Source: a virus
IMG/VR virus record: IMGVR_UViG_3300048924_000630
Coordinates: 1-44,749 of that record
Length of the DNA stretch: 44,749 nucleotides
Reading direction: 5' to 3' (one strand)
In this document: piece by piece, positions 1-44,749 of the stretch
Numbering within the stretch: the stretch's first letter is position 1
Layout: every line of letters begins with the position of its first letter
The notes under the pieces: generated by a model
Database searches by the model: none
What the model was told of the DNA's origin: nothing
The model's input: the letters and a program-made list of their open reading frames with translations, nothing else
Program-made: the position numbers and the translations under genes

Positions 1-471
1 GCGTTTGAAAAGGCCGTCTTGCCCAGCAATGGCAATCCCGGCTTTTATCAGTTATGGGCAAATCTTGCTGATGCACAGCGCTGGATACCCGCGCAGAAAG
101 AGGCGTCGCAGCAGTCTTATCGGCGAGCCATCGAACTGCTTACGCCAGTCCTGGCACGCATGCCGGATGACGCGACACTCAACTCGCGCATGGCGCTGTT
201 TTCGGCCTATGTAGGCGCAACCAAGCAGGCGCTGACGAGTATGGAAAAAGCACTTGCCATCGCCCCTCAATTGCCAGATGTCCAATTCCGAGCGACTTTG
301 ACCCATGAACTAACAGGCAACCGCACCGCAGCCTTGGCAGCACTGCAGGAGGCCGCAAAGCTGGGCTACCCACTCAACCTGATCGAGTCAGCTCCCGATC
401 TGTTGAACCTCAGGCGAGATACTCGCTATCAGCAACTTATGACCAATATGAAAAGAGATCGTAGAACATGA
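1..471 (+). CDS. TPR-repeat protein, C-terminal part (5' end outside window)
   Basis: The reading frame is open from base 1, so the gene starts before the window; 156 C-terminal residues are visible. They form helical pairs typical of tetratricopeptide repeats: an Ala/Leu-rich helix ending ALAIAPQLPDVQFRATL, followed by a second pair around NRTAALAALQEAAKLGYP. TPR units bind partner proteins; such tails occur on transcriptional activators, kinases and cyclases, and the N-terminal domain that would tell which is missing. The next gene overlaps its stop by ATGA, so the two are probably co-transcribed. This is host DNA left of the prophage. The function is not recognisable from this fragment. 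Confidence 0.75.
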   Translation, partial: AFEKAVLPSNGNPGFYQLWANLADAQRWIPAQKEASQQSYRRAIELLTPVLARMPDDATLNSRMALFSAYVGATKQALTSMEKALAIAPQLPDVQFRATLTHELTGNRTAALAALQEAAKLGYPLNLIESAPDLLNLRRDTRYQQLMTNMKRDRRT

Positions 472-1028
472 CGCCTGTCAGCCCCTGGATGAAATTATCC
501 GTACATTTTGATGCAGACCAGATCACAAACCAGCTCGACTATAGCTTTACTTCATGCGACGGGACAGCCGACCCGCGCCATGGTCCATATATGGGTGGGG
601 TGCATTTCCAGAAAGGACAACATGTTTACCTTGATGTCACCTGTTGCGGCTCCAAGGATCGTGGTTTTACCGCCTTCCAGATCATCGATTGCACCATTGT
701 AACCGTGCCGCAACTACTGCAGATCGGCCCGAAAATGCCGACTGTTTATTCCCTCCCGTCGCCATTCCTTCAAGCAATAGGCGCTACCTACAGCCTGCCG
801 CTGGACTTCGAATCGCATTTGCTGCCGCCGGACCCGGCCCAGCCCGACCTGCGGCACATTCGCCAGGAATGGAAACATAACCTGGATGTGGGCCATGCAA
901 ACGGTCGCTGGGAACTGTCGTTTGTCATGACGGTCCGGATCACCCGCAGCGAAGGCGACCAGACCGAATTGCGTGTGTTTTCATTCGATCCAGAAAGCTC
1001 CGTCGGCGACGCCTGGGGCCAGGGTTAA
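468..1028 (+). CDS. Hypothetical protein, co-transcribed with TPR gene
   Basis: A 186-residue soluble-looking protein whose ATG overlaps the stop of the TPR gene (ATGA), implying translational coupling. I do not recognise the family. It has no signal peptide or membrane segment. It contains a CC pair in a strand-rich stretch (LDVTCCGSKDRGFTAFQIID) and ends with several short beta-strand-like segments, so an all-beta fold is likely. Codon use matches the host flank. It lies in the chromosome, upstream of the mutS start. Confidence 0.7.
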   Translation: MTPVSPWMKLSVHFDADQITNQLDYSFTSCDGTADPRHGPYMGGVHFQKGQHVYLDVTCCGSKDRGFTAFQIIDCTIVTVPQLLQIGPKMPTVYSLPSPFLQAIGATYSLPLDFESHLLPPDPAQPDLRHIRQEWKHNLDVGHANGRWELSFVMTVRITRSEGDQTELRVFSFDPESSVGDAWGQG

Positions 1029-1454
1029 TTTCGCTACTCCACGGCTACCTCGCCGCAGGTGACGGATTAAAGCTTCCTGCCAGTTTTCGGGCCAAGACAT
1101 CCTTGGTGTTTGGGCCTGCCTGGCGATAGCGACGCAAACGTATTAAATCTGCAACATCAACGAGGACCGGCACAAAACACCACTATCCCGCCCCTACTTG
1201 CTGTCCCAGCCGGGTGCTGGGCCATTGAACGCACCTTTGCCAGTCAAATGCGTTACTGGTGCGTGCTGCCTGGCAGCGCCACCGGCGCGGCTTTTTCACA
1301 TCCGCACGCAATACGCCGCCCCGCCCGCCGAAAGCGGTAAAATGACGGCCTTGGACTCAAGCCTCGCCTAGCAGCGCGGCCTTGAACGCACACAGCACCA
1401 CCCACAGCCCGGCAGGCATGTCTTTCCTGCCGCCGGACCAACGACAAAGAACAC
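1029..1454. other. Intergenic region upstream of mutS
   Basis: I see no convincing coding frame in these 426 bases. A short GC hairpin (GCGCC at 1276-1280, GGCGC at 1284-1288) followed by five T at 1292-1296 could be a weak terminator for the two upstream genes. TAAAAT at 1338-1343 is a plausible -10 box for mutS, without a good -35 partner. Both assignments are tentative. Confidence 0.35.
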
Positions 1455-1550
1455 ATGACCACCGTCCCAAAAGAAATCAACGCCGCAGCGGCAAAGAAGA
1501 ATTCGGCTGAAAAGCTTACGCCAATGATGCAACAGCGTATTTCCCTATAG
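1455..1550 (+). pseudogene. mutS: mutS 5' end, truncated by prophage insertion
   Basis: The ATG at 1455 opens a frame of 31 codons. The first 27 look like a betaproteobacterial MutS N-terminus: a variable basic/alanine-rich leader followed by EKLTPMMQQ, which matches the conserved TPMMQQ motif at the start of the MutS mismatch-recognition domain. In MutS this motif continues YL(R/G)xK; here it changes to RISL and a stop at 1548-1550. Family match is therefore lost at about base 1535, and the sequence beyond is phage-like. The rest of the gene should lie to the right of the window, in the same orientation. MutS binds mismatches and starts methyl-independent repair with MutL; a split gene would give a mutator unless the phage end supplies a new promoter and start. 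Confidence 0.75.
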
Positions 1551-1569
1551 AGAAGCGATTCATTTAGTG

Positions 1570-1594
1570 AAAGCTACGCCAAAAGGTACGCTTT
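1570..1594 (-). other. Left integrase arm-type sites (predicted)
   Basis: Read on the minus strand, this stretch contains AAGCGTA (1593-1587) and GCGTAGCTTT (1579-1570), 14 bases apart. The right end carries the same two words, 13 bases apart, on the plus strand at 44717-44739. Paired arm sites in inverted orientation at both ends of an integrated element are what a P4/lambda-type tyrosine integrase needs. They lie 35-60 bp inside the mutS breakpoint. The assignment is inferred from the repeats alone. Confidence 0.55.
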
Positions 1595-1609
1595 CAAATG
1601 GAGAATAAA

Positions 1610-2059
1610 ATGCCTAAAAGAAAGAAAAATCGAGAGGTTAGCAAGCCCGATACTGGCAGTCACATTTCATTTAAGAACAGTAGTGCCAATAACAACGGAC
1701 GCAATGGCGTGTCGATTGGATATGGGATCACTCACATATCATTTGACAGATTTCAAGCCGACGGAAACGGCGGCGATGGTATTGCAATTCAAGGTCGTGA
1801 AAAAGATGCAGTTTTACTCACTTTACGTGAACTGAGCAAGGAACTCGAGAAAACTGACAATACAGACGCACTCAAGATCCTCGTCACGGAATGCGAGCAA
1901 GAGGTGAAGAAGCCAGGGACGGATATGAGTCGCCTCAGCTCCATCATGCAGACAGTCAAATCTGTCTCGGCAAGCGCGATTGAGTTCATACCAAAAATTT
2001 CTACCGCTATAGACTCAGTTATCTCTGCGATTAATTCGTTAAAGGATACACAGCCATAG
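1610..2059 (+). CDS. Hypothetical cargo protein at prophage left end
   Basis: I chose the ATG at 1610 (149 residues) over the one at 1598 because GGAG at 1600-1603 sits at good ribosome-binding distance. The N-terminus is basic (PKRKKNR). Next come two similar glycine/asparagine-rich turns, NNNGRNGVSI and GNGGDGIAIQG, which resemble coils of a right-handed beta-helix. The C-terminal half is helical and ends with an amphipathic stretch around SAIEFIPKISTAIDSVISAI. I do not recognise a family. Base composition is lower in GC than the structural genes, as usual for cargo genes. It lies between the arm sites and a tRNA-His scar and probably has its own promoter. Confidence 0.6.
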   Translation: MPKRKKNREVSKPDTGSHISFKNSSANNNGRNGVSIGYGITHISFDRFQADGNGGDGIAIQGREKDAVLLTLRELSKELEKTDNTDALKILVTECEQEVKKPGTDMSRLSSIMQTVKSVSASAIEFIPKISTAIDSVISAINSLKDTQP

Positions 2060-2075
2060 TAGTTTTATGGCGCTG

Positions 2076-2122
2076 CAGGATTGTGATTCCTGTTGTCGTG
2101 GGTTCGAGCCCCATCAGCCACC
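2076..2122 (+). pseudogene. tRNA-His (GTG) 3' half, integration scar
   Basis: The sequence runs from the anticodon arm to the discriminator base of tRNA-His: stem CAGGA/TCCTG around loop TTGTGAT (anticodon GTG at 2083-2085), variable loop, T arm GTGGG-TTCGAGC-CCCAT, 3' acceptor strand CAGCCAC and C at 2122. The CCA is degenerate (GCA). The 5' acceptor strand and D arm are absent upstream, so it is not a functional tRNA. A break exactly at the anticodon stem is typical of the displaced attachment half left by a tRNA-targeting integrase. Confidence 0.8.
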
Positions 2123-2147
2123 GCACAGAATGAGTAGGAAAATCAAA

Positions 2148-2180
2148 GGGTTACACGCTTCGGCTTGTAACCCTTTTTTT
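2148..2180 (+). terminator. Rho-independent terminator after tRNA-His fragment
   Basis: GGGTTACA (2148-2155) pairs with TGTAACCC (2166-2173) around a TTCG-capped loop, followed by seven T. It has the look of the native terminator of a tRNA gene, moved together with the tRNA-His fragment. It now also separates the cargo gene from the convergent umuC. Confidence 0.85.
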
Positions 2181-2282
2181 GCATTTTCCAACGGTTTTTC
2201 AAACTTTCCAACGAGTGCCGTCTCCTCCGGGACATCGAGCCCGGCATATTGACTGGGAAATTACTCAAGCAGAGGAAGCCGC

Positions 2283-3584
2283 CTACTTCGCCAGCACTTT
2301 CGGCAGCTCGGTCCAATTGGTGGTGTATCGGGGCGTCCGATTTTCCGACAACATTGCCCAGCGCCTGACAAAGCCAGCAGATCCAAGGTGTACGGTGTCG
2401 CGTCCGAATCGCTCATTTAACGCATCGAGGGCAGCCATCGCCCGCACTGATTGAGCCCTGTCCCGGCCAGCATCAAACAAGATGCCCTGGCGCTTGGTAT
2501 CCGGCTGCAGATCCATCAGCATGATCCCGGCCTTCTTGTAATTGAAGCCATCGCGAAAAATCATGGCCAGGCCATGCAGTGCGGCGCCGGCCAGGACGCG
2601 GTTATCGGCACTGGGTTCCACCAAGGGGATGGTAATGCCATTGCTGTATTGCTTGTCTTGTTCGCGGAATCGGTTCGTTTGCACAAAAACATGGACAGCC
2701 CCGCACAGGGAGTGCTGGCCGCGCAACTTATCGCCGGCACGCGCGACGTAGGTCGATATCGATTCGCCCAGCTCGGCCGCCGTCATGACCATGGCGCCGA
2801 AGGAGCGCGACGACACAATCTCTTTGCGCGGTGGCGCCACCTCCTCCAGCTCCAGACAGGAAATCCCACGCAGCTCGTTGCACGTGCGCTCGAGCACGAC
2901 GCCGAAATGTGCCCGCATGGTGCTCGGTGGCGCATCTTTCAGGTCTTGCACGGTGCTAATGCCCATCGAGCGCAACTTAGCGCCGATGCGACGGCCCACA
3001 CCCCACACCTCACCGACGTCGATGCGCTGCAGCAGCCAGGCGGTACGCGCCGCCGACATAGTCGTGAAGTCGGCCACGCTATCGAACAGCGGGAATTTCT
3101 TTGCGACATGATTGGCCAGCTTGGCCAAGGTCTTCGACTGGCCTACGCCGACACAAACAGGCAGACTGGTCCACCGGGCCACCTTGGCGCGGATATCTTG
3201 CCCCATGGCTGTCGGCGAAGCCCACAGGCCGCCCAAGCCATTCAGGCTGAGAAACGATTCATCGATGGAGTAGACCTCGACATTGGGACTGTAGGTCCGC
3301 AGGATGGTCATGATGCGGTTGCTCATGTCAGCGTACAAGGTATAGTTTGACGATAAGCCGACTATTCCGTGCTGGCGCGCCAGGTCGCGCATCTGGAACC
3401 AGGGTGCGCCCATCGGCACGCCCAGGGCCTTCACCTCGTTCGACCTGGCCACGGCACAGCCATCATTATTGGACAGCACAACCACCGGGCGGTCGCGCAA
3501 GCGCGGGTTGAAGGCGCGCTCACAGCTGACGTACATATTGTTGACGTCGACAAGCGCAAATATCTGCTTCGTCGGATCGCTCAT
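2283..3584 (-). CDS. umuC: DNA polymerase V catalytic subunit UmuC
   Basis: A 433-residue Y-family translesion polymerase, close to the usual 420-430. The catalytic acidic residues are visible: D13 in LVDVNNMY and D108-E109 in YSIDESF. The N-terminal palm/finger part is followed by an HhH region (GVGRRIGAKLRSMGI) and the little-finger domain; the C-terminus is complete. With two cleaved UmuD subunits it forms Pol V, which copies damaged DNA with low fidelity after RecA activation. Its ATG starts one base after the umuD stop, so the pair is translationally coupled under the LexA box at 4070-4089. In a prophage it is cargo. Confidence 0.97.
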   Translation of the reverse strand: MSDPTKQIFALVDVNNMYVSCERAFNPRLRDRPVVVLSNNDGCAVARSNEVKALGVPMGAPWFQMRDLARQHGIVGLSSNYTLYADMSNRIMTILRTYSPNVEVYSIDESFLSLNGLGGLWASPTAMGQDIRAKVARWTSLPVCVGVGQSKTLAKLANHVAKKFPLFDSVADFTTMSAARTAWLLQRIDVGEVWGVGRRIGAKLRSMGISTVQDLKDAPPSTMRAHFGVVLERTCNELRGISCLELEEVAPPRKEIVSSRSFGAMVMTAAELGESISTYVARAGDKLRGQHSLCGAVHVFVQTNRFREQDKQYSNGITIPLVEPSADNRVLAGAALHGLAMIFRDGFNYKKAGIMLMDLQPDTKRQGILFDAGRDRAQSVRAMAALDALNERFGRDTVHLGSAGFVRRWAMLSENRTPRYTTNWTELPKVLAK

Positions 3585-3585
3585 A

Positions 3586-4059
3586 TCACACCCGCAGCTT
3601 GCGTACGACGCCCGTCACCACACCCCAAATTTGCAGTTCACTACCCTCGGCCAGGCAGATCGCCTTGTACGCCGGATTGTCCGGGCGCAGCTCTACCCTA
3701 CCCCGCTGGCAATAAAGGCGCTTGAGGGTATACTCGGCATCGATGACGGCAATGACAATGTGACCATGCAAAGGCGCGACGGAGCGGTCGACCACCACCT
3801 TGTCGCCATCCAGTATGCCTGCGTCGCGCATCGAGTCGCCCTCGACGGTGAAAAAGAACGAGGCGGCCTTGTGCTGCACCAGCAGCGCGTTCAGGTCCAG
3901 GCCATCTTCGGTATAGTCGGCAGCCGGCGACGGAAATCCGGCGGATATCCGATGGGAAATTTCCGGCCGCGCACTGGGGGTTGGGTACTGCGCAAGCGGC
4001 AATGGCACCTGCGATACACCGGGCTGGCTAGGTTGAAGTATTAATAAGGTTGCATTCAT
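3586..4059 (-). CDS. umuD: UmuD, Pol V self-cleaving subunit
   Basis: A 157-residue S24 peptidase-fold protein. The self-cleavage site is A40-G41 in SAGFPSPAADY. The catalytic dyad is S76 (EGDSM) and K113 (YTLKRL), with the same 37-residue spacing as E. coli UmuD S60/K97. RecA filaments stimulate the cleavage, giving UmuD' for Pol V. The N-terminal arm is about 16 residues longer than in E. coli. The start codon lies only 10 bases from the LexA box, and no good Shine-Dalgarno sequence is visible. Confidence 0.96.
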   Translation of the reverse strand: MNATLLILQPSQPGVSQVPLPLAQYPTPSARPEISHRISAGFPSPAADYTEDGLDLNALLVQHKAASFFFTVEGDSMRDAGILDGDKVVVDRSVAPLHGHIVIAVIDAEYTLKRLYCQRGRVELRPDNPAYKAICLAEGSELQIWGVVTGVVRKLRV

Positions 4060-4069
4060 GGCTGGCTAA

Positions 4070-4089
4070 TACTGTGTTTTTATACAGTA
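4070..4089 (-). promoter_or_regulatory. LexA (SOS) box of umuDC
   Basis: TACTGTGTTTTTATACAGTA fits the gammaproteobacterial/betaproteobacterial LexA consensus CTG-N10-CAG with both outer TA pairs. It lies directly upstream of umuD and overlaps the likely -10 region (TATACT on the minus strand). DNA damage should therefore derepress umuDC through host LexA. Confidence 0.92.
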
Positions 4090-4128
4090 TATCGACCGAA
4101 GCCAGAAACAGGAAGTATAAAATTGTTT

Positions 4129-4812
4129 CTAGAAAAGTGAGTCCGGTGGCGCCGTATCGGCCTTTGCCGCAGTTTTCGCTCTTGAGCGTGGGGGCAAGGG
4201 ATCAGGCTGAGCGACAAGTAGGTCGGTGGGATACTGTCGATAAACATCCTCTTCCGACACCAGCGAGCCGTCCAGCCAGCCTTGATACTGGTGCGGGTCC
4301 AGGATCATCACCATACGCTTTTCATCGTCAGGCTTGTGGAAGCGCTGCATCAGTGGGTGCCCATCGGCGTTGATCGTCAGCATTGAGAACGAAAGCAGCT
4401 GATCCGCCGGCCGATACTCCCAGATACCAGCAATGGCCACCGGGCCGCCGTCTGCGCGCTCGATGCGCCAGCGCACGGGCTTGCCGGTTTCATAGTTGGG
4501 TTCGAAGAAGTTGGCCGCCGGAATGATACAGAACTGCTTGCGCTTCCAGGCGTTTCGGAAGGATGGCTTGCTGGCCACCGTCTCGGTGCGTGCGTTATAG
4601 GTCTGGCGGGCCAGCTTCAAATCCGCCCAATGTGGCACCATGCCGAACATGGCAGGGGCGATTTCCAGCTTACTTGGCGCCTCGTGCGAACCACGCAGAA
4701 TAGGCGCCATATAGCCGGGCCAAGCCTCGGTCGGAAGATCGAGTTGAGAAGATCGAACACCGAAGCGATCCTCGATCTGCTTGTTAAGGCTGGGAGTGTA
4801 GTCAGCGCACAT
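4129..4812 (-). CDS. yedK: SOS response-associated peptidase (SRAP/YedK, HMCES family)
   Basis: A 227-residue SRAP protein. The key residues are present: C2 directly after the initiator Met (MCADYTP), N73 in YNARTET, E104 in FFEPNYE and H159 in RFHKP. In this family Cys2 forms a covalent thiazolidine link to abasic sites in single-stranded DNA and shields them from error-prone processing. C2 fixes the start at 4812; GAGG lies about ten bases upstream. It reads toward umuDC but has no obvious LexA box of its own. Its pairing with Pol V suggests a damage-tolerance cassette. Confidence 0.95.
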   Translation of the reverse strand: MCADYTPSLNKQIEDRFGVRSSQLDLPTEAWPGYMAPILRGSHEAPSKLEIAPAMFGMVPHWADLKLARQTYNARTETVASKPSFRNAWKRKQFCIIPAANFFEPNYETGKPVRWRIERADGGPVAIAGIWEYRPADQLLSFSMLTINADGHPLMQRFHKPDDEKRMVMILDPHQYQGWLDGSLVSEEDVYRQYPTDLLVAQPDPLPPRSRAKTAAKADTAPPDSLF

Positions 4813-4921
4813 GTATGTCGAACCTCAAAGGGTTAAAACCACGTCCATTTTATACTTCTAGCTTGTGCATGACTTCGATGTATTTAGATCACATCCGGCA
4901 GTTTCATCCGTAAAGACATCC

Positions 4922-4978
4922 TTACTATCCAATATAGTTGTTAAATATAGTATGATTCAGAACGTTTCCGAACGGAAA
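4922..4978 (+). promoter_or_regulatory. mqsRA promoter and probable operator
   Basis: TTACTA (4922-4927) and TATAGT (4946-4951), 18 bases apart, form a plausible sigma-70 promoter. Just downstream lies a perfect inverted repeat, TTTCCG-AA-CGGAAA (4965-4978), a good candidate site for autoregulation by the MqsA antitoxin. It is not the E. coli MqsA operator sequence, so the link is inferred from position. Confidence 0.5.
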
Positions 4979-5007
4979 TGCCTTTGTAGACCGAAGAACT
5001 GACGTGT

Positions 5008-5538
5008 ATGAAGTCCGAAACGTTGTCACGATTCGATTACTCGAATACGGTTTGTCAAATTTCACCAAATAGGTTAATATTGAATAACTCGCCGAACTTA
5101 GCACCGAACTTAGAACCGGATAAAACAGCACCAGCAGCAGCTACAACTGCCGCTGCTGTAGCGGTAGCGGTAGCACCAACAGTAGCGGCAGCCGTTGTGA
5201 CAGCAGCACTTCCTGTGGCAAGTAGCATTCCGCCTGCGAAGTTGCCACCACACACTCCGCTGGGCACCATGCAGGCACTTGCTGCGGCTGGAAAGGTCAG
5301 TACAACGATGTCTTCCCTTGCGTCAGCTGCAGCCCTAGACATGGACGTGAACGACATGATCACGACGGTGCTGGGGTTGACGATGGATGACTTCTACAAA
5401 ACCATGCCAGTTATTACTGATAGTTCGCGATGGCAAGATGTGTATCACGCTAAGACTGCCATTGGTCTTCTTTATGTAAAGTTGCAATTAGACAATGGCG
5501 CTGTGAATATGAGGATAGTATCCTTCAAGGAGAAATGA
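5008..5538 (+). CDS. mqsR: MqsR-family toxin (mRNA interferase) with long N-terminal extension
   Basis: Residues 78-176 match MqsR, a GCU-preferring RelE-fold ribonuclease that inhibits translation. The end VSFKEK and the motifs DFYKTM, RWQDVY and LYVKL are conserved, so the active-site equivalents of E. coli K56, Q68 and Y81 are present as K131, Q143 and Y156. MqsR is normally about 98 residues; here about 77 residues precede it, including a run of almost only Ala, Val, Thr and Pro (residues 41-75). The ATG at 5008 has only a weak ribosome-binding site. GTG at 5215 would give a near-normal 107-residue protein but lacks a Shine-Dalgarno sequence. As in E. coli, the toxin gene precedes the antitoxin gene. 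Confidence 0.88.
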   Translation: MKSETLSRFDYSNTVCQISPNRLILNNSPNLAPNLEPDKTAPAAATTAAAVAVAVAPTVAAAVVTAALPVASSIPPAKLPPHTPLGTMQALAAAGKVSTTMSSLASAAALDMDVNDMITTVLGLTMDDFYKTMPVITDSSRWQDVYHAKTAIGLLYVKLQLDNGAVNMRIVSFKEK

Positions 5539-5539
5539 T

Positions 5540-6028
5540 ATGAACTGCCCAGAATGTGATGGCACCATGGTGCACGAAAAACGCGATATGCCCTACTCTT
5601 ACAAGGGCGACGTCACAATGATTACTGGCGTAGAAGGCAACTACTGTAGTGATTGCGACGAAGTAGTATTGGACTTAGAAGAGTCACGACGTGTTAGCGC
5701 AGCAATGTTGGCATTTAATAAGCATGTGAATGCAGGAATATTGCCGCCTGAATATATTACAAATGTTCGAAAAAAATTAGGGATCAATCGCCGCGAAGCG
5801 GGTGTTGTTTTTGGCGGTGGCCCCAACGCGTTTTCACGATACGAGTCTGGTAGGACCAACCCATCTACACCGTTGGTACTTATGTTGAAACTTTTAGACA
5901 AATACCCAGAACTGTGGGTTGAAGTTAAAGGTACAGCGTTAACAGATGATGAGGAAGGCCTACGTGATACGCGTGTGCCTGAACAGCCTGTAGAGGCCGA
6001 GTTCGAAAGAGAACGACGATATGCATAA
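5540..6028 (+). CDS. mqsA: MqsA-family antitoxin / HTH regulator
   Basis: A 162-residue two-domain antitoxin. The N-terminal zinc domain has C3-x2-C6 and C36-x2-C39. The C-terminal part (about residues 75-130) is an Xre-type helix-turn-helix with the MqsA-like VVFGGGPNAFSRYESG motif. MqsA binds and neutralises MqsR and represses the operon. AAGGAG at 5528-5532, inside the end of mqsR, serves its ATG one base after the toxin stop, so the two are translated together. The last 30 residues (acidic, then REREER-like) exceed the E. coli protein. Confidence 0.93.
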   Translation: MNCPECDGTMVHEKRDMPYSYKGDVTMITGVEGNYCSDCDEVVLDLEESRRVSAAMLAFNKHVNAGILPPEYITNVRKKLGINRREAGVVFGGGPNAFSRYESGRTNPSTPLVLMLKLLDKYPELWVEVKGTALTDDEEGLRDTRVPEQPVEAEFERERRYA

Positions 6029-6039
6029 CGCATAAAAAC

Positions 6040-6076
6040 AAGTATAAAGAGCAACCTATGGTTGCTCTTTATACTT
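6040..6076 (+). terminator. Long perfect hairpin after mqsRA
   Basis: AAGTATAAAGAGCAACC (6040-6056) and its exact complement (6060-6076) form a 17-bp stem with a three-base loop. It begins 12 bases after the mqsA stop and ends in a short T-rich stretch. It probably terminates mqsRA or stabilises the 3' end of the mRNA. The 200 bases after it (to 6283) show no gene. Confidence 0.65.
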
Positions 6077-6283
6077 CTAACCCAGTTGCGTAACAGAATG
6101 CTAGATTTCCTTTACCCTTGTTACCGCGACAGCAGTCAAAGCTTCGCTTTCACTAACCGATCATCACAACCAGCAATGGACCTCTTTAACTCTCCCGCTC
6201 AAACTTGAGGCCACGTGCCGGCTCCTTATCAGTAGTCAAACTACTTTACCGACCGTACGGCTGGCACCAAATTATCAACCTAC

Positions 6284-7072
6284 TCAAAATAGCCCAGCAG
6301 GCTCTGATGCCCTGTCCCAGCTATAAATGATTAACTCCTTCCGTTCCACTGCCTTGCCACCACCTCCAACGTTGTAATGGATACCCGTTGTATCCATCTG
6401 GAAGCGCCCGAAGACGCGCCGGATGTCCGGGTGGTCATTCAGGCTCAAGATGGCCTTACCCTTCAGCCGGGCCATCAGCTCGGCCATCTTCTCGTACTGG
6501 GCGAATTCAAACTCAACGCCATATCCTGCTGTCTCCCAGTACGGCGGATCCAGGTAAAACAGCGTATGCGGTCGGTCGTAGCGCTCCATGCACTTGTACC
6601 AATCAAGGTTCTCGATGTAGGCGCCAGAAAGGCGCAGGTGCGCTGCCGACAGGTTCTCCTCGATACGCAGCAGGTTGAGCGGCGGCGCCGTGGTCGCCGT
6701 GCCCCACGTCTGGCCGTCGACCTTGCCGCCGAAGGCATGCTGCTGCAGGTAGAAGAAACGGGCCGCGCGTTGCAGATCCGTCAGGGTGTGCGGAGGCGTA
6801 TCCTGCAGCCACTTGAACACCTCGCGGCTCGACAGCGCCCATTTGAACTGACGCACGAATTCCTCCAAGTGATTCTTGACGACGCGGTAAAGATTGATCA
6901 GCTCGCCGTTCACGTCGTTCAGCACCTCGACCTCGGCCGGCGGCCGCATGAAGTACAGCGCGGCGCCGCCGGCGAAGACCTCGACGTAGCAAGTGTGGGG
7001 CGGAAATTGCGGGATGATGCGGTCGGCCAGGCGTCGTTTGCCGCCGATCCAGGGGATGATGGGTAGTGCCAA
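6284..7072 (-). CDS. dam: DNA adenine methylase (D12 class, phage Dam)
   Basis: A 262-residue N6-adenine methyltransferase of the D12 class. It has the AdoMet-binding N-terminus PWIGGKRRLADRI with FAGGAAL (motif I) and the catalytic DPPY (motif IV, about residue 175) in LFYLDPPYWE. It would methylate adenine, probably GATC, protecting phage DNA or timing its packaging. The start is TTG at 7072: AGGAGGT (7086-7080) lies seven bases upstream and no ATG is suitably placed. It follows the lysis genes on the same strand after 112 bases. Confidence 0.93.
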   Translation of the reverse strand: MALPIIPWIGGKRRLADRIIPQFPPHTCYVEVFAGGAALYFMRPPAEVEVLNDVNGELINLYRVVKNHLEEFVRQFKWALSSREVFKWLQDTPPHTLTDLQRAARFFYLQQHAFGGKVDGQTWGTATTAPPLNLLRIEENLSAAHLRLSGAYIENLDWYKCMERYDRPHTLFYLDPPYWETAGYGVEFEFAQYEKMAELMARLKGKAILSLNDHPDIRRVFGRFQMDTTGIHYNVGGGGKAVERKELIIYSWDRASEPAGLF

Positions 7073-7184
7073 AATGTGTACCTCCTAGTGGTAGAGTCGA
7101 ATTCCTCCCATGAGGCAATCCAAGCCGACTCACCAGGCACAGGCTGATTGCTGCTGTTAGCGCAGCGACAATCAGCCATTCTTA

Positions 7185-7721
7185 CTATGGCGCCATGCCA
7201 TTTTCACGCACGAAGCTCTGGCATGCGCGGCCTGTCGCGGCTGCCTCCTCCGTCTGCAAGATCAAGGCTTGAATATCTCGCGCCACCGCGTCAGGAAGTA
7301 GCCCGCTGGCGGGATCGGCTGCAGCGCCTCCTTCGGCGCCACCGGCTCCGGCCGGGGCGGCAGGTCCAGCACTTGCACAGAAGGCTGGCTTGCGCATGCG
7401 CTCAGCAGCAGCAAGGCGAGCATGTACATCGTTGATTTCTTCATCGTAGACTCTCCTGATGGCCAACACAGTGGCGGCCTGTTGTCGGGCTTGCGCCAAG
7501 TTCTCGGCAGCGCGCCGCGCCACCGCCATCGTTTCTGCTGCCGCCCTGCTCCGCTTGTCAGCATCCCACTGCACCTGCACGGCCGCGCGGCCCTGGGCGA
7601 CACCCAGAGCGACACCCTGCGCGCGCTGATACACCATGCCAGCGCCGGCCAGCACGCATACCAGCACGGCGCCGTAAAGCCAGCCTGGCACCTTGCCCAC
7701 AAGCTTGGCAAGCGCGCTCAT
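7185..7721 (-). CDS. Rz-like inner-membrane spanin
   Basis: A 178-residue i-spanin. It has an N-terminal membrane anchor (about residues 13-31, GWLYGAVLVCVLAGAGMVY), a long Ala/Gln/Arg-rich coiled-coil region and a periplasmic C-terminus. Spanins fuse inner and outer membranes in the last lysis step. The ATG overlaps the endolysin stop (ATGA). The Rz1 gene is nested in another frame at 7262-7444. No sequence family is certain; the call rests on position, topology and the nested lipoprotein. Confidence 0.85.
   Translation of the reverse strand: MSALAKLVGKVPGWLYGAVLVCVLAGAGMVYQRAQGVALGVAQGRAAVQVQWDADKRSRAAAETMAVARRAAENLAQARQQAATVLAIRRVYDEEINDVHARLAAAERMRKPAFCASAGPAAPAGAGGAEGGAAADPASGLLPDAVARDIQALILQTEEAAATGRACQSFVRENGMAP
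7262..7444 (-). CDS. Rz1-like outer-membrane lipoprotein spanin, nested inside Rz
   Basis: A 60-residue lipoprotein entirely inside Rz in a different frame. MKKSTMYMLALLLLSAC gives a signal peptide with lipobox LSAC. The mature part is proline-rich (LPPRPEPVAPKEALQPIPP), as in lambda Rz1. AGGAG about eight bases before the ATG at 7444 supports the start. It would bridge to Rz in the periplasm. Confidence 0.9.
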   Translation of the reverse strand: MKKSTMYMLALLLLSACASQPSVQVLDLPPRPEPVAPKEALQPIPPAGYFLTRWREIFKP

Positions 7722-8305
7722 GCCAGCACCTTGCGCGCTGCCCCGTACAAGGCAAGACGCTCGGCCAGGCCGTTCGTGCCGCCATTGATGCGGCGCGTCA
7801 CCCGCTCCTGGTCGCCAGCATCGGCAAGGGAATTCAGCCCCTTCGTCTGCCAGAACCAGCCCGCCGAGCGGCAGGCGTTGACGGCCTGCTCGAGCAGCTC
7901 GGGCTTGGCCAGCAGGTCGAGGCCCAACGCCTTGCCGCAGGCGCCATAGTTGGTGCGGCCGGTCACCTGGATCAGGCCGCGCCCACGGAAGCGCGAACCA
8001 TCACCGGCCTGGCTGTTACCAAGGTCAAATGGCAACTGGTTGCGGTCGGTCCGCGCCCGTGGCGGCCACGTCGCCGTAAAGTCGCGCTCGTAGCGCAGCT
8101 GCGAGCGCGTCGGCCCCCACAGCTCGCGCACATACACGAGCTGGCCAGACTCGTGCCCGACCTGGGACAGGAACGATGCCTGGCGCGCTAGCGTCGTAAT
8201 CCCGAATTCCGTCATGGCTGCATTCAGCGGCGCCAGGAAGGCAGCCGCGCGCGCACGTGCCAGCGGCATGATCGCCTGCAGCTGGACCAGCGTCACGGCG
8301 CTCAC
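7718..8305 (-). CDS. Endolysin, glycoside hydrolase family 19
   Basis: A 195-residue GH19 (chitinase-class) lysozyme-like endolysin that cuts the glycan strand of peptidoglycan. I chose GTG at 8305, which overlaps the holin stop (GTGA), over an upstream ATG whose extra residues are just holin out of frame. The catalytic acids are probably E52 (VGHESGQ) and E61 (RELWGPT). DGSRFRGRGLIQVTGRTNY and the C-terminal RINGGTNGL are family signatures. It has no signal peptide, so it depends on the holin. Confidence 0.95.
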   Translation of the reverse strand: MSAVTLVQLQAIMPLARARAAAFLAPLNAAMTEFGITTLARQASFLSQVGHESGQLVYVRELWGPTRSQLRYERDFTATWPPRARTDRNQLPFDLGNSQAGDGSRFRGRGLIQVTGRTNYGACGKALGLDLLAKPELLEQAVNACRSAGWFWQTKGLNSLADAGDQERVTRRINGGTNGLAERLALYGAARKVLA

Positions 8306-8730
8306 AGGCCGCCCCGCACATCCTTGAGAATGGCGGCGGCATCGCGCGCCAGTTCGCCGATATCTTTGTCTTTGCGCTTGTCGAGCCAGCGCACTGTGGC
8401 GCCCAGCACCCACCAGGCAGGCAAGCCGGTGGCCACCATCAGCGGCGCGGCAATGAACAGGAAGCCCACCGCCGGGTCACTGCCATACAGAGCGGCAACG
8501 TCCTTTGCGCTGTCGAACAATGTGGGCCACCAGGAGCGTACTGCGACGACCAGGGCGGGGCCGAACAAAATGGAAAAGAGCGTGGACACAAAAAATCGCG
8601 TGAAAGCCTCCTTTTTAGTTTTTGGCCACATGAACATGAATCCCAGTGAGGTCGCCGCAGCACCGGCCAGAACTGGCAGGCCAAAAAATTTAATCAATGC
8701 GCCACCGGCGGCGGTTGTTTCGAATGCCAT
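8302..8730 (-). CDS. Probable holin
   Basis: A 142-residue membrane protein with three likely transmembrane segments (about residues 15-35, 45-66 and 87-110) and a charged C-terminal tail (DKRKDKDIGELARD). Size, topology and position just before the endolysin fit a class I-type holin, which opens the inner membrane at lysis time. AAAGGT lies five bases before the ATG. I cannot assign a precise holin family. Confidence 0.7.
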   Translation of the reverse strand: MAFETTAAGGALIKFFGLPVLAGAAATSLGFMFMWPKTKKEAFTRFFVSTLFSILFGPALVVAVRSWWPTLFDSAKDVAALYGSDPAVGFLFIAAPLMVATGLPAWWVLGATVRWLDKRKDKDIGELARDAAAILKDVRGGL

Positions 8731-8748
8731 GTAATACCTTTCAGATGA

Positions 8749-8778
8749 TAAAAATAAAAAAACTCGCCGGAGCGAGTT
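8749..8778 (-). terminator. Terminator between tail fibre and lysis genes
   Basis: AACTCGC (8761-8767) and GCGAGTT (8772-8778) form a stem with a four-base loop; on the minus strand it is followed by an almost pure T run. It ends the tail-fibre transcript. There is little room for a promoter before the holin gene, so lysis expression may depend on antitermination or read-through. Confidence 0.85.
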
Positions 8779-8831
8779 ATGGAATGAAATTACAGAAAAT
8801 TAAGAAATTAGAAAGGTGATTTTGCAAACAA

Positions 8832-10694
8832 CTATTTGCAGGAGTACGACTGTCCATCTAAGGACACATACGTAATGGAAGCAGCGGTGTAATCGAACAG
8901 CATGATGCGTCCGTCTGGTTCGACCAGGAGGGTAGCCAGGCCAGTGTTGCCGACTGTCACGCCCGCAATACTCTTCCTGGTAAGTGGCGCAAACTGGGAC
9001 GGGAGCTTGCCAATGTAAGTTCCTTTGGGAATGCCCGCGACCATTATCCAGCCCTCGACTTGGCATACGCCACCAACGTGCATTTCGATGAGAGGCGGAC
9101 CATAGATAGTGTCTGCGTTACCAGCACCGTTCAGCAGCGTGATACCTATACGACGAGTATCCACTACCATGTCAGCGTAGTATTTATTGAATACATGGGC
9201 CGCGATGGCTCCATGACCGCTTGCATCCGCATGCAACATATCGGGCTGATATCCTCCTCGCGCTATCAGGTCAATTTCGCTCAAGTCCAGAACATCGTAA
9301 TTGAACTCCCGAGCAACTTCGTAAATAGCCTGACGGTAGTTTTCAAACGGTTCCACGACAGGTTTGTAAGTGCCGTTCCCTGCACGCAAGGGGACTACCA
9401 GGATGATTACCGAGGCACGGGCTGTCAGTTGGCCAGTGGTGAATGCAATATTGGCTTTGTACTGCGCGGCGCTGATTGCCTTATTCGGATTGTAGATGTC
9501 GTTCGTACCTGGTCCAAAGAACACCCGCGCTAAGTAATTGGTATAAACGGTTTGGGCCACAATCGCTGCGATAACCTCGGCTGACACAAAATCAGCGCTG
9601 GAATAGCCAGAGCGCACCTGCGACTGGATGAAAACAGGGTTGCTCTTGGCATCCCATATCGAATGGGATGCAAAAATACCGTTGATCTCGACACTGCTAT
9701 CAACACACTCTAATGTGTATAGCTCTCCCACCCCGCCACGGGTTTCGATCAATCCGTCAATCCCGCTAAATGCATTGGAAGAAGCAGTGCCCATGCAAAA
9801 ACGGGTACCCAACACAACACCACCCTTTTTCAGGATGATGGAACCTGCCGAAGGCTTGCGCTCAAACCAAAATGCAAGGTAATCGACATAGTCAGCAGTA
9901 AACGAGACCTGGGCACCTGGCTGAAGAATCAGCGACGCGCGCAATGGGCCAGAAACCCCGTCAGTGATCGTTCCGCTGCGAGTTAGCCGGTCAAGATTTC
10001 CGCCGCTTTGATATGAGCCCTGCCCAAACGGAAACCGTGAATTGACCATCTGCTGCAACAGGTACAGCCAAGATTGGCTCTGCGCAACACCGGCCCCGAA
10101 ATAGTTCGAGTCGCCAATAAATACGTCGCTACGAATTCCTACTGCCCTGCCCGCGTTAATCTGAGTTTGGCCGGTTGTCTTCCAGATTGCCGCTAGTGAC
10201 GCTGTGCCAGCGATACCCATACCGCCCGTCAATACGACGGCGCCGGGACCTTGATAATTTTTTCGCAGCGATGCATGGCCAGATTGGTAGGTATGCCCAT
10301 ACGGAACATAGAACGTTGGGCTGGCGTGAGCCTCCATTTTTGCAAACGCCGCGGTATTGATCGTGACGCCGTCTCCAATCGCTTGAAAATCTTCAACGCT
10401 GGGAAACTCCCGCAACTTAACTTGCATTGCACGGCTAAAGTCATCTGAGCCATCTGGCTTAAATAAATTCAAGCGCTCGCCAATAATTGTTAACGCCCGG
10501 TACAACTGACCAAAATCGGCAGATGGTGGTAAGCCGGCTTCCTCTTGCACGCGCATCAGCGATTCCTGAAGGCCATTAAAGAAATCAGCCGATAGGTAGG
10601 TAGGTTCGGATACCCCCGGCACAGCCGAGCGAAAACCATCCTTGCCTGGCCCAAATTTGTCGACCTCACGATTTACTGTCTTAATGCGCTCCAT
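8832..10694 (-). CDS. Tail fibre with SGNH/GDSL esterase domain
   Basis: A 620-residue fibre. Residues 1-70 form the same anchor seen in the fibre protein at 11010-11783 (shared FGPGK-GF, VPGVS, QES, EAGL). The central part is an SGNH hydrolase: S196 in FIGDSNYFG (block I), N398-D399 in GPGTNDI (block III), and D485/H488 in PDMLHADASGH (block V). Such domains remove O-acetyl groups from capsule or O-antigen during adsorption. A beta-rich insert (about 225-345) lies between blocks I and III. The last 110 residues (from about 510) look like a beta-rich binding domain. It starts two bases after the stop of the 114-residue gene. Confidence 0.88.
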   Translation of the reverse strand: MERIKTVNREVDKFGPGKDGFRSAVPGVSEPTYLSADFFNGLQESLMRVQEEAGLPPSADFGQLYRALTIIGERLNLFKPDGSDDFSRAMQVKLREFPSVEDFQAIGDGVTINTAAFAKMEAHASPTFYVPYGHTYQSGHASLRKNYQGPGAVVLTGGMGIAGTASLAAIWKTTGQTQINAGRAVGIRSDVFIGDSNYFGAGVAQSQSWLYLLQQMVNSRFPFGQGSYQSGGNLDRLTRSGTITDGVSGPLRASLILQPGAQVSFTADYVDYLAFWFERKPSAGSIILKKGGVVLGTRFCMGTASSNAFSGIDGLIETRGGVGELYTLECVDSSVEINGIFASHSIWDAKSNPVFIQSQVRSGYSSADFVSAEVIAAIVAQTVYTNYLARVFFGPGTNDIYNPNKAISAAQYKANIAFTTGQLTARASVIILVVPLRAGNGTYKPVVEPFENYRQAIYEVAREFNYDVLDLSEIDLIARGGYQPDMLHADASGHGAIAAHVFNKYYADMVVDTRRIGITLLNGAGNADTIYGPPLIEMHVGGVCQVEGWIMVAGIPKGTYIGKLPSQFAPLTRKSIAGVTVGNTGLATLLVEPDGRIMLFDYTAASITYVSLDGQSYSCK

Positions 10695-10696
10695 GC

Positions 10697-11008
10697 CTAG
10701 CCCTCCTGGTTAAGCGTGATGGCTGGCAAAAGACCTTGTAGGTTCGCAATGGCAATCTGCGTTTGCCGTGCTTTTTCCGATGCATCCACCATCTCGTTAC
10801 GGAAACTTTCTGTAGCCGCCGCGCCTTGACGGACCTCTTGCGCTGTATTGATCAGCAGCATCGGCAGCCAGGCAATCGCGCAGGCCCAGTCGTCGACCTC
10901 AGCACCGCTTTGCGGATTGGTGCCACGCACCTGGGTAAACCAGCTGCACTGCAGGCCGATACAGTCCGTTTTGATGAGGGGACAAAATTTTCCAGGTTCA
11001 AGTTTCAT
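10697..11008 (-). CDS. Conserved small Cys-rich protein between fibre genes
   Basis: A 103-residue protein. I chose ATG at 11008, one base after the upstream stop. Four Cys in the first half (CPLIKTDCIGLQC and a later WACAIAW) could bind a metal. The second half is helical. I have seen similar small proteins in phage tail-fibre regions but cannot name a function; a fibre chaperone or assembly factor is possible because it lies between two fibre genes. Confidence 0.65.
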   Translation of the reverse strand: MKLEPGKFCPLIKTDCIGLQCSWFTQVRGTNPQSGAEVDDWACAIAWLPMLLINTAQEVRQGAAATESFRNEMVDASEKARQTQIAIANLQGLLPAITLNQEG

Positions 11009-11009
11009 A

Positions 11010-11783
11010 TTAGTTTTTGGTTGCGATGATGATGTCGACATATTTAATGGCGAGATCGATGGAATGGTTGTGCGGGGCGCCGCCGCCAGTCGACCCGGTT
11101 TTCACTCCGGAAAAAGTGAGATTCCCGCCACCATCGCCCAGGTGGGCGCTCGATCCGTCTCGCGCATAAGCAGGAGTGCCATGGTCATGCGACGGGATCT
11201 GCTCAGTAGTCAGGGTGGTGTCGCCAACCCGTCCTGTGACAAAGGCAACGCTAAAATCGACGGTGCCGCCCGATTCAGCCGCACCGCTGACCACACGCAG
11301 CGCCTTGTCGTTGTGGGTGGTGTCCTTGGTCCAGCCAACCGGGGCGTTTGTTTGCTGGAACAGCATGCGCGTGCCACTCGGGATCACTGCGTTAGCCTTG
11401 TTCGTGGCATCAAGGGCTGCAGCGGCAATAGCGGCAAGTCGCGCCGCGTTGGCCTTGTTCGTGGCGTCAAGGTCCGCAGCGGCGATCGCGGTGGCGCGTG
11501 CCCCTGCCGCTTTGTTCGTGGCGTCGACGGCAGCAGCAGCAATGGCGGCATCGCGCGCGGCAGTGTCCAGTACCATCAAAGCGTCGACAAATTGCCCCAT
11601 ATCAGCCTCAGAAAGATGTAGGCCAGCAGCCTCAATCGTCCGGACAATCGATTCCTGGACGGCATTGAACCATTTCGCCGTTAGGCCCGTAGCCAGTGAC
11701 ACACCTGGCACCTGCTCCTGAAAACCCGGTTTGCCAGGGCCGAACAAATCCACAGCAACATCCAGCCCATCAATACGCTTCAT
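11010..11783 (-). CDS. Tail fibre with Ala-rich coiled-coil repeats
   Basis: A 257-residue fibre. The N-terminal 70 residues are the baseplate anchor shared with the esterase fibre. Residues about 75-130 contain three 19-residue repeats of the type DATNKANAARLAAIAAAAL, probably a trimeric coiled coil. The C-terminal part (VPVGWTKD, SHDHG, PHNHSIDLAIKYVDIIIATKN-like end) resembles phage tail collar/fibre tips, which bind metal through His clusters. It overlaps the end of the gp48-like gene by 14 bases. Confidence 0.85.
   Translation of the reverse strand: MKRIDGLDVAVDLFGPGKPGFQEQVPGVSLATGLTAKWFNAVQESIVRTIEAAGLHLSEADMGQFVDALMVLDTAARDAAIAAAAVDATNKAAGARATAIAAADLDATNKANAARLAAIAAAALDATNKANAVIPSGTRMLFQQTNAPVGWTKDTTHNDKALRVVSGAAESGGTVDFSVAFVTGRVGDTTLTTEQIPSHDHGTPAYARDGSSAHLGDGGGNLTFSGVKTGSTGGGAPHNHSIDLAIKYVDIIIATKN
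11389..11559 (-). repeat. Three 57-bp tandem repeats inside tail-fibre gene
   Basis: Units 11389-11445, 11446-11502 and 11503-11559 are diverged copies that keep frame and code 19-residue coiled-coil units. Slippage or recombination here would change fibre shaft length in steps of 19 residues. Confidence 0.85.
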
Positions 11784-12387
11784 CAGCGATCTCCTTATAG
11801 GTAAAAATTACTTGCGTGTGCGCCGGCTTAAGACGCATCAGCTGGCACTCCAGGGCGCCGAATGTATAGCGATCTATACGTTCGTCGCAGCGTGATCCAA
11901 CCCTGAAAGCCTCACGATTGTTGACTTGATGCGGCAGATTTACTTTCCAAAGAAAACGGAACTGCTCATCCATCACCGCTATTTCGCAGGTCATTCCGCA
12001 ATTTGTCGGGCCGAATTCAGTGATCGTCACATCCGCATAACCCAGGACCGTGGCCAGGTTGAGGAAATACCCCTTCGACATCCCACCAGGCTCCTGCAGC
12101 TTGACAACCAAGCGCGCCTGACGCTCGGCGATCGAATCTGGCGTCCCACCGCAACTATCGGGCAAGCCGAGGGTAGCCTCCCACTCAGGTAGAAGCTCCA
12201 CGGAGGATTGCGGAAAACCGTCGACCAGCAGCTGGCGCGATCGCCCATCGCTGCGCTCGTAGACCTGCGCAAGCGCAAGCAGTAACTGCGTCTGCTTCGC
12301 ATCGATATCGCGCGGCCAGACCCTGCCGCGAGGCATCAGGGCCTGCATCGCTCCCAAGTAATCGTGGGCTGAAAAGGAGGCCGTCAT
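11770..12387 (-). CDS. Mu gp48 / YmfQ-like baseplate protein
   Basis: A 205-residue protein of the YmfQ/DUF2313 type. It has the usual start (HDYLGAMQALMPRGRVWPRD) and core (ELLPEWEATLGLPDSC, RQARLVVKL). In Mu-like contractile tails it sits at the baseplate rim and connects fibres to wedges. Its ATG overlaps the gp47-like stop (ATGA). Confidence 0.92.
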   Translation of the reverse strand: MTASFSAHDYLGAMQALMPRGRVWPRDIDAKQTQLLLALAQVYERSDGRSRQLLVDGFPQSSVELLPEWEATLGLPDSCGGTPDSIAERQARLVVKLQEPGGMSKGYFLNLATVLGYADVTITEFGPTNCGMTCEIAVMDEQFRFLWKVNLPHQVNNREAFRVGSRCDERIDRYTFGALECQLMRLKPAHTQVIFTYKEIADEAY

Positions 12388-13508
12388 GTAGTTTGCGCGT
12401 AGTTAATGCTGCCGACGATCGGCAAGGCACCTGGTGGATTGATGATCGTACCCAGCGGCGCCAGGATGACGAAACTGTCGACGCCAGAAATACTGGAAAT
12501 AGCCGACCAGATATGCGCCAGCGGGACAGGTTTGCCAGGTGCGCCATCACGAAGAAAGACATCAGCGATCGCGCCGGCCACCATCGGCCGGGCCGCCACT
12601 GGCAAATTCTGGATCATAAAATTGACCGGATTCGCCACCGGCGCCGCGACGTTGACGAACGCTGTCACCGGCTGCAGCTGCAAGATATGGTCCGCAACAC
12701 GCAACTGGTCGCCCGTGGCCGCCGTGCCGCGCGGCTCATCCGTAGCCGCACCGTTGATACCTTGCGGGAAGCCACCATGCGCCGCCTGACTCCTGTCCAG
12801 CATGATATAAACCACGACCGACCCGATGCCGAGCACGTTCGCCACGGACCAGGCTCGGGTCACCCCCGGCACTTCCTTGGCCCATGTCACGTAATCATCG
12901 CGTGCGCCACCGCGCGGCGGCGTCTGATAGCGCAGCAGCATTCGGCTGCGCAAGCTATCGTTGGATTCGATATCGGAGCCACCCGTAAATGCTGCACTGA
13001 CAATTCCGCTGGCCTGCACGCCTTCAATGGCTTGCGCCAGCGTCATCGATGTGCCGACCACTGCATTGCCGAACGCGCCAGCCTGGCCGGTGAGGTCAGG
13101 ATCAGCAACCGCCTGCACATCAACCGTGCCGCCGGCGCCGACGAGAACGGCCGCGCTTGTGCTGTAGGGGATTCCGTCACCGCGCACCAGGCCGGCGCCC
13201 TGCGGGATCACTCGGCCTGGTGCGCCCTTGAACGTCACGGTACCGCTGGCCGACGTCGCTGCCTGTCGATAAATACCCTTCAGCGCCGCCCAGCCTTCCA
13301 GATATTCATCCGTTGCGGTAAAGGGCACAGCTTGCTTGGCAATCCAGTCGAGATAGCCGTAATGCAAGTTGGCCATGTTCGCCTGCGCCACGCCGGTGAT
13401 GTTGAGGTTTGAAAACCGCAACAGCGGATCTACTCCAGGGAAACCTGATGCAATGTCTTGCGTCACCTGGTTGCGCAGCTCCGTCAATGTGGGACGAATA
13501 AAAGGCAT
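12384..13508 (-). CDS. Baseplate J / Mu gp47-like protein
   Basis: A 374-residue baseplate wedge protein. It starts with PFIRPTLTELRNQVTQDIASGFPG and has the middle segment LRSRMLLRYQTPPRGGARDDYVTWAKEVPGVT..W typical of gpJ/gp47. It forms the main wedge ring that anchors tail fibres and triggers sheath contraction. It directly follows the gp46-like gene. Confidence 0.96.
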   Translation of the reverse strand: MPFIRPTLTELRNQVTQDIASGFPGVDPLLRFSNLNITGVAQANMANLHYGYLDWIAKQAVPFTATDEYLEGWAALKGIYRQAATSASGTVTFKGAPGRVIPQGAGLVRGDGIPYSTSAAVLVGAGGTVDVQAVADPDLTGQAGAFGNAVVGTSMTLAQAIEGVQASGIVSAAFTGGSDIESNDSLRSRMLLRYQTPPRGGARDDYVTWAKEVPGVTRAWSVANVLGIGSVVVYIMLDRSQAAHGGFPQGINGAATDEPRGTAATGDQLRVADHILQLQPVTAFVNVAAPVANPVNFMIQNLPVAARPMVAGAIADVFLRDGAPGKPVPLAHIWSAISSISGVDSFVILAPLGTIINPPGALPIVGSINYAQTT

Positions 13509-13952
13509 CTAGTTTGTCCTCCATACCCAGCTGAAATTAAGCGCCTTCGCGGCGCCACTTTGTTGATAAGCCACCAGGTTCGCGCCGAGAACGCTGGCAC
13601 GCGTCCACTCGACGGTAATGTCGAACCGTGCGACCACGCCGTCATCGATCAGCCACTGCAATGCCTCGGCGATGTAATCGCTGGCCAAGCGCAGCGTTTC
13701 TTGCGTCTGCTTGGCACGCTCCAACAGCCACAAGCGCGAGCCGATCTTGTAGTCCTGATCGACGTCCCCCACCCAACCGCGTGGGTCACCTGTGCCATCT
13801 GGAATGACGTCGTCAGAACTGGCCTCCCGATCGCTGAACAAGCTGATCAAAATTGCCGTTTCCAGGTCGTCGCCACTGGCCAGGCTGGCGCTCTCATGCG
13901 CCCAGTCGCCGCGCGCCATGTCACGTATCCATATCGTTCTGGTGTCGCTCAT
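13509..13952 (-). CDS. Mu gp46-like baseplate protein (gpW/gp25 type)
   Basis: A 147-residue GP46-family protein (DLETAILISLFSDREAS, WVGDVDQDYKIGSRLWLL, then the TLRLASDYIAEALQWLIDDG helix). It belongs to the gp25-like group that links the baseplate wedge to the sheath and starts sheath assembly. Its start overlaps the gp45-like stop by four bases. Confidence 0.94.
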   Translation of the reverse strand: MSDTRTIWIRDMARGDWAHESASLASGDDLETAILISLFSDREASSDDVIPDGTGDPRGWVGDVDQDYKIGSRLWLLERAKQTQETLRLASDYIAEALQWLIDDGVVARFDITVEWTRASVLGANLVAYQQSGAAKALNFSWVWRTN

Positions 13953-14449
13953 ACCGGCTCTCCTGACTCATCAGTACCCACCCGCACGCCGCCATGCTTG
14001 TGGTGGTCCAGGCTGACACCGTCGGCCACAATATCGCCCGTGGCGTTCAATGAACCATTCAACTGAATGTCGCCGTTGATGGTGATCGGCAAGCCAGCGC
14101 TGTTGATCACGATGCCGGACTGTGTCAGATGGACCGACTGGCCTAGGAGGTCGTAAATGGCGACCTCGCCCGACGCCAGGTTCTTCATGCGGTACGCCTG
14201 GCTGCCGATCGACACGACCAAGCCGTTTGACCTATTCCCGCCCAGGAACGAGGCAAACACATCCGAGCCGATCGGCGGGTGGCAGGTATAGCCGTAGTCG
14301 TGTGGCGCAGGCATGTTGTCGATGATTTCCAGCGGACCAAACCTCACCTGCAGCTTTTGCACGACGCCGCTGTCGTCAACAAAAGTGATGCGGCCGCGCC
14401 CGAAGGCCAGCATGGCGCAGCGGTAGAGTCTTTCAATGGCGGCGATCAT
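13949..14449 (-). CDS. Baseplate spike, Mu gp45 / gpV-like
   Basis: A 166-residue tail spike. An OB-fold N-terminus (VVQKLQVRFGPLEIIDNMP) is followed by short repeated strands (HLTQSGIVINSAG, ITINGDIQLNGSLNATGDIVADG) of a trimeric beta-helix needle. The tip motif DHHKHGGV resembles the HxH iron-binding apex of membrane-piercing spikes. It punctures the outer membrane when the sheath contracts. Confidence 0.94.
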   Translation of the reverse strand: MIAAIERLYRCAMLAFGRGRITFVDDSGVVQKLQVRFGPLEIIDNMPAPHDYGYTCHPPIGSDVFASFLGGNRSNGLVVSIGSQAYRMKNLASGEVAIYDLLGQSVHLTQSGIVINSAGLPITINGDIQLNGSLNATGDIVADGVSLDHHKHGGVRVGTDESGEPV

Positions 14450-15546
14450 TTCCCCGCCGCCGGTGGCACGTCAGCAAGCACTTTGTAGAGCAGCATCGGC
14501 TGCACATCGAAGGCTGCAGGCGGCATGATTACCAGCTCGCAGGTGGTACCGGTATTCGCATCGCGCTTATACGTTACATCGCTGATCAGCCAAGTTGTCG
14601 GCTCCAGCTTCAGCGCCGGGAAGTCGACGGGCACTAGCGTGTTCGGCTGGTACAGCTTGCCGGCCGAGTCTCGCCAGCCATCCGTGACGAGCTGCAGACG
14701 CCGCGATCGGCCTGATCGACGCGAGCGCTCCCAGGCAGCGCGCTGCTTCAGTACGGTAAAGTTACTATCGCCACTTTCCGCAATCAATACCTTCCGGCGA
14801 TGGCGCGGCACGTTTTCGTCAGTCACCTTTGTAACTAGATTGCCGCCGTCGCCAGCGTCGGAAAAAGTATCCAGATTCTGGATGAATGCCAGGATCTCGG
14901 AGTATCGCTGGTCCATCGAATATTCCAGTGAAGCAGACTGCACGTTCTTTCCTTGGGTAAAGCCGCTGGCCGCATTGACGGTGCCAACGCGGGTCAGGAA
15001 CAAATTGCCAGCAGGATCGTCATAGGCCAGCAGTGCGGCATACCGGCACAACCGCTCGATGATTTCGAACGCTTTTTCGCCCAGCATCAGGTTGAATTGC
15101 TGAATAGGCGGGTCGGCATCGGTCACGTCCGTAGACACCGTAATCGGCAATGCATCAGCACCAGTGGTGGACACGCCGTACGGTAAAGCCAGCTTGCGGG
15201 CAATCTCCAGCACGCTCGATCCGGTGATCTGACCACCAGGCCACTCCGCATCACAGTCGACCAGGTCTGCGCATTTACTGCGGCCCATCACGCGCAAGGC
15301 ATGCTGGCCGGCGTTGAACGATGGCACCAGGCGGTCGACGTAGCCGGTGATGACAAGGTCGCCGCCAAGCATTACTTGGCACGCATCGCCAGGCCGGATT
15401 ACGAACGCGCCGACGTCACCTGGGTAGAGTTCAGTCATCATGATGTCAAAATCGCTCGGGCAACGCTCGATGCCACGCGAAACGCGGATCGATGTCCAGC
15501 CGGACAGTTTCCGACCACCAACAATTAATGTGAGATCATCTGCCAT
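14446..15546 (-). CDS. Baseplate hub, Mu gp44-like
   Basis: A 366-residue hub protein of the gp44/gpD group: DDLTLIVGGRKLSGWTSIRV start, ALRVMGRSKCADLVDCDAEW, and a C-terminal LVPVDFPALKLEPTTWLISDV segment. It forms the central ring holding the gp45 spike. ATGA overlap with gp45-like. Its start lies 34 bases from the divergent gene at 15581. Confidence 0.92.
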   Translation of the reverse strand: MADDLTLIVGGRKLSGWTSIRVSRGIERCPSDFDIMMTELYPGDVGAFVIRPGDACQVMLGGDLVITGYVDRLVPSFNAGQHALRVMGRSKCADLVDCDAEWPGGQITGSSVLEIARKLALPYGVSTTGADALPITVSTDVTDADPPIQQFNLMLGEKAFEIIERLCRYAALLAYDDPAGNLFLTRVGTVNAASGFTQGKNVQSASLEYSMDQRYSEILAFIQNLDTFSDAGDGGNLVTKVTDENVPRHRRKVLIAESGDSNFTVLKQRAAWERSRRSGRSRRLQLVTDGWRDSAGKLYQPNTLVPVDFPALKLEPTTWLISDVTYKRDANTGTTCELVIMPPAAFDVQPMLLYKVLADVPPAAGK

Positions 15547-15580
15547 ATTTTTTTCAATCAGTTAATTAGATGGGGAACGC

Positions 15581-15991
15581 ATGGAACAAAAATTGAAGAA
15601 GCTAATATGCTTCGTCATGCTCGCCATACCTGGAAGCGTCTTCGCCGAGTGCCATTTAAAAACGGGCAATGCGGTCTTTTGCCAGGCCCCAAAACCAGCG
15701 GCCTATGCCTTTCAGGCACTGGGTTTTGACGCAAAAAAAACGAACCTCTCCCACAACCGGCAACTGATGCAGGAAGCAGGATGCAGCCGCCCATACGGGC
15801 GTTCATTTAAGGAAGCATCGGTACGGCTGGTGGCGACAGGAAGGGTAGCGACACCTGACGGATGGGTATCGATCAGTAACGTCATCGTCAACGACAGGGA
15901 TATCCTTTATGTGGCCACCGACTACATTGAAGGCACCTGCGAACGGCATAAGCCAACTACGACCACAGCCAATACATTGCCAGCGGGTTAA
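15581..15991 (+). CDS. Secreted Cys-containing protein, cargo gene inside tail operon
   Basis: The only plus-strand gene in the late region. It encodes 136 residues with a clear signal peptide (EQKLKKLICFVMLAIPGSVFA, cleaved before E23) and a mature domain with about four Cys, so probably disulfide-bonded in the periplasm. A GGGGAAC ribosome-binding site precedes the ATG. It overlaps the end of the circularisation-protein gene tail to tail by four bases. I do not recognise a family. Independent orientation and a separate ribosome-binding site mark it as a moron, possibly altering the envelope of the lysogen, for example superinfection exclusion. Confidence 0.75.
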   Translation: MEQKLKKLICFVMLAIPGSVFAECHLKTGNAVFCQAPKPAAYAFQALGFDAKKTNLSHNRQLMQEAGCSRPYGRSFKEASVRLVATGRVATPDGWVSISNVIVNDRDILYVATDYIEGTCERHKPTTTTANTLPAG

Positions 15992-16551
15992 GACGACAAC
16001 GCCTTGAACTTCGTCGGCATGAACGCCGGATGAATCGGGTCCGCTTGCGACACCAGTTCATCCGACCGCACCGGATTCCGGTACAGCCGCTGCGCCACGA
16101 CCGGCGCCGGCATCGACAGGTTGCTGCCGATGCTCGCAACGCCGGCCAACTGGGCGCCACGGGTCGCCAGGTCGTGCGAGACGGCCGCGCGCAGGGCACG
16201 CAAGGCATTGAACGTCGCATCCTGCCCCTGATCCCCTGCGCTGACGATCTCGGCGTCCAGCGCTCCGCAGACGGCCTGCCTGACGGCCGCAGCATCGTCC
16301 GCAGAGGTTGGCTCATATTCAGCTGAGGCCCTGGCCAGCGCGACGATGGCGGCGCGCCGGAACAGTTCTCCTGCTGCATCCTGCATCACGGCCATCGCCG
16401 AGCCGATGACCGACGTCGACGTCACGTCATCGGGAAAAAAATCGGCCAGGCTCGACAGCAGGCGCAGTGCATCGGCTCGCTTGACTGCAGCACCGTGCAG
16501 AGCAGCCGCCAGCTCCTGCGCCGCAACGGCAAAATCGGTTGCATTACTCAT
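15988..16551 (-). CDS. DNA circularisation protein, C-terminal half (split Mu gp43-like)
   Basis: A 187-residue helical protein that corresponds to the C-terminal part of Mu gp43/gpN. With the upstream 294-residue piece the total (481) is close to the usual size of one protein (about 490). Its ATG overlaps the upstream stop as ATGA, with a -1 relation between frames. That could be a recent split, a naturally bipartite gene, or a recoding site. It contains the Arg/Ala-rich helices QRLYRNPVRSDELVSQ and a C-terminal HPAFMPTKFKALSS, which are gp43-like ends. Confidence 0.75.
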   Translation of the reverse strand: MSNATDFAVAAQELAAALHGAAVKRADALRLLSSLADFFPDDVTSTSVIGSAMAVMQDAAGELFRRAAIVALARASAEYEPTSADDAAAVRQAVCGALDAEIVSAGDQGQDATFNALRALRAAVSHDLATRGAQLAGVASIGSNLSMPAPVVAQRLYRNPVRSDELVSQADPIHPAFMPTKFKALSS

Positions 16552-17432
16552 AATCCTAGCCCCGATCCTGTCGACGTCAATTTTGCAATTGCACTCGTTA
16601 CAGATGTCCGCGCCGATGACCCCAATGCGATCAGCTTGGGGATCGTCGTCTCGGCGGATGCCACCGCGCCGGCAACAACGGCAAACTTCCCAATGCCAGG
16701 ACTTTTTGCATACCGGCCGACACTGCCAGTTAGCGTACCCACCATGTTGTACAAGTTGGTGGCGTCGTTCGCCAGCGACTGTGCCTTGCGCCCCCAGGCA
16801 GCGGCCGTACTGGCCGCCTGCGCTGCCGTCACCGCGCCCTGCTTCAGTGATGCACCGACCTTTGACGCAAAATCGGTCGCGCTGGCGGCGTCAGCGGCCT
16901 TGGCAGCCGCTTTGACGACGCTGCCAGTCGAGGTGGCCACGCTCGGAAAAACACGTTGACCAGCCTCGATGACGTTGAAGTTAACCATGAACACGCGGCC
17001 CTGGTCCCAACGTTCCTCAGTTGAAAATTCCATGACGCTGACACGCAGTTGGCCGTACGTCGGATGCATCAAGTCGCCATCGCCAGCGGTCTCGATCGCG
17101 GAAATCAAGCGATCGCGCTTGGCGATGGCGTCGTCACCCACCAGGAAGCCGGAAACGTTGAGGTGACGGGCAGATCGCCCCAGATCCTCGACCCACACCG
17201 TGTCTCGGAATGGATATTCATGCACCACCTGGCGCCGCCCAAACTTACCAGAACCGCCCAGGACGCCAAACGGCACGCCCCGGAAGGATGCTGGCCGCAG
17301 TTGCGAGAACCAGGGTGCTGCACCAGCGGCAGTGGCACCCGAATCGCCGCCAACGCGCTTGACCACGTTGGCCGCACTACCAATGGTGGTGGTAATGGAG
17401 CCAATCGCGCCGAGGGCGCCATCGATGCTCAT
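16548..17432 (-). CDS. DNA circularisation protein, N-terminal half (Mu gp43-like)
   Basis: A 294-residue protein. The DNA_circ_N domain is clear: LRPASFRGVPFGV, then FGRRQVVHEYPFRDTVWVED, and the GFLVGDDAIAKRDRLISAIE and MHPTYGQLRVSV segments. In Mu the protein belongs to the tail/baseplate hub and is also linked to ends of injected DNA. The protein ends early at STGSGLGL, followed by the second half in another frame (see 15988-16551). Start overlaps the tape-measure stop (ATGA). Confidence 0.88.
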   Translation of the reverse strand: MSIDGALGAIGSITTTIGSAANVVKRVGGDSGATAAGAAPWFSQLRPASFRGVPFGVLGGSGKFGRRQVVHEYPFRDTVWVEDLGRSARHLNVSGFLVGDDAIAKRDRLISAIETAGDGDLMHPTYGQLRVSVMEFSTEERWDQGRVFMVNFNVIEAGQRVFPSVATSTGSVVKAAAKAADAASATDFASKVGASLKQGAVTAAQAASTAAAWGRKAQSLANDATNLYNMVGTLTGSVGRYAKSPGIGKFAVVAGAVASAETTIPKLIALGSSARTSVTSAIAKLTSTGSGLGL

Positions 17433-19345
17433 CCCGCCGCCAGGGTAGGCATGGAGTGATTCACTCGCACAGGTACCATATCCCCACCTTTCATATTTGC
17501 TGTCGCCGTCGTTCCAGGCGGCGCATTTTTGAAGTCGACAACCACTTGGGTCACCGCCTTCTCGATCATGTCTTTGCTGTACCCGGCGCTGTTACCCTCC
17601 TGCCGGATCATGCTGGAGATCAACGGTGCTACGGTCTTTTTATCAGTCAGGTCCAGCGGCTGGTGCGCGCCAAAGCCTGTCTGCTTTGAAATGTTGCCGA
17701 CATAGGCAGCCGTATCGTTTTCGCTAGGCGGCGCCCACCGTCCGATGATGCCGGCGATCGTGTTCAGGCCATGCTTGCTTTGCTGGACCTGCAAATTCTT
17801 GATCATCGCGGCAAGCCCCGCCTCGGGCGTGGCAAAGCGCGCAAAGCCATCCTCACGTGGCGTCTCTCCCCAGGAACGCAGATTGCCAGGATTGTTGTTG
17901 CGAATTCCGCGCGGACCGCGTGAGCGCGTACCAGGAGCATCCTCCCAATCGCCTGAAGCACCTCCTCCAGGGCGATCGCCCCAGTCGCCAGATGCACCTC
18001 CGGTCTGCTTTTCGCCAAGACCCTTCGTACCCTTGGCTAGCTTTTCCGTGGATTTGGCGATATCGCTTTGGCCCTTGGCCGCATCGTCCGACATATCGCC
18101 CCATAGGCCCTTCCACCATCTCTTGACCTTGTCCCAGTTCTCGTACAAATAGAGCGCTGCCGTTGCAATGGCCAGGACAATCGCAGTGATCGGGTTGGCC
18201 AGCATCGCCAAGCGCATCAGCCCAAGCGCGCGGATGAAGACCGGGATGACGGTGACACCCAGCCGCACTAAGCTGGAGCCAAAGGTGGCCACGCTCAGCA
18301 GGAACGGCCCCGCCATCACACCCATGACCAGCAGCGCCGCAGTTTTCCAGCCGCCGAGCGAATCGATGACACCGGCGACGCCTGAAATGAAACTGGTCAT
18401 CCCGTTCAGCACATCGTTGAAATTGATGCGCTCGATCCAAGTGGCGAACGCCGCGACAAATTCGGTCACCCTTGTGGCGATTAGCTCGCGGTTGGCCGTC
18501 ACCCAGGTGATCAGTTTTTCAATAAAAGGCTGCAGCACAGGGATCAGCCGCTCTCCGATGGAAATCTTTACGCCTTCGGTGGCCATACTGAGCGACACCA
18601 TCTTGAACCCGAATTGCTCGGCGGCCGCGATCGAGCCAGCCGTACGAGAACCGCCGAACTCGGCGACCTTCTGCTGATATTCCTCGATACCCTTGGCGCC
18701 CTTGCGCAGCAATGGCAAGGCCGCCTCGATACCGAACTGGCGGGCAATAACGCCCTGCACTTGAGCACTCTTAATACCTGAAATGTAGGTGGCGATATCC
18801 TTGAAGCCACGCGCGGCATCGATCGAGCCATCTGCCGTCTTGTGGATGCCTATACGCATTTTATTAAGCAGCATCAGCGCAGACTGGTTCCGACCGAAAA
18901 GCGCGTCTTCCATCGTGTCGCCGACTGACTTCAAACTGCCAGTCAGCTCTTCCGCTGTCACGCCCGCCAGCTTGCCTGCACCGCGCATGGACATCAGGTT
19001 CGACGTCGACATGCCGATCAATGCTCCGGCTTTGCTGACTTCCATGCCTACCGTCCCCCAACTGGTGGCCAACGCCAGCAAGCCAGCGATCGAGCCAACC
19101 CCAATCACCGCAGCCATCGGTGCCACGATTGAGCGCACACGGCCTGCGACATCGAGCGCGGACCGGCCAACGCCGCCCATGGCCTTGGCCACCTTGTCGA
19201 GACCGAGCTCCTGGCCGAGCTGCTGGACCGAACGACGGATCAAAACCAGCGGTCTGGTCAGCCGCTCGAATGTGTCATTAATCCGCCGGACGGTCTGCGT
19301 AGCCCGGTCGACGGCAGTGATGATGATCTGAAAACTATTTGCCAT
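17429..19345 (-). CDS. Tail tape measure protein with muramidase-like domain
   Basis: A 638-residue tape measure protein. It has an N-terminal helical part starting FQIIITAVDRATQTVRRIND, and hydrophobic stretches at about 73-92, 335-358 and 385-401. A Gly/Asp-rich linker with a doubled GGASGDW motif (449-471) leads into a lysozyme-like domain (477-600: RGIRNNNPGNLRSWGE ... FARFATPEAGLAAMIKNL) of the type found in virion peptidoglycan hydrolases. It sets tail length and probably makes a local hole in the cell wall during DNA entry. It is short, predicting a tail at the short end for myoviruses. Its ATG shares bases with the stop of the frameshifted chaperone (TAATG). Confidence 0.92.
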   Translation of the reverse strand: MANSFQIIITAVDRATQTVRRINDTFERLTRPLVLIRRSVQQLGQELGLDKVAKAMGGVGRSALDVAGRVRSIVAPMAAVIGVGSIAGLLALATSWGTVGMEVSKAGALIGMSTSNLMSMRGAGKLAGVTAEELTGSLKSVGDTMEDALFGRNQSALMLLNKMRIGIHKTADGSIDAARGFKDIATYISGIKSAQVQGVIARQFGIEAALPLLRKGAKGIEEYQQKVAEFGGSRTAGSIAAAEQFGFKMVSLSMATEGVKISIGERLIPVLQPFIEKLITWVTANRELIATRVTEFVAAFATWIERINFNDVLNGMTSFISGVAGVIDSLGGWKTAALLVMGVMAGPFLLSVATFGSSLVRLGVTVIPVFIRALGLMRLAMLANPITAIVLAIATAALYLYENWDKVKRWWKGLWGDMSDDAAKGQSDIAKSTEKLAKGTKGLGEKQTGGASGDWGDRPGGGASGDWEDAPGTRSRGPRGIRNNNPGNLRSWGETPREDGFARFATPEAGLAAMIKNLQVQQSKHGLNTIAGIIGRWAPPSENDTAAYVGNISKQTGFGAHQPLDLTDKKTVAPLISSMIRQEGNSAGYSKDMIEKAVTQVVVDFKNAPPGTTATANMKGGDMVPVRVNHSMPTLAAG

Positions 19346-19790
19346 TACTCTGATTCCCCCGCCTTGACCATCCGCTGCGCTTGCTCACTCCACCAATCCA
19401 GCTCAGTCCACGTCAGGGACCACGCATCGCGCGGTCCCCAGCCGTAGTACTTCGTCAGTTCGGCTACGACCTCGCGCCAGTTGGAGGGCCAAGTACGGTG
19501 AAGCTGCCTAAAAAATCAGCCGCCTCCTGGAAGTCGCGCTGGCACAGCTTCTCGATGGCGCCGCGCGGCACTTTCGCCACGATCGAAATCAGTGCAATCG
19601 CCACGTCAACATCACTGCCCGCCTTCGACGCTTTCGACAAGTCGCCTGCAGTCGGCTCACGCAGGTCCAGCGTGGCGTACTCGACGTGCCCCAGGGTCAC
19701 CGGCTTACGCAGTTCCATCGTTTTTTCGTCAACGATCTCAACCACAATGCCAGCACCATCCAAACTGTTCACATTTTCTTGATCCATCAT
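19345..19790 (-). CDS. Tail assembly chaperone, -1 frameshift product (gpE+E'-like)
   Basis: A -1 shift at the slippery heptamer T-TTT-TTA (19515-19509) would extend the 0-frame protein into a second open frame. The product is 148 residues: 94 from the first frame and 54 from the second. The extension contains NWREVVAELTKYYGWGPRDA and then WTELDWWSEQAQRM, a Trp-rich helical tail of the type found on long forms of tail chaperones (lambda gpGT, P2 gpE+E'). The extension recruits the tape measure, the next gene. I checked that no stop codon lies between the slip and 19347. Confidence 0.85.
19464..19790 (-). CDS. Tail assembly chaperone, 0-frame short form
   Basis: The 108-residue short form (MMDQENVNSLDG start, ELRKPVTLGHVEYATLDLREP, then the acidic/helical AGDLSKASKAGSDVDVAIAL) matches Mu gp41/phage tail E type chaperones. 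GAGGAGG lies about eight bases upstream of the ATG. In this family the short form is made in excess over the frameshifted form and both coat the tape measure before tube polymerisation. Confidence 0.88.
   Translation of the reverse strand: MMDQENVNSLDGAGIVVEIVDEKTMELRKPVTLGHVEYATLDLREPTAGDLSKASKAGSDVDVAIALISIVAKVPRGAIEKLCQRDFQEAADFLGSFTVLGPPTGARS
19509..19515 (-). promoter_or_regulatory. -1 programmed ribosomal frameshift slippery site
   Basis: On the coding strand this is T TTT TTA in frame (GAT TTT TTA GGC), an exact X-XXY-YYZ heptamer. The downstream -1 frame is open to a TAA that overlaps the tape-measure start. Confidence 0.85.
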
Positions 19791-19793
19791 TTT

Positions 19794-20162
19794 TTACGCC
19801 TCCTCGACGCTGAAACCTTCCCACTTCACTTCGAAAATTGCCTCGGCGGTTTTCACTTCCTGAGGCTCAACGGTCCACATGTTGCGACCGATGATCGTTT
19901 TTCCGTTGGCCAATTCAACGGTGACCGTTACGTTGGTCATTGCGTTGAAACTGGCAACGCTCAAGCCGCCAGCATCGCGCACCGAGCAGGACATCTTGCC
20001 GGCGACAGGCTTTTCGGAATAACCATGCACACGGTCCTGACCGGTAAGCGTCTCGCGCGAAACCTTCGATACGCTGTAGGTAAAATCGCCGGCGAGCATG
20101 TAGTTCGTTCCGTCGACCGTCAGGTATGCAACGCCTGCCAGCCGGTTGGTGGTATCTGCCAA
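19794..20162 (-). CDS. Tail tube protein
   Basis: A 122-residue tail tube protein of the Mu gpM/phage_tail_tube type. It begins RLAGVAYLTVDGTNYMLAGDFTYS and includes GQDRVHGYSEKPVAGKMSCSV and GRNMWTVEPQEV. Hexameric rings of it form the inner tube inside the sheath. It lies after the sheath gene and an intervening hairpin. Confidence 0.95.
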   Translation of the reverse strand: MADTTNRLAGVAYLTVDGTNYMLAGDFTYSVSKVSRETLTGQDRVHGYSEKPVAGKMSCSVRDAGGLSVASFNAMTNVTVTVELANGKTIIGRNMWTVEPQEVKTAEAIFEVKWEGFSVEEA

Positions 20163-20176
20163 TTCAGGCTCCTATA

Positions 20177-20202
20177 GAAAAGGGCCGCTGGAGAGCGGCC
20201 CT
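20177..20202 (-). terminator. Intra-operon terminator between sheath and tube genes
   Basis: AGGGCCGCT (20181-20189) pairs perfectly with AGCGGCCCT (20194-20202) around GGAG; on the minus strand the stem is followed by TTTTC. The T run is short, so it probably attenuates rather than blocks transcription, or protects the sheath mRNA end. Confidence 0.7.
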
Positions 20203-20211
20203 GGGGTTGTC

Positions 20212-21693
20212 TTACTGCAGGCGGAACTGATTAAGCAGCGCAAAGATGCGCAGCTGGTTGATCAGGATGCCCGGATACAGCACGTCGACACGGTTCGGGT
20301 TCTGACTGTTCTGCTCCACCACCAGGCCCGCCTTGAACGCATCGGCGTTTTGCACGATGCCGGCGCTTTCCAGCTCGCGATACTTGGCGATCAGGTCGGC
20401 GCGGATGATGTTTGGCGTCACAATCGCAGCGCCCGAGCCAAAGCGCGTGCCGTTGGCGGCCAGCTTCACGCGGGCATATTTGCTGGTCACCATGGTGCGC
20501 AGTTCGCGCAGTACGTAGGCCAGCGTGAACATGGTCTCGATCTGCAGGTAACTGTCATCCAAGTTGCCGAACGCGTTTTTCTGGTATGTCGTAATCAGGT
20601 TCTGGATCGACACCGTGCCGTCATCGGCGACCGAAAAGGTCGAAATGCCCGAGTGCAGCAAAATGTTCTGGTCCGTCATCTGGAAGCGGCTCTGCAGCGG
20701 CGGCGGCAGCACGCCCTGGATCGCCACCGTCTGCAGCGGCAGCGCAGGATCGTTGCGCAGGCTGACGGCCGCAGCGCCGGCCGTCCCCGCCGCCCAGATC
20801 CAGGACGGTGTCGGCGAGCCGTTCACGCCCATCACGCTGCCGTGCTGATCGTTGCGCGCGGTACCCAGTGTTACCTGGGCGCCGAACGTGCCTTTGTAGG
20901 ACGCGAAAAAGTGGCCATACAGCTGGCTGTTCCATGACCAGCGGCCGGTCGTATCGTTCATCAGCGCCTTGATCGCGTCGAGCGATATCACGTCCGTGTA
21001 AGGGCATACGATGAAGTCAAACGTCTGGTCGCCCAAGTTCGCAAACGCCGCCACCATCGATGGCGCCGTGGCGCCGCCTGCCATTGGTGCGATGGCCACA
21101 GCCAAGCCGGCCGGCAGCACTTCCCCACCACGCGAACCCTGGTAATTGAGCTGCAGATCGATATCGTTGCCGCATGGGCCCTTGTTCACCGCGGTGAAGG
21201 TCACCACGCCTGCAGCAGCAACCGCCTTGACCGGACAGGCGCCGTCAGCATTCACCAAGGCGGCCAGCGCTGTTGCCAGCTGCGCCACCGTCTGCGTTGC
21301 CATGACCGGCATCGCGTAGCGCACGCCGGCGACGTACGCGTACACCGTACCGCTCGCGGTCGACGGCGTGGAAAAGGTCAGCGTGCCGGTAGCGGCGCCT
21401 GCAGCTGGGTCATCGAGCAGCGGCAGGTACCAGACCTCGCCGAACGTGTCGTTCAGGCGATAGGCCGCTGTCATCAACGCCAGCATCGAGCCCTGGCCAC
21501 CGGCAAGAGCGGCGTCAGCGGCGCCCTGGGAAATAATCGGTACGTTCGGCACCGCCGTGCCCGCTGCCGTGATCTGGCCGATGATCAGCGCGCGCTGCGC
21601 CGCCTGCGCCGAGTTGGCGCGGGAGTTGTCGACTTCCGCATAGAACAGCGGGACCCGGATGTTGTTTGGGACGCCTTTGAATGGGATGGTCAT
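20212..21693 (-). CDS. Contractile tail sheath protein
   Basis: A 493-residue sheath (Mu gpL-like). It has the start IPFKGVPNNIRVPLFYAEVDNSRA, the centre GDQTFDFIVCPYTD and the C-terminal fold end VDVLYPGILINQLRIFALLNQFRLQ. It forms the contractile outer tube. The presence of a sheath defines the phage as a myovirus. Confidence 0.97.
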   Translation of the reverse strand: MTIPFKGVPNNIRVPLFYAEVDNSRANSAQAAQRALIIGQITAAGTAVPNVPIISQGAADAALAGGQGSMLALMTAAYRLNDTFGEVWYLPLLDDPAAGAATGTLTFSTPSTASGTVYAYVAGVRYAMPVMATQTVAQLATALAALVNADGACPVKAVAAAGVVTFTAVNKGPCGNDIDLQLNYQGSRGGEVLPAGLAVAIAPMAGGATAPSMVAAFANLGDQTFDFIVCPYTDVISLDAIKALMNDTTGRWSWNSQLYGHFFASYKGTFGAQVTLGTARNDQHGSVMGVNGSPTPSWIWAAGTAGAAAVSLRNDPALPLQTVAIQGVLPPPLQSRFQMTDQNILLHSGISTFSVADDGTVSIQNLITTYQKNAFGNLDDSYLQIETMFTLAYVLRELRTMVTSKYARVKLAANGTRFGSGAAIVTPNIIRADLIAKYRELESAGIVQNADAFKAGLVVEQNSQNPNRVDVLYPGILINQLRIFALLNQFRLQ

Positions 21694-21875
21694 TCTTTAT
21701 TGCTCCCGGTCGAACGCGGTGGCTTTTCAGCGACAGCAGCCTTGACCGATACATCACGGTCGAAGATGCGGCGCTGCCAGTACGGCGTGTCAGGCACTTC
21801 CCGGCCATTGGCTGGCAGGACGTCCTGTAAATCAGGGTCCGGAATCGTAAGACCCGGCGCTGGCGTTACATACAT
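21690..21875 (-). CDS. Mu gp38-like small tail protein (DUF2635)
   Basis: A 61-residue protein with the typical opening MYVTPAPGLTIPDPDLQDVLP and the centre EVPDTPYWQRRIFDRDV. Its position just upstream of the sheath gene is the same as in Mu. The ATG of the sheath gene overlaps its stop. Role in tail assembly unknown. Confidence 0.9.
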   Translation of the reverse strand: MYVTPAPGLTIPDPDLQDVLPANGREVPDTPYWQRRIFDRDVSVKAAVAEKPPRSTGSNKE

Positions 21876-21884
21876 GGGAATCTC

Positions 21885-22535
21885 CTATTGAGGTAAATCG
21901 ATGTTCAGCGCGCCCTCGTCACGGCCATCAGGGCCGGCCGTGCGCGGCGCAGGTGCCACGGGAAAGCGCGAATCGGGATAGTTGCCCCTGGCGTCGAAAG
22001 GCGCGCCGGCATCCAGGTGCAAACCAAAACTGTGCAAAGGAACAGGCAGGCCGGTCAACGGCTCGCCAGGCAAAGCACCAGGTGCACCGAAAGAATCGAA
22101 CATTTCAGGCACCTCGAATGCGAACAGCATGCGGGCGCCACCAAAATGAATCCGCCCCTCAGAAGAAATCTCCGTCCGGCTTTCCACCGAGACGACCTGG
22201 CTGATGATGCGGATCAGATCGTTGTTCGTCAGCAGCGCCATTTCGATGCTCAAGCAAAGCGCCTCGATCGCGTCCTGTGCGGCGCTACCTGTTCGCTCGC
22301 CTACGCGGGCCTCGATCTCGATCGTGCAGGTACTGGTGAACTGCGGCGCGCCCTTGCCGATCGATTCCTTGCGATCGTCCGGCGCACGCAACAAGATGGC
22401 TGGCAATAGTTCTGGCGGCGTGCTCCAGTCACCAGGTGAATCGATTGTGACGCCAGCGAACTGTTCACCAGTCAGCGCGGCCAGCGCCGCCAGGCGAATC
22501 TGGCGGCGCGCAAGCATCAGTTCACCAACCATCAT
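21885..22535 (-). CDS. Mu gp37-like protein (tail terminator region)
   Basis: A 216-residue protein of the gp37/DUF1834 type (AALTGEQFAGVTIDSPGDWS, then TCTIEIEARV, IEALCLSIEMALL and GGARMLFAFEVPEMF). Its position between head-tail connectors and sheath fits a tail terminator. The last 60 residues, rich in Pro and Gly, exceed what I would expect. ATGA overlap with the upstream gene. Confidence 0.85.
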   Translation of the reverse strand: MMVGELMLARRQIRLAALAALTGEQFAGVTIDSPGDWSTPPELLPAILLRAPDDRKESIGKGAPQFTSTCTIEIEARVGERTGSAAQDAIEALCLSIEMALLTNNDLIRIISQVVSVESRTEISSEGRIHFGGARMLFAFEVPEMFDSFGAPGALPGEPLTGLPVPLHSFGLHLDAGAPFDARGNYPDSRFPVAPAPRTAGPDGRDEGALNIDLPQ

Positions 22536-22864
22536 GGCTCCGCATAGTTAAGCAGCAAGATGGCGGCGCCGACGCCATTCAACTGCACTTCTTTGACGAC
22601 ATACGTGCCGCCGGCATGCAGATTGGTGGCGGTGATCACGACCCGGTCACGTTGGCGCGGCGGCACCGCAAACTCGGCCAACCGGACGCCCAGGGCGGGC
22701 ATTTCCGTTGTAATGCCGGTACCGCCCACCAGGTCGACGGACTTGTATGCTTCATGGAACGTGCCATGAATGCCGAAGGGGGCGCCTGCAGCCGGCTGGA
22801 ACTGCGCTGGCTCACCGAACTGGGCCATAACCGGCCCGTTCACCACGCGGTCCCAGTCGATCAT
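22532..22864 (-). CDS. Head-tail attachment protein, lambda gpFII-like
   Basis: A 110-residue, mostly beta protein (IDWDRVVNGPVMAQFGEPAQF, MPALGVRLAEFAVPPRQRDRV, GGTYVVKEVQLNGVGAAIL) similar in length and pattern to gpFII, which forms the surface where the tail docks. It is placed between head and tail blocks. The match is by pattern. Confidence 0.75.
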   Translation of the reverse strand: MIDWDRVVNGPVMAQFGEPAQFQPAAGAPFGIHGTFHEAYKSVDLVGGTGITTEMPALGVRLAEFAVPPRQRDRVVITATNLHAGGTYVVKEVQLNGVGAAILLLNYAEP

Positions 22865-23091
22865 TCTGCCGGCGGAGGATTGTCGTCACCCTCCTTCTCG
22901 AACGCAGGGCCCGGCGCGATGGTTGGCGCGGTCGCTGCAGGGTCGAGCAAGTAGCCGCCCTTGCGCAGCCACTCCACTTCATCTGCGGGCAAAGCCACGT
23001 CTCCACCTGGCCCGACATTCTTGCCTTCGAATTTGACAGTGCGGCCTGGTGCGACCACCGCTTTGACGACTTTTTCAGTTTTGGCGGCCAT
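22861..23091 (-). CDS. Small hypothetical head protein (gpFI position)
   Basis: A 76-residue protein with a short SH3-like beta segment (GRTVKFEGKNVGPGGDVALPADEVEWLRKGG-type pattern, 18-47) and an acidic, Pro-rich tail. It lies directly after the capsid gene, where lambda has FI. No firm family assignment. ATGA overlap with the downstream gene. Confidence 0.7.
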   Translation of the reverse strand: MAAKTEKVVKAVVAPGRTVKFEGKNVGPGGDVALPADEVEWLRKGGYLLDPAATAPTIAPGPAFEKEGDDNPPPAE

Positions 23092-23093
23092 GA

Positions 23094-24158
23094 TCAGAAT
23101 ACTTTCGGAGTTGCTACGGTTGCGCAGAGCGAGGCGTTGACACGGGACGGGATGACAATCGGCGAGGACTGCATCATGATCAGGCGCTGGGCCGGGTCAT
23201 TCTCCACCCAGGTCTTCGGCGCATAGGGCAAAGCCGCGTAGTTAAAGGCCGGGTCCAGGATCTGGCCGAATGCGCGCGTACCCATCAGGTCAGGGCCGCT
23301 CATGATCACCTTGCCGTCATCAACCATGGCACGCTCGACACCGTTCTCATCGATGTACCAGTCGTTGTAGACCCACAGATCATACTGGCCCCATTTGCCC
23401 TTGTACTGGGCGCCGCGCTGGACCTGCGCGCCGATATTCACGTTGTTGCCTTCGCCGGAACGCGGGTAATGCAGCGACGTTTTGACATTGCTGTCCAGCT
23501 TGAAGTACTTCCACGACGTGGTCGTGAAAATCAGGTCGGTAGCAGTGCCGCCCGACTTCTTCAAAATGTTGTGGCCACTTTCTTCGATGAAGTCCGACGG
23601 TGCGGTGTAAATGCCATTCGCGCCGACGGCCTGGAAAGCCGTGTCCCATTTATCGGCGCCGGTCAGCGCGATCGACAAGCTCGGGTCGCGGCCGAAGTCG
23701 ACCAGTACAGCAGGGAAGCCGTCGCCCACGATCAGCACCGTGCCGTTCATCAGCGCCGAGGCTGCCATCCATTCCAGGCGGCGATCGATCATGTCGACCT
23801 GGTCAGACATTTCCGCTTCGAGGTTGGCCGCTTCGCGCGCGGCACCGGTCAATTCGCCGCCGATACGTTCGCCGATCATGCGCTTCACAGGCTTGCGCAA
23901 ATCAGGGGCGCGTTTGTCTTTGATATAAGCCGGCTTGAACTGGTTGGTCTGCAGGCGACGCTGCTCGACCAGCTTGCCCTGCACCAGTGGCGAGACAAAC
24001 GGCGACATGCGACGCAGGCCGACATCGACGTCGATCGAGACATACTCGGAATCGGACATCACGATGTTCGGGAAAAAGCGATCCAGCAGAAATTTCTGCG
24101 GGCGCTTCAGGTTGGGCACCACGCCGATCAGGACGTTGGTGTTGAACAAAAAGGACAT
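23094..24158 (-). CDS. Major capsid protein (lambda gpE-like)
   Basis: A 354-residue HK97-fold capsid protein of the gpE type. The N-terminus LIGVVPNLKRPQKFLLDRFFPNI and the E-loop/P-domain segments TNQFKPAYIKDKRAPDLRKP and WMAASALMNGTVLI are characteristic. It assembles with the decoration protein and scaffold. A strong hairpin precedes it in the transcript at 24189-24206. Confidence 0.97.
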   Translation of the reverse strand: MSFLFNTNVLIGVVPNLKRPQKFLLDRFFPNIVMSDSEYVSIDVDVGLRRMSPFVSPLVQGKLVEQRRLQTNQFKPAYIKDKRAPDLRKPVKRMIGERIGGELTGAAREAANLEAEMSDQVDMIDRRLEWMAASALMNGTVLIVGDGFPAVLVDFGRDPSLSIALTGADKWDTAFQAVGANGIYTAPSDFIEESGHNILKKSGGTATDLIFTTTSWKYFKLDSNVKTSLHYPRSGEGNNVNIGAQVQRGAQYKGKWGQYDLWVYNDWYIDENGVERAMVDDGKVIMSGPDLMGTRAFGQILDPAFNYAALPYAPKTWVENDPAQRLIMMQSSPIVIPSRVNASLCATVATPKVF

Positions 24159-24181
24159 AATTTACTCCAGAAATTTGGACG

Positions 24182-24206
24182 AAAAAAAAGCCCTCGTCAG
24201 AGGGCT
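24182..24206 (-). terminator. Intra-operon terminator before capsid gene
   Basis: AGCCCTC (24189-24195) and GAGGGCT (24200-24206) form a stem; on the minus strand eight T follow. It sits between the decoration and capsid genes, so head-gene read-through must depend on partial termination, antitermination or a promoter in the 24159-24180 gap. Confidence 0.8.
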
Positions 24207-24223
24207 TCATTGGGCATTGCCGA

Positions 24224-24640
24224 TCAGGTCGGGTCGGCAGCGGACACCGAACCCTTGACATAGATCGACAAGGGCCGCAGCGCAGCAGCCGCTGCAGCAA
24301 TCGTGATGCCGGTACCCAGGGTCATGGCGGCACCGTTGAATTCGCCGGCGAGATACACACCAGCATTCACGTCGCCGGCAGTCGCGTCGACGTTGTCGAC
24401 AGCAACGACTGCCGGATTCTGGGAACCATCGGCAGCGGCAGCGAGCGCCACGACATATTTGCCCGACGCGGTAATACGGCCCAGCACGGTGCCACGCGGG
24501 AACACCTGGCCCACCAGCACGGTCACGGTGTCCGTAACAAGCGGATGGCGACCAGCGATCAGCTGATCCGGGATAAAGGTTTCGGCATAAATACCAGGGA
24601 TCTGCGGACTACCACCCACCTGGTTGACGGGGAGACTCAT
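24224..24640 (-). CDS. Head decoration protein (lambda gpD-like)
   Basis: A 138-residue gpD-type decoration protein: FIPDQLIAGRHPLVTDTVTV, the GTVLGRITASGKYV strand pair and GVYLAGEFN. Trimers stabilise the expanded capsid. It precedes the capsid gene, as in lambda. Confidence 0.93.
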   Translation of the reverse strand: MSLPVNQVGGSPQIPGIYAETFIPDQLIAGRHPLVTDTVTVLVGQVFPRGTVLGRITASGKYVVALAAAADGSQNPAVVAVDNVDATAGDVNAGVYLAGEFNGAAMTLGTGITIAAAAAALRPLSIYVKGSVSAADPT

Positions 24641-24671
24641 GTTGAACTTCCTTTAAGTGACGGGTTGAAAA

Positions 24672-25259
24672 CTATTTTTCGCCGCGACGAGCCTTGCCGG
24701 CCGCGATGATCTGCGCCGTTACAGCGGCATCGCTTCCAGCTGCAGGAGCAGCTGCAGCACCGGCACCGACGTTTGGTGTCTTGACGTTCGCCATGCGGCT
24801 GGCCAGGCTGGACGGCTGCGGCGCGCCGCCGATAGCGAAGGTCTCCAGCATGCTGATCGCTTCAGCGCTGGGCATGCTGGTATTGAAGGCCAGGTGCGCC
24901 GCCACATCGGGCCGCGTGCCAGCTGCTGCGCATTTGAAGATCGCGGCACAGCGGGCACGCTCGTTCACGCGCGCCGCCTTTTCCTTTTCGTCTTCGTCTT
25001 CTTCGGCTTTCTTAGCCTTTTTGGCTTCGTCTTCCTTTTTCTTTTCTTCTTTTTCTTCTTCTTCGGCCCGACGGGCGTCTTCTTTCTTTTTCTCTTCCTC
25101 CTCCTCTTCCTCCATGCGCTTGGCATAGTCTTCGTCGGATTCGTCGGTGCGCTGCTTCTTGTCATCTTCGTCGTCGCCGTCTTCGGCCTTGGCGCCGGCT
25201 GGCTGGCCCAACAGGTGCGCGAACGACAGGGATGCAACCATTTGTTTAATCCTGCTCAT
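24672..25259 (-). CDS. Probable scaffold, Glu/Lys-rich coiled coil
   Basis: A 195-residue protein. Residues about 26-95 are almost purely Glu, Lys, Asp and Arg, including runs of seven and four Glu, predicting one long charged helix. The remaining C-terminal half is Ala-rich (CAAAGTRPDVAAHLAF, ASRMANVKTPNVGAG). Position between the S49 protease and the decoration gene is where lambda carries Nu3, so an internal scaffold degraded by the protease is the best reading. The matching DNA is a purine-rich tract. Confidence 0.75.
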   Translation of the reverse strand: MSRIKQMVASLSFAHLLGQPAGAKAEDGDDEDDKKQRTDESDEDYAKRMEEEEEEEKKKEDARRAEEEEKEEKKKEDEAKKAKKAEEDEDEKEKAARVNERARCAAIFKCAAAGTRPDVAAHLAFNTSMPSAEAISMLETFAIGGAPQPSSLASRMANVKTPNVGAGAAAAPAAGSDAAVTAQIIAAGKARRGEK

Positions 25260-25279
25260 GTAATTTCCAGTAAAAAAGG

Positions 25280-26146
25280 TTAGGTAATTTCGGCAAGCAA
25301 TGCCCGAAACGCTGCATCAGGAGCCAACACGTCATCTGCAAGCGACTGGCTCACGCCGGCTGCTCCCAGGTACGTTGCGGCTTGGGTATCGCGGACAGCC
25401 TTGGCCGAGATATTCCGGTTGCGGGCTACCGTCGTCACGAACAGTTCGCCCATCATGTCAATGTCGCCCTGGAAACGTGCCAGCGCTTCCGGAGACAGTG
25501 GTATTTCAGGGTGGCCATCGGCCTTCGACTCGCCGTAGGTAATGAACGTCACCTTGAAGCCGGCGCCGGTCAGGGCCTTCGACCAGTCCATGTGCATCCA
25601 GATGACGCCGATCGAGCCGACGCCGCCAGTACGCGGCACAGTGATGCGGTCGGCCGCGCTGGCGATCGCATACGCTGCCGAATAGGCGCACTCGTTCAGG
25701 ATCGACCAGATCGGTTTCTTGCCACGCGCGCGGTAGATCGCGTCGACCAGGTCGAAACAGCCGGCCACTTCACCACCTGGGCTGTCGATATCGAGCATGA
25801 TGGCTTTCACGTCCGGATCGCTCATCGCCATCAGGAAGTTCTGGCGGATGCCGTCATAACCGGTCATGCCGGACCAGGGCCGCAGCGAGCCGAGTTTCTG
25901 CACCAGCGTGCCGTAGACCTCAATGATGGCCACGCCGGCAACCACCTCATAGCCGGCCCGGCCATTGCGGCCAGGCGACGAATAAACCACGTCATCGTCT
26001 TCCATCATCAGCGGCGCCGGGTTCAGCCGCGCGATCTGACTGATACCCAGGCGGTCGGCCAGCGCCGCCATGATCACCTCGGCCTTGCCGGGCGCGATCG
26101 CCAGCGGCGTGTTGAACAGCCGCTGGGCCAGAAATTCAAATTTCAT
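25280..26146 (-). CDS. Head maturation protease, S49 (lambda gpC-like)
   Basis: A 288-residue S49 (SppA-type) peptidase. It has DIDSPGGEVAGC, catalytic Ser156 in NECAYSAAYAIAS and probable base Lys208 in TYGESKADGHP. It cleaves scaffold and portal/capsid peptides during prohead maturation. Its ATG shares one base with the portal stop. In lambda the scaffold is the C-terminal part of the same gene; here the scaffold is separate. Confidence 0.95.
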   Translation of the reverse strand: MKFEFLAQRLFNTPLAIAPGKAEVIMAALADRLGISQIARLNPAPLMMEDDDVVYSSPGRNGRAGYEVVAGVAIIEVYGTLVQKLGSLRPWSGMTGYDGIRQNFLMAMSDPDVKAIMLDIDSPGGEVAGCFDLVDAIYRARGKKPIWSILNECAYSAAYAIASAADRITVPRTGGVGSIGVIWMHMDWSKALTGAGFKVTFITYGESKADGHPEIPLSPEALARFQGDIDMMGELFVTTVARNRNISAKAVRDTQAATYLGAAGVSQSLADDVLAPDAAFRALLAEIT

Positions 26147-27774
26147 CAGGTGACCTTTTCTTCTTCAGTTGCAGACGTGGTGTCATATCCAGCCGCCCAT
26201 TCCGGCAGCTTGATGCCCAGCTCTTTAAAGCGCGCGATCTCGATGGCGCGCTGGTTCAGCGTCTCGCGCCAATCCACGCCGCCCAGTTCCGCTGCCTCGT
26301 CCTCGAGCGTAGACAGGCCTGCATCCATGCCCAGGATGGCGCCCTGCCGCTCTTTCACCGGATCGATGATGCCGCGACCTGGCCCCATCCATTTGGCGCG
26401 CGAGTAAGCGGTCCGGAATTCGTGATACTCCGGCGCACGGCGCGGCAGCGGCAGGTTGTCGACTTCCATCGCTTCCTCGGCAAATACGCTAACCAGCGAC
26501 TGACCCAAACCAACCGCGTAATCATTGCGGCGCCGCGACAGCGTTTTCCAGGCCTCCAGCATGGCGCCGCGCGCCGAGCTGTAGTTCACGTCCGACCAGT
26601 CGTTGTTGACCTGCTGCGCTGACAGCCCAGTCCCGGCCGCGAAGTTACGCAGCACAGCAGACTCAAATGCCTGAAAATTGGCGTTCGGCCTGGTAGCCGA
26701 GACGGCATTGATTTTCTCGCCCGGGAACAGAATTGGCATGCGGGAGCCGCCAAGCTTGATCCGGCGATCATCATGAAACTCCTGACGCTGGGTTTGATAA
26801 TCCTTCAGGTCGTCGCCACCCATCGCCTCTTCGACAACAGCCGGGTCATACGGCGACTCGATGTAAGCGGCAAAGATAGCGTTGATGATCGATGCATCGA
26901 GCTCGGCGCTGTCATACTTGACCAGCATTTTCAGTCGCTGCAGCACTGGCGCAAAGATGCCCACACCCCGGTGCTGGCCAGCGCGTTCATGGTCAAAATC
27001 ATGAATAATGATCGGCCTGCCCCAGTTGGTCTCCCGTTCGATACGCTCCCACGTCACAGACTTGGCGCCGGTGAAGAAATCACCCTGGTGCGCACGACGG
27101 ATGTGATAAGCAACCGCCGCGCCGTACGCATCAATCTCAACGCCGCCACGGATCTCGTTGCTGTCAAATACCAGTTGCGGATTCGACAAACGATCCGGGT
27201 CCAGGATCTGGATGGCAGTTGCATATCGCGCGCGGCCTGGTCCCTGCCGTTCAGGCAACCAATGCACCATGGCCAAGGCATCGCCATCAACAAGCTTGTG
27301 GCGAAAGCCCAGGCGCATCAGCTGCCCCACTGTCATTTCGCGCTGGGTATCGCTGTAGCGGCCGATATCGTTCGCCCAGGTTCGGTAGCTGGCCTCCAGA
27401 CACTGCCCGAACTCATCGGCCCACACGTGATCAAATTCCTTGATACCCGTGTGGGCGCGCAGCGCCGCGTAGTCCGGCTTAAAGATCGGCCGGAAGGAAG
27501 CGCCGATCGCGTTGTCCAGGATGCGGGTGACGGCACCGGATGCCCAACCGTCATTGCGCACCATGTCGCGCACGCGCGAGACGATCCGGTCGCGGTGCAT
27601 ATTGAGGTCGCCATCAGGCGAACCCAGGTATGGATTCCAGTCGGCCATGTGGTCGCCATACATATCGGCGGCGTCATATGGCGCGCCGCCGGCACCGGAC
27701 AGCATCGATGCCCGACCTCGATGCGGTGGTAGCGGCTGGCCGTTTGGCCCGAGGATTCTGACGGGGCCGGCCAT
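26146..27774 (-). CDS. Portal protein (lambda gpB-like)
   Basis: A 542-residue portal. The N-terminal MHRDRIVSRVRDMVRNDGWASGAV and FEFDHVWADEFGQCLEASYRTW-type segment and the C-terminal GLGQSLVSVFAEEAM and REYHEFR-like helices are family features. Twelve subunits form the DNA entry channel. It overlaps the gpW-like gene by one base. Confidence 0.97.
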   Translation of the reverse strand: MAGPVRILGPNGQPLPPHRGRASMLSGAGGAPYDAADMYGDHMADWNPYLGSPDGDLNMHRDRIVSRVRDMVRNDGWASGAVTRILDNAIGASFRPIFKPDYAALRAHTGIKEFDHVWADEFGQCLEASYRTWANDIGRYSDTQREMTVGQLMRLGFRHKLVDGDALAMVHWLPERQGPGRARYATAIQILDPDRLSNPQLVFDSNEIRGGVEIDAYGAAVAYHIRRAHQGDFFTGAKSVTWERIERETNWGRPIIIHDFDHERAGQHRGVGIFAPVLQRLKMLVKYDSAELDASIINAIFAAYIESPYDPAVVEEAMGGDDLKDYQTQRQEFHDDRRIKLGGSRMPILFPGEKINAVSATRPNANFQAFESAVLRNFAAGTGLSAQQVNNDWSDVNYSSARGAMLEAWKTLSRRRNDYAVGLGQSLVSVFAEEAMEVDNLPLPRRAPEYHEFRTAYSRAKWMGPGRGIIDPVKERQGAILGMDAGLSTLEDEAAELGGVDWRETLNQRAIEIARFKELGIKLPEWAAGYDTTSATEEEKVT

Positions 27775-28040
27775 CAGAATCGGAACCGCATTGGTCGACG
27801 TGAACGGCTGATAATGCCCAGTTGCTGCTGCAGCGTCCGGATCAGCACGATCAGCTGCGAGATATTCGTCTGGGTGTATGTCACGGCGCGCGCGCCGTCC
27901 CCCTGGGTGTATGAGTAGGACGCCCCCTTGGCGCCAGTCGACAGGTCGATATATGCCTGCTGTGCCTCGGCCAGCGTCTTTTGAAGCGCGGCCGTCGGCA
28001 TACCGGCCAGCAGGCTGGTGGATGGGTCAAATGGTTTCAT
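27774..28040 (-). CDS. Head-tail joining protein (lambda gpW-like)
   Basis: An 88-residue gpW-type connector (MPTAALQKTLAEAQQAYIDL, then GDGARAVTYTQTN and ISQLIVLIRTLQQQLG). gpW binds the portal and stabilises packaged DNA. Between terminase and portal, as in lambda. Confidence 0.93.
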   Translation of the reverse strand: MKPFDPSTSLLAGMPTAALQKTLAEAQQAYIDLSTGAKGASYSYTQGDGARAVTYTQTNISQLIVLIRTLQQQLGIISRSRRPMRFRF

Positions 28041-28047
28041 AGAATTC

Positions 28048-30192
28048 CTACGCGAAGCGTTTACGTTTTTTCAATGCCGGTGCTGCGGCGACGGATATAA
28101 CTCGCACTGCAGCAGGTTCCGGAGCAGCAACGGCTTCCACGACATGGGACGACTCCGTGGGCAAGACCGCGTCTACCGCAGCGCCAGGGGCGCCGTTGAT
28201 CGGCGCCGCGCCTTCGCTCGGCAATACCGGCACATCCGGCAGGTCATCGTCATCGAACAATGGCGCCTGGCTCAGTTGCCCCTCCAGGGAGCTCCATTGC
28301 GCCGGCGTGCGCAAATGGACTTTTGCGGCGCGACTGGCATGCAGAGCGTAGACCTCGCAATCGAGCACCTCGTTGCGGCGGCCGACTTTCTTTTGCCAGG
28401 CCTTGACGATATGGCCGTTGCTGGTCCGGATTGGCGCTTTAACCTCAGACTCCAGCAGCTGGGTGTAATACTCCGGGCTGGTGTTTTTGTAGGTATGAAA
28501 CCGGCCAGGCCCGCTGCCGTCCAGCGAGACACGCCCGCTTTCACCGATCAGCAAGTCCTTTGCGCGCGACGTGCCGACGATAAAGACCTGCAGGCCGTAT
28601 TTCGCGGCTTTGGTGTTGCGCTTGTTCGTTTCCTTGGTCGGTACCGGCCGCGCGAAAATCTCGGAGTCCTTCAAACTGGAGCCCTTGATCGCCATCACGA
28701 ACGGAATGCCTTTACGCTGGTTGTTCCGCACCCACTTGTACGTCGCGTCGGACGTTGTGCCGTCCGATGTATCCAAGCTGACAGCGGACAGGCCAATTTT
28801 GTAGCCGCGCACTGACCGGTACTTGTGATACAGGATCGTATTCAAGTCAGCCCACACAGGATCTTCATAGACGGCAGGATTGCCGAATATGCGGATGTAC
28901 TGCACTAGCCAACTTTCCTCTCCACGCCCGAACGCCCGCAACACCACCTCGATCCGGTCGTGCTGAATATCGACGCCAGCGACCAGGATCAGGCCGCCGA
29001 TCGGCACGGTGTTGGCCTCGTAATCCAGCTCGCGCTCCTGCAGCGCGCCGATCGTCGGCATGTCTCCCTTGTAGGTGTATGGCAAGCCCTTGCTGCTGTT
29101 GACAAACGCAATCAAAGGGCCGGCATCGCCAAGGCTGAACGCATGCAGCGCGGTCAGCCATTTTTCCATCAACAAGGCCATGCGAGAGCCTGGGAATGGG
29201 CTCATCAATTCATTGAAGTAGAAGCCGGCTACACCGCGAAACGGTGCGGTGGCAACCCAGCGGCCCTTGCGTACATACCGATTTTTCTGTGCATCGGTCC
29301 AGGCGCAGCCACATGCCGGGCATGCGTAGTACGCCGTCTCCGGCAGCTTGATCCCGAATACAGGATGGCTCTGCAGCGGGTCGTCCAGACAGCGCAAGTT
29401 ATCGAAGTCGAGCGGGTGCTCTTCGCCACAATCGCCGCAAGGGATCATCGCCCGGCGCTTGTCCGAATTTTCCATTTCAGCGACGACAGCCGAGACACCC
29501 TCAATCGTCGGCGTGCCGCCAATGATCAGCTTCGGCCGCGCATAGGTCTTGACCCGCTCCTCGGCCAGCTTGATCGAGTCCCCCTGCCCCCTCAGGTTCA
29601 GGTTGCAATCGTCAGGCTCCTCCACGAACACGCGCGGCGTTGGCGTCGACTTCACCGAGGAAGGCGAATTCGAGCCGACCAGCTTCAGGAAGCCACCAGG
29701 GAACCGCTTGAACAATTGGCGCTGCTGCGCCTTCCTGCTGCGCAGGTCGATCTTGCCGCGCAAGCGGGGCGTCGCGTCGACCATCGGCTCGAACTTCTCG
29801 GCCATGTACTCTTTGGCTGCCATCTCCTTCGGGAACAGGCCCAGGATCGGCGACGGATCGCTATCAACCCACTTCGCCAGGGCGTTACCGATCACCCCGG
29901 ACGTCCACGCAATCTGCGCCGATTTTTGCCCCACGACTTTGCGCACGGTAGGGTCATCGATCGCATCGAGCGGCCCGTTCTCCCACGCCAGGTAGGGCGT
30001 CACATCCAGGTTGTACTTACCCGGCAACTGCGACTCCAGCTCGGACAGGTAACGGTATTTCCGCGCCCAGGCGCGGGTACTGATTTTCGGTGCCGGCGCC
30101 CAGCGCCGCTGGACTTCTTTAATCGTCGTACTCACCGTCTGCCGCATCAGCGCCTTCAGGGTCGGGTTCATCAGAATCGAATGCGTCGACAT
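28048..30192 (-). CDS. Terminase large subunit (lambda gpA-like)
   Basis: A 714-residue gpA-type packaging motor. The Walker A-like segment is VGQKSAQIAWTSG (about 100) and the acidic box is FVEEPDDCN (about 190). A Zn finger follows (CGDCGEEHPL ... CPACGCAW). The nuclease part starts at LVAGVDIQHDRIEVV. I chose ATG 30192 rather than the TTG before it because GGAGAG is five bases upstream. The start overlaps the small-subunit gene by about 70 bases. The C-terminus contains a Pro/Ala-rich extension. Confidence 0.96.
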   Translation of the reverse strand: MSTHSILMNPTLKALMRQTVSTTIKEVQRRWAPAPKISTRAWARKYRYLSELESQLPGKYNLDVTPYLAWENGPLDAIDDPTVRKVVGQKSAQIAWTSGVIGNALAKWVDSDPSPILGLFPKEMAAKEYMAEKFEPMVDATPRLRGKIDLRSRKAQQRQLFKRFPGGFLKLVGSNSPSSVKSTPTPRVFVEEPDDCNLNLRGQGDSIKLAEERVKTYARPKLIIGGTPTIEGVSAVVAEMENSDKRRAMIPCGDCGEEHPLDFDNLRCLDDPLQSHPVFGIKLPETAYYACPACGCAWTDAQKNRYVRKGRWVATAPFRGVAGFYFNELMSPFPGSRMALLMEKWLTALHAFSLGDAGPLIAFVNSSKGLPYTYKGDMPTIGALQERELDYEANTVPIGGLILVAGVDIQHDRIEVVLRAFGRGEESWLVQYIRIFGNPAVYEDPVWADLNTILYHKYRSVRGYKIGLSAVSLDTSDGTTSDATYKWVRNNQRKGIPFVMAIKGSSLKDSEIFARPVPTKETNKRNTKAAKYGLQVFIVGTSRAKDLLIGESGRVSLDGSGPGRFHTYKNTSPEYYTQLLESEVKAPIRTSNGHIVKAWQKKVGRRNEVLDCEVYALHASRAAKVHLRTPAQWSSLEGQLSQAPLFDDDDLPDVPVLPSEGAAPINGAPGAAVDAVLPTESSHVVEAVAAPEPAAVRVISVAAAPALKKRKRFA

Positions 30193-30637
30193 CAAAACTC
30201 TCCAGCTTGGCCAGCGAGGCCTCGATCTGCACCAGGATCAGATCGGTATCGACCGTGATGCCATGCAATGCGTGAATCTCGCCGACCAAGCGCAGCGGCA
30301 GCGAGAGCAATTCTGTTTTTGCCGCGACGATGTGATCCGACCAGGCTCGCTCGAACAGCGCGGCCGGCGCCAGCTGGCCCAGCCGCTCGGCGAGGTCGAC
30401 CTCCAGCAGGTCAGCCTTCAACCGATCTACCCGGTCGCGCGGTTTCTCACCGACGCGGCGCGCGATGTCCCGGGCGACCATCCACTGGATGACTTTCGCC
30501 GTGTCGTAACTATTGACCGAGCCGCGCCCGCCGTTGATCTCAAACGGGAAGCCGGGTTCTTTTTGCCACTCGCTGAATGTGCGCTCCGATACGCCGATGA
30601 TTTCCGACAGCTCGCGCTTGGCGACCAGTTTTCCCAT
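30119..30637 (-). CDS. Terminase small subunit (Nu1-like)
   Basis: A 172-residue protein. Its N-terminal winged HTH (KLVAKRELSEIIGVSERTFSEWQ, then GFPFEINGGRGSVNSYDTA) binds the packaging site, and it has a Leu-rich middle and an acidic C-terminus (DSDEPDPEGADAADGEYDD), as in Nu1. ATG at 30637 was chosen over TTG at 30649. Confidence 0.93.
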   Translation of the reverse strand: MGKLVAKRELSEIIGVSERTFSEWQKEPGFPFEINGGRGSVNSYDTAKVIQWMVARDIARRVGEKPRDRVDRLKADLLEVDLAERLGQLAPAALFERAWSDHIVAAKTELLSLPLRLVGEIHALHGITVDTDLILVQIEASLAKLESFDVDAFDSDEPDPEGADAADGEYDD

Positions 30638-30782
30638 GGCGGTACCCAATAATTAAAAAGGAAGGAAGCCTATAAAATTCCTCAGCTAGAAACAAACCGG
30701 GGCGCGCAATGCCCTCGGGAGTAAAACCCCTAGGGAGGACCCGCTCATTTCGGCAGGGCCTTCGTCCTGGTCGACCAACAGG
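30638..30782. other. Short gap before terS, candidate cos region
   Basis: These 145 bases have no convincing gene. They contain GC-rich partially symmetric stretches (GGGGCGCGC at about 30699-30707; CCCCTAGGG at about 30727-30735). In lambda-type phages the cos site lies just before the Nu1 gene, so this is the best place for it. No cohesive-end sequence can be recognised from one prophage alone. Confidence 0.3.
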
Positions 30783-31460
30783 TCACGGCCGTGCCGACCC
30801 CATCGCTTTGACCATGCCTTTGTCCATCTCGGCATTGAAGTTGGCATTGACCAAAGCCGTTGCCCGCGCCTGGTAGCCAAGCCGCGTCCTGACTGCAAGC
30901 GCATCACCGAAGCGTATCAACAGCTTCAGCGCACCTGACGTGTTGACGCCGCGCGAACTGATGCGCGACTTGCCTGTCTTCTTGTTCGTGATCGTTGCCG
31001 TTGCCGCCGTGCGCTGCCAGACACCGTTGACGATGCCCTTCTTCGTCTTGACGGGGCCGATGAAGATATCACTGCGCCCCTTCAGTGCGGCCAGCGCACC
31101 CTTGCGCAACTGCCCGTACTGGTTGAGCGCAATGTCCTTGGGATTGAGCAGCGCCTTGCCGGCCAGCTTATGCACACCACCTCGCTCGTATGGCTCAAGA
31201 TAAGCAGCGGTCTTGTCCATCACATACACCCTGGCCGTCAGGTTGTCATTGCGCGCCGCAACGGACTTGACCGAGCGCAGCGTGAAGGGCGACGGGTTTT
31301 TCAATTTGGCCGACAGGTTCTTGACCTCATCGACCACCACCATCTTGGATAGCGACGTCAACGCCAGCGCCGTGGCATACGGCAGCTGACGCTTGGCGAG
31401 ATCATTCAAGCCCCGCTCGAAGTCAGCGAGGTTGGTACGCACCGAGATATCAAATGCCAT
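30783..31460 (-). CDS. Putative minor tail/tail-completion protein (gpZ-like pattern)
   Basis: A 225-residue basic protein starting MAFDISVRTNLADFERGLND. It has a helical N-terminus (KRQLPYATALALTSLSKMV) and then Lys/Arg-rich strands. The LAKRQLPYATALALTS, VKNLSAKLKNPSPFTLRSV and KKGIVNGVWQRT segments recall tail-completion proteins such as lambda gpZ, but I only see the pattern. It lies upstream of the terminase, apart from other tail genes. I rejected a longer start (31574), which reads through a terminator. Confidence 0.55.
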   Translation of the reverse strand: MAFDISVRTNLADFERGLNDLAKRQLPYATALALTSLSKMVVVDEVKNLSAKLKNPSPFTLRSVKSVAARNDNLTARVYVMDKTAAYLEPYERGGVHKLAGKALLNPKDIALNQYGQLRKGALAALKGRSDIFIGPVKTKKGIVNGVWQRTAATATITNKKTGKSRISSRGVNTSGALKLLIRFGDALAVRTRLGYQARATALVNANFNAEMDKGMVKAMGSARP

Positions 31461-31477
31461 GGCCGATCCATTCAGGC

Positions 31478-31497
31478 TTGTGCAGACGTCTGCACAA
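31478..31497. repeat. 20-bp perfect palindrome, shared with parB-like gene
   Basis: TTGTGCAGACGTCTGCACAA is a perfect palindrome 17 bases upstream of the 30783-31460 gene. Its central 16 bases recur exactly at 39576-39591 inside the ParB-like gene. It could be a dimer-binding operator or a centromere-like site. Confidence 0.8.
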
Positions 31498-31521
31498 ATA
31501 AAAAAGCCCACCGAAGTGGGC
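31496..31521 (-). terminator. Rho-independent terminator (minus strand)
   Basis: GCCCAC (31506-31511) and GTGGGC (31516-31521) form a stem with loop CGAA; on the minus strand a T run interrupted once follows. It lies next to the 20-bp palindrome. Confidence 0.8.
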
Positions 31522-31715
31522 AAGCACAAGGAAACAATATATCCCCCGCTATTAAGCGGATCGAGACAGATCACCTCTTTCGCTGTTGAGAAACCTGTGT
31601 AGCTGCTTACGCCGAAAATGCCATAACTTTTCCGGATTCACTGCCCAGCTTTTCCTTGATGACGCCCACCAGGTCGAATACCATCGAGCCACTGGTAGGC
31701 CATGGGCGTGGGCGT

Positions 31716-31751
31716 AAAAAAACCCCGCGAGGCATGCCGCCTGGCGAGGTT
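31716..31751 (-). terminator. Rho-independent terminator after Q-like gene
   Basis: AACCCCGC (31721-31728) pairs with GCGAGGTT (31744-31751), with an inner AGGC/GCCT stem; on the minus strand at least seven T follow. It would stop the early leftward transcript about 108 bases after the Q-like gene. Confidence 0.85.
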
Positions 31752-31858
31752 GATCTGGTCTTACGTCTCAGAGTCAGCTAACAAATATTGCCTTGGATAC
31801 AGTTACTCCGAGAATGACCGAAATATACATGGCTTGTCACAGCCACGTCAAGCGATAG

Positions 31859-32500
31859 CTAAAAAACGCCAACTACTCCCTGGGACATGAAGCTCGGCGC
31901 CAGCCTCTTGAATGCAATCTCTTCCATGTCCCGCAGGTGATCCTGCATTTTCTTCGACGCGCGCTGGTAGGTCATGCGGCTGCCGCCAAAAGACGCGGCA
32001 AGATCGCGTACCGTAATGTCCAACTGCTTGTGATTGGCGAATAAACGCCCCAGCATGCAGTCGATCGCCAACGGATTCAACACTGGAAACATCGGCCTGA
32101 ACCAGTCGGCAAGGCCCCTGATAGCGCCGATGCGCTCAGCCGAGAAAGCAAAGCGGCGCTTGCCATCTATATCCTCGAAATCCGTCTCCCCATACTTCGC
32201 CTGCAGCACCCACATTTCTGTCTTTGGCAACCGATGCTTTACCGCCTGCAGCACCAGGGCGCACTGGGCGCGGACCTCGTTGCCATCCAGTCCGCCGAAG
32301 TTAATTGACCCCGACGCCGTGCCGCGCAACTGCTCCAGCCAGCAACGCTGCCTGCCGTTCAATTGCACGGACTCCATCGCCTTGATCAACGCCGCCCGTA
32401 ACGGAGCGTCCTGCTTTGCCTCCTGGGCCATGATCAGGAACGACACATGCACCGCCTGCCCCACGTTTTCAAATACCGCTTCTTCCGCCTTCACTTCCAT
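31859..32500 (-). CDS. Probable late-gene regulator (HTH, Q-like position)
   Basis: A 213-residue protein. The N-terminal half (AVFENVGQAVHVSFLIMAQEAKQDAPLRAALI-type helix, 8-40) and the segment NFGGLDGNEVRAQCALVLQAV are helical. The C-terminal part contains a likely helix-turn-helix (LDITVRDLAASFGGSRMTYQ) followed by a basic helix. The place at the end of the early operon, just before terminators and late genes, is that of an antiterminator or late activator. I do not recognise lambda Q itself. Confidence 0.6.
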   Translation of the reverse strand: MEVKAEEAVFENVGQAVHVSFLIMAQEAKQDAPLRAALIKAMESVQLNGRQRCWLEQLRGTASGSINFGGLDGNEVRAQCALVLQAVKHRLPKTEMWVLQAKYGETDFEDIDGKRRFAFSAERIGAIRGLADWFRPMFPVLNPLAIDCMLGRLFANHKQLDITVRDLAASFGGSRMTYQRASKKMQDHLRDMEEIAFKRLAPSFMSQGVVGVF

Positions 32501-32503
32501 TGC

Positions 32504-32827
32504 CTAGCTCCTTTTCTCGTTTTCAATCGCCTGCTGATCCAATGCTGCCTGCCATGCCACTTGCCCACTCCTTGATTCATATTCCCCTGGTGCCGCGCCA
32601 CACCCATCCAGGTTGACCCTGTTGCCCCGGCCATCCTTGCCGATCCGCACCCCTCGCACTGGCGCCCTGCCTATCTCATACCCGCGCTCCACTGCGTGAA
32701 ACACGCCCCCCCCCTTCAATCCCCGCCGTATCTGCCTGTCGATATAGTCCTTACCGAAGGCATCACGCAAACCATCGATCCAGGCCGCGACGGTCGGCAT
32801 CCGCTCCCTCATGTTTCCGTTGCTCAT
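32504..32827 (-). CDS. Hypothetical early protein
   Basis: A 107-residue protein. The first half is helical (RMPTVAAWIDGLRDAFGKDYID), the second basic and Gly-rich (VRGVRIGKDGRGNRVNLDG). AGGAGAG lies five bases before the ATG at 32827. It sits three bases upstream of the Q-like gene and is probably co-transcribed with the primase. No recognised function. Confidence 0.6.
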   Translation of the reverse strand: MSNGNMRERMPTVAAWIDGLRDAFGKDYIDRQIRRGLKGGGVFHAVERGYEIGRAPVRGVRIGKDGRGNRVNLDGCGAAPGEYESRSGQVAWQAALDQQAIENEKRS

Positions 32828-33240
32828 GTCACTCTCCTGCTATTTCGTCCGCCCCGTAAAAGGTTGGCCAAAAGGTTGGACGGCTGAAACCCGCATGGTT
32901 GCTTGCTTTGCCAACCTCCCAACCTACCCAACCTATTTCTAGGTTTGACTGGAAAGGGGTTTGTGGAAAAAGGCCACACACGCGCACGTATACGTGCGTG
33001 CGTACGCATGTGCGCTTGCGCGTCCGGGTTGGCGAGGCTGGGAGGTTGGCGAGGTCGCATTCCATGCGGGTTCCGGCCGTCCAACCTTAGATTAGCGAGG
33101 TTGGACGGATGGTCCAGCCTGGCCGAAATGTCCGAACATGCCGCCCGCAAATCCGCCTTTTCCGCCGGCGCACATGGCGCCCACGATCCCTGGCAGACGA
33201 TTGCTGCTACATCGCCCATGACGTCAGATAGGAAGCGCAT
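32824..33240 (-). CDS. Doubtful open frame across the repeat region
   Basis: A 138-codon frame starts inside the end of the primase gene and its stop overlaps the next ATG (ATGA), which is how real genes in this operon are joined. The first 45 residues (RFLSDVMGDVAAIVCQGSWA, then a Cys and Ala-rich helix) look plausible, but the rest is read through large inverted repeats and a purine-pyrimidine tract, giving Pro/Arg/Asn-rich sequence of low quality. It may be a short real protein, or no gene at all. Confidence 0.25.
   Translation of the reverse strand: MRFLSDVMGDVAAIVCQGSWAPCAPAEKADLRAACSDISARLDHPSNLANLRLDGRNPHGMRPRQPPSLANPDAQAHMRTHARIRARVWPFSTNPFPVKPRNRLGRLGGWQSKQPCGFQPSNLLANLLRGGRNSRRVT
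32873..33109. repeat. Structured iteron region, candidate replication origin
   Basis: Outer arms 32873-32899 and 33063-33089 are inverted copies matching at 25 of 27 bases. Inner arms (about 32908-32935 and 33027-33055) are imperfect inverted copies built from CCAACCT-type words. A second hairpin pairs CCGTCCAACCT (33078-33088) with AGGTTGGACGG (33099-33109). Between the arms lies a 41-base strictly alternating purine-pyrimidine tract (32976-33016). The CCAACCT/AGGTTGG word occurs about ten times. The region follows the primase-helicase gene directly. Confidence 0.6.
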
Positions 33241-35752
33241 CAGCGTCCTCCTGCGTTGCTTCAGTTGCGTCCGTTACCAGCGCCACAGGCCGCGAATAGA
33301 AGCGCTCACGCGCCCCTGATGTTTCCCGGTCCTTCTTCCAGCCCAGCTTGCGCATGATCGCGCCGATACGCATCGTTTCCAGCTTGGCCGGCCCCAGCTT
33401 CGATATCTCGAAATGCAGCCCGCGCGTCAGCAAGTCCAGCACGGTCACGCGATCAATACGGCCATTCAGCTTTGGTATGCCCTCGGCATCCAGGCCTTCC
33501 AGGTAGCGGTAGATATGGCCATGCCACGGATCTGGTATCTCGCGGTTCTCCTGCTCCGGCGAGATCAGGCGGTCCTGCTGCTCGCGCGTCGGGTACCACA
33601 GCACGCCGGCGTTCATCATCGCCACCGCCTCGCCGAACAGCTGGTCGCGGTCATTGATCAAGGCATCCATGTCGATGCGACCGGTGGCCACTGGCCAGAA
33701 GCGCCGGTTGCCGGTCGTGTCCTTGAAATACTCGCCCTCATTGGTCGTTGCAGCAAAGGCGCAGCGGCGCGGCATGTTCTTCATGCGGCGGCCGTACGGC
33801 TCGCGGAATCGGTCGACGGTCGACGACATGAACGCCTTGATGGCGGTGACCTCTGACCTGTTAAACTGCTCCAGCTCGGCCACCTCGTACAGCAGCACGC
33901 CCTGGATCGACAGGTAGCCGTCCTTTTCGCCCATGCGGAAAGGCGTGTCGGCAAACCAGTCGCCGCCCAACACCTTCAGCGCGGTCGACTTGCCCTCCCC
34001 CTGGCCACCCTCGAAAACGGGCGCATGGTCGTGCTTCACCCCTGGGCGATACGCACGCACCACCACGCCGACAAAAAACATGGTAGCCACCAGGCGCAGG
34101 TATTCGCTGTCGACGCAGCCCCAGTATTGCGACAGGGCCGAAGCCACGCGCGGCACGCCATCCCACATGGCGCCGCAGCGGTCCATGTAGTCGGTGACAG
34201 GGTTGAACGCATGCTCGCGCGCGGCCTGGGCGACACCGCGCTCGATGTCGCCGATGGCGGCCAGCAGCAGGCTATGGTGCTGCGACAGGTACACGCCGAG
34301 GTGGAAATCGTCGCCCTCAGTCCATTCGCCCGGTTCGCTGCGCCATGGCGTTGGCCGTCGCTTCACCTGCAGGCCGGAAAACAGATCCAGACCCACCAGG
34401 CCGATCAGGCGCGGATCGCCCTGCATGACCATGTACACATTCTCCCTGCAGCCCTTGACCCCGCCGTTTGCCGTCTGGATCAATTGCGCCCGTAGCTGCT
34501 TAGGCGACATGCCCGCGCCAGCTGGCAAAGGGGTAGATCCATCGACAGGCAAGGAATCCATTTGCTCGTCGATCCAATCAGGCACGCCATCCTTGGCCTT
34601 GGCCGGCGCCGCGACTGGCTCGGCCACAGGCTCTGGCTCGCCATCTTCGACGCGCAGCTTCGTCACCCAAGACATCACCTCGTCGACGCCAGCGCCGCCA
34701 TCGATCAGGTCAGCCACATCCCAGCCATCGGCAACTTCACCTGGTGCAGGAATATCGACGAAAAAGACCGTGCAACCCAAGCCGCGCAATATGCCGGCAA
34801 CCTTGATCATCGCCGCCATGCCAGGCTGGTCCGCTTCCGGCATCAGCTCGCCGGCACGCTTGTGCTTTTCCTTATACCGCTTGGCGTCGGCATCGGCCCA
34901 CAGAATGACCGTGCGGCCGGCCAGCGGCGTCCAGTCGATTTTGTCCACTGCCTTGCTGCCGCCAACCCAAGACACGGCGTCCAGCTCGGCGGCAAGCATG
35001 TCGTGCGCGCGGTCGGCACATTTCTCGCCTTCAATCACCAGTACCGGCAGGTCAGGCCGCATCGGGCTGCGCAGGTACAGAGGACGAGGAACCGGAAACG
35101 ACATCCATCGCCATTCACGGTGATTCGTGACAGGGTGCTGCGCGAAGACGCACGGCAGCACTTCCTTGCCGCCGTCCGAGGTAGTGAAGCGGTAGATCAC
35201 GCCCAGCAGCTGGCCGCCCTGGTCGCGGTATTCCCACGACATATCGGGCTTGCCGCGCACCACATGCGCCTTCGGATACGGCCCTGCATCGGCCGGGACG
35301 GGCAAAATCGGCTTCCAGGGCGTCTTTATTTTTGCCTCGGAAACCGCCTGTACCCCTTTGTCCGCTTGCGCGGGCGCGCGACAAGGGGTGTTTTTCGGCT
35401 TGGCCGAAACGATAGGGCGCGTTGTGCCAGGGGAGGAGAAATCGGATGGCGTCAGCGTGATGCCCAGCTGCGCGGCCAGGTCGGCGCACGCCTTGCCCTG
35501 CTTGACGCTGTGGATATGCGCATAGAGGGAAATGAGATCAGCGCCGGCTACGCCGTCGTCGGAAAAATCAGCCCATACGCCGGCTTTATCGCCTTCGAGC
35601 CGGATACGCATTGATTTGCCGGCTTCGCCGGAGGAAGAACCAATACAGAACTCGATACCTTCACGCACGCCGTTCGGGAACCAGGAGCTCAGCAGCGATT
35701 CAATGGAAAGGATGGCCGCGCTGTTGACTGCGGCAAAATCGTCGAGAGTCAC
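33224..35752 (-). CDS. Primase-helicase: Toprim domain and VapE/D5-type ATPase
   Basis: An 842-residue fusion. Residues about 1-100 form a DNA-primase-like N-terminal domain (GKSMRIRLEGDKAGVWADFS). About 230-350 is a Toprim domain (LPVLVIEGEKCADRA, TVILWADADAKRY). The C-terminal half is a VapE-type superfamily 3-like helicase with Walker A GGQGEGKST and the conserved MPRRCAFAATTNEGEYFKDTTGNRRFWPV block. It would start and unwind phage DNA replication alone, without host DnaB loading factors. The iteron region lies right at its 3' end. Its start overlaps the gene at 35749. Confidence 0.95.
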   Translation of the reverse strand: MTLDDFAAVNSAAILSIESLLSSWFPNGVREGIEFCIGSSSGEAGKSMRIRLEGDKAGVWADFSDDGVAGADLISLYAHIHSVKQGKACADLAAQLGITLTPSDFSSPGTTRPIVSAKPKNTPCRAPAQADKGVQAVSEAKIKTPWKPILPVPADAGPYPKAHVVRGKPDMSWEYRDQGGQLLGVIYRFTTSDGGKEVLPCVFAQHPVTNHREWRWMSFPVPRPLYLRSPMRPDLPVLVIEGEKCADRAHDMLAAELDAVSWVGGSKAVDKIDWTPLAGRTVILWADADAKRYKEKHKRAGELMPEADQPGMAAMIKVAGILRGLGCTVFFVDIPAPGEVADGWDVADLIDGGAGVDEVMSWVTKLRVEDGEPEPVAEPVAAPAKAKDGVPDWIDEQMDSLPVDGSTPLPAGAGMSPKQLRAQLIQTANGGVKGCRENVYMVMQGDPRLIGLVGLDLFSGLQVKRRPTPWRSEPGEWTEGDDFHLGVYLSQHHSLLLAAIGDIERGVAQAAREHAFNPVTDYMDRCGAMWDGVPRVASALSQYWGCVDSEYLRLVATMFFVGVVVRAYRPGVKHDHAPVFEGGQGEGKSTALKVLGGDWFADTPFRMGEKDGYLSIQGVLLYEVAELEQFNRSEVTAIKAFMSSTVDRFREPYGRRMKNMPRRCAFAATTNEGEYFKDTTGNRRFWPVATGRIDMDALINDRDQLFGEAVAMMNAGVLWYPTREQQDRLISPEQENREIPDPWHGHIYRYLEGLDAEGIPKLNGRIDRVTVLDLLTRGLHFEISKLGPAKLETMRIGAIMRKLGWKKDRETSGARERFYSRPVALVTDATEATQEDADALPI

Positions 35753-36174
35753 GCGGTACGCACCTTCGCCTTGTGCGCAACGCGCTGACTACCGTAGCGG
35801 GACGGGATCTGCGCATACTCCAGCGCGCCTTCGCGCACCAGGCCTGCGCGAGCCATATGCCGAGCAGACAATGGCGCCTTGGATGGCGCGTGGCGCGGCC
35901 CTGCAACCTGCCCGGCCATCGACGTCGCGGCGCCAACGACCGGCCCTGCATAGTCGCGGCCGCGCTGCGTGACGACGTACTGCCCGGCCTCGATGCGCAC
36001 CACATGGCAGCGCGTCAAAGAATTGACGATATCGCGCTCGAACGAGGTGATGGTGCCGCTCCAACCGATGGCGCGCATCCAGTCGATCAAATCGGCGCGA
36101 CCGCCCAACTGGAGCAGTTTTCGCACAGCGATATCGGGGCGCGTGCCGGCGCGTGGGACACGATAGACGCTCAT
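35749..36174 (-). CDS. Hypothetical replication-region protein
   Basis: A 141-residue basic protein. The first 80 residues look like a winged helix (AVRKLLQLGGRADLIDWMRA, TSFERDIVNSLTRCHVVRIE, YVVTQRGRDYAG). That suggests a small DNA-binding protein, perhaps a helicase accessory. ATGA overlaps join it to the genes on both sides. Function unknown. Confidence 0.7.
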   Translation of the reverse strand: MSVYRVPRAGTRPDIAVRKLLQLGGRADLIDWMRAIGWSGTITSFERDIVNSLTRCHVVRIEAGQYVVTQRGRDYAGPVVGAATSMAGQVAGPRHAPSKAPLSARHMARAGLVREGALEYAQIPSRYGSQRVAHKAKVRTA

Positions 36175-36638
36175 GCCGCACCGTCCTGGGCAGCATCAGG
36201 CAGACAATACACGCGAATGGTCAACGCCATTAGCTCGGACAATCCTCGCTGCAGGCCATCGATATCAGCATCAAGGCAGGCCCGCTCACGTGGATCGATC
36301 ACTTCGTCTGCCGTCGCCTCTTCAAAATGAGAAGCGAAGACGCCCAGGCGGACATAAATGTCGCGGAACTTTTTAGCCAGCGCCTCGTTGCCGTCGCAAA
36401 TGTCTTCCGGTAGTTTTACGAAGGCGCCACCGCTCGATGCGGCCACAGCCTCAGCGAACAGCGTAGTGCCGGAGAAAGCCTGCAGCTGCAAGGCAGTGTC
36501 CACAGTGACGCCCTGCCCTTTGCGTTCGTAGACGCGGTTTTCCAGTCCGTTACGGCTCATGCTCAGGGCGGCCGCAATTGCGTCCCAACCGCCAGGAAAT
36601 GCCTTGATCATGGCAAGGTACGATTTTTTAATTTTCAC
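36171..36638 (-). CDS. YmfL/CII-like regulatory protein
   Basis: A 155-residue protein. It begins MKIKKSYLAMIKAFPGGWDA and continues with a HTH (ALSMSRNGLENRVYERKGQG), then LQLQAFSGTTLFAEAVA; this pattern is that of YmfL-type phage CII regulators. It is the second gene after cro in the leftward early operon, the position of CII-like factors that control the lysis-lysogeny choice or replication. Confidence 0.85.
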   Translation of the reverse strand: MKIKKSYLAMIKAFPGGWDAIAAALSMSRNGLENRVYERKGQGVTVDTALQLQAFSGTTLFAEAVAASSGGAFVKLPEDICDGNEALAKKFRDIYVRLGVFASHFEEATADEVIDPRERACLDADIDGLQRGLSELMALTIRVYCLPDAAQDGAA

Positions 36639-36712
36639 AACATTTCCTTCTTCTTGGTGGTTGTTCTTGTTACGCGGTCAAGCTACGCTTGCGACATGAA
36701 AATTGATCCTGC

Positions 36713-37030
36713 TCACACTCTGCTTCGCGGATCGACACCGACAACGGAATGCTCCGGTACGGTGTCAAAAATGTTTGTTGGCGATGGCGGCTGACGGCCT
36801 GCGCGCCCTGCCTCCATCGGGGCAAGTTCCGGCCAGATACTCTGCCAATCCAATGGGCGCAGATCCTTGCGCGATACCCGGCCACCCGTTGCCCTTTCAA
36901 TTGAGAAGCAGCACTCAATTGGCACGCCGCGCGCGCGCCAATTTCCTAGCCGCGAAGGACTAACGCCAATTGCCTTGGCAAGAGCGGATGGGCCGCCACA
37001 CAGCTGAACTGCTTTATCTAATGGGTTCAT
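36713..37030 (-). CDS. Cro-like repressor (YdaS type)
   Basis: A 105-residue protein with a HTH of the YdaS/Cro family: LDKAVQLCGGPSALAKAIGV and SPSRLGNWRARGVP, then RPLDWQSIWPEL. Divergent from cI across the operators at 37041-37095. It would repress cI and allow lytic growth. The C-terminal 35 residues are Pro-rich and probably flexible. Confidence 0.9.
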   Translation of the reverse strand: MNPLDKAVQLCGGPSALAKAIGVSPSRLGNWRARGVPIECCFSIERATGGRVSRKDLRPLDWQSIWPELAPMEAGRAGRQPPSPTNIFDTVPEHSVVGVDPRSRV

Positions 37031-37040
37031 GGAAATGGAT

Positions 37041-37095
37041 AATACACGTTTTGTGTATTCACAACAAACAATTTGTGTAACACGCCTTGTGAAGT
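37041..37095. promoter_or_regulatory. CI/Cro operators between cro and cI
   Basis: AATACAC-GTTTT-GTGTATT (37041-37059) is a perfect 7-5-7 inverted repeat. AACAC-GCCTT-GTGAA (37079-37093) has the same spacing. A weaker copy lies between, around 37062-37080. The same word recurs downstream of cI. The arrangement resembles the right operator of lambda, controlling divergent cro and cI promoters. Confidence 0.85.
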
Positions 37096-37107
37096 GTTGA
37101 CTATTCT

Positions 37108-37794
37108 GTGTCTATGAATAAAAAGGCCAATATCCCCTGGGGAGTCGTGGAAAATCGACTAGTACAACTGGGGAAAGATCAGCAATGGTTGCGCGAAGCC
37201 CTGCAACTCTCGCCAAACGTGGTTACAAACTGGAAAACTCGCGGAGTTCCCAGCGGAAAAGCTGTGTCTGTCGCTAAAATTCTTGATCTCACCACAGACC
37301 AACTCTTGGGGTTGGAAAGTGCGGACGTCCCTACAGGCGCCTCGCGCGTCCAGGCAGTCGAACGCGGCGATCCTGCCTACGCACACATCAAGAAAGTAAA
37401 GCTACGACTATCTGCTGGGGTCACGGGGTTTCAAGCAGATCCCGAGTTCGATAGTGGCGGCACCGTCGCCCTTGATCCTCGATGGCTTGCGCGACATGGC
37501 TTCGCCCCTGATCGACTGATTGCGATCAAAGTAAAAGGGGAAAGCATGGAGCCAACCCTCTATGAGGACGATTTAGTGATCCTTAATACTGCCGACACGC
37601 AAATGGTGGATGGCGCGGTGTACGCGTTCAACTATGAAGGCCAGGCAGTTGTAAAGCGGTTATCACGGGATGCGGGGGAATGGTGGCTCACCTCAGACAA
37701 TCCAGATCAGCGCAAGTACCACCGAAAATTATGCAGGGGCGGCGATTGCATCATAATCGGGCGCGTCGTCCGCAAGGAAAGCGATCACATCTAG
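37108..37794 (+). CDS. cI: CI-type phage repressor, HTH plus S24 peptidase
   Basis: A 228-residue repressor. The N-terminal HTH covers about residues 10-65 (WLREALQLSPNVVTNWKTRGVP). A probable cleavage site is the Ala-Gly in RLSAGVTGF. The S24 domain has Ser in VKGESMEPTL and Lys in QAVVKRLSRD. RecA-driven self-cleavage should induce the prophage. The start may be GTG 37108 or ATG 37114; no Shine-Dalgarno sequence is visible, so a leaderless mRNA, as for lambda cI, is possible. Confidence 0.95.
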   Translation: MSMNKKANIPWGVVENRLVQLGKDQQWLREALQLSPNVVTNWKTRGVPSGKAVSVAKILDLTTDQLLGLESADVPTGASRVQAVERGDPAYAHIKKVKLRLSAGVTGFQADPEFDSGGTVALDPRWLARHGFAPDRLIAIKVKGESMEPTLYEDDLVILNTADTQMVDGAVYAFNYEGQAVVKRLSRDAGEWWLTSDNPDQRKYHRKLCRGGDCIIIGRVVRKESDHI

Positions 37795-37825
37795 TAAACA
37801 GCGCTACCTAGACCAACTACTCATC

Positions 37826-37850
37826 AAAAACCCGCATATTGCGGGTTTTT
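37826..37850 (+). terminator. Terminator after cI
   Basis: AAAAACCCGC (37826-37835) pairs with GCGGGTTTTT (37841-37850) around a five-base loop, with more T after it. It isolates cI from the rightward operon and could work in both directions. Confidence 0.92.
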
Positions 37851-37926
37851 TTATACCTACACTTTGGGAAATTATCCTCGTCAACTGCTTGTAATAATGT
37901 AGCTCGAACACACAACCACACAAAAC

Positions 37927-37966
37927 AATACACATTTTGTTTGATTGAATACACATCTTGTGTAAT
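37927..37966. promoter_or_regulatory. Second CI operator cluster, before the rightward operon
   Basis: AATACAC-ATCTT-GTGTAAT (37948-37966) and AATACAC-ATTTT-GTTTGAT (37927-37945) share word and spacing with the operators at 37041-37095. They lie about 40 bases upstream of the first gene of the plus-strand operon, so CI or Cro should control that operon too, like a second (OL-type) operator. Confidence 0.82.
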
Positions 37967-38006
37967 ACTCCATCCCATCAAAAACAGCAACCACAACGAT
38001 GGGGTG

Positions 38007-38183
38007 ATGCCGATGGGAAACTCAAACGCCTTTACTGTCACGGTTCGTATGCCTGGGCAGATGCCTTGCGATGGACTTCCACTTTCCGCCATCGCCGCAG
38101 ACGCTGCGTCCGTGATCATGAACATGATCGACCTTTTCGGCCCTTGCTTGGTATCCGTTCAGCCGCTCAAGGCAGCGCAATGA
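38007..38183 (+). CDS. Small hypothetical protein, first gene of rightward operon
   Basis: A 58-residue protein (ATG 38007; GGGGTG just upstream). SNAFTVTVRMPGQMPCDGLP is followed by a helix (LSAIAADAASVIMNMIDLFG). Longer upstream starts would run through the terminator and operators and are rejected. ATGA overlap with the next gene. Not recognised. Confidence 0.65.
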   Translation: MPMGNSNAFTVTVRMPGQMPCDGLPLSAIAADAASVIMNMIDLFGPCLVSVQPLKAAQ

Positions 38184-38497
38184 AGACCGCCACCAAGCCG
38201 CTGGCACACGATCAACACCTGAGCCAAGCCCTCGCCGCGTCCGCCGCACTGGCCCGCCTGCAGCACCTAGCCAAATCCATTCGCTGCGCTCCGGCAGACC
38301 TGTCGTCCGACGGTGGCCGCAGCATCGACATGCTGCGGCTGCTCGACGTCATGCGTGCGCGAGGCTACCAGATCGAGCCGCCCGTCATGGCCACCGCGCA
38401 GCCCAACCCGTTGCACACCGTCTGGCTGATCAACATTATCGTGCCGACCGGCGTGGGCGTCAGGCTGGGCGTACCTCTGCCACGAGTGCCGGCATGA
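38180..38497 (+). CDS. Hypothetical early protein
   Basis: A 105-residue, mainly helical protein (LSQALAASAALARLQHLAKS; SIDMLRLLDVMRARGYQIEP) ending in a hydrophobic Val/Gly-rich stretch (WLINIIVPTGVGVRLGVPLP). Not recognised. ATGA overlaps join it to both neighbours. Confidence 0.65.
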   Translation: MKTATKPLAHDQHLSQALAASAALARLQHLAKSIRCAPADLSSDGGRSIDMLRLLDVMRARGYQIEPPVMATAQPNPLHTVWLINIIVPTGVGVRLGVPLPRVPA

Positions 38498-38697
38498 CCG
38501 CCCCACTCGTCCACCTTGCAATCGACGTGCGCAGCGTGCTGGCCAGGCCACTCCACGAGCTGCGCGGCTTCACCCACCCGGACGGCCGCGCCATGACGCC
38601 ACGCCAGGCTAAGGCCGCCCTGGTGGCGCAGTTGGCCGAAGGCCATGAGCTGCTTGCCATCGGCCGCAGCACTCCTTTCGATTTCATTAAACGCTAA
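38494..38697 (+). CDS. Small hypothetical early protein
   Basis: A 67-residue protein with a MTPRQAKAALVAQLAEGHEL helix and a conserved-looking end STPFDFIKR. Not recognised. It lies between the previous gene (ATGA overlap) and the parB-like gene, 34 bases ahead of it. Confidence 0.6.
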   Translation: MTAPLVHLAIDVRSVLARPLHELRGFTHPDGRAMTPRQAKAALVAQLAEGHELLAIGRSTPFDFIKR

Positions 38698-38731
38698 CCG
38701 GGCCGTACCCGCCCACAACCAGGAGCCGCAC

Positions 38732-40891
38732 ATGAGTAGCGACCTAGTAATACCCACCATCGGAGGCATGAAGAAAGCCCCGGCCCGCAGCGAGAAACGC
38801 ATCGTCGTCGACGAGCTGGTCGACGAGCAGGTATTCGCAATCACCGACTGGGCCGACATCCGCCCCAGCTACACCAACCGCAAACGGTTCAACCAGACCG
38901 CTCTGGAGCAACTGGCCGCCAACATCAAGGAAGTTGGAATTGTCCAGCCCATCCTGATTCGCCCTGTCACGCCAACCGCTGACGCGCCTCAGCATTTCGA
39001 GATCGTCGCCGGTGAGCGCCGCTGGCGCGCCGGCAACATCGCCGAGCTGCAGCGCGGTCCAACCATGATCCGCAAGCTTACAGACCTGCAGGCGCGCGAG
39101 ATCCAGCTGCTGGAGAACCTGCAGCGCGAAGACCCACACCCGATGGAGGAGGCCGAAGGATTCCAGGAGCTGATGCTCAATGCGGGCTACACCGCAGACC
39201 GCTTGGTGGATAAACTGAAGAAGTCGCGCAGCCACATCTATGGCCGCCTGAAACTGTGCGCCCTGACGACCGAGGTGCGCGAGAAATTCCTCGATGACGC
39301 GATCACGCCATCGACCGCGCTGCTAATCGCACGCATTCCCGTGCCAGCGCTGCAGATCAAAGCTCTCGGCGAGATCAGCGCCCCTATCTACCAGGGCACT
39401 GGCGAACCTATGCCGTATCGCGCTGCACTTCGGCACGTCCAGCAAAACTACATGGTCGACCTGACGCGCGCACTCTTCAAAATGACCGACGCCGCCCTGC
39501 TGCCGCTGGCCGGTGCATGTTCCAAATGCCCTAAGAAGTCCGGCAATCAACCGGAGGTATTCAGCGACATCAAAAGTGCAGACGTCTGCACAGATCCCAC
39601 TTGCTACGCCGAGAAGCGCCTGGCGCACGATGCATTGGCGATTGCCGCGGCAGGCAATGGCGGCATCCCTATCTATGAAGGAGAGGAAGGGGCAACGCGA
39701 TACCGTAAAAATACCAATGACAAATACACCCTGTTCGTCAAAGCCGACGCTGCCTTATGGATGTTTGACCGCAACGCACCTGCCACGCAAAACTACGGGA
39801 ATGCAACCACGTTCCTCGAAGGCGGCCTCCTACCTGAACCGGCATGGTATGTGAAGCATGACAATGGCGACCTGACGCCCTTCTACGACAAAGCACTCAT
39901 CCAAAAACTGCTGGAAGACGCTGGTGCATGCGAAACGGTGGAAGTTCATGCGGCACGCATGGCCGACGTGCGCGCCATAGCGGAGAGAAAGGAAGCTGCA
40001 GCGAACACACCGGCTAAACAGGAGGAAGTAGCCAAAGCGCGCGCGGAAGAGGCCGCTGCCGAAAAACAGGCCGAGCAGGACGAACGCTACCGCATCGAAC
40101 TGTACAAACGTCTGCGCGCTAAGGGCGCGAACGGATTCTCACTGGCCTCGCTGCGCGAATTCACCAAGCTCGCGCTGACCACCCACGAGCTGCCCGACCA
40201 GGCGCTCACCTATCAGTTTGACACGTCGACCACCGAGAGCATCCACGCATACATCGACCAGGCCGGCCTGCCCGACGTTCAACTACTACTGGTCGACATG
40301 TTGTTGGGCGATAGCCTGAAACATGATGGCTGGTTCGATGAAGACGAATTCAAGAACGAGCAAGCCGCAATTCACGCAATGGCCAAGCATGAGGGCATCG
40401 ATCCCGATGCCCTGCGCCTGCAGCTGGAAATGGACGAAATTCCATTAAAGGACGTCCAGGCACAGCAACTGGGCAACTTCATCGTCAACTCACCAGGCCG
40501 CCTGAACGATCTCACCAAATTCATCCTCGCCGAGTGCCCGCTGATGATCAAAGCCCTTGAACAGGCTGCAAATGCCCACGGCTGGTATTACGCGCCTGGT
40601 CAAGTCTGGCTGCGTGCCGATGAAGCAAGCACACCTGGCGCAGCCCACGTTGTGGCGGAGCAATGCGACGACGAAGACGCAGACGACCTGGCAGATCAAA
40701 TCAACCTGTCCGCAAGCGCAGAAATGGCCGAGATCGATCCGCCTGCCGCAGCTGCGGTCGACCAGGCAGAACCAGAAGCCAAGAAGCCGACGCCGCGTGT
40801 ACGCAAACCCAAAAGCCCTATGAAGCCAGCAGCATGGCCCTGGCCAACATCCGCTACAGCATCAGCAACCACCGCGAAGGAAGCACAATGA
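38732..40891 (+). CDS. Large ParB-like DNA-binding protein
   Basis: A 719-residue protein starting at ATG 38732 (AGGAG seven bases upstream); longer starts lack a site. The ParB/Spo0J nuclease-like N-domain (about 40-130) has NRKRFNQTALEQLAANIKEVG, VAGERRWRAGN and LLENLQREDPHPMEEAEGF. A HTH follows (YTADRLVDKLKKSRSHIYGR). A Zn-like Cys cluster (CSKCPKK and CTDPTCYAEK, about 270-300) comes next, then a long helical Ala/Glu region and a Lys/Pro-rich tail. No ParA gene is nearby, so a plasmid-style partition role is doubtful; it may be a nuclease, replication factor or regulator. Confidence 0.85.
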   Translation: MSSDLVIPTIGGMKKAPARSEKRIVVDELVDEQVFAITDWADIRPSYTNRKRFNQTALEQLAANIKEVGIVQPILIRPVTPTADAPQHFEIVAGERRWRAGNIAELQRGPTMIRKLTDLQAREIQLLENLQREDPHPMEEAEGFQELMLNAGYTADRLVDKLKKSRSHIYGRLKLCALTTEVREKFLDDAITPSTALLIARIPVPALQIKALGEISAPIYQGTGEPMPYRAALRHVQQNYMVDLTRALFKMTDAALLPLAGACSKCPKKSGNQPEVFSDIKSADVCTDPTCYAEKRLAHDALAIAAAGNGGIPIYEGEEGATRYRKNTNDKYTLFVKADAALWMFDRNAPATQNYGNATTFLEGGLLPEPAWYVKHDNGDLTPFYDKALIQKLLEDAGACETVEVHAARMADVRAIAERKEAAANTPAKQEEVAKARAEEAAAEKQAEQDERYRIELYKRLRAKGANGFSLASLREFTKLALTTHELPDQALTYQFDTSTTESIHAYIDQAGLPDVQLLLVDMLLGDSLKHDGWFDEDEFKNEQAAIHAMAKHEGIDPDALRLQLEMDEIPLKDVQAQQLGNFIVNSPGRLNDLTKFILAECPLMIKALEQAANAHGWYYAPGQVWLRADEASTPGAAHVVAEQCDDEDADDLADQINLSASAEMAEIDPPAAAAVDQAEPEAKKPTPRVRKPKSPMKPAAWPWPTSATASATTAKEAQ
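39576..39591. repeat. 16-bp palindrome inside parB-like gene
   Basis: GTGCAGACGTCTGCAC is identical to the core of the palindrome at 31478-31497. Here it codes the Ser-Ala-Asp-Val-Cys-Thr stretch of the Zn-like cluster. Confidence 0.8.
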
Positions 40892-41469
40892 ACAGCGAGA
40901 ACATCGCGGCCACGCCCGCCCAGGAACGTATTGACGCAGTCGAAGTCCAAGAGCGCCTGTCCTGGCCAAACGCTCCAGCCACCGCTTATTGCGACATATG
41001 GCTGATGGTCAATGCCGGCGCACTCAATTTCAAGGCCAGTGAAGATCACCAGGTAGCGGCCATGGCCAACATTGGGCACCAGTTGCTGCAGGAGATTGCA
41101 GCCTATCGGCCGGCATTCAAATGGACCACCAGCCCGGCCGAGATCGTCGGCGCACTGATCGAAGAGACCAGCACGAATACCCCGACGTTACCGCCAGCCC
41201 TAACCATGCAAGAAAAATGGCGACACAGGGCGGCAGCGTTTCGCCGTCGCCTGCTTGGATTGGAGAAGCACCTCGCCGACCAAGTAGAGCAGCGAGAAGG
41301 CAAAGCAATCGCGGCGCACATGGCGGTGGTGAATGCATCGCTTGGCACGCCATCAAAACGGCGCCAGGGCCGCGCCGAACCTAATGCCTATCGCCTGCAT
41401 TTCGCCATCGTGTTCGCATCGCTGGCCTGTGCGTTGGCAAGTTTTTACTGGTGGTATCCCTATCAATGA
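40888..41469 (+). CDS. Hypothetical protein with C-terminal membrane segment
   Basis: A 193-residue protein (ATGA overlap with parB-like; GAAGGAAG upstream). The first half is soluble and helical (AMANIGHQLLQEIAAYRP). A charged helix (EKWRHRAAAFRRRLLGLEKH) follows, then one membrane segment near the C-terminus (FAIVFASLACALASFYWWY). It would be tail-anchored in the inner membrane. Not recognised. Confidence 0.7.
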   Translation: MNSENIAATPAQERIDAVEVQERLSWPNAPATAYCDIWLMVNAGALNFKASEDHQVAAMANIGHQLLQEIAAYRPAFKWTTSPAEIVGALIEETSTNTPTLPPALTMQEKWRHRAAAFRRRLLGLEKHLADQVEQREGKAIAAHMAVVNASLGTPSKRRQGRAEPNAYRLHFAIVFASLACALASFYWWYPYQ

Positions 41470-41693
41470 GAAACATCATGAAACCGATTTACGTTGATCT
41501 GCCCAGCGTGGCCAGCCTAGTGACGCTGGCCACAGCGACAATCCAACGGATGGTGCGAGAAGGCGTGTTCCCGAAACCACGCCAACTCTCTGCCAACCGT
41601 GTCGCATGGTTGTTGCGCGAAGTAGAGGAGTGGGCGGAAGAACGCCCAATTTCTGAAATCCCTCCGCCTGCAAACACTAGTAGGCAAAAATAA
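41466..41693 (+). CDS. AlpA-like regulator / excisionase
   Basis: A 75-residue protein (ATG 41466 overlaps the previous stop; ATG 41478 is an alternative). It has the AlpA/MerR-like winged HTH: YVDLPSVASLVTLATATIQR, then GVFPKPRQLSANRVAWLLREVEEW. AlpA proteins activate P4-type integrases or act as excision factors, and the integrase here is of that type. Last gene of the rightward operon. Confidence 0.88.
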   Translation: MRNIMKPIYVDLPSVASLVTLATATIQRMVREGVFPKPRQLSANRVAWLLREVEEWAEERPISEIPPPANTSRQK

Positions 41694-42012
41694 TGATGTC
41701 GTGCCAAACTGACTATTCTCGCAAACTCGCCCCCGCCTCTTCCCGAACCAGGGAGCTACTGGCAGCTAGATCCGGATAGTAATTTCCCTATTCGGAAACC
41801 CTCACTTACTGAATGATAAAAAAACAACTAGCACCCCAAGGCAGGCTCTGGGGGAGGGGTCGAGATCATCAGCTTGACTGACCGGTTAGTCTCACCAAGA
41901 CCAATCTGCTTTCTCGGCGCAACGGCTAGGTGAGCATTGGAAAAAGAAACGATAACAAATTTATTTTTAAACTAGAGCAAAGCTGATTTTCAATGAAAAA
42001 ACTTCATGAAAC
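41694..42012. other. Convergent intergenic region after alpA
   Basis: No gene seen in 319 bases. It has two weak hairpins (around 41770-41805, and CCCCA/TGGGG at about 41841-41862) without T runs and an AT-rich right half, where the plus-strand early operon meets the minus-strand HEPN/Toprim gene. Confidence 0.4.
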
Positions 42013-43302
42013 TCAGACAACGGGACCTATCAAGGCTGCTTGGAAAATCAACGTATCAAGTAATTTTAGCAACTTAGATACATCATAAACACCTTTTAAT
42101 AAATAATCGTCGGACTGCTCATAAAAATTTTTGGAGTAGGTCTCCTTAAAATCTAAGACTCCATGCCATGCATTTATGTCTTTTTTGAAGTTGCTCCAAG
42201 TGACCTGCGCTGGGCCATATTGAGTCAATCGGAGGTCGAGGTAACATTCAATTGCGGCGGCTCGGCCGTTAATATCAGAAAAGCCAACTCCTTCCGGACC
42301 GAGAGTTGAAAATCGCTCAAATTCTTCAAGATCAGGTAACAACATCGCTCGCATGTTCGTGGGGAGCTTCAATTTTTCTATTTTACGAAACGCATCAACA
42401 CCCTCTGCGTCATTGTCGAAAATAAATAAAACCTGATTGAGTACCTCAATTCGCAAAAGTCCTTCTGCGAATTTTACGAGATTGCCGGTTCCCCAAAAAT
42501 GATGTCGTTCGTCAGCATTCACGAAATTAAAATAATCTGCCACATCTGACCGCAGAATATCAAGAGAGCGCCGAATGATGCGTGCGTCCGAGGCGCCCTC
42601 AGTAGCGAGCAGAATTTTTTGATTTTTCCTCGCACCAGGCTTAAATTCCTCACGTTGAACCCATCCGGCGTGTACTATTGGACCGAACTCCCATGTCACC
42701 TCAATTTCAGCATTCTCCGCATTTAGGGCAAAGACCTGAAGCATCGACTCCGCACTCAAAATGCAAATTCTCGAAGAAATGAAACTAGTTTCAGACCAAT
42801 ACAAATCATTATCGGTGGAGGGAATACGATTAAATACATCAATATCACTTGCAAATCGCCCTTGCGAAACCCTGCCCTGGCTTTCCGCCTCACTGTCGAT
42901 ATAATCGCTATTCAAATCGCCCAGCGGATAGCGGCAGGCCAACTTACAAAACTCCTCAAATGTGAGATATTCTTCTTTACCTCCTTCCACATCAACATAG
43001 CTTGCCACTTCAACCGCGTATTCAACCAACGCTTGATACTCGGCGCGTGCAGCTTCGAGTGTAAAGCCTAGTATCTCAAGACGAGGCAAGACGCGTGAAA
43101 GCTTTCTTGCAAAAAGCTCTTCTGCTTCGGCAAGTTCATTTTCCTCTTCTGGATGTTCTTCGTAATAATCGTAATCTATTGCTTCCGTTTTACGGCGAAA
43201 AAGATCACATTCCTGAAACAAGAACCCGTAATCTCGACCCATAAAGTTTTTGGCATAAGATAGAGCTACGTTACCGATGCGGAGTTCTATGGATGTTCCC
43301 AT
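42013..43302 (-). CDS. HEPN/Toprim-type protein, probable anti-phage defence
   Basis: A 429-residue protein. The N-terminus (MGTSIELRIGNVALSYAKNF, then FQECDLFRRK) matches the start of HEPN_Toprim_N proteins. The C-terminal part has a Toprim/OLD-like core: E235 and D239 in LATEGASDARII, then HHFWGTGNLVKFAEGL, and D296/D298 in LFIFDNDAEG. Toprim nucleases of this kind occur in abortive-infection systems. GC content is clearly lower than in the phage core and it sits alone by the integrase, as typical for cargo. No clear ribosome-binding site precedes the ATG. No partner gene is seen. The defence role is inferred. Confidence 0.75.
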   Translation of the reverse strand: MGTSIELRIGNVALSYAKNFMGRDYGFLFQECDLFRRKTEAIDYDYYEEHPEEENELAEAEELFARKLSRVLPRLEILGFTLEAARAEYQALVEYAVEVASYVDVEGGKEEYLTFEEFCKLACRYPLGDLNSDYIDSEAESQGRVSQGRFASDIDVFNRIPSTDNDLYWSETSFISSRICILSAESMLQVFALNAENAEIEVTWEFGPIVHAGWVQREEFKPGARKNQKILLATEGASDARIIRRSLDILRSDVADYFNFVNADERHHFWGTGNLVKFAEGLLRIEVLNQVLFIFDNDAEGVDAFRKIEKLKLPTNMRAMLLPDLEEFERFSTLGPEGVGFSDINGRAAAIECYLDLRLTQYGPAQVTWSNFKKDINAWHGVLDFKETYSKNFYEQSDDYLLKGVYDVSKLLKLLDTLIFQAALIGPVV

Positions 43303-43426
43303 TAATTATAACTTTTCGATAACATTAAATTTATCCAGTCAATGTTTAAATAATTCTTGATATTTAGAGTTATTCCACCTATGGCCGATGGGTCCACTGA
43401 TCATTTCTCGACCCGGACGGATAATC
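43303..43426. other. AT-rich promoter region of HEPN/Toprim gene
   Basis: AT-rich DNA between the integrase stop and the defence-like gene. TATAAT lies too close to the ATG to be a standard promoter; TTGACT on the minus strand near 43335-43340 lacks a well-spaced -10. I make no firm promoter call. Confidence 0.3.
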
Positions 43427-44704
43427 TCACAAAGCTTCTAGGTGCGCACTAAGCCGGCCCAGCCACTCTCTGCGCTCTTTGTCGTACGCGTGCCTGTTAT
43501 AGACGCCTATGACACCCTTCTTCATGTGTCCCAGCACCGCCTCTGCAACCTCTTCCGTGCACCCAAGTATTGCTAACTGCGTGCGGCAGCTGCGTCGCAG
43601 ATCGTGCGGCGCCCAGTTCGTGACAGGCAGTCGTGGTCGATAGTCTTCCGGTTTCGTTTCGCTGTACGGCATATGCATCCAAACCGCACAACCCACCGAT
43701 TTTTGCTCCATGTACCCCACCTTTCCGTACGACTCAAAAAGGTACTTTCCTTTCACCGCCCCCATGCGACGACGTACCACAACCTCCGCCCTGCCGACCA
43801 GCGGAACGCGCAGATCTGTAGCATGCTCACGCCATGAATTCTTTGTCTTCGCCTTTGGAATCGTCCACCAGAGCCCGTCAGCCTCCTCACTGATTTCGGT
43901 CACCTCCATGGCCATAATTTCCGAGCCGCGCGTGCAAGTCCACAAGTACAGCGTCAACGCATCACACACCGCCTTCGAAAAATTTGGCAACCACTTGATC
44001 AAGGTCGCCAGCTCTTCGGCGCTCAACACACGCTTGACGGGCCCGGCCTGGACGCCTTGCACCACTCGCCCCTTGCTTCGCAACTTGCCACGCATTATCA
44101 GGCGCCACCAGTTTGGCACGGTATCTGGCAGGCGCCCTGCATCGTGGACGTAGTCCCAAGCAGAACCAAGCTCAGCTCGTAGCTTGGCGGCCTGGACGGG
44201 AATATGCGCAAAGCTCTCTATCAGGTCGAACGCATCGGAGCGAGAAACCTCTGCGGCGGGCATGCCACCAAATTCGCCCAGCATTGTTTCAAACATGCGC
44301 GTCACTTCCTTGACGCCCTTTTCGCCACGATTGCGCGATAAGTGGCCAGCCACATACATGTCCGCTACGCGCCGCACCGTCAGCAACGCTTTTGCCTTGC
44401 GTTCACGCTCTGCTTCCGTGGCTTGGCGCGACTGCGCTCGCACCTCGCGTTTATCGACAGCAAGGTCGATGCCGGCACTGCGCGCGCCACGCAGGCGCTC
44501 CCACTCAACCGTCGCCGCCGCTAGCGAGATCGCTGGCCACTCGCCAATCTTGGTTTGCCGCATGCGCCCATCAAGCGGGCTTTTATAGCGATATATCCAC
44601 GATCTCTTCGACTTTGTAGCCTCAAGTCGCAGCCCTGGGCAGTCGGAAATGGTAAAGTGTTGGCCAGCCGCGAGCAGCTTTGCCGCTCTTGCATCGAATT
44701 GCAT
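43427..44704 (-). CDS. int: Tyrosine-type integrase (P4-like)
   Basis: A 425-residue site-specific recombinase. The N-terminal arm-binding domain (FTISDCPGLRLEATKSK, IYRYKSPLDGRMRQTKIG) is followed by a core-binding helical part and the catalytic domain. R259 (CTRGSE), H367/R370 (PHDLRRS), H393 (LGHM) and nucleophile Y402 (VYNRH) are all present. I chose ATG 44704 because GGGGTGAG directly precedes it; an ATG at 44749 would read through the arm sites. It would integrate the phage into mutS and, with AlpA, excise it. Confidence 0.96.
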   Translation of the reverse strand: MQFDARAAKLLAAGQHFTISDCPGLRLEATKSKRSWIYRYKSPLDGRMRQTKIGEWPAISLAAATVEWERLRGARSAGIDLAVDKREVRAQSRQATEAERERKAKALLTVRRVADMYVAGHLSRNRGEKGVKEVTRMFETMLGEFGGMPAAEVSRSDAFDLIESFAHIPVQAAKLRAELGSAWDYVHDAGRLPDTVPNWWRLIMRGKLRSKGRVVQGVQAGPVKRVLSAEELATLIKWLPNFSKAVCDALTLYLWTCTRGSEIMAMEVTEISEEADGLWWTIPKAKTKNSWREHATDLRVPLVGRAEVVVRRRMGAVKGKYLFESYGKVGYMEQKSVGCAVWMHMPYSETKPEDYRPRLPVTNWAPHDLRRSCRTQLAILGCTEEVAEAVLGHMKKGVIGVYNRHAYDKERREWLGRLSAHLEAL

Positions 44705-44716
44705 ACTCACCCCAAT

Positions 44717-44740
44717 AAGCGTAGGTCCAGCGTAGCTTTT
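44717..44740 (+). other. Right integrase arm-type sites (predicted)
   Basis: AAGCGTA (44717-44723) and GCGTAGCTTT (44730-44739) repeat the words found in inverted orientation at 1570-1593. They overlap the int promoter region, so integrase could repress its own gene. The core site and the rest of mutS should follow just outside the window. Confidence 0.55.
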
Positions 44741-44749
44741 ATCCAGCAT

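Follow-up and report, generated by a model that had tools for sequence, protein, structure and literature searches.

Recombination specific to mutS was first reported in 2008 for GI8c, a prophage of B. pseudomallei MSHR305 with a 15-bp direct repeat, ACGCCGATGATGCAG (PMC2612704). Across hundreds of Beta- and Gammaproteobacteria, Chu et al. (2017) found elements inserted in the HTPMMQQ motif of mutS, one of them a prophage in Burkholderia multivorans CF2; these elements bring a promoter and a start codon with them (PMC5296598). Three strains showed scarless excision; V. splendidus 12B01 alone kept a 2-bp deletion, and loss of the element there gave a mutator (PMC5296598). The SXT ICE at prfC and the islands at dusA work alike (PMC8409611). 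The SpyCI elements of Streptococcus pyogenes are prophage-like and occupy the 5′ end of mutL, also a mismatch-repair gene, and they block mutL transcription to produce a growth-phase-dependent mutator (PMC3430984).

We analyzed a virus record of 44,749 bases (here, the window), the left end of which is host DNA. Based on PHROG matches to tail sheath, baseplate wedge and hub, portal, and terminase proteins, the phage is of the contractile-tailed myovirus type, and the additional presence of an integrase places it among the myovirus-type temperate phages. Prophages at exactly this mutS site are already known from the 2008 and 2017 reports, and the window adds one more. Its phage resembles GI8c in being a prophage at mutS with a direct repeat, although the passages that describe GI8c do not take up a rebuilding of the gene (PMC2612704), and differs from the elements of Chu et al. 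(PMC5296598) in being a different phage in a Janthinobacterium-type host. Unlike SXT and the dusA islands, which use other target genes and are conjugative or mobilizable, it is a myovirus prophage. We conclude that this prophage very probably swaps the 5′ end of mutS, with a phage arm that rebuilds the gene in frame and an excision that returns the native gene.

A previous sequence-only reading had proposed that a prophage splits mutS after codon 27, leaving a lysogen with broken mismatch repair whose mutation rate is switched back when the phage excises. The features at the left junction are as follows.

1455 to 1535, plus strand: native 5′ end of host mutS, now orphaned, with the start codon and 27 codons as far as TPMMQQ; based on translation and on a 92%-identical relative (G025) with an intact mutS.
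1524 to 1534, plus strand: att core ATGATGCARCA, the prophage attL; the core is common to several att sites, and host homology stops at 1534.
1536 to 1550, plus strand: phage-side codons RISL and a stop, closing the orphaned mutS frame; based on translation, with a like arrangement in relatives.
1570 to 1594, plus strand: AAAGCTACGCCAAAAGGTACGC, probably arm-type sites for the integrase; the sequence recurs at the distal ends of G001, G002, and G016 and, inverted, at the window's right end.

By translation, positions 1455 to 1535 encode the first 27 residues of a MutS of Janthinobacterium type, broken off at TPMMQQ, and the frame closes at 1550, inside phage DNA. We compared window positions 468 to 1541 by BLAST with 40 genomes from the genus of Janthinobacterium sp. 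PC23-8. A single relative matched; it is 92% identical over the whole query up to window base 1534 and shows no similarity beyond it, a match far above chance. This relative, G025, is prophage-free, and its mutS continues unbroken past the equivalent of 1534 as an open frame with 526 amino acids visible. Because homology ends at 1534 and the relative continues as an intact mutS, we assign window positions 1 to 1534 to the host and the DNA that follows to the phage. The proposed MutS N-terminus and its run into phage DNA and a stop are confirmed, and the prophage is inserted site-specifically in mutS. Since the core corresponds to codons 24 to 27 of mutS and the precise crossover cannot be assigned within it, the proposed break after codon 27 holds within the limits of the core. 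As in other mutS elements, host mutS is cut in the HTPMMQQ motif, and an orphaned host start lies at one end of the element.

The same core occurs in the attB of G025, the attR of two relatives (L001 and L047), the attP of L010, and the attL of L258. The layout after the core is similar in L258 and in the L010 attP, with other codons and then a stop. Directly 3′ of the orphaned mutS start, an open reading frame of 153 amino acids (1598 to 2059, plus strand) has no Pfam match; given this position, it may be expressed in the lysogen from the captured native promoter of mutS. The left end of the phage also carries a decayed, tRNA-like stretch (2059 to 2122, plus strand) that resembles the 3′ part of tRNA-His. 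It scores 23 bits against the Rfam tRNA model, below the 29-bit cut-off, and ARAGORN calls no tRNA there. As host homology already ends at 1534, this stretch was rejected as the attachment site of the prophage; it is perhaps the fossil of an older tRNA attachment site that preceded an integrase swap.

At the opposite end of the window from the orphaned mutS start, two further features were identified.

43427 to 44704, minus strand: tyrosine integrase of the mutS-targeting group, with Pfam arm-binding and Phage_integrase domains; in relatives it lies 220 to 250 nt from mutS.
44718 to 44749, minus strand: first stretch of the right arm of the phage, which contains an arm-type site and differs little from the L001 arm.

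Only 45 nt separate the integrase start codon from the end of the window, and the second junction is beyond that end. A search of the window for the duplicated core that the sequence-only reading had anticipated found no second att copy, because the right end stops before attR; the core is present in the attR and attP of relatives and in the attB of G025. The final bases of the window (reverse complement, ATAAAAGCTACGCTGGACCTACGCTTATTGGGGTGAGTATGCAATTCGATGC) are nearly those of the L001 right arm (ATAAAAGCTACGCTGAACCTACGCTTAATGAGGTGAGAATGCAATTCGATGC); in L001 the arm runs on for ∼200 nt to the mutS core, where mutS is rebuilt. By this comparison, the rest of mutS should lie to the right of 44,749 in plus orientation, as had been suggested, and its replacement start would be expected ∼200 nt past the window end. 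The window and most of the relatives compared have motifs of the form AAG(C/T)TACGC in each of their two arms, with none found in L047; these motifs are probably arm-type integrase sites. Adjoining the integrase, a 429-amino-acid protein with a HEPN/Toprim N-terminal domain (42013 to 43302, minus strand) is a possible defense gene, for which no match was found among PADLOC defense systems.

An integrase search recovered 42 viral loci and 23 genome loci. Elements of the kind described by Chu et al. are expected to carry a tyrosine integrase no more than about 300 bp away from the remainder of mutS. The non-duplicate relatives (n = 28; integrases 49 to 91% identical) comprised 27 mutS junctions and one joined attP. 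The interval between the integrase start and mutS is 220 to 250 nt in 28/28, and mutS, where visible, points away from the integrase. When the mutS frame was followed backwards into the phage, a start codon was encountered before a stop in 28/28, compared with 4/28 and 8/28 for the other two frames. Because the test accepts GTG and TTG and the relatives share ancestry, and so are not fully independent, we regard this result as strong without attaching a formal probability to it. The in-frame start is also found in two relatives whose integrases are 90 to 91% identical to that of the window. In every one of the 28, then, the phage DNA that separates the integrase from mutS (∼220 to 250 nt) supplies an in-frame start and a new N-terminus ahead of TPMMQQ that is unlike the native one (for example, MNMQLNQELANIQKSKL, MNTLSNQEVTSSDKTKH, and MPLDQRLTDNGKSKI). 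Where the downstream mutS is complete, it extends for 850 to 889 codons.

These observations bear directly on the proposal that the prophage breaks mutS, makes the lysogen a mutator, and restores repair on excision. The native frame is indeed cut and ended by a phage stop, and SpyCI elements act as such an on/off switch at mutL (PMC3430984). However, the in-frame start is kept in all 28 relatives, and a MutS_I search of 15 host genomes recovered one gene in each, which was the rebuilt mutS with no internal stop (15/15). Published tests of related elements likewise found mutS in frame while the element was integrated (PMC5296598). The switch is thus very unlikely. Based on the conserved start and the sole unbroken MutS gene, mutS is most likely functional in the lysogen, which is probably not a mutator. 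SpyCI abolishes mutL expression, whereas the relatives of the window's phage have mutS rebuilt; judged from sequence, SpyCI is probably not the right model for this prophage. Cutting of mutS by a prophage does not by itself imply a mutator, since such phages carry a spare start for the gene that they target, and a tempting inference is thereby corrected.

The swap of the mutS 5′ end that we favor would proceed as follows. The tyrosine integrase would recombine the attP core ATGATGCARCA with the identical core near the 5′ end of host mutS, within the TPMMQQ codons. Integration would leave the native promoter, start codon, and first ∼27 codons at the left end, running into a phage stop, while at the right end the remainder of mutS would be joined in frame to a start codon and N-terminal codons that attP contributes together with a new 5′ region. 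For the window itself, this right junction and its frame are predicted from the relatives. MutS would be made even so, with an altered, non-conserved N-terminus and an altered upstream region. Since the exchanged part precedes the mismatch-binding stretch FYRMGDFYE, which remains host encoded, MutS function should be kept according to established structure-function relationships, and we infer that the rebuilt protein works. Excision would give the native mutS again.

Both ends of such an exchange are visible among the relatives. In three Massilia and Duganella genomes, the distal end, 38 to 41 kb away, consists of the native mutS start and core followed by phage DNA. The L010 contig is a joined attP, reading ...QEVANIPQGKH/TPMMQQGFHPMRIAS followed by a stop. 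In L258, the record with the closest integrase (94% identity), the end away from the integrase shows the same orphaned mutS start followed by a stop, but the adjoining genes are different.

The excised state also fits this swap. Joining the left flank of the window to the downstream DNA of G025 yields an unbroken MutS N-terminus, the predicted empty site, in frame, in line with the expectation that precise excision should return the native gene. Excision that leaves a frameshift, so that loss of the prophage rather than its presence makes the mutator, is documented for one Vibrio element in the same motif, that of V. splendidus 12B01 (PMC5296598). Here, the core shows no change of length across attB, attL, attR, and attP, the reconstructed frame is intact, and the other tested members, the Burkholderia prophage included, excise without a scar (PMC5296598). 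Imprecise excision of this kind is extremely unlikely for the window's phage, and a 12B01-like frameshift is not predicted.

A subtler effect would be that mutS is rebuilt, yet the phage arm shifts its expression enough to change the mutation rate. Integration parts the native promoter from the gene, and the new upstream region is ∼230 nt common to the divergent integrase gene; the promoter of the rebuilt mutS would presumably sit in this arm. Chu et al. raised the same possibility (PMC5296598), and at dusA an element-supplied promoter lowers expression (PMC8409611). A promoter consensus scan of the arm, however, returned nothing convincing and no recognizable regulated promoter. We consider such modulation possible but unlikely; it is compatible with the swap of the 5′ end, and both can hold. 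The question of altered MutS levels gains slightly in interest from a cargo operon of the phage.

2283 to 4087, minus strand: umuDC-like error-prone polymerase V operon, phage cargo; NCBIfam UmuC and a UmuD-type subunit, both above cut-off.

A LexA-box-like site, CTGTGTTTTTATACAG (4072 to 4087), lies immediately upstream of umuD. If the arm placed mutS under phage, perhaps damage-responsive, control, then with this SOS-boxed operon the prophage would set the mutation rate of its lysogen from both sides, through repair and through error-prone synthesis, but we regard this as highly doubtful. No umuDC was found in the integrase relatives examined, most of whose loci span only part of the phage, and within that coverage it is not a trait common to the integrase group.

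The target of this integrase group is not uniform. In five relatives with integrases 45 to 54% identical (L054, L057, L058, L062, and L063), there is no mutS beside the integrase in the flanking DNA examined. The isolated Acidovorax myovirus Aval (PMC11619371) has an integrase 56% identical to that of the window and, from its sequence, a mutS-type attP at its genome end (...SEHTPMMH followed by a stop). Burkholderia phage KS9, with an integrase 58% identical, lacks a mutS core at its integrase end, unlike the mutS-targeting group, and its integration has been reported at the 3′ end of the GTP cyclohydrolase II gene (PMC8310193). The idea that every relative of this integrase targets mutS was accordingly discarded. 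Similarity at the 56 to 58% level does not fix the target, as KS9 lacks the core and integrates elsewhere, and the relatives at 45 to 58% identity without an adjoining mutS indicate that the target has switched within the group.

The sequence-only reading had known of no such case for a betaproteobacterial myovirus. Betaproteobacterial prophages at mutS are nevertheless on record, namely, B. pseudomallei GI8c (PMC2612704) and the B. multivorans CF2 prophage (PMC5296598), and phage Aval, a myovirus (PMC11619371), has the mutS-type attP noted above. To the published site, the present comparison adds lysogens of Janthinobacterium, Massilia, Duganella, Variovorax, and Accumulibacter, together with a contig that carries a joined attP and with Aval as an isolated phage.

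In Janthinobacterium sp. PC23-8 (L047; G005:C4:875557-897105), the upstream neighbor of mutS, as known from the host DNA of the window, is ∼21 kb from the rebuilt mutS, so this element is shorter than the window's phage; a pattern search for its distal att site found none. Outside this integrase group, many of the viral contigs recovered with the TPMMQQ pattern (L067 to L184) also carry mutS, often complete at the contig edge.

Follow-up and report, generated by a model that had tools for sequence, protein, structure and literature searches.

A temperate phage at the mutS integration site with a SRAP-umuD-umuC cassette that looks like swappable cargo

The IMG/VR record IMGVR_UViG_3300048924_000630, whose entire 44,749 bases we analyzed and refer to here as the window, combines a fragment of host mutS with phage genes and with a cassette encoding DNA polymerase V (Pol V) and a SRAP protein. 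Comparison with related elements makes it very probable that this is a phage that integrates at mutS and restores the gene from its own sequence, and that an independently acquired Pol V cargo has met it here by chance. The phage is an ordinary mosaic, a new combination of known parts, and the mechanism of restarting mutS is already published.

The element and its junction with mutS

Matches to PHROGs in the window include tail sheath, baseplate, tape measure, portal and major head proteins together with a large terminase, a primase/helicase and a CI-like repressor, which identify the element as a contractile-tailed temperate phage, and a Janthinobacterium-like bacterium is the best explanation for the host of the prophage. 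The integrase (Table 1) probably starts at an internal ATG near position 44704, with the record stopping just past that ATG. It adjoins a gene for a protein with a HEPN/Toprim N-terminal domain (PF18871, 42013-43302), possibly an uncharacterised defence gene; a defence role was considered and set aside, as the gene has no PADLOC match and no PHROG match either.

The phage is joined to host mutS at the opposite end of the window, where native codons 1-27 occupy 1455-1535 and are followed by 4 phage-encoded codons and a stop codon at 1548-1550. The attL core lies at the same site as the 15-bp repeat ACGCCGATGATGCAG of GI8c, a prophage at mutS in Burkholderia pseudomallei MSHR305 (Tuanyok et al. 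2008, PMC2612704), so that GI8c and the window have the same core at mutS in different hosts. The closest relative, IMGVR_UViG_2739367699_000002 (L019/L056), likewise has this orphan mutS fragment at its far end, and three Massilia/Duganella prophages (L050, L051 and L053) have a matching far-end fragment. A motif resembling the putative arm-type repeats at attL recurs in the phage leader at attR of relatives, and AGCTACGCC taken alone showed no enrichment within the window. The first-pass annotation had described the phage as mutS-disrupting; the location in mutS stands, but disruption is contradicted by the relatives, as detailed below.

Between attL and the cassette we observed a 153-aa open reading frame (1598-2059) that matches no family of Pfam, PHROGs or PADLOC, followed by a partial tRNA-His. 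ARAGORN predicted zero tRNA genes in the window, and in an Rfam scan of positions 1-6500 every match fell below its gathering score, including a tRNA match at 2059-2122 that scored 23 against a required 29. We rejected the tRNA-His sequence (2077-2131) as the true integration site because the fragment lies inside the element and the mutS core ends match in relatives. The same fragment occurs between SRAP and the integrase in Burkholderia phage Magia, which suggests that it was left from an ancestral tRNA-His att site after an integrase swap, and we keep it as a probable remnant of such a site. One viral contig (L066, IMGVR_UViG_2839354431_000004) has the cassette and the tRNA-His relic together but a 329-aa integrase, with arm-like GCGTAGTTTT repeats between the relic and that integrase.

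Table 1. Coordinates of the features discussed, in window positions
Feature	Position	Strand	Basis
Orphan host mutS start, native codons 1-27 (MTTVPKEINAAAAKKNSAEKLTPMMQQ), plus 4 phage codons and stop	1455-1550	+	Translation
attL core ACGCCAATGATGCAACA, codons TPMMQ-	1518-1534	+	Found twice in each of seven bounded relatives
Putative integrase arm-type repeats (AGCTACGCCAAAAGGTACGC)	1570-1592	+	Similar motif at other attL ends
tRNA-His 3' fragment and terminator-like hairpin	2077-2213	+	Conserved in L056 (93%) and L066 (86%)
umuC, DNA polymerase V catalytic subunit	2283-3584	-	Pfam/PHROGs
umuD, Pol V subunit (S24 autopeptidase)	3586-4059	-	Pfam/PHROGs
Predicted LexA box TACTGTGTTTTTATACAGTA, before umuD	4070-4089		Consensus scan; conserved in related cassettes
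SRAP (YedK/HMCES-like)	4129-4812	-	Pfam/PHROGs; Cys2 present
MqsR/MqsA toxin-antitoxin pair, adjoining cargo in the same slot as the cassette	5008-6028	+	Pfam
P4-type tyrosine integrase, mutS-targeting kind	43427-44749	-	Pfam Arm-DNA-bind_3 and Phage_integrase

mutS in relatives of the integrase

We collected relatives of the integrase at 16 loci from GTDB genomes and at 31 viral loci, the genome collections containing a single representative per species. Most relatives above ~49% identity with enough flanking sequence lie ~190-510 bp from the TPMMQQ codons of a mutS gene that reads away from the integrase. In the nearest, Janthinobacterium sp. PC23-8 (integrase 90% identical), mutS reads MKMQSNQELATIDKSKL-TPMMQQYMAIK..., and the start is similar at a second locus whose integrase is 91% identical (L018). 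Ahead of TPMMQQ the residues are unlike those of the native start at the other end of the element and therefore come with the phage. In the 14 carriers with a fully covered mutS immediately next to the integrase, the gene (MutS_I) is open over 884-948 codons with zero stops, and MutS dN/dS between carriers (Nei-Gojobori, pairwise) is 0.04-0.27, ratios by which the mutS of carriers is under purifying selection. A decayed ~9-kb element in mutS of a Janthinobacterium genome (L179, G080:C1:2662000-2674000) has an integrase broken by a frameshift and stop codons, and there, too, mutS is still open for 900 codons from its phage-derived start. The proposal that mismatch repair is lost upon integration is thus not supported by these relatives, the decayed prophage included, in which we see a phage-supplied start and leader and a full, uninterrupted mutS frame.

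Both cores could be located in the same orientation on one contig in seven genomes, 6-62 kb apart, and TPMMQQ is in phase at both copies wherever both flanks can be read. With the cores in phase at both ends, excision should also give an intact mutS, and it is therefore predicted to be scar-free. No LexA-like box was present in the phage-side mutS leaders of 20 relatives, and we accordingly rejected SOS control of the phage-supplied mutS start. The search for a sigma-70 promoter in the phage mutS leader returned no clear candidate, with one weak site inside the coding part in L006 and none in L018. We also note that two identical mutS-type integrases lie 37 kb apart (L178 and G285:C17:1482706-1520739), with an attP-like junction upstream (TPMMQQ|GISPM-stop); these are apparent tandem prophages at mutS.

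We propose that recombination by the P4-type integrase takes place at the conserved TPMMQQ codons within mutS and that the phage att site contributes a start codon, a leader and the opening codons as far as TPMMQQ. Integration would then exchange the native beginning of mutS without loss of frame, an arrangement seen directly in the relatives. The window record ends ~200-250 bp before its own mutS junction and restored start, and for this reason we infer the restored gene of this particular phage from its relatives.

The Pol V cassette and its distribution

All three cassette genes reported in the first pass (yedK, umuD and umuC) were confirmed in place on the minus strand by Pfam and PHROGs matches; they are intact and would be transcribed in the order SRAP, umuD, umuC. 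The UmuC homolog contains complete Y-family polymerase domains, with IMS (3.4e-36), IMS_HHH, IMS_C (9.3e-18) and DUF4113 (2.3e-20) each above cut-off, and matches PHROG 1268 ("DNA polymerase") at 4.6e-153; its translation contains the motifs FALVDVNN and SIDESF, which we take to hold the acidic catalytic residues. UmuD matches Peptidase_S24 (3.8e-28) and PHROG 811 ("UmuD-like", 1.5e-44) and contains ISAGFPSPAADY, EGDSM and YTLKRL; AGFPSPAADY, found alongside the latter two, presumably marks with them the cleavage site and the Ser/Lys dyad. The SRAP protein (PF02586, 1.6e-31; PHROG 1599) starts MCADY, with the N-terminal Cys2 in place. Pairwise alignments analyzed by the Nei-Gojobori method gave dN/dS of 0.02-0.09 over SRAP, umuD and umuC (~0.05 for umuC versus relatives), indicating that all three genes are maintained.

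The LexA box at 4070-4089 lies ten bases ahead of the umuD start and is the sole match in the window at ≤3 mismatches to the E. coli-type consensus; 100 shuffles of the window gave zero such matches, and the box is also kept in five homologous cassettes. The idea that Pol V is under LexA control is therefore upheld as a prediction from a conserved site that would not be expected by chance. Since the box lies downstream of SRAP, only umuDC is shown directly behind a LexA site. The window scan found no LexA box ahead of SRAP, whose start codon is also the point where DNA similarity to other cassettes stops; we rejected placement of SRAP within the same SOS operon on the position of the box and on this boundary.

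Lesion bypass by Pol V and shielding of abasic sites by SRAP are known roles of these families, from which we infer their functions here. The block would occupy a variable cargo slot beside attL, in this phage as SRAP, LexA box, umuD and umuC next to mqsRA (the MqsR frame has an unusual alanine-rich N-terminal extension of ~80 residues). DNA damage would inactivate LexA and induce Pol V, which may help phage DNA, host DNA or both to replicate past lesions, while SRAP would guard abasic sites in single-stranded DNA.

The distribution of the cassette is that of an element moving separately from the integrase. No UmuC-family polymerase (PF00817) was found in any of the 31 viral records with a related integrase, a lower-quality negative because such records are often trimmed and could miss far-end cargo; UmuC was also absent inside eight elements whose two ends could both be seen (those of the seven two-core genomes and G018). 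SRAP was present in 5 of the 31. The closest relative has its backbone, attL and tRNA-His relic in common with the window, and a ~600-bp region with a 111-aa open reading frame replaces the cassette and mqsRA. Massilia sp. Root418 has a different SRAP gene in that slot without umuDC, and the slots of other relatives hold SRAP alone or other genes. The same SRAP-umuD-umuC block occurs at 85-87% DNA identity in five other viral contigs, with SRAP truncated in one, and two Janthinobacterium genomes have it at comparable protein identity (the cassette-bearing loci being L063-L067, L122 and L123). The integrases of the five viral contigs have no significant similarity to that of the window, and homology between the cassettes starts and stops sharply at ~2281 and ~4814.

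A survey of 392 genomes of one family (integrase E ≤ 1e-40, UmuC E ≤ 1e-60) identified the integrase in 28 and UmuC in 63, with three genomes carrying both compared to 4.5 expected. There was no association between the two across the 392 genomes (Fisher p = 0.60), and we rejected a positive one. The two genes are 3.5 Mb apart in one double carrier and on separate contigs in the other two, and in none are they shown in one element. The search for co-occurrence of umuDC, SRAP and mutS-targeted integrases that the first-pass annotation proposed thus turned up phages with this integrase that lack the cassette and cassette-bearing phages with unrelated integrases. From these comparisons the SRAP-umuD-umuC block looks like swappable, separately acquired cargo beside attL.

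Known systems and alternative readings

Mobile elements inserted in the HTPMMQQ motif of mutS, each with its own promoter and start, have been described in Beta- and Gammaproteobacteria (Chu et al. 2017, mBio, PMC5296598), and the present phage resembles them in the type of integrase beside mutS and in its insertion in the TPMMQQ codons, as well as in having the orphan native start on the far side (in the window) and an element-supplied start on the near side (in relatives). In Vibrio splendidus 12B01, excision left a 2-bp scar that led to hypermutation, while three other strains excised their elements without a scar (PMC5296598); the relatives analyzed here, unlike the V. splendidus element, keep phase at both cores, and no scar is predicted. 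A regulatory switch of mutS was proposed for elements of B. multivorans, P. putida and E. coli, and the genera Janthinobacterium and Massilia are absent from the text of that paper (PMC5296598). Burkholderia phage KS9 and Acidovorax phage Aval have at one genome end an integrase 56-58% identical to that of the window, and both are absent among the phage records listed for its UmuC. The SpyCI islands of Streptococcus pyogenes sit at mutL and silence it when integrated (PMC3430984); they and the window phage are both phage-like and placed at the 5' end of a mismatch-repair gene, but the relatives here keep mutS in an uninterrupted frame that appears, from dN/dS, to be under purifying selection, which speaks against SpyCI-like silencing. 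SRAP beside umuD-umuC is likewise known, as is prophage-borne SRAP, including in Burkholderia thailandensis (Aravind et al. 2013, PMC3765255); compared to those neighborhoods, the one in the window is on a mutS-integrated phage with a LexA box between SRAP and umuD. umuDC is found in many temperate phages, and Escherichia phage PHB10, Salmonella phage vB_SosS_Oslo and Cronobacter phage ENT39118 carry a Pol V whose UmuC is 45-48% identical.

The first-pass annotation suggested a mutability module, read here as a selected one, in which the prophage breaks mutS, abolishes mismatch repair and adds inducible error-prone synthesis. Two features favor it, namely that in the window the native gene breaks off after codon 27 and that LexA-controlled umuDC is on the same element. 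Against these stand the in-frame restoration of mutS in relatives and the distribution of the cassette (0/31 related viral records and no association in 392 genomes), and we regard the module as highly improbable. A chimeric or misassembled contig, artificially joining the mutS end, the cassette and the phage backbone, might produce the sharp loss of cassette homology at both edges; those edges are also consistent with cargo exchange, and a chimera is countered by L056, where attL, phage backbone and tRNA-His relic are laid out alike, and by the SRAP gene in the same slot of Massilia sp. Root418. We consider such an artifact extremely improbable.

A regulatory switch is unlikely but has precedent: mutS would be expressed from the phage leader while the element is integrated, and excision, for example during the SOS response, would restore the host promoter or leave a scar and so shift the mutation rate, with Pol V a coincident or synergistic passenger. 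This was demonstrated for the V. splendidus mobile element, whose excision scar produces hypermutators (PMC5296598), and the in-phase cores in relatives agree with a switch through scar-free excision; however, the phage-side mutS leader of 20 relatives has neither a LexA box nor a clear promoter. A related reading, in which a single prophage has mutS run from the phage leader and also delivers Pol V under LexA control, shifting host mutation supply under damage while excision switches the mutS promoter, is very doubtful. We thus favor the chance meeting, in one mutS-site phage, of a phage-restored repair gene and an independent Pol V cargo.

Comparing relatives changes the story of a mutator phage, in that mutS is given back by the element and the Pol V genes are exchangeable cargo. 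To the known but little-studied elements that control mismatch-repair genes we can add prophages of Janthinobacterium, Massilia and Duganella, among them a decayed Janthinobacterium prophage that still supplies the mutS start. Lysogeny would tune the mutation rate if expression of mutS from the phage leader differed from that driven by the host promoter.
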